IMG/VR virus record: IMGVR_UViG_3300010392_001043
Location: 1 to 47,477 of that record
From: a virus
Reading direction: 5' to 3' (one strand)
Length of the DNA stretch: 47,477 nucleotides
This document shows, piece by piece, positions 1-47,477 of the stretch. Every line of letters starts with the position of its first letter. Position 1 is the first letter of the stretch. The notes under the pieces are model-generated. The model saw only the letters and a program-made list of their open reading frames with translations. It had not been told where the DNA came from and made no database searches. Position numbers and translations under genes: made by a program.

Positions 1-1140
1 GTTAAATCCTGGGGTGTTGCTCAAGAACTCATAATACGAGCATATGAAGGTAAAGTCAGAATTCTTTGCGGCCGTGAAATCCAAAAATCAATTAAAAACT
101 CAGTAATCAAGCTTCTTAGCGACACAATAGAACGTCTTGGTCTAACTGATTACTTCGATGTTCAACGTAATGCTATCTATTGCCCATCGACAGGATCAGA
201 GTTCATGTTCGAAGGCTTGCACATGAATGTAGCGTCAATCAAATCAATCGAATCTGTGGACATCGTATGGATAGAAGAGGCTGAGAACATCAGTGAGAAC
301 ACCTGGGATACATTGATCCCGACTATTCGTAAGGCTGGTTCAGAGATTTGGATTACGTTTAACCCCAGGCTTGCAACTGATCCAACGTATGAGCGATTTA
401 TCGCGCCTTACCTTGTCGACATTGATGAACATGGTTTTTATGAAGATGAAGACTTGTTTGTTCGAAAAACTAGTTACAAAGATAACCCATGGTTAACTGA
501 AGAATCTCGAAAGGATATGGAGCGAGACAAGGCGAGAGATTACGACAAGTACCTTTGGATCTGGGAAGGTAATTGTCTCAAGCATACTGAAGCTAGAATA
601 TTTGCCAATTGGGAGATTGAAGAGTTTGACACACCTGACAACGCTCAACTCATGTTTGGTGCTGACTGGGGATTCTCTCAAGATCCGACAACGCTCAATA
701 GATTATTCTTTGATCACGATAAACGTATATTGTACATTGATTATGAATCGAATCAGATTGGTTGTGAGTTGAACAATCTTCACATATTGTTTGATAAAGT
801 ACCAGGATCACGTAAACATAGGATTCGAGCAGATAACGCGCGCCCTGAAACGATTAGTTACATGAATAAAACTGATGGGTTTGATATTGTTGGAGCCAAG
901 AAAGGACCAGGTAGCATTGAAGACGGTATCGAATTTCTGAAGAGTTATGATATCAAAGTCCATCCTCGTTGTAAGAATACAATATTTGAACTAACTAATT
1001 ACGAGTACAAAGTAGACAAGCAAACTGAAGAAGTGCTTGATATCATTGTAGATAAACACAATCATCACATGGATGCGATGCGTTATGCCACCGAACCATT
1101 GTGGCACGGTGGGCGAAATGTTAGAGTAATGGTTGTTTAA
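1..1140 (+). CDS. terL: Terminase large subunit (5' end outside window)
   Basis: DNA-packaging motor: ATPase plus headful or cos nuclease. The frame is open from base 1 and begins V-K-S-W-G, which fits the end of a Walker A (GKSWG), so the N-terminus lies before the window; the internal ATG at 205 is not the start. Walker B with its catalytic acid is IVWIEEAE (residues 88-95 of the visible frame), followed by the coupling motif ITFNP (118-122). The RNase H-like nuclease is shown by FGADWGFSQD (first Asp near 222), DNARPE, and the terminal HNHHMDAMRYA. The motifs fit the PBSX/P22 type. It heads the head-gene module. Partial only at the 5' edge. Confidence 0.95.
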   Translation, partial: VKSWGVAQELIIRAYEGKVRILCGREIQKSIKNSVIKLLSDTIERLGLTDYFDVQRNAIYCPSTGSEFMFEGLHMNVASIKSIESVDIVWIEEAENISENTWDTLIPTIRKAGSEIWITFNPRLATDPTYERFIAPYLVDIDEHGFYEDEDLFVRKTSYKDNPWLTEESRKDMERDKARDYDKYLWIWEGNCLKHTEARIFANWEIEEFDTPDNAQLMFGADWGFSQDPTTLNRLFFDHDKRILYIDYESNQIGCELNNLHILFDKVPGSRKHRIRADNARPETISYMNKTDGFDIVGAKKGPGSIEDGIEFLKSYDIKVHPRCKNTIFELTNYEYKVDKQTEEVLDIIVDKHNHHMDAMRYATEPLWHGGRNVRVMVV

Positions 1141-1158
1141 AAATAAGAGAGGAATCAA

Positions 1159-1428
1159 ATGATTAGTATAATTTTAGAGATTGCCGCGTGCATTATAGCC
1201 GCGTTGTTTGGTCTTGGTGGTGTCATTATTGGTCTTTCATACGATAGTACAATCATGATATTGATCAGCGGTTCGCTAATCTCGTTTGTAGTGATTTACT
1301 TGTCGATGCTCGCTGAAGTAATGCAGGGTAAACAATCGGGTTACAAGATTACGATATGTAAAGTGCTCAATAAATTAATTTATGTTACCATAGTGGCACA
1401 AGTAATTTCAGCCGCTTTAATGGTCTAA
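1159..1428 (+). CDS. Small three-TM membrane protein
   Basis: 89 aa, strongly hydrophobic, with apparent membrane segments at about residues 3-25, 29-52 and 68-88 and a short basic loop (QGKQSGYK) between the second and third. A purine-rich ribosome site (AGAGAGG) sits 6-7 nt before the ATG. It lies between terminase and portal, where phages often carry small membrane proteins; holin-like by shape, but no family motif is recognised. It ends 3 nt before the portal start, so it is cotranscribed. Confidence 0.75.
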   Translation: MISIILEIAACIIAALFGLGGVIIGLSYDSTIMILISGSLISFVVIYLSMLAEVMQGKQSGYKITICKVLNKLIYVTIVAQVISAALMV

Positions 1429-1431
1429 TCT

Positions 1432-2763
1432 ATGTTATATCCCGAAAATTACGGTTTAGAGAAAAAGAATTACATAGCACCTGTCAACATAAATACATCA
1501 TTTGCTGATTTTTTATTGACGGGCGGTAATAGTGATTTGTCAATGATTGCAGTCATACAGATGTATATGGATGCAATGCCGTTTTTCAATGCTGTCGATG
1601 TGAGAGCTAAACATTATTCACAAATACCGATGCGCGTTCGTGATAAAAACACGAACGCTTTTGTCGAGAATCACCCATCTATAGAACTATTAGATAATCC
1701 GAACGCTGATGTGTCGGGTCTAGAATTTGCAATTGAGATGTCTAGTTTCTTAGACATCACCGGTAATGCGTTCGTAATTGCGACCGGTCGAGTTGAAAAA
1801 TCTCCACATGAACTTGTGAATATCCCCCCTCAAAACATTACCTTTGGAACAGGTACTAAATTTGGTGTAATGCACGTTCCAGACTGGATCCAGGTTACAA
1901 CGTCAACGAATGGTTTGTCAGAAATGTTTTTTGCCGAGGAAGTTCGAGAAGGCGATCAGTCAGTTGTTAGGTTTTATAATAAGCTTAGAAACAAAGAATT
2001 ATGGCACATACGACTATTTAACCCTAAACGGAATTCTGGTAATTTCTGGGGAATGAGTAAAGCACGACCTATTTTTCTAGAAATACAACAGTACCTCGCA
2101 GGTAACAACAACAATTGGTCAATGTTAAAGCGCGGTACTCGGTTATCGACAGCATGGGTAAACAATCGAGGTGAAGAACTCACGGATGTACAGTGGGGTC
2201 GTTTACAAGAAGAAGCAAACAAATACAAAGGTGACACCAATGCGGGCGGAACTCCAATTCTTGACGGTATGGACGTTAAAGATATTCAATCTAAAAATAC
2301 TGATATGCAGTTCAAAGAACTTCAAGAATCGATGTTGGTGCGGATTTCAATTATTTACGGTATACCGCTTGCAATGTTGACGGTTGGAGCAATGACACTC
2401 AATAACCTAGAGGTTAGCGGATTACAGCTCTATGATAACGCTACTTTACCGCACACGAACTACCTGTACGAAGAATTGACTAGATTTTTACTACCGCGAT
2501 ATGATAACTCAGAGAATTTAAAATATTCGTTCAGTGAGTTCGATATTCCGTCACTGCGGCCACGATTGTTAGATAATGCAACTAAACAGAAGTCACTGAA
2601 CGTTAATACTATCAACGAGATAAGAACAATCATTGGTGATGATGATACTAGCGAGGGCGGCGATATAGTGTACATCCCTTCGTCTTTGGTTCCAGCTGGT
2701 ACTGATTTTCTCGAAGATCCTGAACCGACCGACTCGTTAGCGAGTGATGACGATGCCAGCTAG
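1432..2763 (+). CDS. Portal protein (HK97-like family)
   Basis: 443 aa, the usual length of HK97-type portals (Phage_portal), which form the dodecameric DNA channel at the capsid vertex. Visible family features: the N-terminal AVDVRAKHYSQIPMRV segment, the PSIELLDNPN and LDITGNAFVIATGR strands near residues 85-125, KRGTRLSTAWV in the stem region, and the C-terminal VRISIIYGIPLAML helix followed by LEVSGLQLYDNATLPH. The C-terminus is acidic (SLASDDDAS). Order terminase, portal, minor head protein, protease, capsid supports the call. The 3' end overlaps the next gene by 20 nt. Confidence 0.9.
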   Translation: MLYPENYGLEKKNYIAPVNINTSFADFLLTGGNSDLSMIAVIQMYMDAMPFFNAVDVRAKHYSQIPMRVRDKNTNAFVENHPSIELLDNPNADVSGLEFAIEMSSFLDITGNAFVIATGRVEKSPHELVNIPPQNITFGTGTKFGVMHVPDWIQVTTSTNGLSEMFFAEEVREGDQSVVRFYNKLRNKELWHIRLFNPKRNSGNFWGMSKARPIFLEIQQYLAGNNNNWSMLKRGTRLSTAWVNNRGEELTDVQWGRLQEEANKYKGDTNAGGTPILDGMDVKDIQSKNTDMQFKELQESMLVRISIIYGIPLAMLTVGAMTLNNLEVSGLQLYDNATLPHTNYLYEELTRFLLPRYDNSENLKYSFSEFDIPSLRPRLLDNATKQKSLNVNTINEIRTIIGDDDTSEGGDIVYIPSSLVPAGTDFLEDPEPTDSLASDDDAS

Positions 2764-3706
2764 TGAATCATCAAGACGGCAAGCTAGAAAAGATCTAAGA
2801 TCGAAGATTAAACTTGAAAAAGATTTTATCCGTAAACTAACGCGTTTGAACAATCGGATTGTTAGAAAAATGATGCTTGAGTTTGCCAGTAAGGGTATTG
2901 TGTTAAATGCCCGAGAGTTTGAACTTGAATTATCAGCATTGTTAGAAAATCAGTATGGTCGAGCTCAGAAAGTATTCGATGACCAAATTAGGGACGTACT
3001 ACCCAAAGATTTAGAATCGACAGATAATGAAGATGCTGCGATAGCTTTGGCGCTAGGATTATTTTTTGCGGATAGGAAGATATCTCAATCGCAGATAATC
3101 ACGAGAACTAACCAGAAAGATATTAGTTCTTCTATTGTGCAGGCCGATGAAACTTTACAAGATGCGGCCGATATTGGGGAAATCGTTACTAATCGAGAAG
3201 TTGCCAAAAGTGCTGGTACATTATTACGGCGTAAACTGAAGAGTCGAACCAGTGTGATTGCGGCAACAGAAATACAGGTTGCCGCAGAAACATCTAAAGC
3301 GGTTGAAACAGCGGTACTAACCAGGAATCAAGCATCATTGCCGAGATTCGAGTTTAGATTCTCTGTTCCTCAATTACCGTTAGGGTTGCCACCACCTGAA
3401 TTTGAGAAAGAATGGGTAACATCTGGCGATGAAAAGGTTCGGCGGAAATCAACAGGTAAATTTAGTCATGTTAAGGCAGATGGTCAAAAGGTAAAGATCA
3501 GCGAGTCTTTTATTGTGAGCAATGAGTTGTTAAGAATACCAGGTGATACAAGTCAAGGCGCTAGTTTAGGCAATGTGATCAATTGTAGATGTGCTAGTGT
3601 CAGAGATCGAAAAGGTGTGTTGAACGCTAGAAAAGCAATTTTTGAAGCCGAAACACAATTAGAATTGGAAACTGAAGTCGCCCTTCCTGAGTTTGGGTTT
3701 AGTTAG
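2744..3706 (+). CDS. Minor head / head morphogenesis protein (Mu F / SPP1 gp7-like)
   Basis: About 320 aa, beginning at GTG 2744 or the in-frame ATGs at 2747 and 2753. The N-terminal two thirds are charged and helical. The C-terminal domain carries the Phage_Mu_F signature: EKEWVTSGDEKVRRKSTGKF (W-x3-D-x2-VR), a DGQKV turn, LLRIPGD and finally NVINCRCASV (N-CRC). This family is packaged in a few copies and acts in head assembly or DNA entry. It overlaps the portal end, and a small inverted repeat (ACTCG-TTAG-CGAGT) falls in the overlap, which could help translational coupling. Confidence 0.85.
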   Translation: MMTMPASESSRRQARKDLRSKIKLEKDFIRKLTRLNNRIVRKMMLEFASKGIVLNAREFELELSALLENQYGRAQKVFDDQIRDVLPKDLESTDNEDAAIALALGLFFADRKISQSQIITRTNQKDISSSIVQADETLQDAADIGEIVTNREVAKSAGTLLRRKLKSRTSVIAATEIQVAAETSKAVETAVLTRNQASLPRFEFRFSVPQLPLGLPPPEFEKEWVTSGDEKVRRKSTGKFSHVKADGQKVKISESFIVSNELLRIPGDTSQGASLGNVINCRCASVRDRKGVLNARKAIFEAETQLELETEVALPEFGFS

Positions 3707-3764
3707 AGACTTGCTTAAACACTCACGAATGGTTAGAATTACATATTACAGAGGATTTGAAACC

Positions 3765-4514
3765 GTGAATTTGAAAAAGAAATCAGGCTTAGACAGAATA
3801 GATGTACCTTTTGAAATAAAGAATCTGTTCGACGATGATGTCGATAGTGATTTTTTTATCTTCGAGGGTTTCGCTTCCACTTTTGGAAACTTGGATTTAG
3901 TTGACGATATCGTCATGCCAGGCGCGTTCAATAAATCTATTGAGAAAACATTACCCGTTATATTGTGGCAACATAATAGTAATGAACCAATCGGAATGAC
4001 TGCTGAAATTAAAGAACTCCCACAGGGTTTATTTATTCGAGCAAAGTTGCCGAAAGATGACAGCTTCGTCAAGAATCGAGTCATGCCACAATTACGCATT
4101 GGTTCAATCAAATCGATGTCCATTGGTTTTATTGTAGTAGACCAAGAGATTGATCTGGACGATGGTAGAATTAGAAGATTGACTGAAGTTGATCTAAAAG
4201 AAGTTAGTTTGGTGACGTTTCCCGCTAACGAGCAAGCGGTTATTACCGATGTTAAAAAAATTACAGTCGATGATGTGAAAGAAATCACAACACGACGCGA
4301 ATTTGAGAAATTCCTACGGGAAGTAGGATTGTCAAAAACTGCGGCCGAAATGGTCGTATCCAATAAGTTCAATGAGTCTTTACAGGGGGATCCTGTCGAT
4401 GATGATCTTGAGCTGAAAAACGCGCTAAAAGCCATGACTGAAAAGTTTGATGAAAAAATGGCGCTTAGTGAACTCAGTAAAATTTCAAAAAAGGTGAATA
4501 CCCATGTTAGATGA
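3765..4514 (+). CDS. Prohead serine protease (HK97 gp4-like, peptidase S78)
   Basis: Capsid maturation protease that removes the scaffold/delta domain. Signature blocks: FEGFASTFGNLD and MPGAFNKSI near the N-terminus, the catalytic His in ILWQHN, IGMTAEI, the catalytic Ser in SIKSMSIGF, and DLKEVSLVTFPANEQAVI. I chose GTG 3765 because AGAGGA lies 9 nt upstream and the protein then starts MNLKKKSGLD, as is usual for the family; ATG 3729 and TTG 3693 are in frame but lack such a site. The C-terminal 80 residues are charged and helical. It overlaps the capsid gene by 11 nt. Confidence 0.9.
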   Translation: MNLKKKSGLDRIDVPFEIKNLFDDDVDSDFFIFEGFASTFGNLDLVDDIVMPGAFNKSIEKTLPVILWQHNSNEPIGMTAEIKELPQGLFIRAKLPKDDSFVKNRVMPQLRIGSIKSMSIGFIVVDQEIDLDDGRIRRLTEVDLKEVSLVTFPANEQAVITDVKKITVDDVKEITTRREFEKFLREVGLSKTAAEMVVSNKFNESLQGDPVDDDLELKNALKAMTEKFDEKMALSELSKISKKVNTHVR

Positions 4515-5808
4515 AATCAAAGCACTTGGTGAAAAAGTTGAAGCATATTCAAAAGCAACAATTGCTGCTCAAGAAGCTTCAACAGAAAATGAAAAAAAGA
4601 ACGATAGCTTAATCAAAGTTGTCGAAAAGAAAGCGGCTGAAGATGCTGCTAAAATCGCGGATGAAATGCAATCAATGAAACAAGAAGTTGATTCTGTCAA
4701 GAAGACTGCTGAATATATTGAGAAAGCAGTTTCTCGAATCGGTGGGTCGGATAACGGAAGCAATAACGAAATGGAATTGAAAGCCGCTGATCAAACCGCT
4801 CGTTTCTTACGAACTAATCAAGTAATGGATAATGATGTTGCTGAAGCTGTTGTGCGTGCTATGTGTGAGAAATCATTCATCGGTGTTAGTGCTGAACGAA
4901 GAGAACACGAAATTAAAACGCTTATAGCTGGTGTAAATCCTCAAGGTGGTTATTTTATCCGTCCTGAGCGTTCAGCCACAATGATTAAGCGGATTTTCGA
5001 AACATCCCCAATTAGAAACATTGCTAATATTGAAACTACTGCTTCTGATTCAATGGAATTTGTCATTGATGATGATGAAGCAACTAGCGGCGGATGGGTT
5101 GGTGAAACCAGTTCTCGCGGTGAAACAGCAACGCCAGATATCGGATTGATTACTATTCCAGCTCATGAGCAATTCGCTCAACCTAAAGCAACTCAGAAAA
5201 TGTTAGATGATGCGGGTTTCGATATTGAATCTTGGTTGTCTCGCAAAGTTACAAGCAAAATGTCTCGTACTGAGAACACTGCTTTTGTACTCGGTGACGG
5301 ATCTCAGAAAGCTAGAGGTTTCTTGACTCTTGATGCTTGGGCTTCGAATGGTGTTTATGAACGTAACAAGATTGAACAGGTTTCATCTGGTGCCGCTGCT
5401 GATTTTACCGCTGATGGTATCAAAAATTTACAAACTAGTTTAATCGAAGAGTATCAAGCTGGTGCAGTATTTGGCATTAAGCGTGCATCTTGGCAGAACA
5501 TTATCACTTTGAAAGATGGTAACGGTGCTTACTTGTTAGATCCTCGAAGTATGAAAGTCGGTGACGATTTGACATTACTTGGTAAACGCGTAATTTTCAT
5601 GAACGATATGCCTGCGATTGCCGCTGATGCGTTAGCGTTAGTTTACGGTGATTTTTCAATGGGTTACACTATTGTTGACCGAATCGGTTTTAGAGTTATT
5701 CGCGATGATGTAACGGCTAAACCGTTCATTAAGTTTTACACAACTAAGCGAACCGGTGGTGATGTTACTAATTATGAATCTCTTAAGATTCAGAAATTAG
5801 AAGTGTAA
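4504..5808 (+). CDS. Major capsid protein (HK97 fold)
   Basis: 434 aa. The first ~90 residues are an Ala/Glu/Lys-rich coiled coil, the expected delta (scaffolding) domain removed by the upstream protease. The mature part shows family hallmarks: AGVNPQGGYFIRPE, SPIRNIANIETT, WVGETSSRGETATPDIG (E-loop region), IPAHEQFAQPKATQKMLDDA (spine helix), TSKMSRTENTAFVLGDGSQK ahead of the GFLT turn, and the A-domain GYTIVDRIGFRVIRDD near the C-terminus. The start overlaps the protease end. It is the most abundant virion protein; codon use looks regular. Confidence 0.95.
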   Translation: MLDEIKALGEKVEAYSKATIAAQEASTENEKKNDSLIKVVEKKAAEDAAKIADEMQSMKQEVDSVKKTAEYIEKAVSRIGGSDNGSNNEMELKAADQTARFLRTNQVMDNDVAEAVVRAMCEKSFIGVSAERREHEIKTLIAGVNPQGGYFIRPERSATMIKRIFETSPIRNIANIETTASDSMEFVIDDDEATSGGWVGETSSRGETATPDIGLITIPAHEQFAQPKATQKMLDDAGFDIESWLSRKVTSKMSRTENTAFVLGDGSQKARGFLTLDAWASNGVYERNKIEQVSSGAAADFTADGIKNLQTSLIEEYQAGAVFGIKRASWQNIITLKDGNGAYLLDPRSMKVGDDLTLLGKRVIFMNDMPAIAADALALVYGDFSMGYTIVDRIGFRVIRDDVTAKPFIKFYTTKRTGGDVTNYESLKIQKLEV

Positions 5809-5841
5809 TTTTAACTTAACTGAAATATTGGAGAAAAAATC

Positions 5842-6261
5842 ATGGCAGTTAAAGATATTCGAAGCAACCTTAAACAAAATGTTGCTTTAACCGTAGCACT
5901 TTCAACAGACACCACTACAAATGGTGCCGCGATTGATACCGCTGATTATGAACTCGGTTTAATGCTCACCCCTTATGTGAACAACTATACCGATGGTACT
6001 TATACTTTCACACTTGAAGAATCTGTTGATGCGGCGTTTACTTCGCCGGTTGCGATTGTTGACGGTAGTGATAAGTTGATTGGCACGCTTGCAGCATTGG
6101 TGAAAACATCCGCTGATGCGTCAGCGTCACAGCTTGCAACTCTTGGTGTTATCAGCAACCTTCAGTTTGTCCGAATGAACGTTGTTTCAACATCTACATC
6201 AACAGGTGCGGATGTTGCGGTAATCGTCAGTCAGAAAGGTGAAAATTTACCTATAGTGTAA
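5842..6261 (+). CDS. Putative capsid-associated beta-sandwich protein
   Basis: 139 aa, Thr/Ser/Ala-rich and predicted all-beta, with the pattern NLKQNVALTVALSTDTTT... then YTFTLEESVDAAFTSP... then VRMNVVSTSTSTGADVAVIV. Similar small proteins directly after capsid genes, such as the podophage cement protein Bbp16, stabilise heads; the resemblance here is in pattern and position only. It has its own ribosome site (GGAG) and is followed at once by an intrinsic terminator. Decoration or cement role is inference. Confidence 0.6.
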   Translation: MAVKDIRSNLKQNVALTVALSTDTTTNGAAIDTADYELGLMLTPYVNNYTDGTYTFTLEESVDAAFTSPVAIVDGSDKLIGTLAALVKTSADASASQLATLGVISNLQFVRMNVVSTSTSTGADVAVIVSQKGENLPIV

Positions 6262-6272
6262 CTTAACCAAGC

Positions 6273-6297
6273 AAGCCGCTTTCGGGCGGTTTTCTTC
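6273..6297 (+). terminator. Intrinsic terminator after capsid and cement genes
   Basis: Stem AAGCCGC / GCGGTTT around a six-base loop (TTTCGG), followed by TCTTCTT. The stem has one G-T pair. It lies between the stop at 6261 and the next start at 6318. A partial terminator here would let capsid and the 139-aa protein be made in excess over downstream connectors. Confidence 0.7.
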
Positions 6298-6317
6298 TTG
6301 ACTGAAAGGTTAGACAA

Positions 6318-6578
6318 ATGAAAGAAGTATTTATTTTAAAACATTGCACGTATGCTCAAGATAAGCCACATTTATCACATCTGAATTTTAAGATGGGTGA
6401 ATCACGCGCTTTACCTGGTTACATGGTTGACTCTATGATTAAGAATGGTGACGCTATGATTAAACCTGAGCGTACTTCACTGGTTGAACCTGAAATTAAA
6501 GAAACTGTTTCAGTTGAACCTGAAATTAAAGAAAAACCCAAGAAACGGGTTAAAGCTAAAAAGGTAAGTAAATCATGA
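6318..6578 (+). CDS. Hypothetical protein with repeated acidic-basic tail
   Basis: 86 aa. The N-terminal ~50 residues form a compact segment (MKEVFILKHCTYAQDKPHL... ALPGYMVDSMIKNG) of the kind seen in small head-module proteins. The tail holds two copies of VEPEIKE (DNA copies at 6483-6504 and 6513-6534), then a lysine-rich end (KPKKRVKAKKVSKS). The stop overlaps the next ATG (ATGA). Function not recognised. Confidence 0.6.
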   Translation: MKEVFILKHCTYAQDKPHLSHLNFKMGESRALPGYMVDSMIKNGDAMIKPERTSLVEPEIKETVSVEPEIKEKPKKRVKAKKVSKS

Positions 6579-7012
6579 CTGCAAATGTAGATAATTATTT
6601 CGAACAGTCGATTGGTACAGATAATAAACTTGTACTTGGTGGATCTGTTGAAAGTGCAGCGGGCGCGAATCTGAAAACTAAAATCGTAACTGTGGCTATT
6701 GGTGATGTATCAACAGCCGGGAGTGTTTGGTGTGTTCCTGGTATTGCTGGAACTATCGTTAAAATCAGCAATGTTATTGACGCGGCAATCACTAGTGCGG
6801 ATGCTGGGTTAACGTTTGAAATCGGTGGAACGGCGGTTACTGGTGCAGCAATCACAATTGCTAACGCAGGTTCGGCGGCTGGTGATGTAGATCAATCAAC
6901 TCCGAGCGCATTGAACGTTATTACTGCGGCTGAAGCAATTGAAATTGTGAAAGATGGATTGAGTAGCACAGCTTCTAACGGTGTTGTTGCTTTAGAAATC
7001 TTGCCATCGTAA
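6575..7012 (+). CDS. Hypothetical structural protein, possible head decoration
   Basis: 145 aa, Ala/Gly/Thr/Val-rich and predicted beta throughout (TKIVTVAIGDVSTAGSVWCV, GLTFEIGGTAVTGAAITI). Composition and position between capsid and connector suggest a virion surface protein; no family is recognised. It is coupled on both sides: ATG overlaps the upstream stop, and its TAA shares a base with the next ATG. Confidence 0.6.
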   Translation: MTANVDNYFEQSIGTDNKLVLGGSVESAAGANLKTKIVTVAIGDVSTAGSVWCVPGIAGTIVKISNVIDAAITSADAGLTFEIGGTAVTGAAITIANAGSAAGDVDQSTPSALNVITAAEAIEIVKDGLSSTASNGVVALEILPS

Positions 7013-7644
7013 TGACGTATAGAGCTTTCACTTACGAGGTGACAGTTCCGCCTGCGGGTTTAGCTGTTCCCTTGGCAACTTTTAAACTGCACGCTAAACC
7101 AAGTGCGTCGACTAGCGATGATTTATTGACGTTGTATCTCGAAGCGGCTATAAAATATGCCGAGGAATTCACTCGGAGAGATTTTATAAATCGCACATAT
7201 AAGACTTTTCGAGATATTTTTCCAGGTTCCCAGGTTTACGACTTATATTCTCTATCGAATACTGGTAATGTGGGTTTTGAGTTACGTCGTTCTAAGTTAC
7301 AATCAATCACAAGTGTTAAGTATTTGGTGAGTGATGTGTTAACGACAGTTGCTACATCGGTTTATTATAATACGTTCGAGAATGACTATTCGAAAGTTTT
7401 GACTAAACCTGACCAGTCATGGCCGACAGATGCGGATAATCGTTTACAAGCGATTGAAATTACTTTCGTTGCTGGGTTTGGTGCAACTGATGCTGATGTT
7501 CCTGATTGTTTGCAGCAAGCAATTATGTTATACGCCACGCAGATGTTAGAGAATCGCGGTGATTGTGACGACTTAAACGTTAAAGATACTGTACCCGCAG
7601 CGGCGAAGGTAATTTATCTTCAGAACAGGATTGAGAACTTATGA
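7012..7644 (+). CDS. Head-tail connector (HK97 gp6-like)
   Basis: 210 aa, matching the Phage_connect_1/gp6-like adaptor that forms a ring under the portal. Diagnostic pattern: DDLLTLYLEAAIKYAEEFTR (helix near residues 36-55), the NRTY motif, the PGSQVYDL and LRRSKLQSITSVKYL strand pair, and the terminal QQAIMLYATQMLENRGD helix. Both ends overlap neighbours (ATG in the previous stop; 4 nt with the next gene), so it is part of the head-completion operon. Confidence 0.8.
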   Translation: MTYRAFTYEVTVPPAGLAVPLATFKLHAKPSASTSDDLLTLYLEAAIKYAEEFTRRDFINRTYKTFRDIFPGSQVYDLYSLSNTGNVGFELRRSKLQSITSVKYLVSDVLTTVATSVYYNTFENDYSKVLTKPDQSWPTDADNRLQAIEITFVAGFGATDADVPDCLQQAIMLYATQMLENRGDCDDLNVKDTVPAAAKVIYLQNRIENL

Positions 7645-7940
7645 CAGTATTATTAGATAATGTAACAGCGAATGTTGAAGGTGCAGCCGTAGCGAAACGC
7701 GGCGGTCCAGCCGTAGTAATTGTTCGAGGTGACACTTACGATAGCGGAACAGTGAATATTCAAATGGCTAGTGTTAATGATACTGTTGCGGGGCCGCGTT
7801 TTTCAACGCTTACAGATGGTGCATTCACTACTGATGGTCAAGTTAAAATTGATTATCTGCCAGTAGGGACACTTATAAGAGCCACGTTGACAGGTTCATC
7901 AGGTTCATCAGTCAACATGTATGCAGAACTACTACAATAA
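7641..7940 (+). CDS. Hypothetical structural protein
   Basis: 99 aa, beta-rich (GGPAVVIVRGDTYDSGTVNI, KIDYLPVGTLIRATLTGSSG). It may form a small virion surface domain; no family recognised. It overlaps the gp6-like gene by 4 nt and ends just before an ATT microsatellite. Confidence concerns its being a gene. Confidence 0.65.
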   Translation: MTVLLDNVTANVEGAAVAKRGGPAVVIVRGDTYDSGTVNIQMASVNDTVAGPRFSTLTDGAFTTDGQVKIDYLPVGTLIRATLTGSSGSSVNMYAELLQ

Positions 7941-7941
7941 A

Positions 7942-7973
<32 letters not shown>

Positions 7974-7987
7974 GAGTGAAAGGTTAA

Positions 7988-8386
7988 ATGTCAACATACG
8001 TCGTAGAGTTAAGCGATTCTGAATGGATCGACGCATCTCGAGATAACACTTTTGGGTTTATAACAAACCCAACGGAAGATAATGTTATCTATACACAGAA
8101 TACGGGTTTGCCGCCTGTGTCATTGAAAGACGGACATGTTTTACTTCCTAAATCACGAGCACCATTTCTAATACAATCAACTGAAACAATTTTCGCTAGG
8201 TCACTAAGAACCAACGCGAAAATTATCATCACCCCCGCAAAAGAAAGTAATTCAAAAGAAAACGAAATAACTATGGTCGCACAAAACAGCAGAATTATAA
8301 TGTTGTTAAAAGCGATCTTACTTGGTATCGAAATTATAGCTGATCAAGAAGTAAACACACTTATTGATGATATTGAAGAGGGTTGA
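7988..8386 (+). CDS. Hypothetical protein
   Basis: 132 aa. The N-terminal two thirds look beta-rich (STYVVELSDSEWIDASRDNT, PFLIQSTETIFARSL); the last 35 residues are a hydrophobic segment (RIIMLLKAILLGIEIIADQE) with an acidic end. A GAAAGG ribosome site precedes it. First of three genes of unknown role placed between the gp6-like and gp16-like connectors, so virion association is likely but unproven. Confidence 0.65.
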   Translation: MSTYVVELSDSEWIDASRDNTFGFITNPTEDNVIYTQNTGLPPVSLKDGHVLLPKSRAPFLIQSTETIFARSLRTNAKIIITPAKESNSKENEITMVAQNSRIIMLLKAILLGIEIIADQEVNTLIDDIEEG

Positions 8387-8389
8387 AAA

Positions 8390-8938
8390 ATGGCTTTTGA
8401 AATTACATGGACCAGCGATAGAACCAACGGTGTAGAGAAAGCCAAAGGATCTGACAATCGTTTGAATGTTTCATCGCGTAGCGATGGACGGTCATATTAT
8501 AATAGTCGTGACGAATCTTTAGCATTTTCTGCACTGTGGGATGATTCCAGCTCTGAGGTTGGCGATTTTATATTATCTTGGAAAAACACTGATGCGACCG
8601 GTAAAGTTTTAGTTATCCATCGGATTCAAACGAATTCGGAAAACACTGATGGTAGTTTTAAGTTACACCTAGTTGACGGTGATGCGATTGGTGCATCGGT
8701 TACACCCGTTTGTTTGAATCGTTCTAAACCTAAAACAGCACAAGCGATTTGTAAAGAAGCAGCAGGTACACCATTAACGGGTTTAATATCTGACCTTGAA
8801 ATTGATCATGTTTCGAATGGTGACGAAATGTCAAGTGATGACTTATTTCGCGTTGGTCAAGATCAAACCGTTGCAATCGAGTACGAGCAAGGCACTACAG
8901 GTCGTACATGGGGTAAAATTATCGGTTATTACGAATAA
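8390..8938 (+). CDS. Hypothetical virion-associated protein
   Basis: 182 aa with a beta-sandwich appearance (FILSWKNTDATGKVLVIHRI, DGSFKLHLVDGDAIGASVTP) and a late DQTVAIEYEQG strand. The style matches phage structural proteins that bind other virion parts. It starts 4 nt after the upstream stop and shares ATAATG with the next start. No family recognised. Confidence 0.65.
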   Translation: MAFEITWTSDRTNGVEKAKGSDNRLNVSSRSDGRSYYNSRDESLAFSALWDDSSSEVGDFILSWKNTDATGKVLVIHRIQTNSENTDGSFKLHLVDGDAIGASVTPVCLNRSKPKTAQAICKEAAGTPLTGLISDLEIDHVSNGDEMSSDDLFRVGQDQTVAIEYEQGTTGRTWGKIIGYYE

Positions 8939-10020
8939 TGGCTATTCCAGTTGAAATACAAGGAAGCATGACAAAAAACGGAATTTTAAGAGCTGAAGTT
9001 TATAACCCAGTAATTGAAGATAGACCGGGTGAACCGGGTTTATTAGTTTATACCAGTGAAAGATTGGTGAAATCATTTGCACCAATTCCTTTAACTAATC
9101 CTTTATTTGGAACAGCACTTAATCAAGACGGGTCTTTCAGCGGCACCCCTGATCAAGTACACAATGGTATCGACGATGTGCTTTGGACTGGAACAGAACC
9201 GAGTGGTAACAAAGTAACTTTTAGTTCCGCTGACCGTGCTTTTGCTGGGTCATTCAGTGTAAAAATCGATAATCCATCTGCTGGTGACATTTGGCAATTT
9301 GGTAAAGGATCGAATCTAACGATAGCTAACTATTCCGCGATTACACTTAAAATTAATATTGATCGGGATTGGGGTATTGGTGATTCGGTTTCATTATACG
9401 GCTACGATACCGGTGGAGCGGTTATTGTAGGTGTTAAAGTATTAATCGAGAATTATATTGATATAACGACTTTTGACGCATGGCAACCAGTAACTATACC
9501 ATTCAGTGATCTAGGACTGTCAGGAACGATTGATGCTTTCCGAATGGAACAAGAATCGAAAACAGGGAGAGCCGCAACATGGTATTTAGACAATTTTCAG
9601 GTTGAAGAAACAAGTGCGGCGATTAATTTCAGATACAGCCCAAATGGGGATACAGTATTTCATATCACAAAAGCCCAAGTTTTCGTTGTAGTTGATGGGG
9701 TTTCCGAAAACGCATTGCAAGCGTATGATAAATTCTATAGTTTACCTGCACTTGCGAACGGGATTGGTGCAACTATCCAAGCAGGCGGTAATATTGTTGT
9801 CAATACCGCTGAAAATGATTTACAAGATGCGATCCAACAGCCGCAGGTTACTGTTCAAACGGGCGGCGATGGTACTAATAGCTGGATGAAGGTGTTTAGT
9901 GATATAGAATTTGCATTGGATGGTCGAAAAAGAGATTTCATCGAATATCGAGTACAAGACGATTTAACAGGGCTTGCGGTTTATAGTGTTTGGCTCTTTG
10001 GTTGGCCTGAAACAATTTAG
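8938..10020 (+). CDS. Putative virion protein with galactose-binding-like (CBM-type) domain
   Basis: 360 aa. Residues ~85-225 look like a jelly-roll carbohydrate-binding fold: VTFSSADRAFAGSFSVKIDN, YSAITLKINIDRDWGIGDSV, WQPVTIPFSDLGL, then the typical closing strand ATWYLDNFQVEE. A C-terminal beta region follows. Such domains in head-tail regions decorate capsids or bind surface glycans. It is the last of an accessory block inserted between the two connector genes. The domain call rests on pattern; the ligand is unknown. Confidence 0.6.
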   Translation: MAIPVEIQGSMTKNGILRAEVYNPVIEDRPGEPGLLVYTSERLVKSFAPIPLTNPLFGTALNQDGSFSGTPDQVHNGIDDVLWTGTEPSGNKVTFSSADRAFAGSFSVKIDNPSAGDIWQFGKGSNLTIANYSAITLKINIDRDWGIGDSVSLYGYDTGGAVIVGVKVLIENYIDITTFDAWQPVTIPFSDLGLSGTIDAFRMEQESKTGRAATWYLDNFQVEETSAAINFRYSPNGDTVFHITKAQVFVVVDGVSENALQAYDKFYSLPALANGIGATIQAGGNIVVNTAENDLQDAIQQPQVTVQTGGDGTNSWMKVFSDIEFALDGRKRDFIEYRVQDDLTGLAVYSVWLFGWPETI

Positions 10021-10064
10021 TTGTGTTATAATCACTTAATCTCAATGTTAATAGTGGTTAAATC

Positions 10065-10454
10065 ATGCCTAGATGTGTAAGACTCAAACGAAAACACCGT
10101 AAGGTTTGTGTCGGTGATCTAAACAACACTATCACTTTGCAGAATCGTGATATTACTGCGCCACAATCCGGCTTCGATGCCACTGAATCATTCACTACAA
10201 ACACACTTGACGCGTGGGCAAAGATCGAAACTAGTCGAGGTGAGACTGTTTTCGATGGTGTTGATACTGAAGTTGATGTGACTCATGTATTCACAATTCG
10301 ATGGTTATCCGGTATTACTGCTGAAACTTGGATCTTGTTTGACGGTGAGAGATTCGATATCCTTGATACTCAAGACCTTGAAGAGAGGAACGAATGGTTG
10401 ATAATGAAGTGCACAAATAAAGGAACGACTGCCAACGCAGCAAATGAAGCATAA
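10065..10454 (+). CDS. Head closure / head-tail joining protein (SPP1 gp16-like)
   Basis: 129 aa. From residue 17 it fits the Phage_H_T_join family: GDLNNTITLQNRD, then SFTTNTLDAWAKIETSRGE (the W-A-I strand), VTHVFTIRW, WILFDGERFDILDTQDLEER and WLIMKCT. This ring closes the head after packaging and receives the tail. The first 16 residues are a basic, two-Cys extension (MPRCVRLKRKHRKVC), not usual for the family. The 44-nt gap upstream contains a TATAAT-like hexamer at 10027 with no convincing -35. Confidence 0.8.
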   Translation: MPRCVRLKRKHRKVCVGDLNNTITLQNRDITAPQSGFDATESFTTNTLDAWAKIETSRGETVFDGVDTEVDVTHVFTIRWLSGITAETWILFDGERFDILDTQDLEERNEWLIMKCTNKGTTANAANEA

Positions 10455-10475
10455 AAAAAACCGCTGTTAAGCGGT
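10452..10475 (-). terminator. Hairpin shaped as a minus-strand terminator
   Basis: Stem ACCGC / GCGGT (10460-10464 with 10471-10475) around TGTTAA. On the plus strand the hairpin follows eight A residues and is followed only by CTAAAA; on the minus strand it is followed by an eight-T tract, the classic intrinsic terminator order. No minus-strand gene reads into it here. Either it acts on antisense transcripts or it is a processing/stability hairpin of the late mRNA. Confidence 0.55.
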
Positions 10476-10537
10476 CTAAAATGAGTGAGAGGTTATCTCA
10501 ACCTGATATTATCAATAACTAACGAGGTTGTCAATTA

Positions 10538-10987
10538 ATGATTGAAGAAGGCTCTAACAATCGAGAAGTGTTCCTATCTTTGGATAACATTGATGAAAAT
10601 ACCCGCCGTGGTATCCGTCAAGGATTTTTCAGGCTTGGTCGATTAATGGAGGTTAATCTCAAAAGAGAATTGATGAAAAAGAATAAAACTGGTCGCATTT
10701 ATCGAAACGGTCGAACTAAGACCGGTCGAAAGCGTCGACATCGTGCATCGGCACCAGGTGAAACACCTGCTAACAGATCTGGTAATTATCGACGAAATGT
10801 TGGTTATCAGATCAGAGGTTCGGAAAATATGCAATTTGGTGTTAGAGAAGGTGCTCCTTACGCTGAGTTTTTAGAAGAAGGTACTAGTAGAATGGATCCT
10901 CGACCCGGTGTTGGTAATACCGTGAAAGATACTGAAAAGGATGCCCAAAATTTCTTTGATTCAGCTTTGGCGACAGAACTAACATGA
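10538..10987 (+). CDS. Tail completion protein (HK97 gp10-like)
   Basis: 149 aa. Contains the HK97-gp10_like pattern: a helix (GIRQGFFRLGRLMEVNLKRE), a basic linker (NGRTKTGRKRRHRASAPGE with PANRSGNYRRNV, i.e. the APGEPP.rTG motif), a strand, then APYAEFLEEGTSRMDPRP, which is the signature YA.ylE.GT..m..rPf. These proteins sit at the head-tail interface. It overlaps the tail terminator gene by 4 nt. Confidence 0.8.
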   Translation: MIEEGSNNREVFLSLDNIDENTRRGIRQGFFRLGRLMEVNLKRELMKKNKTGRIYRNGRTKTGRKRRHRASAPGETPANRSGNYRRNVGYQIRGSENMQFGVREGAPYAEFLEEGTSRMDPRPGVGNTVKDTEKDAQNFFDSALATELT

Positions 10988-12072
10988 AGACAACAGACAT
11001 AATCGGTCAATTGCAAGCCGTACTTCCCCAGGAAACGGACTTGTTCAGTTCTACCATAAGTGTAACGAGCATCACGCCATCGGGTACAACAGCCACGGTG
11101 GTTACTTCAGCGGTACATGGTTTATCAGTTGGTAACTCTGTCGCAATCAGTGGAAGTGAATCACCCGTTGGTATCACAAGTATCACCAGGGTGAGTACTT
11201 TGGTAACGGTTGTTACTACTACCGATCATGATATTACCGAAGGATTTCACCCAACCGTGACATTATCCGGTGCAAACGAAGCAGAATTTAACGGGACGTT
11301 CAATCTTAACACTGCTGTGAATCGTCGAACTTTTACGTTTATCGTTGCTGATTCTGGCCCAACAACCGGTACAGGTACAATGTTACTTGAAGATCCAGGT
11401 GATCCTATTGGGTTCAATGGGTTATTCACAGTCGACACTGTACCGACAACAACATCATTCACTTACACGTTAGGTAAAACATTAACGGTTCCCGCAGATG
11501 GAACTATACTCATGCACTCATCGTTGAGAGTAACTGGCGCAGCAACGGTCGAACGAGCTGTATCAATGTACACCAAACAATCAACACAAAGCGACATGTG
11601 GGCCTTTGTGGTTCTTGACGATGGTGTCGTCTCGAAAGATCGAACTTCTAGAAATGATGCTTTATCATCAATAGGTCCAGGTGGAGACAGACGACAACAG
11701 TTTATTCAAAACGCGTCAGTGTATGTTTTCGTTAAGTCGACCAATGATTTATCAGGTAGATCTTCGCGTGATTTGATGGTTGATGTACGTGCTCTTTTAC
11801 TTAAGGCGCTAATTGGTGTAAAATTCACTAGTGATTTAAATGCACAAGATGGATCAGGTATGATTTACGGCGGTGACGGTGTAGAAATTTACGATAATGC
11901 AATCTATGTACATCGCTTTGAATTTCAATTACTGACTAGCATCACGAATAGTGATACAGTAGACCCAGGTTTAAATGTTGCGTTTAGAGATGTTAATGTT
12001 ACGATATTAACAACACTCGGAACTGAAGAGTTAACCGCTGATATAGATTTAGACGATGAACCGCTACCATGA
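10984..12072 (+). CDS. Tail terminator / completion protein with nested beta-domain insertion
   Basis: 362 aa. Position between the gp10-like protein and DUF2635/sheath, plus the ends (MKTTDIIGQLQAVLP; and YVFVKSTNDLSGRSSRDLMV with FRDVNVTILTTLGTEEL), fit the Mu-type tail terminator, normally about 170-200 aa. Residues 27-176 are extra: one copy of a TSIT...HGLSVGNSVAISG...FNGLFTV...TFTYTL...GTI domain is split at residue 63 by a second copy (64-139: TSITRV...LSGANEAEFNGTF...). A related copy sits in the baseplate J protein. Terminator role is from context; the inserted domain is seen directly. Confidence 0.7.
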   Translation: MKTTDIIGQLQAVLPQETDLFSSTISVTSITPSGTTATVVTSAVHGLSVGNSVAISGSESPVGITSITRVSTLVTVVTTTDHDITEGFHPTVTLSGANEAEFNGTFNLNTAVNRRTFTFIVADSGPTTGTGTMLLEDPGDPIGFNGLFTVDTVPTTTSFTYTLGKTLTVPADGTILMHSSLRVTGAATVERAVSMYTKQSTQSDMWAFVVLDDGVVSKDRTSRNDALSSIGPGGDRRQQFIQNASVYVFVKSTNDLSGRSSRDLMVDVRALLLKALIGVKFTSDLNAQDGSGMIYGGDGVEIYDNAIYVHRFEFQLLTSITNSDTVDPGLNVAFRDVNVTILTTLGTEELTADIDLDDEPLP

Positions 12073-12081
12073 GATTAAAAT

Positions 12082-12297
12082 ATGTGTAAATGTGAAAAGT
12101 TGAAAATTAAGGTGAATAAAACGGTTGGCACCTACAAGAAAGGGACTATTGTCACCGTTGATGCTGTTGACGGTGTACCATTATCCAAATTTTGGCGAGA
12201 CAGAATTAAAGATTCAACTATTGACAGTTGTGTTTCTATCATTCCTAAGCGAGTGAAAAAATCAACTATTGACAAAACTAAGGAGACAGATCGATGA
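12082..12297 (+). CDS. DUF2635-like small tail protein
   Basis: 71 aa. Mu-like phages carry a DUF2635 gene just before the sheath; this one matches by place and pattern: a short beta part (KIKVNKTVGTYKKGTIVTVD), then V-P-x5-W-R-R-like SKFWRDRIKDSTIDS. Cysteines cluster at the N-terminus (MCKCEK). The C-terminus is lysine-rich and overlaps the sheath start by 4 nt. Function unknown in the family. Confidence 0.65.
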   Translation: MCKCEKLKIKVNKTVGTYKKGTIVTVDAVDGVPLSKFWRDRIKDSTIDSCVSIIPKRVKKSTIDKTKETDR

Positions 12298-13853
12298 CTA
12301 CACAGTCAAACCCCAATGTAACGGTTAACATTGTTAGTGCGGTTACCACCGTAGCTAATGAACCGCAGAAAGTGCTTTTCATCGGTCAAAAACTTGCCGC
12401 TGGAACCGCGACCGCTGGTGAACTCCAAGAAGGTATTCAAAACGATAATTCGTGGGATACTCTTTTCGGTGCTGATTCAATGCTTGCAGCAATGATTCGA
12501 TCAGCAAGATTACTCAATCAGAAAACTCAATTCGATGCAATCGCGCTAGATGATGATGGTAGTGCTGTTGATGCTACCGGTACTATTACGGTTGTTGGTA
12601 CTTCAACGGAAGTAGGAACATTGGAGGTGATTGTTGGTTCTGAACAAAATCATAAAGTTTCTGTAGCTGTTGCGTCAGGTGATACACCAACAGTTATAGC
12701 GGCTTCAATTGTCACAGCTGTCAATGCTAGTGATAATGTTCCGGTTCTCGCTTCAAGTTCAGTCGGTGTCGTGACATTCACGGCTTTAAACGGTGGGACA
12801 TACGGTAATACATTCGGAATCGAAGTTATAGGCAGTGTCGCAGGTGTTACAGGTACAGCAGTTGTGGCAATGGCATCAGGTGCAAACGACCCAACGTTGA
12901 CTAACGTGTTTGATGTCGTTGGTGATACTCGTTACCAAGGTGTTGTTTGGCCTTACGCCGATGACACAACTGTTGTTCGAACGTTCTTAGACGGTCGATT
13001 CAATGTTGATAACGATGTTTTAGATGGTGTTGCATTCACATCTAAAACTGACACTTTAGCGAATTTAACATCTACTTACGGTGCTTTAAACAGTCAATCG
13101 TTACTCGTAGACGGTGATAGAACAATCACTGAAACTAATTACAAAGGCCCATCGGTGATAGAAATTCCCGCAGTAAAAGCGGCAATGACTGCATCACTTC
13201 GAGGACTACGATTAACATCAGGCGCTAGTATTGCCGATATTGTTATCAGCCGAGCCGGTGGATTAGATGCTTTCGGTGGACCAGCTTTAGCAAGTAAGCC
13301 GTATTTCAATACTCCGATGCGATTGATTCCGGTGACTCGGAAAAGTCGAGGTTGGACATTGACCGAAATCGATACTTTGAACGGTGTTACAACTGGTGTA
13401 TCAACCATGGGTAACAATCGAGCGGGTAATCAAGTCATACTTGGCGAACAAGTCACAACCTATAAAACCGATTCGGCGGGCAACCCTGATGTTAGTTTTA
13501 AATTCCTCAACTATGTGGATACTGCGAGCGGAGCACGAGAATTCTTTGTTAATCAATATCGTGCTACGTATGCTCAAACGCGTTTGACAGAGGGTGATTT
13601 GATTCCTGGGCGTGATATGGCTAATCAAGCGAAAATTGAAGCTGACACGATGGGGTTTTATAACACATTGTCTGGTCCAGATTACGTGTTAACTCAATCG
13701 GGTGAAACGGCTAGAACGTTTTTTCTCAATAATTTAATCGTGAGTTTAGACCTTGCGACGGGAACCGTAACAATCGATATGGGAACCCCGCTTGTTACTC
13801 AGTTAAGAAACTTATTCGCAACAATGCGGATCGTATTTAGCACAGAAGGCTAG
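12294..13853 (+). CDS. Contractile tail sheath protein (Mu gpL-like)
   Basis: 519 aa, the usual size for Mu-type sheaths. N-terminal VNIVSAVTTVANEPQKVLFI and the phrase NSWDTLFGADSMLAAMIRSA match; a protruding beta domain follows (GTITVVGTSTEVGTLEVIVG ... FTALNGGTYGNTFGIEV). The C-terminal half has VDGDRTITE, NKAPxVIE-like YKGPSVIEIP, TLTEIDTLNGVTTGVSTMG and the sheath-tube region EVNQYRATYAQTRLTEGD-like FVNQYRATYAQTRLTEGD. It shows that the tail is contractile (myovirus). Tube gene follows after 11 nt. Confidence 0.92.
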   Translation: MTTQSNPNVTVNIVSAVTTVANEPQKVLFIGQKLAAGTATAGELQEGIQNDNSWDTLFGADSMLAAMIRSARLLNQKTQFDAIALDDDGSAVDATGTITVVGTSTEVGTLEVIVGSEQNHKVSVAVASGDTPTVIAASIVTAVNASDNVPVLASSSVGVVTFTALNGGTYGNTFGIEVIGSVAGVTGTAVVAMASGANDPTLTNVFDVVGDTRYQGVVWPYADDTTVVRTFLDGRFNVDNDVLDGVAFTSKTDTLANLTSTYGALNSQSLLVDGDRTITETNYKGPSVIEIPAVKAAMTASLRGLRLTSGASIADIVISRAGGLDAFGGPALASKPYFNTPMRLIPVTRKSRGWTLTEIDTLNGVTTGVSTMGNNRAGNQVILGEQVTTYKTDSAGNPDVSFKFLNYVDTASGAREFFVNQYRATYAQTRLTEGDLIPGRDMANQAKIEADTMGFYNTLSGPDYVLTQSGETARTFFLNNLIVSLDLATGTVTIDMGTPLVTQLRNLFATMRIVFSTEG

Positions 13854-13864
13854 GAGAGAAACCA

Positions 13865-14269
13865 ATGGCGACAGTAATAGCGAATCCCCAGGTGATTGTG
13901 AATAACATTCCACAGGCGATTAAACCTAATTCTTTATCCTTCACCGAAGGATTCGGAGAACAAATATTAAGAGCAGCGTCAGCGGGTGGTAAATCCGTTG
14001 TTCAAATACTTGCTGATAACGTCGAAGATAATTTTTCGGATGTTAAATTCTCTTTAGATAACACTATTGATAACATTGAAACAGCGCGTGTTTGGAAATC
14101 ACAACCGGGTCAAAACGGAATTGTGGTTACTGGCACCGTTACCGATGGGAGTACAACTACGAATTTTAGACGAGTGTTTAACAACGCGTCTCTAATGAAT
14201 AACTATGATGTAAATCTTGGTTCAGATGTATCTATTGATTTAGAGTTTAGATCTGACCCAGCACAGTAA
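13865..14269 (+). CDS. Tail tube protein (Mu gpM-like)
   Basis: 134 aa, single-domain beta protein that stacks as the inner tube. Family features: IVNNIPQAIKPNSLSFTEGF at the N-terminus, SVVQILADNVEDNFSDVKFS, TARVWKSQPGQNGIVVTGT, and the closing DVSIDLEFRSDPAQ. It follows the sheath directly, as in Mu-type tails. Ribosome site GGAGAG. Confidence 0.88.
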   Translation: MATVIANPQVIVNNIPQAIKPNSLSFTEGFGEQILRAASAGGKSVVQILADNVEDNFSDVKFSLDNTIDNIETARVWKSQPGQNGIVVTGTVTDGSTTTNFRRVFNNASLMNNYDVNLGSDVSIDLEFRSDPAQ

Positions 14270-14294
14270 TTTCAATCAACAATAGGCGAAAGGT

Positions 14295-14735
14295 ATGAAT
14301 CAGATCCAATTCACGCTAACAAAGCCCGTCAAATTCTCATTCGAAGGTGAGGACACTGACGGGACGTTCATAACATTAACAGAACCATCCATCAAACAAT
14401 TAAAGTATGTTTCCGCTTTTAAAAAAGCGTTCTTCCAATGTGCCGAAAAAGCATCAAGCGGTTCTGATGTAGATCAAGTTAAAGATCCTAACGATAAAGA
14501 AAAGGTCACTAGTGAAATCATAATGGCGCTTTTATATGCTCATTATCCTGACATGGAACAATTATTCGCAATATCTAAAAAATTATTTATGTCGGTGGGT
14601 ATCGCACAGGTTGAAGGTATTGCGGATTTTAATCAATCCGTTTACGATACTATGTCGATTGCTGATTTTGAAAATATGATCGGTACATATTTAGTAAATT
14701 TTATTCTACAATCTGCGCTGAACCAAGGGAATTAA
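14295..14735 (+). CDS. Tail assembly chaperone, short form (Mu gp41-like)
   Basis: 146 aa. Starts with the family pattern IQFTLTKPVKFSFEGEDTDG, then TLTEPSIKQLKYVSAF, an acidic linker and a helical C-terminal half ending in a SIADFENMIGTYLVNFILQS helix. Tube-chaperone-tape measure order is universal for this gene. The end overlaps an open -1 frame, so a longer product is expected (see 14696-14881). Confidence 0.8.
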   Translation: MNQIQFTLTKPVKFSFEGEDTDGTFITLTEPSIKQLKYVSAFKKAFFQCAEKASSGSDVDQVKDPNDKEKVTSEIIMALLYAHYPDMEQLFAISKKLFMSVGIAQVEGIADFNQSVYDTMSIADFENMIGTYLVNFILQSALNQGN

Positions 14736-14881
14736 GGTATCAAGCAAGGATTGTTGTTCGATTTTTTAAGGGAGGGGAAAACGTCGAGCGGTTGGAAAAT
14801 ATGACTGTATCCGAATTTAACGAAGTGGTAATTGATGTTAACCGGATACAGGATTCAGAAAAAAGGGCGGCATCAAAGTAA
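14696..14881 (+). CDS. Tail chaperone long form: -1 frameshift extension
   Basis: The -1 frame is open from 14672 to the TAA at 14879-14881, through the chaperone stop. In the overlap, 14696-14702 reads A-AAT-TTT in zero frame, a canonical X-XXY-YYZ slippery heptamer. Slippage there replaces the last 10 residues by 59 others (FYSTICAEPRELRYQARIVV ..., ending SEKRAASK), giving a fusion of about 195 aa. The tail includes LENMTVSEFNEVVIDVNRIQ, the look of gpT-like chaperone domains. The final TAA shares its last base with the tape-measure ATG. No independent start with a ribosome site is evident, which favours frameshifting. Confidence 0.7.
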   Translation, partial: KFYSTICAEPRELRYQARIVVRFFKGGENVERLENMTVSEFNEVVIDVNRIQDSEKRAASK

Positions 14882-17097
14882 TGGCTTTTAATGTATCTTA
14901 CAATTTTATCGCTAGTAATCAATTCAGTGGTGTTGCTAAACAGATAAAAAAATCCACTGACCGCGTTAGAAAAGCAGTCAAATCAACAGGTAAACAGTTG
15001 GCTATTACCGACGGTGTAACTAAACGTGTCGGTAAGTCGATGAAATCTAGTTTCGCTAAGGTGTCTAAGGCCGGAATAAAATCATCTAAGATTTTAAACA
15101 AAGCCCATCAATCAACAGGTAGACAATTAGTCAAAGTTAAAAATATTGCTAACACAACAACCGCGTCCGTTGATGCTGATTTTAAAAATACCGCTTCTGT
15201 AAGTGCTAGAACGTTTCGAAAAATCAATCGATTCATCAACTCATCCAGGAAGACATTAGAGAAATTTAAAAACACTAGAGCTTTCACGGGGATGCGTGCT
15301 AAAGTTCGCGCACTCGAACGGAGTTTTAAACGCCTCGGTAAAACGATTCGTAAGTCAATGAGTCAGTCCGGTAAAGGTTTTAGAAATCTTGTCGTGGGTG
15401 CTGGTGTAATCACCGGCCTAGTGAAAGCAACGCGTGTTGGTGCTGATTTCCAAGATTCATTGGCTGATTTATCGGCTATCACAGGTGCCACTGGTAAAGA
15501 TTTATCTTTGTTGACCGATGAAACATTGCGTTTAGCTAAAGGTTCAGCCACCGCTCAGACAGAAGTTGCCGCAGCAATCAAGGTTGTTGGTTCTCAGAAA
15601 TCAGAATTGTTAAGTAATATCCCCGCGCTGATATCTGTTACCGATAAAGTTCTTTTACTTAAAAACGCCGCAGGTATCGATCTTGCCGATGCTGCAAATA
15701 TTGCTACTACATCAATGAACATCTTTGGTGCAAAGGCTAGTGAAGTAGGTAAGTTTGTTGACATTATGGCGCAAGGTTCGGTTGTGGGTGCTTCTTCAAT
15801 CGCTGAAACAGGTGAAGCGATTATTATCGCCGGTGGTGCAGCTCGTAGTGCTGGTCTTAGTTTTAAAGATTTGAATGTGCTACTGCAAACCACATCTAGA
15901 GGTGGTTTTACAGCCGCCCGAGCAGGTACAGCATTGAATTCCATACTTGGTCGATTACAGCGAGGTAAGAAAGGAGTGTTCGCTGGCGTTGATTTCGAGA
16001 AAGCAAATCTCCAACAAGTATTTGTTGACATTAAAAAAACAATGGATGCTTTCCCAGATTCAGTTAAACGTGCACAATTTGCTACTGAGTTATTTGGTGA
16101 AGAACATCAGAAAGTTGGTTTCGCACTACTTAATAATGTTGAATTGATAGGTAAATTCGGTAGGTCAATAACTAAATCAGGCGTTGCTCAAAAGCAAGCA
16201 GAGTTAAGATTAGGTACATTTAATTCAAAAATGAGAAAGCTTGGTGTAATCATCAAAGATAAAATCATCAGGTTGTTTCAACGACTTGAGCCGATGCTTA
16301 CTAGTTTAGCTGTTAAGTTTGGAAAGTGGATTGATTCAATAACACCTGAGCAAATTAATAAATTTGCTAAAGATTTAAAAGTATTCGTCAATGATGCTGT
16401 TGTGATGGGTAAACAAATAGCTCAAGTGTTTAAAGAAGCATTCACGGGGGAAGGGTTGAAAGAACTGAATTCAGATCTTCGTAATATTGCATCAGTATTA
16501 GGTGTAATTGTGGATACTGGATCAATGGTTGCATCAGTTTTTAAAGGTGTCGGTACTGGAATTGGTGAAGGTGTTGCTAAAATAACAACTGGTAACATAT
16601 TTAATCAAGACCTTGACACATCGATCCGTGATGCTTTTTCAATCGACGGTAGATTATTCGGTATTGGTGAAAAGGTAGCACCAGCAATTAAATCTGTGGC
16701 ACCTAAAGCACCAGTTGCACCTAAAGTGGTTGCACCAACTGTACCTAATACGAAAATTGTTCAATTATTCCCTGATTTATTCCCGTCAATCAGTGATGCG
16801 TTATCTTCCATACAATCACCTGTTGTCGCACCGGCAACAATAGTGAATGATTTATCCCCGCCTACATTGAATAACGTGGTATCACCTACATTATTGAACA
16901 ATGTGATGCCCGCAGTGATTAAACCAACTGTACCAACACCTGTTACCGGACCAATTGTTGACGCGGTAGGTGATTCCAAATCAACAATCGATATCAATAT
17001 CAACGCACCCAGGGATACCGTTCGAAGCGTTCAAACTAGAGATGTGGGTGTTGGTAAAAAACTTAACGTCGGTGTGAACATGAAGGAGGCTGTATAA
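14881..17097 (+). CDS. Tail tape measure protein
   Basis: 738 aa. The N-terminal 180 residues are Lys/Arg/Ser-rich and helical. Residues ~185-420 are the TP901-type core: LADLSAITGATGKDLS, NAAGIDLADAANIATTSMN, GASSIAETGEAIIIAGGAAR, GLSFKDLNVLLQTTSRGGF, RAGTALNSILGRLQRG and FATELFGEEHQKVG. The C-terminus is Pro/Val-rich (APKAPVAPKVVAPTVPN, PTVPTPVTGP). At about 1.5 angstrom per residue the length implies a tail near 110 nm. Start shares a base with the chaperone-extension stop and the end overlaps gpN. Confidence 0.92.
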   Translation: MAFNVSYNFIASNQFSGVAKQIKKSTDRVRKAVKSTGKQLAITDGVTKRVGKSMKSSFAKVSKAGIKSSKILNKAHQSTGRQLVKVKNIANTTTASVDADFKNTASVSARTFRKINRFINSSRKTLEKFKNTRAFTGMRAKVRALERSFKRLGKTIRKSMSQSGKGFRNLVVGAGVITGLVKATRVGADFQDSLADLSAITGATGKDLSLLTDETLRLAKGSATAQTEVAAAIKVVGSQKSELLSNIPALISVTDKVLLLKNAAGIDLADAANIATTSMNIFGAKASEVGKFVDIMAQGSVVGASSIAETGEAIIIAGGAARSAGLSFKDLNVLLQTTSRGGFTAARAGTALNSILGRLQRGKKGVFAGVDFEKANLQQVFVDIKKTMDAFPDSVKRAQFATELFGEEHQKVGFALLNNVELIGKFGRSITKSGVAQKQAELRLGTFNSKMRKLGVIIKDKIIRLFQRLEPMLTSLAVKFGKWIDSITPEQINKFAKDLKVFVNDAVVMGKQIAQVFKEAFTGEGLKELNSDLRNIASVLGVIVDTGSMVASVFKGVGTGIGEGVAKITTGNIFNQDLDTSIRDAFSIDGRLFGIGEKVAPAIKSVAPKAPVAPKVVAPTVPNTKIVQLFPDLFPSISDALSSIQSPVVAPATIVNDLSPPTLNNVVSPTLLNNVMPAVIKPTVPTPVTGPIVDAVGDSKSTIDININAPRDTVRSVQTRDVGVGKKLNVGVNMKEAV

Positions 17098-18068
17098 TGT
17101 CCGTATTAACATTGTTAGATGATTTACAATCTGCATCATATAAAGGTGCTGGATTTTTAGTCAACGTCATGTCAACTAGCGGTGGAAGAAAACACGCTTT
17201 ACATGAGTACCCAAATTCCAATATTCAAAATATTGAGGATCTAGGGCTTAAACCCCGCGATTATAAAATTAATGCGATCATTAATGAACCAAATTACAAA
17301 TTCAAACGAGATGACCTACTTGAAAAATTAGAATCAGGTGGTCCAGGTATATTGATTCATCCGACTTTTGGTCGTATTGAAAACATGGTTGCTGTCAGTT
17401 GGACTATGATCGAAGATTTGAAAAAAGCTGGTGATCTAACTGTTGTTATTGATTTCAAACCTTCGAATAGTTCAGGGTTGCCGGTTGAGACTGCTAATAC
17501 TTTAAGCATCATTAAAGAAAGAGAGACTAATATATTTAATAGTATTACTGAAGATATTGGCGAATTATTCGATGTGACTAACGCGTTCACTGGTAATTTC
17601 AGATCTGCACAAGATAAACTGAATCAATTTGTGTTAGCTGTTACCAATAACACAAGCACTTTGACATCAACGACCGGAACTATTAATAATTTCAATCAAA
17701 CAGTAAGTAATTTTCAATCGAATATCAACACTTACATAAATCAACCGTTGCTGTTGGCTGATGGAATCGAGGCAATATTTACAGCTATGCCCGATTTATA
17801 TGAAGATGCTGAAAGTCAATTTTCAGTACAGTCTTTATTTTTCGGATTCGGTGATGATGATATTGAAATCCCCCAAAACACTGTTGGTAGAATCGAGAGA
17901 AAAAATAACAATGACATCATTAATAGTGCCGTACAAGGATACGCAGTAGCTCAGGCATACACATCATCGGCGCAAATACCACTTAACACAACTGAAGAAA
18001 TTGAAAATGTTGAAAACACACTAGAATCTGGTTTTCAATTAGTTAAAGATTCAGGTCAATTATCATGA
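17097..18068 (+). CDS. Baseplate/DNA circularisation protein (Mu gpN-like)
   Basis: 323 aa. Residues 1-130 match the DNA_circ_N domain: LLDDLQSASYKGAGFLVNV, then GGRKHALHEYPN, the LGLKPRDYKINAII strand, GPGILIHPTFGRI and a final LTVVIDFKP. The rest is helical and Asn/Thr-rich. Mu gpN-type proteins cap the tail tip. The C-terminal block normally found in this family is absent; the next gene appears to supply it. Confidence 0.82.
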   Translation: MSVLTLLDDLQSASYKGAGFLVNVMSTSGGRKHALHEYPNSNIQNIEDLGLKPRDYKINAIINEPNYKFKRDDLLEKLESGGPGILIHPTFGRIENMVAVSWTMIEDLKKAGDLTVVIDFKPSNSSGLPVETANTLSIIKERETNIFNSITEDIGELFDVTNAFTGNFRSAQDKLNQFVLAVTNNTSTLTSTTGTINNFNQTVSNFQSNINTYINQPLLLADGIEAIFTAMPDLYEDAESQFSVQSLFFGFGDDDIEIPQNTVGRIERKNNNDIINSAVQGYAVAQAYTSSAQIPLNTTEEIENVENTLESGFQLVKDSGQLS

Positions 18069-18307
18069 GTATTTCATCAAAATCAATAAGTTTATTGGAA
18101 GACCAAAGAACAGTCGCTCAAGAGTTTTTCAATCAACAAAAATTAAACGCCCAACAAATTATCAATGTGGATACTCAATTATTACCTGCGCGTGTGATCG
18201 CCTATCAATACTACGGTGAGTCAACCCTAGGTGCTGATATTGCAGTTTTAAACGATGAGATAAATGTCTCGTTTTTATCGGGTAATATTAAGATTTTCAC
18301 AGCATGA
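18065..18307 (+). CDS. Small baseplate protein resembling the gpN C-terminal segment
   Basis: 80 aa. The C-terminal part, LPARVIAYQYYGESTLGADI then AVLNDEINVSFLSGN, follows the pattern that ends many circularisation (gpN-like) proteins (LPA.V.AYR.YG......IV..N...HPGFVPGG). This pattern also resembles the LysM-like tail protein X. It overlaps gpN by 4 nt and gpP by 4 nt, so the three are translationally coupled. Homology is judged by eye. Confidence 0.6.
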   Translation: MSISSKSISLLEDQRTVAQEFFNQQKLNAQQIINVDTQLLPARVIAYQYYGESTLGADIAVLNDEINVSFLSGNIKIFTA

Positions 18308-19404
18308 TTATTTTAGTTGTCAATGGTAAAGCGTATGAACAGTTTACGGAAGCATCAGTTTCGTTTTCAATGGATACTTTTGCTAGACAGTTTCGATTCT
18401 TAGCGACTGGATCAGGTGGTAACCCTTTACCATTCAAAGGTGGTGAACCTTGTTCTATTTACATTGATGAAGTGATTCCTAAAAATATAATTTTAAAGGG
18501 GTTCATTGATGTTGTTGACATTACGTATGATGCTAAATCTCACAGTATTGAGGTTAGTGGCAGGGGTCAAACTGCTGACATCGCGGATTCTACAATTGAC
18601 ACTTTGGAATTAACTGCTGAAATTAGTCTTGCGGGTGCGATTGGTGCCGTGATCGGTCAATTCGAATCTAACGTTAGCGTTGTTGATTTAGTTCCAGGAT
18701 TAGCATTATTTAATATAGCAGAAGATCAGATCGGTGCTTCTGGTAAGAATGGTTTTGAATTCATTGAGGAATTAGCTAGAAAACGTCAAGTTATACTCAA
18801 TGAAAGCGGTGCTGGAAATATTGAAATAACAAGAGCGCAAACAATAAAATACGAACAAAAATTACAAAATCTAATATATGATGATGGTAATAATATCAAG
18901 AGTGCTCAAGTGAATTATGACTTAACGGGCGTGTATAAAACATATATTGCCCGAAGTTCGCAAAATGCGACTGCTTTGAATAATTCTGGTTCCCTGGATC
19001 TGGACCAAGTAGTTAATCAGAGTGGTCGCTCCACTACATCAGATGTGCGAAACGGTAGACAATTCGCATTCATTGCCGAAAAAGCATCCAGCAATGATCA
19101 ACTAGATGAACGTGTGAAGTGGGAAAGTAATATCAGACGCGCAAGAAGTAGAATATATAATGCTGTTTTTGTGGGTCACAAAACTCAATTCGGTGAAAAT
19201 TGGGTTGTAAATAAATTAATTAGTGTTAACGATGAGTTCGCTGGAATCAGTGAAGATATGCTTGTCAACAGCGTTACTTTTATTGAAAACCTAGAAGGTG
19301 AAGTTGTTCATCTGGGGTTGATAGATAAAAACGCCTATACGCCTAATCCCGCTGATAGCTTATCAGATGGGGTGGGAAATCAGTATGTATTCGGTGGTGG
19401 TTAA
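18304..19404 (+). CDS. Baseplate hub protein (Mu gpP / gp44-like)
   Basis: 366 aa. Family markers: MIILVVNGKAYEQFTEASVS, the early SFSMDTFARQFRF strand, GYIDVVD-like LKGFIDVVDITYDAKSHSIE, the GRGQTADIADSTID turn (GRS.T.DLVDCS in relatives), EFIEELARKRQVIL, and late AIFVGHKTQFGENW-like NAVFVGHKTQFGENW with LVNSVTF. It forms the trimeric hub to which the spike binds. One-base overlap with the spike gene. Confidence 0.88.
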   Translation: MIILVVNGKAYEQFTEASVSFSMDTFARQFRFLATGSGGNPLPFKGGEPCSIYIDEVIPKNIILKGFIDVVDITYDAKSHSIEVSGRGQTADIADSTIDTLELTAEISLAGAIGAVIGQFESNVSVVDLVPGLALFNIAEDQIGASGKNGFEFIEELARKRQVILNESGAGNIEITRAQTIKYEQKLQNLIYDDGNNIKSAQVNYDLTGVYKTYIARSSQNATALNNSGSLDLDQVVNQSGRSTTSDVRNGRQFAFIAEKASSNDQLDERVKWESNIRRARSRIYNAVFVGHKTQFGENWVVNKLISVNDEFAGISEDMLVNSVTFIENLEGEVVHLGLIDKNAYTPNPADSLSDGVGNQYVFGGG

Positions 19405-20093
19405 TGAATATCATGAACATAATTCGAAATTTAACCCGACGAGCTGTTGTAACATTACCGGGTGACGATGATTTAAATGCACCAGTCCAACAAGTCAGCT
19501 ACCTCAATAAAGCATCTGATGTGGAAATAATCACGCCTTACGGGGTACATGCTAACCTTCCAGCGAATAACGAAGTGTTAATGACGTTGTGGTCAGTCGC
19601 AGGTCAAGAAGATTTTCGCGTCGGAATGGGGTATACTCCAAAGCTAAGACCGAAAGAAACACCTGCGGGCGAAGTGATCTTTTATCATCCTTTGACCCAA
19701 AGTAGAGTGCAGTTTAAGAACAATGGTGATATTGAAATTGATTCAACTGGTGACAATGGGAGCACTATTATCACCATTAAGAAAGATCTGAGTATTACTG
19801 TACTCGGTGATACAACTATTAACACCACCGGTGACACAACTGTCACAACGGATGGTAACGCGGTAATCGATGTGACAGGAACGGCTACGGTCGATTGTCC
19901 CACAACTAATTGGACGGGAGATATTAACTTGACTGGTGATTTGGATATAACTGGTAATCTTGATGTTAGTGCAGCGACAACGCTTAGTCCCACTGTTACA
20001 TCTAACGGAAAAGACATATCTGATACGCATACACACGCAGGATCAGCGACCGCACCAAGTGGGCCGGTTGTACCTACAGGAACACCAGTATAA
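19404..20093 (+). CDS. Central baseplate spike protein (Mu gp45-like)
   Basis: 229 aa. N-terminal OB-like domain (RRAVVTLPGDDDLNAPVQQV, ITPYGVHANLP, the GQEDFRVGM turn) followed by a repetitive beta helix of short D/T-rich strands (DIEIDSTGDNGSTIITI ... TVLGDTTINTTGDTTVTTDG ... DLDITGNLDVSAATTLSP). The tip has KDISDTHTHAG, the HxH pair that in Mu and P2 spikes binds iron. It pierces the outer membrane. The end overlaps gp46-like by one base. Confidence 0.9.
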   Translation: MNIMNIIRNLTRRAVVTLPGDDDLNAPVQQVSYLNKASDVEIITPYGVHANLPANNEVLMTLWSVAGQEDFRVGMGYTPKLRPKETPAGEVIFYHPLTQSRVQFKNNGDIEIDSTGDNGSTIITIKKDLSITVLGDTTINTTGDTTVTTDGNAVIDVTGTATVDCPTTNWTGDINLTGDLDITGNLDVSAATTLSPTVTSNGKDISDTHTHAGSATAPSGPVVPTGTPV

Positions 20094-20551
20094 TGTCGAT
20101 ACCAAAAACAGACGCAGTAATGACTAAAGAAGGTCGGATAACTGGATATTATGATTTCTCATTAACTGACGATGGTGATATTCTAACTGAAGATTTTTTT
20201 GACACAGCTATACTGATGAGTTTTTTCTGTGAAAGACGAGCCGCATCATCTGAAATACCTAATTCGCAACGGCGGCGAGGCTGGATCGGGAACGAATCAA
20301 CACCAGGTTTTGAGATGGGTTCTAAAATTTGGTTATACGAACAAGCGCGAATCGATAGAAACACTTTGAACGGTATTTCTGATGCTGCAAATGAATCTTT
20401 ACAATGGATGATTGATGATGAAATCGCTGTATCAGTGAGATCAACAGCTACATTTTCAGATGATTCAATTAATCTAGAAGTGCAGATCGATAGACCAAAT
20501 TCTAAAGTAGAAAAGAGATATTTCACGCTTTGGGAAAACACCGGGAGTTAG
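20093..20551 (+). CDS. Baseplate protein (Mu gp46-like)
   Basis: 152 aa, matching the GP46/Phage_GP46 family: DGDILTEDFFDTAILMSFFC (T..gl.tAv.isL), then ERRAASSEIPNSQRRRGWIG (the conserved RRGWWGD), GSKIWLYEQARIDRNTL, ANESLQWMIDDEIA and a beta C-terminus ending RYFTLWENTGS. It is a wedge component. It precedes gp47/J as in Mu. Confidence 0.85.
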   Translation: MSIPKTDAVMTKEGRITGYYDFSLTDDGDILTEDFFDTAILMSFFCERRAASSEIPNSQRRRGWIGNESTPGFEMGSKIWLYEQARIDRNTLNGISDAANESLQWMIDDEIAVSVRSTATFSDDSINLEVQIDRPNSKVEKRYFTLWENTGS

Positions 20552-20555
20552 AAGA

Positions 20556-21866
20556 ATGCCTTTAGATTTACCATCATCCGCTGACGAGGTAGTTCAACGC
20601 GCAAAAGTTGACGTTCAACGAGAACTCGAAGGTTCTAATCCGTTTCTCAAGAATCATTGGTTAGGTGCGTTAATCACTGGATTAGCTAATCGAATATTTG
20701 ATTTTTTTGTTCAATTAGATCAAGCGGTTAAATTAAGTTTCCCTGATACAACCAGTGGCGCATTCCTAGCGAGATGGTCGAGTATTTTCGGAACATCTAA
20801 AACACCGGCTACGCAATCAACTGGTAATATTGCTGCTACGGGTACAGCAACGACCGTGATACCAAGTTCAACAAATTATCAATCTAGTGATGGTTTAGTT
20901 TATACATCTACCGCGCTGGCAACAATAACCGCTCAAAGTTTGGCAGTAACATCGATTACAAGAGTTGGATCGATAGCAACACTGACAACTACGCTTGACC
21001 ATGGAATTGCGTCAAATGTACCAGTGACTATTTCGGGTGCCAACGAAACTGAGTACAACGGAACGTTCGATGTCACTGTGACCGGCCTTGATACGTTTAT
21101 TTATGATGTTACTGGTTCACCCACAACGCCCGCCACTGGTACAATCTTAGCTGGTTTCACGGCTGCATCAGTTCCAGTTCAATCAGTTGATTTGGGTGCA
21201 GATGTTAACCAGAATCTAGATGCTGTATTGACATTACAGTCACCAATTTCAGGTGTTGACAATGCAGCATCCGTTGATTTTGGTGAATTAGGCGGCGGTG
21301 TAGATGAAGAAACTGATGCTGATAATAAAATTCGATTGTTGGACAGAATTCAAAACCCGATTGCACATTTCAATGTTGCTGAAATAACAGCTCAAGCAAA
21401 ATCGATTGCTGGTGTTACCCGTGTGTTTGTTGAAGAAGTTACACCGGCAATTGGTCAAGTTACTGTTTATTTCATGCGTGATAACGACGCTGATCCAATC
21501 CCAAGCGCATCAGAAGTTGCGACTGTCAAGGCTCAAATCATAACTGTTAAACCAGCCAATACGGCTGATGTTGACGTTATTGTGAGCGCTCCAACTGCTA
21601 TTTCAACAGCGTTCACATTTACTAACTTAACCCCTGATACATCGACAATGAGGACATCAGTCACGGCATCGCTAGAACAATTTTTCGATGAAGAAACAAC
21701 AGTAGGTGTTGATGTTGACCAAGATAAGTACCGGGCGGCTATTGCTAACACCATTGATACAGAAACCGGTGACGAGGTAACAACGTTCACATTATCCGCG
21801 CCATCTGGTGACATCACTATAGCGTCAGGTGAGATCGGAACACTTGGGACGGTGACCTACCCATGA
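20556..21866 (+). CDS. Baseplate J / Mu gp47-like wedge protein with inserted domain
   Basis: 436 aa. N-terminus MPLDLPSSADEVVQRAKVDV, FVQLDQAVKLSFPDTTSGAF and LARWSSIFGTSKTPAT are typical of Baseplate_J, as are SPISGVDNAASVDFGELGGG, DEETDADNKIRLLDRIQNPI, AKSIAGVTRVFVEEVTPAIG and VTVYFMRD. Between residues ~131 and 200, inside the beta domain after ATITAQSLA, is an extra ~70-residue segment with TSITRVGS, VTISGANETEYNGTFDVTV, TFIYDV and ATGTILAG. The same kind of segment is in the tail terminator. The end overlaps gp48 by 4 nt. Confidence 0.88.
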   Translation: MPLDLPSSADEVVQRAKVDVQRELEGSNPFLKNHWLGALITGLANRIFDFFVQLDQAVKLSFPDTTSGAFLARWSSIFGTSKTPATQSTGNIAATGTATTVIPSSTNYQSSDGLVYTSTALATITAQSLAVTSITRVGSIATLTTTLDHGIASNVPVTISGANETEYNGTFDVTVTGLDTFIYDVTGSPTTPATGTILAGFTAASVPVQSVDLGADVNQNLDAVLTLQSPISGVDNAASVDFGELGGGVDEETDADNKIRLLDRIQNPIAHFNVAEITAQAKSIAGVTRVFVEEVTPAIGQVTVYFMRDNDADPIPSASEVATVKAQIITVKPANTADVDVIVSAPTAISTAFTFTNLTPDTSTMRTSVTASLEQFFDEETTVGVDVDQDKYRAAIANTIDTETGDEVTTFTLSAPSGDITIASGEIGTLGTVTYP

Positions 21867-22516
21867 CCCAATTTATAAAATCACATACTATTGATGAAAT
21901 AATTGCCTCAATAGTTACCTATTTACCGGGCGGTGAAATGTTTATCGCTGCTCAAATAGCAGGAACGAATCAATATGATTTGCTGAAAGGTATTGGTTTT
22001 GCTTTACTTGACGCTGAGAATTTCATAAAAGTTTACAACGCCGAATTCATACCAGATAATACAAGTGCGTTTGTTGCTGAATGGGAATCTGCTTTAGGTA
22101 TACCAGATGATTGTTTTCCTGGTTCATCCGAATCAGATTTAAGTATCAGGAAAAATCACATATTGATTAAATTAGCATCGCTCGGTGTTCAAACTAGTGC
22201 TGATTTCGTCAATCTGGCTACAATATTAGGGTTTCCTGACACAACGGTTATTTCAGGCGTTAACGAGGGTATAACACCATTGAATGAAGCTAGATTCACA
22301 ATAGTCGTGGGATTCCCAGCACCAGACAGTAATATTTTCCCTCTTGATTTCCCTATTCCATTCGGTACAACTCAGTTTGCGATACTTGAATGTTTATTTG
22401 CTAAATTGAAACCAGCCAATTGTGTGATACAATTCCAATTACAAACAGGTATTCAATATCTTTTCCAGGACGGTCAAGAGTATGAATTTCAAGATGATAT
22501 ATTTCAGGAGTTTTAA
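21863..22516 (+). CDS. Baseplate wedge protein (Mu gp48-like, DUF2313)
   Basis: 217 aa. Shows the YmfQ/DUF2313 style: IIASIVTYLPGGEMFIAAQI, LLKGIGFALLDAENFIKVYN, WESALGIPDDCFPGSSESDL and IRKNHILIKLASLGVQTSAD, then KPANCVIQFQ near the C-terminus. It ends with a YLFQDGQEYEFQDDIFQEF tail. Follows gp47 as in Mu and closes the baseplate group. Confidence 0.85.
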   Translation: MTQFIKSHTIDEIIASIVTYLPGGEMFIAAQIAGTNQYDLLKGIGFALLDAENFIKVYNAEFIPDNTSAFVAEWESALGIPDDCFPGSSESDLSIRKNHILIKLASLGVQTSADFVNLATILGFPDTTVISGVNEGITPLNEARFTIVVGFPAPDSNIFPLDFPIPFGTTQFAILECLFAKLKPANCVIQFQLQTGIQYLFQDGQEYEFQDDIFQEF

Positions 22517-22518
22517 CA

Positions 22519-22935
22519 ATGTCAAAGAAATTAACTGATTTAAATTCAGCTACCGATGCGGCATCCGGTGATTTAGTACATTTAGTTGATGTATCTGACA
22601 CTACGGATGATCCAGCAGGTACTAGCAAAAAAGCTACTGTTGATGTTTTGCTCACAGGTGACCGAGTGGTTACAAGCCCATCGGCGGCGGGTGTTGGACT
22701 AACCGTTGATAAAGATTCTAATGATGCGGGTGATATTTACGCAATGGTTATCAATTCAGATAATGCCGGTGCTGGTGCACCGGGTGGAATTGATTTAAGC
22801 TCAATGGCTGTTGATGAACCTGTCATTAAAGCGGTAGCGGATGCTATCACAACGGCGGGTACTGTCAGTCATCAAATAGCAATAGATATTGGCGGTACTA
22901 CTTTTTACTTAGTCGCTCACACTCACGGGTCTTAA
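22519..22935 (+). CDS. Tail-fibre associated protein
   Basis: 138 aa. The N-terminal phrase KKLTDLNSATDAASGDLVHL followed by VDVSDTTDDPAGTSKKATV is the common start of phage tail-fibre or fibre-attachment proteins. The rest is a beta region (IYAMVINSDNAGAG...) ending IGGTTFYLVAHTHGS. First gene after the baseplate, so it probably anchors fibres. Confidence 0.7.
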   Translation: MSKKLTDLNSATDAASGDLVHLVDVSDTTDDPAGTSKKATVDVLLTGDRVVTSPSAAGVGLTVDKDSNDAGDIYAMVINSDNAGAGAPGGIDLSSMAVDEPVIKAVADAITTAGTVSHQIAIDIGGTTFYLVAHTHGS

Positions 22936-22939
22936 GAAT

Positions 22940-23440
22940 ATGAAAGATATTGTAACAAAAGCAGATAACACATCACCACCAAGCGGTAATTTGACAGCAG
23001 CAGAATATAACAATGTTCAGGTTGAGCTCGAAAGTGCAATCACTAACACCGGTCAAACGTTAGATACACCTACTGATAGTGAAAGGCAAATGACTCAAGC
23101 GATCGCCGTTGGCGGTGAACGAGTATCTAGAGCAGATGCCGAAACCGCTCAAATTGGCGAAATTGTTTTACCTGATAATTCGGCGGCAATATTAACCGTT
23201 GATTTACCAAGCGCTGATTTATTTGTGAATGCTGTGGTATATTTCGAACCAGTTGAAGATCAGCTATATTCCGTATTTGCTTTAACAGTTGGTAGAAATG
23301 GTAACTTAATTATGGGGTTAGCTGAAGACATGGTTGTGAATTCTGAAACCGCTGACAACGATAAATTCAAAATGACTTGGAAAGGTGGATCCGTTGGTTG
23401 GCTTGTTTCAAAAACTGAAGTTGTTGGGAGTACTTTATGA
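22940..23440 (+). CDS. Tail-fibre associated protein
   Basis: 166 aa. The N-terminal TKADNTSPPSGNLTAAEYNN and VQVELESAITNTGQTLD..., with RQMTQAIAVGG, is a recurring module in fibre-region proteins, where it often leads to a receptor-binding part. The remainder is a compact beta domain (LFVNAVVYFEPVEDQLYSVF, FKMTWKGGSVGWLVS). Overlaps the next gene by 4 nt. Confidence 0.65.
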   Translation: MKDIVTKADNTSPPSGNLTAAEYNNVQVELESAITNTGQTLDTPTDSERQMTQAIAVGGERVSRADAETAQIGEIVLPDNSAAILTVDLPSADLFVNAVVYFEPVEDQLYSVFALTVGRNGNLIMGLAEDMVVNSETADNDKFKMTWKGGSVGWLVSKTEVVGSTL

Positions 23441-24309
23441 GTAACATTGATGATTTTTTTGCGAGTGCTGGCGCTAGTAATATTGGAATCTTTCCATTTT
23501 TCGAAAGTAAAGTAAACAATGCTAGATCTCCTGGTCACCCTTTTGGTTTTCTAGATGATGGTGACTACTTCATTATGCCTACATCCCCAACAACTGCGTT
23601 GTCATACCGTGACAATGCTAATGTATCACAATGGTCTAAGGCTAATTCAACAACAATCAATGCTGCATCGGACGCATGGTTAAGTTTTACCTATGATTCG
23701 GTCGATGACCTGCTTTATGTAACATCGTTTGATGAAACAACAGATGTTATATATCTAGCAAGTATCAATGCTGCTGGTACTATTGTTAATATTGGAACAT
23801 CTGCGGCAACAACTGTTAATCTTACTGCAGTAACTTATGGATGGGGTTCTTCAAGTGCCAATTACCCTAGTATGATTAGAGACGCAGAAGGTTCTGGAAA
23901 TTTTACGCTGTATATGAATGGTGGAATAATTATTGTCTTAAATAGTGGTACTGGTGCTATTGTTAGTGAGACAGTTAATCCAACTTCAGATACCGGAAAT
24001 TTTGTTTCAACTTCTGGTGTTTATTTTACACCATTCGGATTCGATCTTGACGATCCTTATCGAGTCTGTTACATCGGCAAGCAGCATCCCGACATTACTA
24101 ATTATATAGGGCGTTCGACTGTTCTCATGCCAACTGCTTACTTGGGTCTACCGCAAGGCACTAGTAGTAGTAAACGTCAGGGCCATTTAAGTTGGGGCGG
24201 GGATATTCTTCTAAGTGTAGGTAACGAAAATTCAGGACCAATTCGATTTGATAAAACCTTATACAATGATGCGGTTGATGAGATTGCTACAGCAATGAAT
24301 ATAATTTAA
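23437..24309 (+). CDS. Putative receptor-binding tail protein
   Basis: 290 aa. Repeated short beta motifs with aromatic/Gly turns (DGDYFIMPTSPTTALSYRDN, DDLLYVTSFDETTDVIYLAS, NFTLYMNGGIIIVLNSGTG) suggest a propeller-like or sandwich receptor domain; no family is recognised. Its place after two fibre-associated genes makes host recognition the likely role. Inference only. Confidence 0.55.
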   Translation: MSNIDDFFASAGASNIGIFPFFESKVNNARSPGHPFGFLDDGDYFIMPTSPTTALSYRDNANVSQWSKANSTTINAASDAWLSFTYDSVDDLLYVTSFDETTDVIYLASINAAGTIVNIGTSAATTVNLTAVTYGWGSSSANYPSMIRDAEGSGNFTLYMNGGIIIVLNSGTGAIVSETVNPTSDTGNFVSTSGVYFTPFGFDLDDPYRVCYIGKQHPDITNYIGRSTVLMPTAYLGLPQGTSSSKRQGHLSWGGDILLSVGNENSGPIRFDKTLYNDAVDEIATAMNII

Positions 24310-24322
24310 AGGTGTTCAGAAT

Positions 24323-24784
24323 ATGAGAAAAGTGAAATTTGAATATAAAGAGAATGATCTGGGTGGCATTGTATACCCTGATGATACATCTCAGTTTCGT
24401 GATACTTATGTCAAAGATGGGTTCATCTACGGTAATTATCTGGGTAGTAAGTCGTCAATCCAAAACGCTCCTTTAGATTACATAGATTTAGAAGTAGCTG
24501 TTGATAAACACCAATATGCGATCGGTGAAATCATCACATTCACGGGTGAGTTTAGTGATAAATCGTTGAATATATCAATTGTACCAATTACCATTCTTGA
24601 TAGAAATGGTCGACATGTTGACAATATAGGGGTTGAGGTTAAGGAAGGGTTAATATCTGGTGCTGTAAAATTCAATAAACCAGGTGATTATTATATCTCA
24701 CATGAGGGAATTAATTATCACAAAAATATTATACCTATCGAATTAAGATTAAAAAAGGAAGTTAGTTTCAGAGTTTATAGATAG
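24323..24784 (+). CDS. Hypothetical tail-region protein with Ig-like segment
   Basis: 153 aa. N-terminal KVKFEYKENDLGGIVYPDD and GFIYGNYLGSKSSIQNAPLD form an opening beta part; residues ~55-150 look like one Ig-like sandwich (VDKHQYAIGEIITFTGEFSD, ITILDRNGRHVDNIGVEV, GAVKFNKPGDYYISHEG). GGTG ribosome site. Last gene of the late operon before the promoter block at 24793. Possibly a fibre chaperone or adhesin; unrecognised. Confidence 0.6.
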   Translation: MRKVKFEYKENDLGGIVYPDDTSQFRDTYVKDGFIYGNYLGSKSSIQNAPLDYIDLEVAVDKHQYAIGEIITFTGEFSDKSLNISIVPITILDRNGRHVDNIGVEVKEGLISGAVKFNKPGDYYISHEGINYHKNIIPIELRLKKEVSFRVYR

Positions 24785-24792
24785 GTTTAAGG

Positions 24793-24821
24793 TTGACATG
24801 CTTGTCAATAACGGTTAAGGT
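24793..24821 (+). promoter_or_regulatory. Palindromic early-type promoter A (with a duplicated half downstream)
   Basis: TTGACA (24793-24798), 17 nt, TAAGGT (24816-24821). The -35 is the left arm of a perfect palindrome TTGACA-TGCT-TGTCAA (24793-24808). An 18-base block with TTAAGGTTGACATGCTT recurs 28 bp downstream, giving a second TTGACATGCTT at 24821 followed by GTTC-AATAAC-GAAC. It drives the secreted/outer-membrane cassette starting at 24876. Confidence 0.75.
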
Positions 24822-24875
24822 TGACATGCTTTACGTTCAATAACGAACATATTATAAACATACAGAGGTTAAATC

Positions 24876-25280
24876 ATGAAGAAACTATTATTAGTTGTGC
24901 TGTCGATAGCATCACCCTTATTATTTGCAAATGCTGAGTATTATGAAATTGAAGTTAGTAATACTGGTAATGTCCACATAGCCTTTCCTATCTTTGAACA
25001 AAAATCGATTGGGGGTTTTGACAAATACAGTTGTAAAATATATTTATCCAATGGTACAGCTTTATGGGAGCACTCTATAGATGCGGCAGCAGTAAACCAA
25101 CATTCTACTCACAGTTCTTGCTTAGACCAAGGGAATCTATCTTCGGGGAAAAGCTATTTGATGGTATTAGAGTTTGATGATTGGCCCACCCATAATAAGA
25201 CCAGAACGCTACCTGTTATTATAAATGTCCCCTATAGTGGCACGGAAACTGTTGCAACTAAAATACTGTATAAGCCGTAA
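24876..25280 (+). CDS. Secreted protein of unknown function
   Basis: 134 aa. Clear Sec signal: MKKLLLVVLSIASPLLFANA, cleavage expected after ANA (residue 20). The mature part is beta-rich, with two cysteines (YSCKIYL and HSSCLDQG) that could pair in the periplasm. First gene behind promoter A and followed within 6 nt by the PagP-like gene, so it probably works with the outer-membrane proteins. No family recognised. Confidence 0.65.
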   Translation: MKKLLLVVLSIASPLLFANAEYYEIEVSNTGNVHIAFPIFEQKSIGGFDKYSCKIYLSNGTALWEHSIDAAAVNQHSTHSSCLDQGNLSSGKSYLMVLEFDDWPTHNKTRTLPVIINVPYSGTETVATKILYKP

Positions 25281-25286
25281 GAAGCA

Positions 25287-25685
25287 ATGAAATTATCAGC
25301 TATCTTGTTATTGTTGTTCAGTATTAATTCGGTAGCTGATAACTATGTTCATATCAGCATGTTTTCACATCATGTTAAAGATTCATATAAATACCGTCAA
25401 GATCATAATTTGATCGGAATTGAAATTGACGAAAAGTTCATTCATTCATTCATCAATTCACAAAATGACCGGTCGTTTTACATTGGTCGCATTCGTAGAG
25501 ATTATAAATGTAGTGGTAATTGGTGTCTTAATTACAATTACGGAATACTCACGGGTTACGATATGGGTCCGTATAAATGGACACCTATGTTTTTTCCGAT
25601 TATATCATATGATAATGATGTTAAATTTGATATCACAATCGTTCCATCAGTGGTTTATTCAATACAGTTTAGATTTGATTTATGA
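25287..25685 (+). CDS. PagP-like small outer-membrane beta-barrel
   Basis: 132 aa with a signal peptide (MKLSAILLLLFSINSVADN). The layout follows PagP-type palmitoyltransferases: an early His in SMFSHHV (H28/H29), then LIGIEI, FINSQNDRSFYIGRI (N57-S58 in the place of the Asp-Ser of PagP), YGILTGYDMGPYKWTP, PIISYDN and a terminal strand SVVYSIQFRFDL ending in alternating aromatics as outer-membrane barrels do. PagP acylates lipid A. Family link is by pattern and the Asp is replaced, so activity is uncertain. Overlaps the PagL-like gene by 4 nt. Confidence 0.5.
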   Translation: MKLSAILLLLFSINSVADNYVHISMFSHHVKDSYKYRQDHNLIGIEIDEKFIHSFINSQNDRSFYIGRIRRDYKCSGNWCLNYNYGILTGYDMGPYKWTPMFFPIISYDNDVKFDITIVPSVVYSIQFRFDL

Positions 25686-26164
25686 AAATATTACTCATCA
25701 TGTTAATACTAACAACTAACGCCATTGCTGATCCATATATTGCGATCGGTAGTATTTATGATGCGGATATAGCAGGTAAAAAAATGCTTGCTATAGGAAC
25801 ACAAACGGGTGACTGGAAATTCGAAATATCTTATTTTGAAGAGTACACGCGCACATCATGGTACGTGGATCATCCAGAATGGAGACACGCACCATTAACT
25901 ATTGTTAAGAGTCATTCAACATTCTCAATAACTAATAAATTGTATAAAAAGAATTTCGGTGAAATAGAATTTTTTTATGATTTTGGATTTGCAGTAACAG
26001 ATCGGATATCAAGCGTTAATTCATCACATTTACTATTTAAACACAATGTAGGACTGTGGTTACAACCATGCGGTCTGTACGTTAGCCACACATCAAACGC
26101 GGGTTTAGCCGGTGTGAACGCCGGTGAAGATACTTATCAATTCGGATGCGGTATAAGTTTTTGA
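25682..26164 (+). CDS. PagL-like lipid A 3-O-deacylase
   Basis: 160 aa with signal peptide MKILLIMLILTTNAIAD. The last third has the PagL signature: GLYVSHTSNAGLAGVNAGED followed by TYQFGCGISF. H136 and S138 match the catalytic His-x-Ser of PagL; the third catalytic acid aligns at or next to E149/D150, one position different from Pseudomonas PagL. The C-terminal Phe and alternating strands fit an outer-membrane barrel. PagL removes the 3-linked acyl chain of lipid A. Placed with a PagP-like gene under an early-type promoter, it would remodel the surface of the infected cell. Confidence 0.65.
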   Translation: MKILLIMLILTTNAIADPYIAIGSIYDADIAGKKMLAIGTQTGDWKFEISYFEEYTRTSWYVDHPEWRHAPLTIVKSHSTFSITNKLYKKNFGEIEFFYDFGFAVTDRISSVNSSHLLFKHNVGLWLQPCGLYVSHTSNAGLAGVNAGEDTYQFGCGISF

Positions 26165-26622
26165 AAATAATAGTCGATAGATTTCATTCAAATCGAGAAA
26201 CTACATTATCTAGAGTGAGTATCGACGGTGAATTCTTTTGTTTCGGACTTGAAGACGAATATCATTCTATCAAGATAGCTGGTGAAACTCGTATACCATC
26301 AGGAACTTATAACATGACCATGCGTAATGTCGGTGGTTTTGATAAACGATATAAGAAGAAGTTCGATTTTCATTTAGGTATGTTGCAAGTTCAGAACGTG
26401 CCAAACTTTGAGTACATTCTAATTCACATCGGTAATACTGATGAAGATACGGCCGGATGTCTGTTAATCGGTGAAGGTGCGATTGTATCAGATAAAATAA
26501 ATATACAGTACTCAACCAACGCTTACATCAAATTTTACAAGAAAGTTGTTAATGCTTGTTTAAATCGAGAATTGACAATTGAATATTTAGACAACGATAG
26601 GATTTCATATTATGGCCTTTGA
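26146..26622 (+). CDS. DUF5675 family protein
   Basis: 158 aa. Family pattern is clear: TLSRVSIDGEFFCFGLEDEY, IAGETRIPSGTYNMTM, LGMLQVQNVPNFEYILIHIG, then NTDEDTAGCLLIGEG (IH-GN-DT-GC). The conserved His and Cys recall YkuD-like enzymes; the activity of DUF5675 is not established to my knowledge. The start may instead be TTG 26161 (MKIIVDRFHS), which overlaps the PagL stop and matches relatives better. It directly precedes the holin, suggesting a lysis-linked role. Confidence 0.8.
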   Translation: MRYKFLKIIVDRFHSNRETTLSRVSIDGEFFCFGLEDEYHSIKIAGETRIPSGTYNMTMRNVGGFDKRYKKKFDFHLGMLQVQNVPNFEYILIHIGNTDEDTAGCLLIGEGAIVSDKINIQYSTNAYIKFYKKVVNACLNRELTIEYLDNDRISYYGL

Positions 26623-27049
26623 TCCACTAAGTGCATTATTCGATTTGGGAAAAACAGCTATTGAAAAAATTTGGCCTGACCCCACAAAGCGAGCTCACGA
26701 ATTACGATTACTTGAAGAACTGAAACAGAAAGGTGAACTTGCCGAATTGAACGCACATGTTCAATTGCTTCAAGGTCAGATGACGATCAACATGGAAGAA
26801 GCTAAACACAAGAGTGTTTTCGTCGCTGGTTGGCGGCCGTTCGTCGGTTGGGTTGGTGGTTTCTCACTTGCTTATGTATCTATTCTTGAGCCTTTAATGC
26901 GATTCGTGGCTGCCATGATGGGTTATGCTGGTGAGTTCCCGATTATCGACACCACTTTGAATATGCAGGTATTGATGGGTATGCTCGGTATTGCAGGCAT
27001 GAGAAGTTTTGACAAAAAGCAAAAAACCCAAACTGATAATATTAGTTGA
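26612..27049 (+). CDS. Three-TM holin (GTA-type, PF11351-like)
   Basis: 145 aa. N-terminal amphipathic part DPLSALFDLGKTAIEKIWPD and a charged coiled coil (ELRLLEELKQKGELAELNAH) precede the signature VAGWRPFVGWVGGFSLAY, then two further hydrophobic stretches (PLMRFVAAMMG; MQVLMGMLGIAGMRSFDK). This is the holin type often paired with a phage or GTA endolysin. Here it follows DUF5675; the lysozyme is far away at 42369. Confidence 0.85.
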   Translation: MAFDPLSALFDLGKTAIEKIWPDPTKRAHELRLLEELKQKGELAELNAHVQLLQGQMTINMEEAKHKSVFVAGWRPFVGWVGGFSLAYVSILEPLMRFVAAMMGYAGEFPIIDTTLNMQVLMGMLGIAGMRSFDKKQKTQTDNIS

Positions 27050-27074
27050 CAACCGCGTCAATAAGGTTTAATAT
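27046..27074 (+). promoter_or_regulatory. Palindromic early-type promoter B
   Basis: TTGACA (27046-27051), 17 nt, TAATAT (27069-27074). The 16-bp element TTGAC-AACCGC-GTCAA spans 27046-27061. Downstream is the shared leader GTAAGTTAATCGAA, then the start at 27107. The -35 overlaps the holin stop codon. Confidence 0.85.
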
Positions 27075-27106
27075 GCTTGTAAGTTAATCGAAACGGGTAA
27101 CAACTG

Positions 27107-27376
27107 ATGAGTGATTTAAAACAAGCAGCAAGAGACAATGTGGCTTATAATTATGAATTACATGCATTACACTCATTGATGCCAGATTATGGATATGCAG
27201 GCCACGTGACACAGGATGAAAAGATAATTTACTCAAATGATATGATTATTTTTGCTGACGAGGTTAGACAAGGTGAACATGATAACAATTTTACAATAGC
27301 TCAAAAAATGCATTATTTCTTAACTGGGGAATGCATAGCATTATTGGGAAAATGGGGTACTAAATCACATGGGTAA
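27107..27376 (+). CDS. Hypothetical protein
   Basis: 89 aa, first gene behind promoter B. Aromatic- and His-rich (NVAYNYELHALHSLMPDYGY), helical C-terminal part (FTIAQKMHYFLTGECIALLG). Start ATG 27107 lies 3 nt after GGTAACAAC. No family recognised; early expression is inferred from the promoter. Confidence 0.65.
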   Translation: MSDLKQAARDNVAYNYELHALHSLMPDYGYAGHVTQDEKIIYSNDMIIFADEVRQGEHDNNFTIAQKMHYFLTGECIALLGKWGTKSHG

Positions 27377-27479
27377 AACAAGTAAACGCCGCACATATTC
27401 TAAACGTGGTGAAAAGCTATATCATGATAATAAATTTTGGGATAAAAAAACAGATGAAAAACGAGACTCTAAATCATGA
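27369..27479 (+). CDS. Small basic protein
   Basis: 36 aa, MGKTSKRRTYSKRGEKLYHD then NKFWDKKTDEKRDSKS; about 40% Lys/Arg. It overlaps the upstream gene by 8 nt and its TGA overlaps the next ATG (ATGA), the same coupling used through this cluster. A nucleic-acid or membrane-surface role is possible but only inferred from charge. Confidence 0.55.
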   Translation: MGKTSKRRTYSKRGEKLYHDNKFWDKKTDEKRDSKS

Positions 27480-27856
27480 AAACTCTAACCGTCATACTAT
27501 TATTGGCATTCACAGGTTCGGTGTTCGCGGATCCTATCGATGATTGGCTCAAGACTGAAGAAGCTCAAAAAGAAGCGTACTATGTAACAAAAGGCACGCT
27601 TCTTTGTCGTGAAATTAAGACAATGAAAAATTTATATAATTATCTCGTTGTTAATAATTTTACTTACAATCAGGCATTGATTAAACGATCACCATGTTTC
27701 CCTTTGCCAAATTATCGATTCGGTCGATTGATTGGTGCAGATGGTGAATTTTTATTAATTGAGTATCGATACAACTCAAAATTCACATTGAAAAGCTGGA
27801 CTCATCGCAGATTCATTTCAAAATGGGTCGATTACAAAAATACATTGGTTAAATAA
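27476..27856 (+). CDS. Secreted protein of unknown function
   Basis: 126 aa with a signal peptide (MKTLTVILLLAFTGSVFAD, cleavage after VFA). The mature part has two cysteines (LLCREIKTMKNLYNYL and KRSPCFPLP) and an aromatic basic C-terminus (KSWTHRRFISKWVDYKN). Periplasmic or outer-membrane location is expected. No family recognised. Confidence 0.65.
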   Translation: MKTLTVILLLAFTGSVFADPIDDWLKTEEAQKEAYYVTKGTLLCREIKTMKNLYNYLVVNNFTYNQALIKRSPCFPLPNYRFGRLIGADGEFLLIEYRYNSKFTLKSWTHRRFISKWVDYKNTLVK

Positions 27857-27905
27857 CACCAAATAATATATAATTGGCTTTTTACCATCATAAGAGTGAC
27901 AGCAA

Positions 27906-27974
27906 ATGAAAAACGGTAACATTCCAGAACCTAAGCCTGATAATAAACCTAACCCGAAGCCTAAAGATCTATGA
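27906..27974 (+). CDS. 22-residue Pro/Lys-rich peptide
   Basis: Encodes MKNGNIPEPKPDNKPNPKPK plus DL. AAGAG lies ahead of the ATG and the stop overlaps the next ATG (27971, ATGA). The P-K-P repeats resemble extended linkers that span periplasm or bind surfaces. It could simply be a leader for coupling translation of the membrane protein. Confidence 0.4.
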   Translation: MKNGNIPEPKPDNKPNPKPKDL

Positions 27975-28453
27975 TTACTTATTTTTTATTAACGCTGATC
28001 ACATTATTCGCATTTAAAAAGAAAGACGATGATAGAAATGCAATTCTTTATTTTGCTGGTGCTTGCTGGGCTATGCTATATATTTGCACCATCATACCTG
28101 TCGAAGTTATACAGCGACACTATCTAATTTGTGGAATATTGAACCTGTTTATCGTGGTTAAGTTGAATAGTTATAAAAAATCATCTCTAGTTATGTCGTT
28201 AATAAACATAACGTTAGCGTTTATTTGGTTAAATTTATTTGGTTTAATTTTAACCATGTTGAAAATCTCGCCGCTGTACTTTAATATAGTTTGTAATATT
28301 TTATACATATCCGTTTTAGCCGTAACAAATAATAAATGGGCTTGTGATGAACTTGGAAACTTTAGAATACATTGGTTTGATAATTTCTTTAATAGTAGTA
28401 ATCATCGGAGCGCATTACAATTGCAAGTCTTCCCGAAGAAAACGAGAAATTGA
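27971..28453 (+). CDS. Multi-spanning membrane protein
   Basis: 160 aa with about five hydrophobic segments (ITYFLLTLITLFAF, AILYFAGACWAMLYICTIIP, YLICGILNLFIVV, LVMSLINITLAFIWLNLFGL, FNIVCNILYISVLAVT) and a polar C-terminus. The last ~105 nt overlap the 52-aa gene at 28347 in another frame. Function unknown; lysis or exclusion are both possible for membrane proteins at this location. Confidence 0.65.
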   Translation: MITYFLLTLITLFAFKKKDDDRNAILYFAGACWAMLYICTIIPVEVIQRHYLICGILNLFIVVKLNSYKKSSLVMSLINITLAFIWLNLFGLILTMLKISPLYFNIVCNILYISVLAVTNNKWACDELGNFRIHWFDNFFNSSNHRSALQLQVFPKKTRN

Positions 28454-28505
28454 TGCTTGGCATGCAAGGCTCAACCCTCCAAACAAAAATCGTAACGACA
28501 GGTAG
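28347..28505 (+). CDS. Small single-TM protein overlapping its neighbours
   Basis: 52 aa: MNLETLEYIGLIISLIVVII GAHYN (TM near residues 8-22), then a basic tail (CKSSRRKREIDAWHARLNPP NKNRNDR). It is encoded in a different frame across the end of the 27971 gene and the beginning of the 28453 gene. Membrane anchor with a positive cytosolic tail is the expected topology. The overlap on both sides is unusual, and the well-formed TM argues that it is real. Confidence 0.5.
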   Translation: MNLETLEYIGLIISLIVVIIGAHYNCKSSRRKREIDAWHARLNPPNKNRNDR

Positions 28506-28743
28506 CGCAATTGTTGGCAGCGGTACGATGTTTGGCAGTTCTTTGGAAATAACTATTAAAATTATTGGTGGTGTTCTATCAATAATTTTAATTGGTTATT
28601 GGATCAGAAAAGATATTCGAGAAACAAAAAAAGTGGAAAGACAAAAAGAACGACATGTGTTAGATATGGAAATAAAAGAACAAGCTTTTGAAAATTTGAA
28701 AAATCAAAACGAGCTTTTGAAAAAACAGTTGGAAGACAATTAA
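28453..28743 (+). CDS. Membrane protein with TM and coiled coil (holin- or spanin-like shape)
   Basis: 96 aa from ATG 28453 (TGATG overlap with the upstream stop; TTG 28450 is also in frame). A Gly/Ser-rich start (GSAIVGSGTMFGS), one TM (ITIKIIGGVLSIILIGYWIR) and then a long charged coiled coil (ETKKVERQKERHVLDMEIKE ... LKNQNELLKKQLEDN). The shape fits an inner-membrane spanin or a holin partner; no motif decides. Its TAA interleaves with the stop of the convergent 36-aa gene. Confidence 0.6.
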   Translation: MLGMQGSTLQTKIVTTGSAIVGSGTMFGSSLEITIKIIGGVLSIILIGYWIRKDIRETKKVERQKERHVLDMEIKEQAFENLKNQNELLKKQLEDN

Positions 28744-28850
28744 CTCGCCTTCCTTCTTTTGAACGATACCGTTTCATACCAATAGATAGAACCATCAGTA
28801 TAATAGTAAACATACTCATTCACGTTTACCCATTCAGCAATCAATATCAA
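28740..28850 (-). CDS. Small aromatic-rich protein (36 aa)
   Basis: Minus strand, TTG start inside the stop of the upstream MazG-like gene, with GAAGGTGG 9-13 nt before it. Sequence features: AEWVNVNEYVYYYTDGSIYW then YETVSFKRRKAS; eight Tyr/Trp in a short span. It ends at a TTAA where its stop and the convergent plus-strand stop overlap. Last gene of the minus operon. No family recognised; small size keeps confidence moderate. Confidence 0.45.
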   Translation of the reverse strand: MILIAEWVNVNEYVYYYTDGSIYWYETVSFKRRKAS

Positions 28851-29374
28851 AACTTTTTACCACCTTCTTTAGCGCGGTTTTCTCGCTTATGATCGGCTCG
28901 GTTTTTATTGTACTCAAATTTTTCATACAAAGCGCCTGGAATATCATAACCCCGCGATTCTCCAACTTCAAGAATGGTGCTGATTAATACACTGTAACAT
29001 GTGCTCACATTGCTCGCACCATAATGAATTGATTTAGTTAAATCAATCAACGCTACATTACAAGTTAAATGCTTTCCGCCGATAGAATCGATATCATTCA
29101 ACATCATATGATGTGATACGTCGATATATTTCCAACCATATCGACCACCAAGATCAAGTAATCGAATCATTGCGTCAGCTAGTTCAACCTCTCCCATTAT
29201 CCGATGTGGTAAATGATCATCCATTAGAGTTTTACGTTCACCCTCTGTCGCTTCTGCGATTTCTGTGGAAACTAATTGTAAGGTTTCATAAATACATCGG
29301 TTAGGGTCATCCCACCATCCAACTTTTTTATTTTGAAGGTAGATCTTTACTGCTAATTTATCAATTTCTTTCAT
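28847..29374 (-). CDS. MazG-like nucleotide pyrophosphohydrolase
   Basis: 175 aa. All-alpha NTP-PPase pattern: LVSTEIAEATEGERK (the E-x2-E helix), then EVELADAMIRLLDLGGRYGW (ExxD metal-binding motif), and the basic tail (NRADHKRENRAKEGG). These phage enzymes hydrolyse (d)NTPs or alarmones to monophosphates. Located at the end of the replication operon, it fits nucleotide pool control. AAGGA ribosome site precedes the ATG. Confidence 0.8.
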   Translation of the reverse strand: MKEIDKLAVKIYLQNKKVGWWDDPNRCIYETLQLVSTEIAEATEGERKTLMDDHLPHRIMGEVELADAMIRLLDLGGRYGWKYIDVSHHMMLNDIDSIGGKHLTCNVALIDLTKSIHYGASNVSTCYSVLISTILEVGESRGYDIPGALYEKFEYNKNRADHKRENRAKEGGKKF

Positions 29375-29579
29375 TGGTTTTTTCCTTAATTAATGTTTCG
29401 ACATAATAATTAAACGTTCTGTTTCTTTCGTTTATTAAATCCATGCGTTGATCTAACGCGATTAGTTTTAATTCAACTTCCTTCATTTTATTTGTGTTTC
29501 GTTTTCTCTCATAATTTAAACTAGCTATAAGTGAAAAAATAATTACTAGTAACACCAGTGTGATAATACGTGAATTCAT
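29361..29579 (-). CDS. Small membrane-anchored coiled-coil protein
   Basis: 72 aa: one N-terminal TM (IITLVLLVIIFSLIASLNYE), then a charged coiled coil (KMKEVELKLIALDQRMDLIN ERNR). Shape of an i-spanin or an anchor protein. It overlaps the polymerase stop and the MazG-like start by a few bases, with GAGGAA as ribosome site. No family recognised. Confidence 0.6.
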   Translation of the reverse strand: MNSRIITLVLLVIIFSLIASLNYERKRNTNKMKEVELKLIALDQRMDLINERNRTFNYYVETLIKEKTNERN

Positions 29580-31711
29580 GATTCATTCCTCAATGGTTCA
29601 ATTAATTTGTGTGCTTGCTCGATGTAATAATCATAATTTATCGGCATACGTATTTGTTTTAGATCGTTGCATGGTGCGACTTTCCAACCAACGTTTACAC
29701 CGATGCGCCGATAAACGTCAGGTTTTTTAGCAAGTGGTGGCATTATCTTAATAAGCGAAACACCGTGATCACCTGTTACATAATATCGGGTTATGTTTTC
29801 AAGCGGTTGATCTTCACCATCGCTATCAACACCAACTAGTTTAGAGCTTCTTGGTACTTTCGCACGAAACATGAAATCCATCATATCAGTGTGCGTCCTG
29901 ATGAAATGGTCAGGGTCTTCACCACGCACGAGAGCGGCCTCAACTGCTTTCTTTACGACTAGACCACCGTGATCTTTATGCCACGGTAGTTCACCTTGAT
30001 CATCGCGGTTATGAGCATAAGCACCCTTACGTTTTAATCCACCACCTTTGTATTCAGCGATGAAATTATTCACATCACGAATGAACATTCGACTGAATTC
30101 CACACGTTCGAGTTCCAGCAATGTGAAATTTTCCCACCAATCACAAACAGCGTTGACCCAAGGTTCAAGTGTTCTAGGGATCTTCACCGTTAAGCCATCG
30201 GTGTTCGCTTGAATCATAGTTAATTTTGAATGAACCATTAATTTTTCGGCCAATAAACACAATAGTAATTGACCGTTAATTGTGATTGCCATTGTATAGG
30301 CAGGATCGTAAAAAGGAGAATACACACTGTTCGAATCACCATACACACCGTTGAGTGCTAACTTCAACATCGCATTTTCTGGTGTACCTTTCTTATGACT
30401 TTTTCGTTGATTATATAAATCTAGGTATATGTCACAAAATTGTTCAGATAAGTGTTCAGGGTAAAGACCGTTCTTAATTGCAAGATTTGGATAGTAACTT
30501 GCAACATCGATATCAAGAATCATATATTCATCATCAGATTCAACGGTTTGAGATTCAACAGATCCATGAATTCCACCGGTTCCAAAATCGAAAGTAAACC
30601 CGTTTATTTGACAATTTAAATTTCTCATTTCAAATTTATACCCTGACAACTCTAAATCAGGTAAATGTTCTAAAACAAGCGGTAACGGTATACCAACACC
30701 ACGATTTGCAAGTGATGTCATTTTTTTACGAATTTTGTCATTTTCTACATCGATAACCGATTGGTTACTTATGCCAAAAACTTTAACAGTATCGATAACC
30801 GATTGGTCACTTATACCAAAAACTTTAACGGTTGAATGATCAGCGGTCATTGCTGTGAATTGATCACAATTGATTTTTGTGAAAACACCTTTGGTTTCGG
30901 TAATCACTTGAGACTTAAGATAATTTAGAACGTTTCTGAAACCCTGCTGTTCGAATTCAATATAATCGAAAATTACATCATTAAGGTGAATCGATGGTCT
31001 GATTGTTTGCCTTGGTTGTTTTCGATTATTATGATCTCGATAGTAACAAGCGCCAGGTAATGCTTTTTCTAATTTTTGAATGAAATAATTTTTACCAATT
31101 TTTGTATCATTATAATTTGTAAAGTTTTGGTCATATTTAACACTCAATTCATCACGCATTCTAAGAGCATCAACCGAATGATGATAGAACTTTTTAGTTT
31201 CCTTAACATCATGTTTATTGTAATGTCTGAGAATCGGTAAATCTTCACGTGCGATTTCTGTATTTGGGGCAAACGGTAGATCACAAATATTTTCTGAACG
31301 CATGTTGAACTCAAGAACTTTCAAACTCGTTCGACGAGCATTGTTATCAAAGTGGTGAATTTTATATAAATCTACTTGTTGAACTATATGATCTGATTCC
31401 CAGATTAAATGTTCGAATGGGTTACCGCCGGTGATGATAGCGCTCGCTTTTTGCCAAATTTCAAAACAGTCAATGTCATAACCACAAGTCATGATTAAGT
31501 GTAATATTGGGTAATCGAAACCAACGTTATTGAAACCAGCATATCTTGTTTTGATTGCAGCACACTCGTTAACAAATTCTCGCAACTGATATAAATCGTT
31601 CCGTTCTTCTGATATTTCGAAAAACCATTCCTGATCACTGTTCGCATCTTCAAAGGCAATTGTGAACACATTCGGGTAGGTTTCTTCGTCGTAGATTATA
31701 TCAGTTGTCAT
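29576..31711 (-). CDS. Family B-type DNA polymerase with 3'-5' exonuclease
   Basis: 711 aa from ATG 31711, behind GGGGGG (TTG 31714 is also in frame). Exonuclease motifs: YDEETYPN (residues 7-14), AGFNNVGFDYPIL (ExoII) and YNKHDVKETKKFY (ExoIII). Polymerase motifs: A at ~400-409 (ILDIDVASYYPN), B at ~450-460 (KLALNGVYGDSNS), and C at ~501-508, IQANTDGLTV, where NTDG replaces the usual DTDS; this is typical of a small phage lineage as I recall. Residues 295-322 hold a 14-residue tandem duplication. It probably replicates the phage genome with the SSB and helicase nearby. Confidence 0.88.
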   Translation of the reverse strand: MTTDIIYDEETYPNVFTIAFEDANSDQEWFFEISEERNDLYQLREFVNECAAIKTRYAGFNNVGFDYPILHLIMTCGYDIDCFEIWQKASAIITGGNPFEHLIWESDHIVQQVDLYKIHHFDNNARRTSLKVLEFNMRSENICDLPFAPNTEIAREDLPILRHYNKHDVKETKKFYHHSVDALRMRDELSVKYDQNFTNYNDTKIGKNYFIQKLEKALPGACYYRDHNNRKQPRQTIRPSIHLNDVIFDYIEFEQQGFRNVLNYLKSQVITETKGVFTKINCDQFTAMTADHSTVKVFGISDQSVIDTVKVFGISNQSVIDVENDKIRKKMTSLANRGVGIPLPLVLEHLPDLELSGYKFEMRNLNCQINGFTFDFGTGGIHGSVESQTVESDDEYMILDIDVASYYPNLAIKNGLYPEHLSEQFCDIYLDLYNQRKSHKKGTPENAMLKLALNGVYGDSNSVYSPFYDPAYTMAITINGQLLLCLLAEKLMVHSKLTMIQANTDGLTVKIPRTLEPWVNAVCDWWENFTLLELERVEFSRMFIRDVNNFIAEYKGGGLKRKGAYAHNRDDQGELPWHKDHGGLVVKKAVEAALVRGEDPDHFIRTHTDMMDFMFRAKVPRSSKLVGVDSDGEDQPLENITRYYVTGDHGVSLIKIMPPLAKKPDVYRRIGVNVGWKVAPCNDLKQIRMPINYDYYIEQAHKLIEPLRNES
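30749..30832. repeat. 42-bp tandem duplication in the polymerase gene
   Basis: Two adjacent 42-bp units (30749-30790 and 30791-30832) differing at three positions by eye. They encode TVKVFGISDQSVID and TVKVFGISNQSVID, so the reading frame is kept. It lies between the exonuclease and the palm motifs. Confidence 0.95.
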
Positions 31712-31732
31712 CAATCCCCCCAGGGTTAAGAA

Positions 31733-31746
31733 CGCCCCGAAGGGCG
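31733..31746 (-). terminator. UUCG-loop hairpin between SSB and polymerase
   Basis: Minus strand: CGCCC-TTCG-GGGCG followed by TTCTT. The 5-bp GC stem with a UUCG tetraloop is very stable, but the T tract is short. It lies just before the polymerase ribosome site, so it may attenuate polymerase expression relative to SSB, or stabilise the SSB mRNA 3' end. Confidence 0.5.
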
Positions 31747-31753
31747 GTTGTTG

Positions 31754-32614
31754 TTATTGCTGGTTTAGGTATCCATCACCAGCCGGTGCGACCGCTGTTG
31801 TAGCACCTGGACCAGCGGGTTTCATGACTGCTAACCCTTGGTTAACTAACGTTTCAGCCGTGTGACCTGCTGCGACATGAGCATCATAATCAAGTCCATC
31901 GTTCATGATGACAGGACAGTTGTTAACCGGTGCGACTGGTGCAGCTTGTTGGACTGGTGCAGCTTGTTGGACTGGTGCAGCTTGTTGGACCGCTGTGTCA
32001 ATCTGAGCGTTGCTCGGTAAAACAGCTTGACTACCGCCGAATGCACCCGCTGCATCAGGTGCGCTTTGACTAACGATCTGCGCGCCAGCTCTAGATACTT
32101 CTAGCAATTGCGGGTTGATGTAAATACCGGGTGAATCAGTTGATCCGTTCCCTTTAATGTTCACAACTACTCGGACATAATCACCACATTTGATTTCGTT
32201 CTTGTTCTGAATTACCTGATGTGGTTCATATTTACCAGCGTGAAAACAAGAATATTCGAAACAAGATGATATATTAACTACCCAATGACCTGGGAACCCT
32301 TCTTTATCACAAGGTTTATTACCTTTCTTATTCGGTACTGTCGAATCACCGTCGATTATTTTCCATGCGAAAGTGGGAGCACCATGTTCGCCGTTTGACC
32401 AATCTGTAACAGCGGCTTGATGAATCCCTTGACCCCATTCTGTCTGGTTCCAATGTTGTTCGCTACCTTTTGCAATCGCTACGGCGATGAAAAAACTTCG
32501 CAATGGTGAACCGTCTTTCATCATTTTCGGTTGATTGTTTCGATCTTTTTGAGCGTGCCCTTCCATCGGATGTCCTTGCACTATTCGCCCGCAAGGCAGT
32601 GTGATTTCAGTCAT
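31754..32614 (-). CDS. Single-stranded DNA-binding protein (Enc34-type)
   Basis: 286 aa. Residues ~1-180 match the phage SSB family PF10991: LRSFFIAVAIAKGSEQHWNQ, TFAWKIIDGDSTVPNKKGNK, GHWVVNISS, QNKNEIKCGDYVRVVVNIKG, and GIYINPQLLEV (OB fold). The C-terminal 100 residues are a low-complexity Gln/Ala/Pro linker with QQAAPV repeated, then a short end (GDGYLNQQ). It coats ssDNA during phage replication. Its start is 3 nt from the end of the DUF2800 gene. Confidence 0.82.
   Translation of the reverse strand: MTEITLPCGRIVQGHPMEGHAQKDRNNQPKMMKDGSPLRSFFIAVAIAKGSEQHWNQTEWGQGIHQAAVTDWSNGEHGAPTFAWKIIDGDSTVPNKKGNKPCDKEGFPGHWVVNISSCFEYSCFHAGKYEPHQVIQNKNEIKCGDYVRVVVNIKGNGSTDSPGIYINPQLLEVSRAGAQIVSQSAPDAAGAFGGSQAVLPSNAQIDTAVQQAAPVQQAAPVQQAAPVAPVNNCPVIMNDGLDYDAHVAAGHTAETLVNQGLAVMKPAGPGATTAVAPAGDGYLNQQ
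31935..31988. repeat. 18-bp tandem repeat in the SSB linker
   Basis: Three adjacent copies of ACTGGTGCAGCTTGTTGG on the plus strand, encoding QQAAPV repeats on the minus strand. Lies in the disordered linker, where copy number can vary without breaking the OB fold. Confidence 0.95.
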
Positions 32615-32616
32615 AA

Positions 32617-33765
32617 TTAATTTACCTTTTTGTTGCCAAAAACCCTAGCGGCTTTTGATTTAGTTGAATCCACAATCTTGGTTTTACCAGGTGGACGTTT
32701 AGAATACATGCTAATGACACTTTCGTCAATTAGTTTTTTAGCTTGAGTTGGTGTAATTACACCAGGCTTAGATAAATCAACATCCATTAGTTGGCCGAGT
32801 GATATCACCTGGTCCACTGATTTAGTCCAAGCCAATCGACCGGGCGGATTGTCAAGCGCTAACCCATCAATCACAACGTTGTTTTTAATTGACGCAATAA
32901 TTTGAGCATCAATTGCGTTAAGTCGACCATTAATAGATTCCTGCGCTCGAACTAAAATTTCCCGTTGTGATTTAAGTTGATCAGGTGGTATCACTTCAAT
33001 TTGCATTGAGTTAGATACATCAATTGCGTTCATTGCGCTGCGGTTTGCTGTTTTACAAGCGTGAAATGCTGAACAATATTTACAATGCGATCCTGATTTA
33101 GTTGGAGGGTTTGCGGATAAAGCTAATTTAGCACTATCGCGCAACGTATCTAAATATAAACCGAGTAAATCAGATGCTTTGATTGAATGTGTTCTGACTG
33201 AACCATCAGCGTGATACGGTCTTGGTTGAACAATTGTAAGATTTACAGTTATGTCTGAAATCGGAGGCAACTGATTAAGTATACCGATCGCGTACTGAAT
33301 CAACTGGTAATTTTCAAACGGTTCAACAATCACGAAACCATACTTAAGATCCCACAGGTGTAGAGTGTTAGTTTCTTTATCAAATACCCAAGCGTCGGGT
33401 GTTCCTTCACTTTCGGTAGGATGTATTTCTGTGATTTTAACGTGCTGTTCAATTTGAAGTTTTGAGAGAACACCGCCTTTCTGACAAACATTTAATACAT
33501 CCATGACGTACATATCAGCACCTTCTGTCATTTCTTCAGTAATCATGACATCATTTGGCGCTTGCTTATCAATGAAGTCAGAACAAAGGAGAACATTATC
33601 ACCGGTAGTGTAACTGATGAGAACTTGTTCACCGACCCAATGAGCCGCTGTACCTTCTTCAGCGGCTTCATTCGTTTTGTTAGGTTCAGGGAATTGTTCT
33701 TGCATCTGAACAGAACCAGGACATTTAACCCACCTGTGGGATCCGCTTGGCCTTAACCTTGCCAT
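32617..33765 (-). CDS. DUF2800 nuclease (Cas4/RecB-like PD-(D/E)XK)
   Basis: 382 aa. N-terminal SGSHRWVKCPGSVQMQEQFP, then AAEEGTAAHWVGEQVL, are classic for DUF2800. The nuclease core is EGTPDAWVFDKETNTLHLWD followed by LKYG, i.e. D...DLKYG with ENYQLIQYAIG (Q-x3-Y). A Cys cluster near the C-terminus (SHCKYCSAFHACK) and the Cys in the N-terminal part could hold an iron-sulfur cluster as in Cas4/AddB. It probably processes DNA ends in phage recombination, next to SSB. It overlaps the upstream gene by 13 nt. Confidence 0.82.
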   Translation of the reverse strand: MARLRPSGSHRWVKCPGSVQMQEQFPEPNKTNEAAEEGTAAHWVGEQVLISYTTGDNVLLCSDFIDKQAPNDVMITEEMTEGADMYVMDVLNVCQKGGVLSKLQIEQHVKITEIHPTESEGTPDAWVFDKETNTLHLWDLKYGFVIVEPFENYQLIQYAIGILNQLPPISDITVNLTIVQPRPYHADGSVRTHSIKASDLLGLYLDTLRDSAKLALSANPPTKSGSHCKYCSAFHACKTANRSAMNAIDVSNSMQIEVIPPDQLKSQREILVRAQESINGRLNAIDAQIIASIKNNVVIDGLALDNPPGRLAWTKSVDQVISLGQLMDVDLSKPGVITPTQAKKLIDESVISMYSKRPPGKTKIVDSTKSKAARVFGNKKVN

Positions 33766-34562
33766 AATTCTTCTAACCGGTTATGAACGCGGAGAGCGTC
33801 ACCAGGATCTTTCATCAAATCTGTGATACTAGCGATGCCGAATTCCTCTAACACGCTGTTAACGATATTAGTGTAATCGGGGTTTGATTGTTGTCTTTTC
33901 ATGAATAAATCCATGACGGTATTGAAGTCAACGGCTGCGACGGGTTCAACGGCTGCGACGGGTTCAACGGCTGCGACGGGTTCAACGGCTGCGACGGGTT
34001 CAACGGCTGCGATGGGTTCAGCTTCACCATCTTTGTTGATTTCGAAGGCTTGTTCAGCTTTGAATTTATTATCAGCTTCAACGTGAGCAATTAATTCTTT
34101 ACTAACGCCGCGCAAATACTTCCACGAGTCATCTGATTTCAATCGTGTTTTCTTACTAGAATGAATACGTTCATCCCAGGGCATTCCTTTTGAATCGTAT
34201 TCACTAGGAGGGTTGATTTCAATGGTGGCTGATCCAGCAGGATCAACGGCGGTGATGTACCCTGCACCATAATCCCCTGTAGTTAACGGTTTCATATCAA
34301 TTTCTTTCGCTGCCTGTCGAATCGGGCTGATTGGTTTAAGAGATTCATTTATAACATTCTTAACATCTTCGACCGTTGGACGGAATACTTCTTCAGTGGT
34401 GCGAAGATCATCGGTTTCCACTTCTTCACCGAAATCAGCGGTGAACCGTCTTTCTTCAACACTTTTCTTAAACGGTGTATCGGGATTAGTTAACTCACTT
34501 AACACCTTTCCGAACGCTTTCGCTATGTCTAAGCGATGAGCTGGAAATTCAATTTTAATCAT
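33753..34562 (-). CDS. Phage recombination-operon protein with WDxRIHS motif
   Basis: 269 aa. Central GMPWDERIHSSKKTRLKSDD then SWKYLRGVSKELIAHVEA is a motif common in phage proteins next to SSB and DUF2800 genes; function unknown. A low-complexity linker of VAAVEP repeats (~residues 180-210) joins it to a helical C-terminus (VMDLFMKRQQSNPDYTNIVN). First gene of the minus operon, driven by the divergent promoter at 34607-34635; GAGGAAAA is its ribosome site. Confidence 0.7.
   Translation of the reverse strand: MIKIEFPAHRLDIAKAFGKVLSELTNPDTPFKKSVEERRFTADFGEEVETDDLRTTEEVFRPTVEDVKNVINESLKPISPIRQAAKEIDMKPLTTGDYGAGYITAVDPAGSATIEINPPSEYDSKGMPWDERIHSSKKTRLKSDDSWKYLRGVSKELIAHVEADNKFKAEQAFEINKDGEAEPIAAVEPVAAVEPVAAVEPVAAVEPVAAVDFNTVMDLFMKRQQSNPDYTNIVNSVLEEFGIASITDLMKDPGDALRVHNRLEELWQG
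33931..34020. repeat. Five 18-bp tandem repeats
   Basis: Five copies of ACGGCTGCGACGGGTTCA, the last with one change. On the minus strand they encode VAAVEP repeats, in frame. The number of copies is easy to expand or contract by slippage; it tethers two folded parts. Confidence 0.97.
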
Positions 34563-34606
34563 TTGGGGTTTTCCTCATATTATGTTTATTGACGATTTCG
34601 ATAATT

Positions 34607-34635
34607 ATCCTAACATCGGTTGACAAACCTGTCAA
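34607..34635 (-). promoter_or_regulatory. Divergent promoter C (leftward)
   Basis: Read on the minus strand: TTGACA (34635-34630), 17 nt, TAGGAT (34612-34607). The -35 is the right arm of the palindrome whose left arm is the -35 of the rightward promoter. It serves the 34562-to-28740 replication operon. Confidence 0.75.
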
Positions 34636-34648
34636 CTATCAATATTAT
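34620..34648 (+). promoter_or_regulatory. Divergent promoter C (rightward)
   Basis: TTGACA (34620-34625), 17 nt, TATTAT (34643-34648). Palindrome TTGACA-AACC-TGTCAA spans 34620-34635. Serves the helicase operon. One protein bound to the palindrome would cover both -35 boxes. Confidence 0.8.
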
Positions 34649-34679
34649 TGGTGTTACATTTTACATGAACGGGGCGAGA

Positions 34680-36317
34680 ATGAAACTTAGAGATTACCAA
34701 TTAGATCTAGTTAACGGTATACATGAAGCCTGGGAAACAGTTAAAAACGTTCTAGCGGTTGCGCCAACTGGTGCAGGGAAAACCGTTATTATTAGTAACA
34801 TCGTCGCTAATCACAATGGTAATACTTGCGTTATTGCCCATCGTCAAGAGTTAGTCAGTCAGATTTCTACTGCATTAGCGCGTAACGAAATCACTCATAA
34901 TGTTATCGGACCAAAATCTTTAATTTACGATATTGTTCAATTACACATTGATGAATTCGGTCGCTCGTATTATTCACCGGATGCAAAAACCGCTGTTGCG
35001 GGAGTGAGAACACTACTTCGAAGATCTGAAAAACTAGCAAGTTGGATGAGAAGCGTTACACTGTGGGTAACTGATGAAGCACATCATATAGTAAAAGATA
35101 ATCAATGGGGGAAAGCCTGCGATTTATTCCCGAATGCCAAAGGATTAGGCGTGACTGCTACACCTTTACGCCTGGATGGTGCCGGTCTTGGTAGTCATGA
35201 TGATGGTGTTTTTGATGAAATGATTGAAGGTCCGACAATGCGTGATTTAATCAATCGCGGATACCTGACAGATTACCGGGTGTTTGCTCCACCGTCTGAT
35301 TTAGATCTAGAAGGGGTTAACGTTAGTAAAACAACCGGTGAATATTCCCCCGTACAACTTAAAAAACGAGTCGAGAAATCTCACATTGTTGGTGACGTGG
35401 TTAAACATTATAAACGGATCGCTATGGGTAAACTCGGAATAACTTTTGCAACAGATGTTGATACCGCAACTCGTTTAGCTGATAAATACAATGATCAAGG
35501 TGTTCCCGCAGCCGTTGTGAGCGCTAAAACACCTGTTCGAGAACGTGCCAAGATATTACGAAAATTCAAGAACCGTGAAATATTGCAATTAGTTAACGTT
35601 GATTTATTTTCGGAGGGTTTCGATTTACCAGCAATCGAAGTTGTATCGATGGCTAGACCGACGCAATCGTATGGGATGTTCGTTCAAGCATTTGGGCGTG
35701 CTCTTAGAATATTACCGGGTAAAGATTACGCGATCATTATTGATCATGTCGGTAACATCATGAGGCATGGTCTTCCTGATAAACCTAAAATTTGGTCACT
35801 TGACCGGCGCGAGAAGTTCAGCAGAAAGAAACACGACCCCGATTTGATACCGATGAAAACTTGTAAGAACCCTGCTTGCTACGGAACATATGAAGCGGTT
35901 TATAAACAATGTCCATATTGCGGGATGATTGACATGCCTGGTCAACGGGGAACACCTGAACAAGTTGATGGTGATTTAACAGAACTTGATCCCGCTGTAC
36001 TCGCTGAAATGCGCGGTGAAGTGATCGATGTAGATAGTGATTTAGATCTAACATATATGCCTAATAACCCTGTAATAAGAATGAGTTTAGTTAAACAACA
36101 CGGTCTTAAACAACAGGCACAAAAAGAATTACGTGATGTGATAAAACTTCACGGCGGTTATCATGAAAAAATGGGTATTGATCAACCTGAATCATGGAAA
36201 CGGTTTTATTTCAGATTTAATATCGATATCATGAGTGCTCAAGCACTTAAAACAAAAGACGCTAACGAACTACGAGAACGAATTGAAAACTACTTAGGGG
36301 AAATTGAAAATGTTTAA
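34680..36317 (+). CDS. SF2 DNA helicase (UvsW/DEAH type) with zinc ribbon
   Basis: 545 aa from ATG 34680 (MKLRDYQLDLVNGI, the usual beginning; GGGGCGAG just upstream). In-frame upstream codons (TTG 34620, ATG 34665) lie in or beside the promoter. Motifs: Q-like RDYQ, Walker A APTGAGKTV, Ia VIAHRQELVSQI, DEAH (WVTDEAHHIV), III GVTATPLRLDG, then IV-VI (ITFATDVDTATRLADKYND, FSEGFDLPAIEVVSMARPTQ, QAFGRALR). Four cysteines (CKNPACYGT ... CPYCG) form a zinc ribbon near the C-terminus. It unwinds or anneals DNA in replication and recombination. Confidence 0.9.
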   Translation: MKLRDYQLDLVNGIHEAWETVKNVLAVAPTGAGKTVIISNIVANHNGNTCVIAHRQELVSQISTALARNEITHNVIGPKSLIYDIVQLHIDEFGRSYYSPDAKTAVAGVRTLLRRSEKLASWMRSVTLWVTDEAHHIVKDNQWGKACDLFPNAKGLGVTATPLRLDGAGLGSHDDGVFDEMIEGPTMRDLINRGYLTDYRVFAPPSDLDLEGVNVSKTTGEYSPVQLKKRVEKSHIVGDVVKHYKRIAMGKLGITFATDVDTATRLADKYNDQGVPAAVVSAKTPVRERAKILRKFKNREILQLVNVDLFSEGFDLPAIEVVSMARPTQSYGMFVQAFGRALRILPGKDYAIIIDHVGNIMRHGLPDKPKIWSLDRREKFSRKKHDPDLIPMKTCKNPACYGTYEAVYKQCPYCGMIDMPGQRGTPEQVDGDLTELDPAVLAEMRGEVIDVDSDLDLTYMPNNPVIRMSLVKQHGLKQQAQKELRDVIKLHGGYHEKMGIDQPESWKRFYFRFNIDIMSAQALKTKDANELRERIENYLGEIENV

Positions 36318-37194
36318 AAGATTAGATGAATCATATGATAAAGACTCATTGAGAACACCACAATACATTATGAATTGGTTAGCAAAGAGATACACTTTCG
36401 ACATCGATCTTGCTGCGAGTCACAACAACGGATGGTGTGATACTTATTTCACGAAAGAAGATGATGCGTTAAGTAAAAACTGGATAAAATACGGTAAAAT
36501 CGGTTTTTGCAATCCCCCGTACAGTAAAGCCAAAGGTATGAAGATCGGACACGTTGATCTGTTTGTTAATAAAGCAATAGAGCAAGCAAAGTTAGGTTTT
36601 ACAACAGTGATGTTAATTCCTGAACTCAACGGTGAAGCACGTACAAAAAGCATCATGACTCATGCAACGAAAATATACCACTTTGACAGAAGGGTGAGTT
36701 TTATTCATCCGATCACCGGGCGCGAATGCGCGGGCAATAACCGAGGATCAATCATTGTTGAGTTTAGCCAAAAACCGCAATATGTCTCACCACCACCCGT
36801 TCACATATTTGTATCACTTGAATGGGTTTACAGCAACGCGTTAAAAGAATGCGGTTTATGTAAGAATCAAAGAGTCTTGAATAAAAAGATTCATAATATA
36901 AAAATATGTGACACATGTGATTCAAAAAATTGGCAAACAACGAAAGACATGTCTGAACTTTTAGGAATGTGTGAATCAACCGTGATTTCACATATTCATT
37001 GTAGTAGCAAGAAAGTACCATCGCCAGATTTGAAGATCACATGTGATTTGAAAATTATGACAGGTAAGAAAAACATAATATCCTCTGATTCGAAAGGGTT
37101 TTACCTGTGGAAACCTAAGACATTGAACCTGTATGATAAGGCCAACATGTTATTAAACAAGAAACTAATTGACGAACCTGTCATTATAGATTAA
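36310..37194 (+). CDS. dam: DNA N6-adenine methyltransferase (phage Dam) with zinc/HTH extension
   Basis: 294 aa from ATG 36310 (GGGGAA 9 nt upstream). Phage_dam features: DSLRTPQYIMNWLAKRYTFD, IDLAASHNN, and the catalytic IGFCNPPYSKAKG (NPPY). Residues after ~170 are extra: two CxxC pairs (CGLCKN, CDTCDS) and TKDMSELLGMCESTVISHIH, which looks like a small HTH, then a basic beta end. Adenine methylation of phage DNA would block host restriction. The gene end contains promoter D1. Confidence 0.85.
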   Translation: MFKRLDESYDKDSLRTPQYIMNWLAKRYTFDIDLAASHNNGWCDTYFTKEDDALSKNWIKYGKIGFCNPPYSKAKGMKIGHVDLFVNKAIEQAKLGFTTVMLIPELNGEARTKSIMTHATKIYHFDRRVSFIHPITGRECAGNNRGSIIVEFSQKPQYVSPPPVHIFVSLEWVYSNALKECGLCKNQRVLNKKIHNIKICDTCDSKNWQTTKDMSELLGMCESTVISHIHCSSKKVPSPDLKITCDLKIMTGKKNIISSDSKGFYLWKPKTLNLYDKANMLLNKKLIDEPVIID

Positions 37195-37197
37195 GAT
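37169..37197 (+). promoter_or_regulatory. Palindromic early-type promoter D1, inside the end of dam
   Basis: TTGACG (37169-37174), 17 nt, TAAGAT (37192-37197). Near-palindrome TTGAC-GAACCT-GTCAT. The shared leader GTTAATCGAA follows at once. It overlaps the last codons and stop of dam and precedes the gene at 37233. Confidence 0.65.
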
Positions 37198-37232
37198 GGG
37201 TTAATCGAAGCTTTATTAAACTTGGGGTAAAG

Positions 37233-37469
37233 ATGAAATGCAAACACGGAACTATTCTACACGGCGCAAAATGTGCAAATTGCGAAATCGAAGCAACCAG
37301 ATACCCCGCTACGTTAGACAAAATAACAAAAGTCGCAGTTCGACGCGCTGAAAAAATGATCGCTCAATATCGAAAGATTGATGAGATAGGTCAAATCCCG
37401 TGGCGATCTCGCATTAATTGGGGTATAGGTGTAAAGAATGTTCATTTTTGTATAGATGTGACAGCATGA
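37233..37469 (+). CDS. Small zinc-knuckle-like protein
   Basis: 78 aa. N-terminal MKCKHGTILHGAKCANCEIE has a C-x-H...C-x2-C arrangement typical of small phage proteins beside replication genes. The rest is basic and helical (KVAVRRAEKMIAQYRKID). GGGG ribosome site before the ATG. TGA overlaps the next ATG (ATGA). Confidence 0.6.
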   Translation: MKCKHGTILHGAKCANCEIEATRYPATLDKITKVAVRRAEKMIAQYRKIDEIGQIPWRSRINWGIGVKNVHFCIDVTA

Positions 37470-37933
37470 ACCTATATGAATGGTCGCAACGGTGGAAAAT
37501 ATCACCACAGGCATTGATTGAGTTACATGATATGTTCGGCACCAATCGAAATCATAACCCTGTTGATATGAGCGAGGCAGCTATTCAGCAACGGGTTAGA
37601 TTGAAGGTGAGTCAAGCGGGCGACCGATTATTTCGAAATAACGTTGGTGTTCTGAGAAACGATCAAGGTGTGCCGGTTCGATACGGTTTAGCTAACGAAA
37701 GTTCGCAAATGAACAAAGTGTTGAAATCTAGCGACTTGATTGGTATTACCCGTGTTTTAATCACTCCCGACCATGTGGGATCTTACCTGGGGGTTTTCAC
37801 AGCGTACGAAACAAAAAAAGGTGATTGGACATACAAAGGGAACGATCACGAAGTTGCACAATGGAACTTCATTAAATTAGTATCATCCCTGGGTGGTATT
37901 GGTAAATTCATTAATAACGCTGATCAGATATAA
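37466..37933 (+). CDS. VRR-NUC domain nuclease
   Basis: 155 aa from ATG 37466 (an in-frame upstream start at 37418 lies inside the previous gene and lacks a ribosome site). Residues ~40-150 match VRR-NUC: SEAAIQQRVRLKVSQAGDRL FRNNVG, SDLIGITRVLI, FTAYETKKGDW (the D...ExK active site) and HEVAQWNFIKLVSSLGGIG. These phage nucleases resolve or process branched DNA. Fits the helicase-recombination cluster. Confidence 0.82.
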   Translation: MNLYEWSQRWKISPQALIELHDMFGTNRNHNPVDMSEAAIQQRVRLKVSQAGDRLFRNNVGVLRNDQGVPVRYGLANESSQMNKVLKSSDLIGITRVLITPDHVGSYLGVFTAYETKKGDWTYKGNDHEVAQWNFIKLVSSLGGIGKFINNADQI

Positions 37934-37937
37934 GTTA

Positions 37938-37966
37938 TTGACAAGTTCGTTATTAACGATTAATAT
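37938..37966 (+). promoter_or_regulatory. Early-type promoter D2
   Basis: TTGACA (37938-37943), 17 nt, TAATAT (37961-37966). Here the right palindrome arm is degenerate; instead TCGTT-ATT-AACGA follows. It lies 29 bp before the TetR-like gene, so this variant could be an autoregulated operator. Confidence 0.75.
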
Positions 37967-37994
37967 AAGTGATTCTAAACATTAGAGAGATTTT

Positions 37995-38306
37995 ATGAGT
38001 AATAGTAAAAGAATGAAGCCGGATGATAGGAAAGACGAGATCTTAAAAGCTGCTCTTGTTGTTTCTGAAATTCATGGTTATGATAAAATAACACGCGCTC
38101 AGGTTGCTCAACAGGCGAATGGTTGTGCCGAATCTTTAGTTTCAAACTACTTTGGTACCATGGTTGAATTCAGACGTAAATTAATGCGTGAAGCTATTGC
38201 TACCGAAAATTTGAAAATAATTGCTCAAGGTGTAATAGTTAAAGATGTTCACGCGTTAAAAGCTCCGTTGGAGTTACGACAACGCGCTGTTATTTCTTGT
38301 ATTTAA
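37995..38306 (+). CDS. Small TetR-like DNA-binding protein
   Basis: 103 aa. N-terminal helix KDEILKAALVVSEIHGYDKI and the HTH TRAQVAQQANGCAESLVSNY FGT are typical of TetR/AcrR N-terminal domains (helices 1-4, F/YF turn). The C-terminus (RRKLMREAIATENLKIIAQG ... HALKAPLELRQRAVI) is too short for a TetR ligand pocket. Phages often carry this short form upstream of the primase. It is the only clear candidate in the window to bind the repeated palindromes. SD AGAGAG. Confidence 0.8.
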   Translation: MSNSKRMKPDDRKDEILKAALVVSEIHGYDKITRAQVAQQANGCAESLVSNYFGTMVEFRRKLMREAIATENLKIIAQGVIVKDVHALKAPLELRQRAVISCI

Positions 38307-38324
38307 AACAATAAGGCGATTAAT

Positions 38325-40757
38325 ATGGGGGAATTACCAGCGTGTTTCTTTGCGCTCGCTAAATATCGGCAATTCGTAATATGGCAAGCGACACCAAATA
38401 AGAAAGATCCGAACAAAACCGATAAGATAACAATAAATCCATCGACACTTAAAAGACATGATGCTCATGATTCATCGATTTGGTTTGATGCTAACACCGC
38501 AATCAGTACGGCTGCGATGCTTGGTGAATCATACAGTGCAGGTTTTGTATTCACTAAACAAGACCCTTTTTGGTTTTTCGATCTAGATGGTTGTACTACT
38601 GAAGATGGTCAATGGACTCAAGAAGCTGTAAATTTTTGTAATCATTTTCAAGGTGCAGCAATAGAAATATCTCATAGTCGCAAGGGTTTACACATCATCG
38701 GATCAGGTGCTCAATCTATCAGTGAGCATAGCAAGAAAAACATTCCACTCGGATTAGAGTTTTATACATCTTCTCGATTCGTAGCATTAACCGGCATCGG
38801 CGCTAAAGGTGACGCTGGGTTTGACGCTTCTCATTTACTACCCGATTTTGCAGCTTATTACTTTCCGCCAAAACTCCACGTATCCGCAAAAGAATGGACA
38901 ACTGAACCCGATCCAAATTCAAGACCGTTGAAAACCGACGCGGCACTTATCAAACGAATGTGTGAAACTACCAACGCCGCTTCAGTGTTCGGTGATAAAG
39001 TTAGCGCTCGTGATTTGTGGGAATGCAACGAAGAAAAACTTTCTGTTGCTTATCCCAGCTTTAACAATCATAGTTATTTCGATCATTCTAGTGCTGACCA
39101 GGCGTTATGTAATCATCTTGCATTCTGGACTGGTAAAAACTGTGAAAGAATGGATGAGTTATTCAGAAAATCAAGTTTGATTCGTGACAAGTGGGAAAAA
39201 CGAAAAGACTATCGACAAGACACAATTCTTAAATCATGTGGAAGTTGTCAGAACGTTTACGGATCTGACAAAGCAGCGAAAGAAAATGCTGTTGTTGAAT
39301 GGAAGCCAACTATAGAAGAAGCTGATCGAAGCGGCATGAAATTATTAGGCGGTAGTAGGATACTTCCTTACGAATCGAGATCTGATTTCTTCAAAGATCA
39401 TGTATTTCTTACCAAATTAGCCAAAGTTTTTTGTCCGGACGGTGTGACCAGGGGGAAATCAGATTACAATGCAATGTATACAACAATGGAATTTAGACCG
39501 TTGTTTGGTGGCAAGTCGATAGACACAGCCTGGAATGCTTACATCGAATGTGATGAAATAGAACGTGCTGAATCTTTCGATACCGCGTATCGACCCGAAA
39601 TGGATTTTAGCAAAATATTCAAAGAAGGTGGTCGCGACTGGGTGAACTGTTACCAAAATCGCGATGGTGCAAGATTAGAGGGTGACGCTTCTCCTTTCTT
39701 CAACCACATTAAAACAATTCTGCCAAACGGTCGCGATGCTGAAATTCTCATATCCTGGTTAGCCGCTTTAATTCAATATCCTGGTGTTAAGTTCAAATGG
39801 TCGCCGTTCATACAGGGCGCGCAAGGCAATGGTAAATCGTTACTAGCTGACGTGATTAGATACTGTGTCGGTTCTGAGCATGTGACAGACATCAACCCTG
39901 AAGAAGTTTGCACCGGCGGCGGTAAATTCAATGCTTTTCTTAAAACTAATCGTGTCGGTGTACTTGAAGAATTGAAAACAGGCTCTAGAAACGAAGCTGA
40001 AGCGACGTTGAAACGATGGATCGGACTGGATAATTTACAGATACAAGGTAAAGGCGTTGACCAAACAGCGAGTAAAATCTGCATGAATTTCTTAATTAAT
40101 AGTAACCACAAGGACGGTATATTGATTGAAGATATGACTAGACGATTTGCACCACTGTATTGCGCTCAGCAAGACATGGATGACTTGATAGCTGCTGATA
40201 TGCACGAAGATGGTAAATATTTCATTGAGCTTTTTGACTGGTTTGAAAATAAGGGCGGATGGGCAATCACTGCTAATTTTCTCGATACTTACGTTATTGC
40301 TGACGCATTGAATGCTGCTACTTATTGCAAAAGAGCGCCCACCACTAGTAGTAAAACTGAAGCGGTCAACGAGTCTAAATCTAGACCACACCAGGCGTTG
40401 ATTGAAATTCTATCGTCTGGTAGAGCTGGTACTATGAAAGGCTGGGTAAGTACTCACGCGCTTAAGTTGATTTACAAGGATGTTTATTTCATGAAACCGC
40501 CATCAGGTCAAATGATAGCGAAATATCTTATTGCAGAGGGTTATATTCGACATCCTGCATTGAAAAATAATGGTCGAACTAATAAACATATTTTACAAGA
40601 AGGGGGAGAGAAACCAATTCTTTACGTTAAAAAAGGAAGTGTTCAATCTCGCATAGAAGATGCGAGCAAAGCAACAGATAAGTATATGATATCCCAGGGT
40701 TACATAAGTGCCGGATTGTCGCAACCAGGGAGTAATTTAACTAATAAACAGGTGTAG
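38325..40757 (+). CDS. Primase-polymerase / helicase (AEP + D5-like)
   Basis: 810 aa. Residues 1-190: archaeo-eukaryotic-type primase domain, with FVIWQATPNKKDPNKTDKIT, FVFTKQDPFWFFDLDGCTTE (catalytic acid pair) and ISHSRKGLHIIGSG. Residues ~225-310: small helical DUF927/D5-N-like part (ASVFGDKVSARDLWECNEEK, LAFWTGKNCERMDELFRKSS). Then an SF3 helicase: Walker A FIQGAQGNGKSLLADVIRYC, B motif VGVLEELKT, sensor FLINSNHKDGI. It primes and unwinds phage DNA. A 25-nt piece is shared exactly with 43290-43314. Confidence 0.9.
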   Translation: MGELPACFFALAKYRQFVIWQATPNKKDPNKTDKITINPSTLKRHDAHDSSIWFDANTAISTAAMLGESYSAGFVFTKQDPFWFFDLDGCTTEDGQWTQEAVNFCNHFQGAAIEISHSRKGLHIIGSGAQSISEHSKKNIPLGLEFYTSSRFVALTGIGAKGDAGFDASHLLPDFAAYYFPPKLHVSAKEWTTEPDPNSRPLKTDAALIKRMCETTNAASVFGDKVSARDLWECNEEKLSVAYPSFNNHSYFDHSSADQALCNHLAFWTGKNCERMDELFRKSSLIRDKWEKRKDYRQDTILKSCGSCQNVYGSDKAAKENAVVEWKPTIEEADRSGMKLLGGSRILPYESRSDFFKDHVFLTKLAKVFCPDGVTRGKSDYNAMYTTMEFRPLFGGKSIDTAWNAYIECDEIERAESFDTAYRPEMDFSKIFKEGGRDWVNCYQNRDGARLEGDASPFFNHIKTILPNGRDAEILISWLAALIQYPGVKFKWSPFIQGAQGNGKSLLADVIRYCVGSEHVTDINPEEVCTGGGKFNAFLKTNRVGVLEELKTGSRNEAEATLKRWIGLDNLQIQGKGVDQTASKICMNFLINSNHKDGILIEDMTRRFAPLYCAQQDMDDLIAADMHEDGKYFIELFDWFENKGGWAITANFLDTYVIADALNAATYCKRAPTTSSKTEAVNESKSRPHQALIEILSSGRAGTMKGWVSTHALKLIYKDVYFMKPPSGQMIAKYLIAEGYIRHPALKNNGRTNKHILQEGGEKPILYVKKGSVQSRIEDASKATDKYMISQGYISAGLSQPGSNLTNKQV

Positions 40758-40761
40758 ACGT

Positions 40762-40884
40762 ATGAAAAATTTATTATCAATTATATTGTGTTTATCAGCA
40801 ACAGTGTTAGTAATCACCGGAAATGTGGTTACTGGTTATGTATTTTTAAGTGTCGGAATTTGGACACAAGAAGCGGAGAGATAA
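40762..40884 (+). CDS. Small membrane peptide (40 aa)
   Basis: MKNLLSIILCLSATVLVITG then NVVTGYVFLSVGIWTQEAER: almost wholly hydrophobic until the charged last residues, one or two TM. It lies in the gap between primase and thyX, 3 nt before the thyX ATG. Role unknown; shared operon with thyX. Confidence 0.5.
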   Translation: MKNLLSIILCLSATVLVITGNVVTGYVFLSVGIWTQEAER

Positions 40885-40887
40885 AAA

Positions 40888-41523
40888 ATGAAAGTAACAT
40901 TAAATTGCATTACTCAACCAGTGTTAGATATGACAGCGGAAGAATATATCATCTATGCTGCGCGGGTTAGTTCTGATGAACGTGTGAATAACGAAACAGC
41001 ACCTAAGCTGATGAATTATCTGATTAAACACAAACATTGGTCACCCTTTGAAATGATTAGTGTGGGTATTGAGATCGAAACATCACGCGCTATTGCTCAA
41101 CAGATATTGAGACATCGCTCGTTCTCCTTTCAGGAATTCAGTCAACGCTATGCGGCTGTCACTGATATGGAACCGGTTCAATTACGTTACCAAGCGGAAA
41201 CCAATCGTCAGAGCAGTACTGCTCAATTACCTGGGGATCACGATGCTCATCAAGGCGTGAGAGATGGTGTTGCGTACTGTGAAAACCTTTACCATCAACT
41301 GCTAGAAGACGGTGTTGCCAAAGAATGCGCGCGAATGATTCTACCGTTGACAACTCAAACGACCGTGGTCATGCACGGCACATTGCGAAGTTGGATACAC
41401 TTCTTTGATCAACGTTGTAGCGAACATGCGCAGTTAGAAATTCAACAAATAGCGTACGCTGCAAGGGATGAAATAGCGAAAGTTTGTCCCTGGACCGCCG
41501 CCGCACTTGATTGGAACGACTAG
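40888..41523 (+). CDS. thyX: Flavin-dependent thymidylate synthase ThyX
   Basis: 211 aa. The ThyX signature RHRSFSFQEFSQR (residues 75-87; RHRxxSxQxxSxR) is complete. Other family pieces: YAARVSSDERVNNE, LIKHKHWSPFEM (the H-x-SPxEH-like region, here FEM), SARMILPL-like ECARMILPLTTQTTV and the C-terminal RSWIHFFDQRCSEHAQLEIQ. Makes dTMP from dUMP using FAD and folate. It is the last gene of the replication operon, before a strong terminator; supplies dTTP for replication together with NrdJb further on. Confidence 0.95.
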   Translation: MKVTLNCITQPVLDMTAEEYIIYAARVSSDERVNNETAPKLMNYLIKHKHWSPFEMISVGIEIETSRAIAQQILRHRSFSFQEFSQRYAAVTDMEPVQLRYQAETNRQSSTAQLPGDHDAHQGVRDGVAYCENLYHQLLEDGVAKECARMILPLTTQTTVVMHGTLRSWIHFFDQRCSEHAQLEIQQIAYAARDEIAKVCPWTAAALDWND

Positions 41524-41579
41524 ACAACGTATAATCGTTTTATTCGGTAACGAATAATCCCCCCGATATTCTTTCCGAT

Positions 41580-41602
41580 AACCGCTTAATTGCGGTTTTT
41601 TT
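41580..41602 (+). terminator. Intrinsic terminator after thyX
   Basis: AACCGC-TTAATT-GCGGTT followed by TTTTTA: a 6-bp GC-rich stem with a T tract. It separates the replication operon from promoter E. The stem sequence is nearly the same as at 6273 and 10460. Confidence 0.85.
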
Positions 41603-41613
41603 ATGTCCAATCG

Positions 41614-41642
41614 TTGACAACAACGTCAATAAGCGTTAAGAT
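41614..41642 (+). promoter_or_regulatory. Palindromic early-type promoter E
   Basis: TTGACA (41614-41619), 17 nt, TAAGAT (41637-41642). Palindrome TTGAC-AACAAC-GTCAA at 41614-41629. Serves the small-gene cassette beginning at 41671, which ends with the lysozyme and later genes. Confidence 0.82.
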
Positions 41643-41670
41643 TAGTTAAGTCGAACAAACGGGGGATCAC

Positions 41671-41778
41671 ATGATTACCATAAAGCATAAAGGTGTTGTA
41701 ATTTACCGCACTAAGGATAATTACAAGCAAGCTTGGAAATTACTTCGTTACATCAGAAAGGAAAAACAATCATGGTGA
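41671..41778 (+). CDS. Small basic protein (35 aa)
   Basis: MITIKHKGVVIYRTKDNYKQ then AWKLLRYIRKEKQSW. Ribosome site GGGGGATCAC directly upstream of ATG makes translation likely. First gene behind promoter E; overlaps the PhaR-like gene by 7 nt. Function not recognised. Confidence 0.55.
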   Translation: MITIKHKGVVIYRTKDNYKQAWKLLRYIRKEKQSW

Positions 41779-42071
41779 TAGTAAAAATATACTCAGCTAA
41801 TCGCAGGCTTTACAGCACGAAAGATAATAAATACATAACTCATGCAACATTACGAAAATATATCATAGATGGTCTTGATGTTAAGGTTATACATTGTCCA
41901 GACAACAAGGATGTCACCGCGAAAATATTAATGAAATCATTGATCGATATTGGTGAAGAATTAGCAATCGATACGATACGTGAATTGATCATCTCATCCG
42001 ATAAAATCATTAAGCAGCGAGGTGTTGAGAAAGCTAACAGTATGATTTCAATATTTGGGGGCAAATTATGA
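41772..42071 (+). CDS. PhaR-like DNA-binding protein (PHB_acc_N-type)
   Basis: 99 aa from ATG 41772 (AAGGA upstream). VKIYSANRRLYSTKDNKYIT followed by HATLRKYIIDGLDVKVIHCP and DNKDVTAKILMKSLIDI matches the PhaR N-terminal domain (xKKYxNRRLYDTxxSxYIT...LxxLVxxGxxFxVxDAKTGEDIT). PhaR regulates polyhydroxyalkanoate granule genes in host bacteria. The C-terminus is helical. A phage copy could act as a regulator of phage or host genes; its target is unknown. Confidence 0.75.
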   Translation: MVIVKIYSANRRLYSTKDNKYITHATLRKYIIDGLDVKVIHCPDNKDVTAKILMKSLIDIGEELAIDTIRELIISSDKIIKQRGVEKANSMISIFGGKL

Positions 42072-42217
42072 GCATGTGGTCTATTTACGCGATATTATTC
42101 GTTTTATTAACTGTTAACTATGGAAAAGTGGGTATTGCGATCATGGTAATAATATCGGTACTAATTGTTACCATTAAACTTTTATCAGCAGTTATGTCAA
42201 CGGGAAAACAACGATGA
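42068..42217 (+). CDS. Small two-TM membrane protein (49 aa)
   Basis: MSMWSIYAILFVLLTVNYGK then VGIAIMVIISVLIVTIKLLS and a polar end; two TM hairpin. ATG overlaps the PhaR-like stop and its TGA overlaps the next ATG. Holin-like by shape and by its place two genes before the lysozyme, but no motif decides. Confidence 0.55.
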   Translation: MSMWSIYAILFVLLTVNYGKVGIAIMVIISVLIVTIKLLSAVMSTGKQR

Positions 42218-42372
42218 TAGTGTTACACATTGGGTTAATGGTTAAAGAAAAAAACGGTGAATTCTTCTGGTCAACGGTTGACGTCAATTCATTTGGTTTA
42301 ATGAAGTGGGAACAAATACCCGAATCATTATATGACGAGATCGTAAAATTTGAGGAAGGTGATCAATCGTGA
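42214..42372 (+). CDS. Hypothetical protein (52 aa)
   Basis: MIVLHIGLMVKEKNGEFFWS followed by TVDVNSFGLMKWEQIPESLY and an acidic end. ATGA coupling at the front and a GTGA overlap with the lysozyme at the back. No family recognised. Confidence 0.5.
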   Translation: MIVLHIGLMVKEKNGEFFWSTVDVNSFGLMKWEQIPESLYDEIVKFEEGDQS

Positions 42373-42797
42373 ATTTATTAGCATTACTTTTGATTTTGAA
42401 CATCCAAGATCACATAAAATCACACGAAGGATTTAGATCAAAACCTTACTTTGATTCGGAGGGACTTTTAACCATCGGGTACGGTCGCAATTTGCAATCC
42501 GTGGGCATATCTAAAGAAACCGCTCAAATCATGCTTGAGAAAGATATAGCCACATGTGTGAAACAGCTTACAAAAAATTATCCATGGTATTTGAAAAGAA
42601 AACACAGTGCTCAAATTGTCCTAATTGACATGTGTTTCAACATGGGTTTACCAAGACTATCGAAATTTGAAAAAATGCTTGGGGCGTTACTTGCCAAAAA
42701 CTACGAACTTGCTGCTGTGGAATGTTTAGATAGTCCATATGGTAGAAAGTATCCAAGACGAGCCAACAGAAACGCTAACTTACTCAGGGGGAAATAA
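42369..42797 (+). CDS. Endolysin: T4-type lysozyme (GH24)
   Basis: 142 aa, GTG start. Catalytic triad with exact T4-lysozyme spacing: E20 (KSHEG), D29 (YFDSEG), T35 (LLTIGYGRN). Further family parts: LIDMCFNMGLPRLSKFEKML and CLDSPYGRKYPRRANRNANL. It cuts the glycan backbone of peptidoglycan. The hydrophobic N-terminus (MNLLALLLILNI) might act as a weak signal anchor. Unlike usual late lysis genes it sits in a cassette behind an early-type promoter. Confidence 0.88.
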   Translation: MNLLALLLILNIQDHIKSHEGFRSKPYFDSEGLLTIGYGRNLQSVGISKETAQIMLEKDIATCVKQLTKNYPWYLKRKHSAQIVLIDMCFNMGLPRLSKFEKMLGALLAKNYELAAVECLDSPYGRKYPRRANRNANLLRGK

Positions 42798-43267
42798 TGA
42801 AAGGTGACAGATCTAATGATGGTAAACCACCGGTATCGATGGTATTGGAAGCTTCTGAAGCGATTATAGGTTGTGCCGAAGTATTAAAATTTGGTGCCGA
42901 AAAGTACAGTCGTGGGAATTGGAAAAAAGGGCTCAATCACACCGAAATTTGCGATAGTCTCATACGTCACTTGACGCAATATCTCACCGGTGAAGATAAC
43001 GACGATGAAAGTAATTTACCGCATGTGGACCATATTCTATGTAATGCGTTGTTTTTGTCAGAGTTAACCAAGACTCGCTTAGACTTGGACGACAGATCAT
43101 CAATACTTTCGAATAGCGGTTGTCCAAATTGCGGAAATGAAAAACTCACATTGTTGAGGACTGAACGTCTTAAACGATGCACTGATTGCCAAACTGATAT
43201 CGAATGGTTACTTGACCCAGGTCAAAAACCAGTTGGTTACACCGTACAGGATGATCAAGATGAATAA
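42797..43267 (+). CDS. DUF5664 dATP/dGTP diphosphohydrolase-like with zinc ribbon
   Basis: 156 aa. Residues 1-95: KGDRSNDGKPPVSMVLEASE, VLKFGAEKYSRGNWKKGLNH, SLIRHLTQYLTGEDNDDESN and LPHVDHILCNALFLSEL give the DUF5664/MazG-like pattern. Residues 112-140: zinc ribbon CPNCGNEKLTLLRTERLKRC TDC with the LDPGQKPVGY end seen in small phage zinc proteins. So it looks like a fusion of a dNTP pyrophosphohydrolase and a zinc ribbon. Acts on nucleotide pools. Confidence 0.75.
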   Translation: MKGDRSNDGKPPVSMVLEASEAIIGCAEVLKFGAEKYSRGNWKKGLNHTEICDSLIRHLTQYLTGEDNDDESNLPHVDHILCNALFLSELTKTRLDLDDRSSILSNSGCPNCGNEKLTLLRTERLKRCTDCQTDIEWLLDPGQKPVGYTVQDDQDE

Positions 43268-43418
43268 CGATATTATGGACGTGCTAGACACCAACGCCGC
43301 TTCAGTGTTCGGTGGTGACACATTTTATGATGTTGAAACACTGGATCATTTTCAATATTTATTAGAAAGATGGACTAAAGAAACAAACAAACTAAAAGAG
43401 GATTTAATCAATGACTAG
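43260..43418 (+). CDS. Small hypothetical protein sharing a DNA segment with the primase
   Basis: 52 aa from ATG 43260: MNNDIMDVLDTNAASVFGGD then TFYDVETLDHFQYLLERWTK with a charged end. Bases 43290-43314 equal 38970-38994 exactly and are read in the same frame (TNAASVFG). It overlaps both neighbours. The family is not recognised. Confidence 0.5.
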   Translation: MNNDIMDVLDTNAASVFGGDTFYDVETLDHFQYLLERWTKETNKLKEDLIND

Positions 43419-43803
43419 ACAACTAGAACTCGAAGCAATGAGTGACTTTGATCTTAATTGCTTAGTTGCCATGATTGTACACCCTGATTTAAGGTATGCA
43501 GATAGTGACTATGTTTTCGAAAAGAAGAATGGATCTGCTAATTTTAGGTTATGCAACGCTGTCGGAGAAGATTTGGACGCATGAACATATGATTATTGCA
43601 ACAACCCCAGCGACATCATGCCGATAGCTTTTGAAAATAAGATAAATCTGTCCTATGACATCTCTCAACCCGATCTTGGATGGTTAGTTGAACATTATGA
43701 GTATTTACCACCGGATGATTTTAAACCATACCGATCTAGACACGAAAACCCATATCGAGCAATGTGTGTCGTATTTATATTACTAAACGAGGATCAATCA
43801 TGA
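43411..43803 (+). pseudogene. DUF2591-like gene interrupted by an in-frame TGA
   Basis: One frame holds MTRQLELEAMSDFDLNCLVA ... NFRLCNAVGEDLDA, TGA at 43582-43584, then TYDYCNNPSDIMPIAFENKI ... DQPDLGWL-like QPDLGWLVEHYEYL ... NPYRAMCVVFILLNED. Together both halves follow the DUF2591 pattern (SDFxINxxVA, CNNPxDAxPI, W, NPxRAxxIVFL). The stop cuts it to 57 aa, with a possible restart at ATG 43618 (61 aa). A TGG-to-TGA change, readthrough, restart, or sequence error are all possible. Confidence 0.7.
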
Positions 43804-43878
43804 GTAGAATAATCTGTCACCATAAAGGAAGATATAACCTAACTATCTAATGACCAACTAACTTTAAAGGAAATAGAA

Positions 43879-44070
43879 ATGTTTAAAAAAAGAAAATTCT
43901 TAAACAAATGCAAAGAATACGTGAAAAATTGGGATACAGAAATGTACGGTTTTGTAGTAATTCAAACAAATGGGAAATTGATACGTACAAACAATAAAGA
44001 CAAAGGTGAGGTTACGCTCGATAAAGTAGAGTTCGTAAAGTTTATGGAAATTATTGGCCGTAACACCTAA
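43879..44070 (+). CDS. Hypothetical protein
   Basis: 63 aa; basic N-terminus (MFKKRKFLNKCKEYVKNWDT), then MYGFVVIQTNGKLIRTNNKD and a helical end. AAAGGAAATAG ribosome site. No family recognised. The 64-nt gap after it shows nothing notable. Confidence 0.55.
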   Translation: MFKKRKFLNKCKEYVKNWDTEMYGFVVIQTNGKLIRTNNKDKGEVTLDKVEFVKFMEIIGRNT

Positions 44071-44134
44071 TGATTGAATCAAGTATAGGCTGAAAAGTCA
44101 CGCAACGGTTAACAAACTAAACGAGGATTAATTA

Positions 44135-44761
44135 ATGACTGTAAAAATAGACCAGCCGATTGTCGGTTACAAAGTTAAAACAGATGAAACTAACTTGGTA
44201 GAAATGCACGAGAAGTTGACACGACCTGAAATCTTACCTGGTGCGACTTATAAACTGAAAACACCGTTGTCTGAGCATGCTCTTTACATCACTATTACCG
44301 ATTATGTGCTCAATGAAGGCACAGATCACGAGTCACATCAACCGTTTGAGATATTCATTAATTCTAAAAACATGGATAATTTCCAATGGATCGTCGCGTT
44401 GACACGAGTTATTAGTGCAGTTTTCCGCAAAGGTGGTGAATGCGCGTTCCTGGTTGATGAGCTTAAAGCTGTTTTTGACCCAAAAGGGGGATATTTCAAA
44501 AAAGGCGGTAAGTTCATGCCCTCACTGGTTGCCGAAATTGGTTATGTTATCGAATCTCACATGATTAGCCGTGATGTGATTGAGGCACCCAAGTTAGACG
44601 AACACCAGCAGAAGCTCGTTGATGAGAAGGGTGCCGCTGTTAGTGGTGATTCAGAGTTCCCTGATAGCGCAACACTATGTGCAAGCTGTAGCACAAAAGC
44701 AGTAGTGATACTGGACGGGTGCCAAACGTGCCTTAATTGTGCCGAGTCAAAGTGTGGATGA
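44135..44761 (+). CDS. nrdJb: NrdJb-like TSCPD-domain protein (class II ribonucleotide reductase small part)
   Basis: 208 aa. Very close in pattern to NrdJb of split class II reductases: RPEILPGATYKLKTPLSEHA LYITI, EIFINSKNMDNFQWIVALTR VISAVFRKGGE, ELKAVFDPKGGYFKKGGKFM and PSLVAEIGYVIE, then LCASCSTKAVVILDGCQTC and LNCAESKCG. In relatives the last motif is CLNCGHSKCG; here Gly-His is replaced by Ala-Glu. NrdJb completes the B12-dependent enzyme NrdJa and carries the redox cysteines. No NrdJa gene is in this window, so it may serve the host NrdJa. Confidence 0.85.
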   Translation: MTVKIDQPIVGYKVKTDETNLVEMHEKLTRPEILPGATYKLKTPLSEHALYITITDYVLNEGTDHESHQPFEIFINSKNMDNFQWIVALTRVISAVFRKGGECAFLVDELKAVFDPKGGYFKKGGKFMPSLVAEIGYVIESHMISRDVIEAPKLDEHQQKLVDEKGAAVSGDSEFPDSATLCASCSTKAVVILDGCQTCLNCAESKCG

Positions 44762-45050
44762 TATTCTCAAAGCTATCAACATGTTATCAATCGATATCAT
44801 GAACAAACTTGAATTAGCCTGTCTTGATGAAGGCTTTTCACCGCAGAGGGTCTTAAAAATGTGTCAAGCGTATACAGTAGGACAAGATAAATTTTGTGAT
44901 AGATGTGGGTTTGTGTGGGATATGAACGACCCGGAACCGCCCGTGTGTGTTACTGATAAAGAACGTAAGTGTGATTCATGTGGTAGTAAAAAATTAACGG
45001 CCGCTGGTAAATGTAAATATTGTGTTGACAACTCCGTCAATAACGTTTAA
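44739..45050 (+). CDS. Zinc-ribbon protein
   Basis: 103 aa from GTG 44739; GTG 44754 or ATG 44781 are also possible. Helical N-terminus (DDILKAINMLSIDIMNKLEL), then CDRCGFVWDMNDPEPPVCV and CDSCGSKKLTAAGKCKYC: four C-x2-C-type pairs, at least one zinc ribbon. Overlaps NrdJb by 23 nt. Its 3' end contains promoter F. May be a redox or regulatory partner; unproven. Confidence 0.6.
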   Translation: MPSQSVDDILKAINMLSIDIMNKLELACLDEGFSPQRVLKMCQAYTVGQDKFCDRCGFVWDMNDPEPPVCVTDKERKCDSCGSKKLTAAGKCKYCVDNSVNNV

Positions 45051-45053
45051 ACT
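45025..45053 (+). promoter_or_regulatory. Palindromic early-type promoter F
   Basis: TTGACA (45025-45030), 17 nt, TAAACT (45048-45053). Palindrome TTGAC-AACTCC-GTCAA at 45025-45040. Followed by ACTTATAAGTTAATCGAA, the shared leader. Overlaps the end of the zinc-ribbon gene. Confidence 0.85.
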
Positions 45054-45080
45054 ACTTATAAGTTAATCGAAAAGGGCAAC

Positions 45081-45272
45081 ATGATGACTGAAAAAGAAAT
45101 GTACGAAACTAGAAATGTTGAAAAACTTGCCGCTTTGGTGAAGGGTGTTAGAGGTTTAATCATTCATGATGATGGTGCTGTTACAAAAACAGATTACTTA
45201 GAACTAGAAAGTTTCGTTGCACGCTTGTATAGCGACACGGTTAAAAACGTAAACGGAATGCTTGAACTGTAA
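45081..45272 (+). CDS. Hypothetical protein
   Basis: 63 aa, mostly helical and acidic (MMTEKEMYETRNVEKLAALV, then YLELESFVARLYSDTVKNV). Starts directly after the leader of promoter F (GGGCAAC). Its stop shares a base with the next ATG. No family recognised. Confidence 0.6.
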   Translation: MMTEKEMYETRNVEKLAALVKGVRGLIIHDDGAVTKTDYLELESFVARLYSDTVKNVNGMLEL

Positions 45273-45361
45273 TGAACTTAGTAATCATATTAATCATTTC
45301 AATCGTGGTTGTCGCAATCAACCACAAAACCAAATTCACCGCGAGGATAGTAAAACGATGA
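45272..45361 (+). CDS. 29-residue membrane peptide
   Basis: MNLVIILIISIVVVAINHKT then KFTARIVKR: one TM and a basic tail. TAATG overlap at the front and ATGA overlap at the back place it in the translated chain of this cassette. Too small to assign. Confidence 0.4.
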   Translation: MNLVIILIISIVVVAINHKTKFTARIVKR

Positions 45362-45519
45362 GCAAGTTACAACAAGCCGTTAACGTTTACATTGCTGAAA
45401 CAAAAACTGATGAGCAACGTCGCATCAAAGAGCAACGTCGTATTGCTGAAAACCGTCGATTCATTACTTGTTTGTTCGTTTTAGGTGCTTTTATCTTGTT
45501 TTTATACATTTGTTATTGA
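45358..45519 (+). CDS. Small C-terminally anchored membrane protein (53 aa)
   Basis: From ATG 45358 (GAGGATAG upstream): a charged helical head (ETKTDEQRRIKEQRRIAENR, with an EQRRI duplication) and a C-terminal TM (FITCLFVLGAFILFLYICY). Upstream in-frame start at 45262 lies in the previous gene. The tail contains promoter G at its end. Unknown role. Confidence 0.5.
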   Translation: MSKLQQAVNVYIAETKTDEQRRIKEQRRIAENRRFITCLFVLGAFILFLYICY

Positions 45520-45544
45520 CAGGCTCGTCAATAACGTTTAAACT
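45516..45544 (+). promoter_or_regulatory. Palindromic early-type promoter G
   Basis: TTGACA (45516-45521), 17 nt, TAAACT (45539-45544). Palindrome TTGAC-AGGCTC-GTCAA at 45516-45531, then ACTTGTAAGTTAATCGAA. From TTGACA to the leader it is almost the same as promoter F. Serves the 45575 gene. Confidence 0.85.
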
Positions 45545-45574
45545 ACTTGTAAGTTAATCGAACAGGTAACAATC

Positions 45575-45922
45575 ATGAACATATACAACTTTCAATCAAA
45601 TAGCGTTAGATCTCAGATTCATCGAAAAATGCGTAGAGCGATGACCAGGGGAACGTTTGAATTAATATGTAATCGAAAAGGTAGACCTTATTTAGTTGTA
45701 AAACGCGTTAAAACCAATAAGGGTCGAATTTTTCAATTCACTACTATTTCTGGAAAAGATGTTACTGAATTCATGTATAAAGCATTGAAAGGTGAATACG
45801 GTCAAAGATTCCCCGGTGGTCATGTTCAATCAAACCCCACTTTGTCGGGCGTTAATTGTTACATCGACATAACAGTCAAAGGCGCTGGTACAGCAACAAT
45901 AGAGTCCGTTAGTATAATGTGA
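45575..45922 (+). CDS. Hypothetical protein
   Basis: 115 aa. Basic N-terminal part (SVRSQIHRKMRRAMTRGTFE, RPYLVVKRVKTNKGRIFQFT) and a beta C-terminus (NCYIDITVKGAGTATIESV). Directly behind promoter G with ribosome site CAGGTAAC. Charge would suit nucleic-acid binding; no family recognised. Confidence 0.6.
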   Translation: MNIYNFQSNSVRSQIHRKMRRAMTRGTFELICNRKGRPYLVVKRVKTNKGRIFQFTTISGKDVTEFMYKALKGEYGQRFPGGHVQSNPTLSGVNCYIDITVKGAGTATIESVSIM

Positions 45923-45954
45923 TATCATTCAGTTTTCAATATGGAGAAACTGAG

Positions 45955-46089
45955 ATGATTAAACCAATTGCTAAATCATTAGTACGACAATTAATCGATG
46001 GTAACGCCTTCCCTAATTCATTCTGGAACTCTGATGGATCAATCAATTGTAGCGGTATATATTACTGTGAACAACCGGTGATTTGTTGA
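45955..46089 (+). CDS. Small hypothetical protein (44 aa)
   Basis: MIKPIAKSLVRQLIDGNAFP then NSFWNSDGSINCSGIYYCEQ and PVIC. GGAGAAACTGAG before ATG is a good ribosome site. Its place before the SGNH protein and the style of the start suggest a virion-associated partner. A TATAAT at 45912 lacks a good -35. Confidence 0.5.
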   Translation: MIKPIAKSLVRQLIDGNAFPNSFWNSDGSINCSGIYYCEQPVIC

Positions 46090-46099
46090 GGGGTTTGAT

Positions 46100-47413
46100 A
46101 TGGCTATAGAACAACCAATCTGCAATCCCACCACCCCAGGAAGTGGTCAGGTACTAGTAAACGCATTAGCTACCCTATCAAGCCTTATGAACATCACTAG
46201 TGTAATAACAGCGAGCACGTTTGGTGATTCATACGCTGATTATCAAAGATTCACTGACATGGGTAATAATTACCAATTCTCAACAATACAAGCAAGTAAT
46301 TGGGCATTTTTTCTTGCTAATATGGGTAATAGGGTAAATGTAACTAATTTCAAAGGTGTCGGTGGTGATAATTTCGCAGATATGCGAACACGTTTGACGG
46401 CAGATATACTAACACCTAAAACCCAACTAGTTCTAATGAACGGTGGGGTAAATGATTTCTATGCAGATGGTAGGTCAGCAGTTGACGCATTTGCAGATTT
46501 TGAGTTTATGGTCGACGCGATGGTCGCCAACGGGCAATTGGTATTATTTCAAAATACGCCTGCACAAAACTCATCGCGCGGTTTCTTTAGCGTTGCAAAA
46601 ACAATAGAGCTAGCAACATTTAATTTGCTAGTTGATGAGTACGCAAGAACGCAAGACGGATTAATTGTAGTAAACGTCAACACACCATCAACAAATCAAA
46701 ATGATAATGCTAATGGTGCTGCTAGAGCAGATTATTATATTGGTCTTGACAAGATTCATTACGGAATTTTTGGATCTTATGATTCAAGTAGACTATCTGA
46801 AGAAGCTGTTGCCCCATGGTTTATACGAGGTAACAACACTCACGGTATGCACCCATTGCTCAGCGGGGACATAGGTGACATCAATTTCAACAATTTTAAT
46901 TCCAACACTGGTACCGCTGGAACTGGTATGTCCGGAACTGTACCCGCTGGTTGGATTGCCAAGCGCCAATCTGGCGAAGGTACGATGGTTGGTTCTCACA
47001 ATGCTGATACGGGTGACTATGAGATTGCTATAACTAAGGCAGTCGCCGCAACGTCTTCAGTGTTTAGAGTTGAGTCAAATGAGTTAAAATCAAATTTTGT
47101 CGGTGGTGAAACCGTATCAGTCAAACTGATGATGAGCCTCACTGGTGAAAACGATATTGAAGAAATAAGAGCCTACCATTACAATGATAACGGTGTTGAT
47201 CCATATTTTACTGTCGATTGGGGCCGAAGTATTAATAACTATACACCAGTTAGTCCAATGTCTGTCACTGACATACTTATTGATATTGCACCGAGTGTTA
47301 TACTCGCAACACCTCTTGTTAATGTTAAATTTTTCATCGACATACGTTTAAAAGGTGATTCAACGTGTACGTTAACTCTAAAACACATTAGATACACAGT
47401 AACAGGACCATAA
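46100..47413 (+). CDS. SGNH/GDSL-hydrolase virion protein
   Basis: 437 aa. SGNH blocks in order: GDSYAD (42-47), GVGGDNFADM (87-96; Gly and oxyanion site), NGGVNDFYAD (114-123) and DKIHYG (217-222; catalytic Asp and His). From ~265 a second beta domain (NFNNFNSNTGTAGTGMSGTV, then WIAKRQSG...) ends TLTLKHIRYTVTGP like a carbohydrate-binding module. Such proteins de-acetylate host capsule or LPS from tail fibres or spikes. Enzymatic target not known. Confidence 0.8.
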   Translation: MAIEQPICNPTTPGSGQVLVNALATLSSLMNITSVITASTFGDSYADYQRFTDMGNNYQFSTIQASNWAFFLANMGNRVNVTNFKGVGGDNFADMRTRLTADILTPKTQLVLMNGGVNDFYADGRSAVDAFADFEFMVDAMVANGQLVLFQNTPAQNSSRGFFSVAKTIELATFNLLVDEYARTQDGLIVVNVNTPSTNQNDNANGAARADYYIGLDKIHYGIFGSYDSSRLSEEAVAPWFIRGNNTHGMHPLLSGDIGDINFNNFNSNTGTAGTGMSGTVPAGWIAKRQSGEGTMVGSHNADTGDYEIAITKAVAATSSVFRVESNELKSNFVGGETVSVKLMMSLTGENDIEEIRAYHYNDNGVDPYFTVDWGRSINNYTPVSPMSVTDILIDIAPSVILATPLVNVKFFIDIRLKGDSTCTLTLKHIRYTVTGP

Positions 47414-47414
47414 T

Positions 47415-47477
47415 ATGAAACTAGTTCCAGGAATCAAACGCGGTTACGCAGATAGTTTTGAACGTGCGTTAGAAATA
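47415..47477 (+). CDS. Truncated gene at the window end
   Basis: ATG two bases after the upstream stop; 21 codons visible (MKLVPGIKRGYADSFERALE I), frame open to the edge. Too short to identify; likely cotranscribed with the SGNH protein. Confidence 0.5.
   Translation, partial: MKLVPGIKRGYADSFERALEI

Follow-up and report, generated by a model that had tools for sequence, protein, structure and literature searches.

Paired PagP-like and PagL-like genes in a putative envelope/lysis unit of a phage with a predicted Mu-like tail

A gene for a PagP-like protein and a gene for a PagL-like protein lie next to each other in the IMG/VR virus record IMGVR_UViG_3300010392_001043, of which positions 1 to 47,477 (hereafter the window) were analyzed. 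Judged from sequence, this pair within an envelope/lysis unit is real, and the activity of its products is putative. It is possible, and we propose tentatively, that the unit helps the outer membrane to give way at lysis through these two proteins.

The phage and its gene block

A second IMG/VR record, IMGVR_UViG_3300010430_000109 (44,962 bp), represents the same phage, with 99.7-99.8% identity across the stretches compared; because the two contigs overlap at both ends, they can be joined into a circle of roughly 57.8 kb. From 24701 to 26700 this sister contig has zero nucleotide differences from the window, so that a frameshift or an assembly error in the three genes considered here (P1, P2, and P3) is unlikely. 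Judging from its tail sheath, a Mu Gp48-like protein, and further tail genes, the phage probably has a contractile tail of the Mu type. A search of INPHARED turned up no close cultured relative: the DNA polymerase and tail sheath share less than 60% identity with any entry, and the 10 kb around P1-P3 gave no megablast match.

Other genes of this phage may also act on lipids or nucleotides. A GDSL lipase/acylhydrolase domain (PF13472; phrog_6102, "lipase") is found in a 437 aa ORF at 46100-47413 of the window, and an alpha/beta hydrolase whose N-terminus includes a hydrophobic segment, possibly a further lipid-active enzyme, at 1961-2704 of the sister-contig segment L020. Nucleotide-pool genes of the window include PF18909 (dATP/dGTP diphosphohydrolase N-terminal domain) and a pyrophosphatase-like ORF, at 42797-43267 and 28847-29374, with which ThyX at 40888 is grouped.

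The block itself contains the following features:

24785-24875, + strand: promoter region, with the palindrome TTGACATGCTTGTCAA at 24793 and TAAGGT (weak -10) 17 nt past TTGACA
24876-25280, + strand: P1, 134 aa, exported-looking, two Cys in the predicted mature part
25287-25685, + strand: P2, 132 aa, putative PagP-like outer-membrane protein
25682-26164, + strand: P3, 160 aa, PagL-like protein, predicted 8-strand barrel
26146-26622, + strand: DUF5675 protein, putative L,D-carboxypeptidase/peptidoglycan hydrolase (PF18925, 93.9 bits)
26612-27049, + strand: holin, GTA_holin_3TM family (PF11351, 70.8 bits; phrog_3427 holin, E 2.5e-35)

The first-pass annotation had described 24785-26164 as a lipid A cassette of three exported proteins in tandem behind a promoter. 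Three such ORFs behind a promoter-like site were confirmed: P1 and P2 are separated by 6 nt, P2 and P3 share 4 nt (ATGA, the start of P3 lying within the stop of P2), and all three N-termini (MKKLLLVVLSIASPLLFANA, MKLSAILLLLFSINSVADN, and MKILLIMLILTTNAIADP), judged by eye, are basic/hydrophobic and signal-peptide-like. The start of the cassette also stood, since 24785 is the first base past the preceding gene, but its end did not: at 26146, still within P3, the DUF5675 gene begins, and this gene in turn runs into the holin gene at 26612. The P2/P3, P3/DUF5675, and DUF5675/holin overlaps support one unit, and P1 to holin (24876-27049) would form a single envelope/lysis transcription unit. It is this continuation into a putative L,D-peptidase and a holin that marks P1-P3 as an envelope/lysis block.

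As a lipid A cassette, the trio is reduced to its PagP-like and PagL-like members, whereas for P1 no link to lipid A was seen. P1 had no notable match in Pfam, PHROGs, NCBIfam, or the PDB; its weak match to a bacterial Ig-like repeat region (E 0.0013 calculated for a single genome, with 369 genomes searched) was not significant and was rejected. PADLOC returned no match for P1, P2, P3, the DUF5675 protein, or two downstream ORFs. Downstream of the holin, at 27476-27856 of the window, an exported-looking protein of 126 aa is encoded, with no family match.

The PagL-like protein

P3 narrowly passes the Pfam PagL model PF09411 (24.0 bits for a cut-off of 23; E 4.7e-5). The PagL motif had been placed at H136 and S138 in the first-pass annotation; these positions are right, and they are invariant, along with N139, N146, and G148, in an alignment with 15 bacterial PagLs. 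The catalytic set of PagL is His126/Ser128/Glu140; D150 of P3 stands in the column of E140, with E149 adjacent. The mature part of the Pseudomonas aeruginosa PagL used as query was checked to be identical to PDB 2erv.

The AlphaFold2 model of P3, which was built from an alignment of 15 PagL rows and is thereby biased toward the PagL fold, has eight strands (pLDDT 71.7, pTM 0.55), and its best Foldseek match is PagL 2erv (E 5.6e-5). In VIA-align, several other 8-strand barrels, OprF and OmpA among them, score level with PagL against this model, so it is the motif, and not the fold by itself, that points to PagL. A PagL profile built without P3 misses it (E 0.31), and a beta-strand amphipathicity script gave no significant signal for P3 (0.33 of shuffles). 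A bacterial relative from a gammaproteobacterial genome (L105) shares 41% identity over P3 residues 97-155 (E 1.1e-4); it is also a Pfam PagL match and has shorter loops and an N.GE pattern in common with P3. The assignment of P3 as PagL-like is supported by the profile, the conserved residues, and the fold model.

The PagP-like protein

In Pfam, P2 has no match at E up to 1, PF07017 (PagP) included. It does match phrog_3600, which is labeled PagP (E 2.7e-15), and Escherichia coli PagP, whose mature part was checked to be identical to PDB 3gp6, matches the same region of that profile (E 1.3e-6). When a P2 set of eight phage sequences and three bacterial relatives was compared with ten PagPs in hhalign, a probability of 88% was obtained over 83 aligned columns; the controls gave 5.9% (PagL), 0.5% (reversed), and at most 1.3% (30 column-shuffled). 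With the phage sequences alone, that is, without the bacterial bridges, the probability drops to 11%.

A chance resemblance, in which P2 or P3 would be unrelated to PagP or PagL, is very improbable. Identities are indeed low (about 20-28%) and the Pfam score of P3 is borderline, but profile, motif spacing, and fold agree independently for P3, and P2 has both its strong PHROG match and the controls.

The catalytic set of PagP is His33/Asp76/Ser77. In an unguided MAFFT alignment, with which hhalign agrees, H33 stands over H29 of P2 and D76-S77 over N57-S58; His and Ser are retained, and the catalytic Asp is replaced by Asn57. This Asn is invariant in seven aligned phage sequences, as are, among P2 and its aligned phage relatives, H29, Y34, H40, S58, R62, G67, and P120. 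Given Asn at the Asp76 position, activity of P2 is not to be assumed. The PagP-like barrel layout earlier attributed to P2 has been borne out as homology but not as structure: of the two barrels for which structure prediction had been suggested, P3 yielded its eight strands, whereas P2 yielded no usable fold (pLDDT 32.3). The amphipathicity script was not significant for P2 either (0.09 of shuffles), and the precursor lacks the length for the extended N-terminal part of PagP (amphipathic helix). On the basis of these alignments, a PagP-like ancestry is most likely for P2, with the catalytic Asp missing.

The loss of this Asp agrees with another explanation, which we consider unlikely: P2 and P3 might be inactive or non-enzymatic small outer-membrane barrels with nothing but PagP/PagL ancestry, in which the surface loops matter, for example in receptor masking or as Lom/Bor-like morons. 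Each protein is a distant member of its family, predicted phage proteins often include small barrels of the outer-membrane type, and the P3 model resembles OprF and OmpA to about the same degree as PagL. However, the conserved positions of P3 cluster in the PagL catalytic motif, and P2 keeps His and Ser, residues that a purely structural barrel would not need.

Relatives in other phages

A tblastn search of INPHARED with the CKB-S2 homologue of P2 found 198 records, 197 from Vibrio phages and one from Salicola, many of which already carry a PagP annotation. A PagP-like protein, orf72, has also been published for Burkholderia phage CSP3 (PMC10269572). In IMG/VR, P2 searches returned the same phage and, via the Vibrio relatives, a further locus, L111. 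In Vibrio phage 501E54-1 (L010 1784-2929), an annotated ORF of 381 aa carries the PagP-like domain at its C-terminus; it is either a fusion or an ORF with a mis-called start.

Apart from the sister contig, no relative of P3 was found in INPHARED or IMG/VR. One match in Rhizobium (PLSDB) was rejected, as it lies opposite a LacI-type gene. A genome-contig scan with P3 and PagL gave no match, and the same scan with the C-terminal motif led to Pseudomonas PagLs. Searched with a local PagL profile, the Vibrio phage flanks examined showed no further convincing PagL-like ORF, and P. aeruginosa PagL found nothing in INPHARED by tblastn.

The first-pass annotation had regarded a phage PagP/PagL pair as undescribed. 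This holds for the pair, on which no paper was found in the open-access literature, but not for its PagP-like member. Since PagP-like genes are known in Vibrio phages and CSP3, novelty appears limited to the PagL-like gene and to the pair, which combines known kinds in a new way.

Regulation and possible roles in infection

The promoter-like site heading the P1-holin unit belongs to a class defined by TTGACN6GTCAA, of which the window contains 6 exact copies, against 0.05 expected, and of which 8 more lie within the initial 15 kb of the sister contig:

Window: 24793, 27046, 34620, 41614, 45025, 45516
Sister-contig segment L020: 605, 1369, 4846, 5128, 5486, 7368, 8976, 10398

At these 14 promoter-like sites the motif takes the place of the -35 box and is followed some 17 nt later by a -10-like hexamer; the site before P1 has the weakest -10 in the class, and TTAAGGTTGACATGCTT is an exact repeat at 24787 and 24815, with its second copy at 24815. 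From its distribution, TTGACN6GTCAA looks like a shared, phage-wide operator, which would place the P1-holin unit under the general control of the phage. A small TetR-like ORF at 37995-38306 (by eye; phrog_8723) is a possible regulator of these sites.

Members of this class also precede replication and other genes, and one stands immediately before the terminase gene; the promoter therefore gives no indication of when the unit is expressed. The copies before replication and other genes are consistent with a somewhat doubtful but serious alternative, in which the same two lipid A enzymes are used for a cell-surface change in infection and their lysis neighbors are incidental; such a change could serve superinfection exclusion, prevent re-adsorption of progeny to debris, or protect the infected cell from envelope stress. 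P1-P3 are AT-rich (34.9% vs 39.3% GC) and sit between the tail fiber and the lysis genes, a typical accessory position. At the loci inspected, the PagP-like genes of Vibrio phages are near NinG, recombination, and other early-type genes and not beside lysis genes, which favors a surface change and counts against lysis, and the PagP-like gene of L111 directly follows tail genes. On the other hand, known phage LPS receptors are in most cases sugars, not acyl chains, there is no sign of exclusion in the present data, and the promoter class, with its copy upstream of the terminase gene, does not fix the timing.

The role in lysis is ranked only slightly ahead of the surface change. According to this proposal, P2 and P3 would be exported, insert into the outer membrane of the host, and act on outer-leaflet acyl chains: P3, as a PagL-type serine hydrolase, would release an ester-bound acyl chain of lipid A, and P2, as a PagP-type acyltransferase/phospholipase, would move or remove a phospholipid acyl chain. 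Expressed alongside the holin and the putative peptidoglycan hydrolase, they may disturb lipid packing and so aid lysis, and they would occupy the gene slot used for spanins in other phages. Phage relatives of the DUF5675 protein carry the annotation peptidoglycan hydrolase or L,D-carboxypeptidase/transpeptidase, and one of these relatives, in Thiohalocapsa phage MD03, is close to an Rz-like spanin gene. A simple lipobox scan, which could miss a spanin with no recognizable lipobox, found no credible spanin candidate in the window and the left part of the sister contig. Together, these observations favor a lysis-linked role. Conversely, bacterial PagP adds an acyl chain and usually tightens the membrane, which counts against it. 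A stronger version, in which two acyl-chain enzymes of opposite sense (lipid A/phospholipid) constitute an outer-membrane lysis step that replaces spanins, is quite improbable.

The PagP label is widespread in Vibrio phages, and no functional test of it was found. A PagP-like/PagL-like pair beside lysis genes offers a concrete and simple test case of whether phages rebuild lipid A, and why; if the pair does serve lysis, an enzymatic outer-membrane step would be added to the known spanin routes.

Comparison with known systems

Among phage proteins, P2 groups with the phrog_3600 proteins of Vibrio phages (e.g., CKB-S2, F89, and 1.151.O), with which it has H29, N57, S58, R62, G67, and P120 in common; CSP3 orf72 is PagP-like by its published description. 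With E. coli PagP (PDB 1thq/3gp6), the catalytic His and Ser and the pattern H..YN(E)..[DN]S..G align. P2 differs in its precursor (132 aa vs 186), which has no counterpart of the N-terminal helix region, in Asn57 at the place of Asp76, and in the absence of a PF07017 match.

A PagL gene is already present in a phage/prophage protein collection, as the unnamed phrog_15758, which is matched by P. aeruginosa PagL (E 9.5e-81) but not, at E up to 1, by P3. Compared with P. aeruginosa PagL (PDB 2erv), P3 has only about 27% identity, D150 where PagL has Glu (the preceding residue, E149, may correspond instead, as in L105), and shorter turns before residues 105 and 128 (alignment gaps), and it is encoded by a phage, near a holin gene. 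Nevertheless, both are small, exported-looking proteins with an 8-strand barrel (predicted for P3), and both have the HxSNAGL...NxG motif with equal His/Ser spacing; in the E140 column, P3 has D150 as a candidate for the acidic residue.
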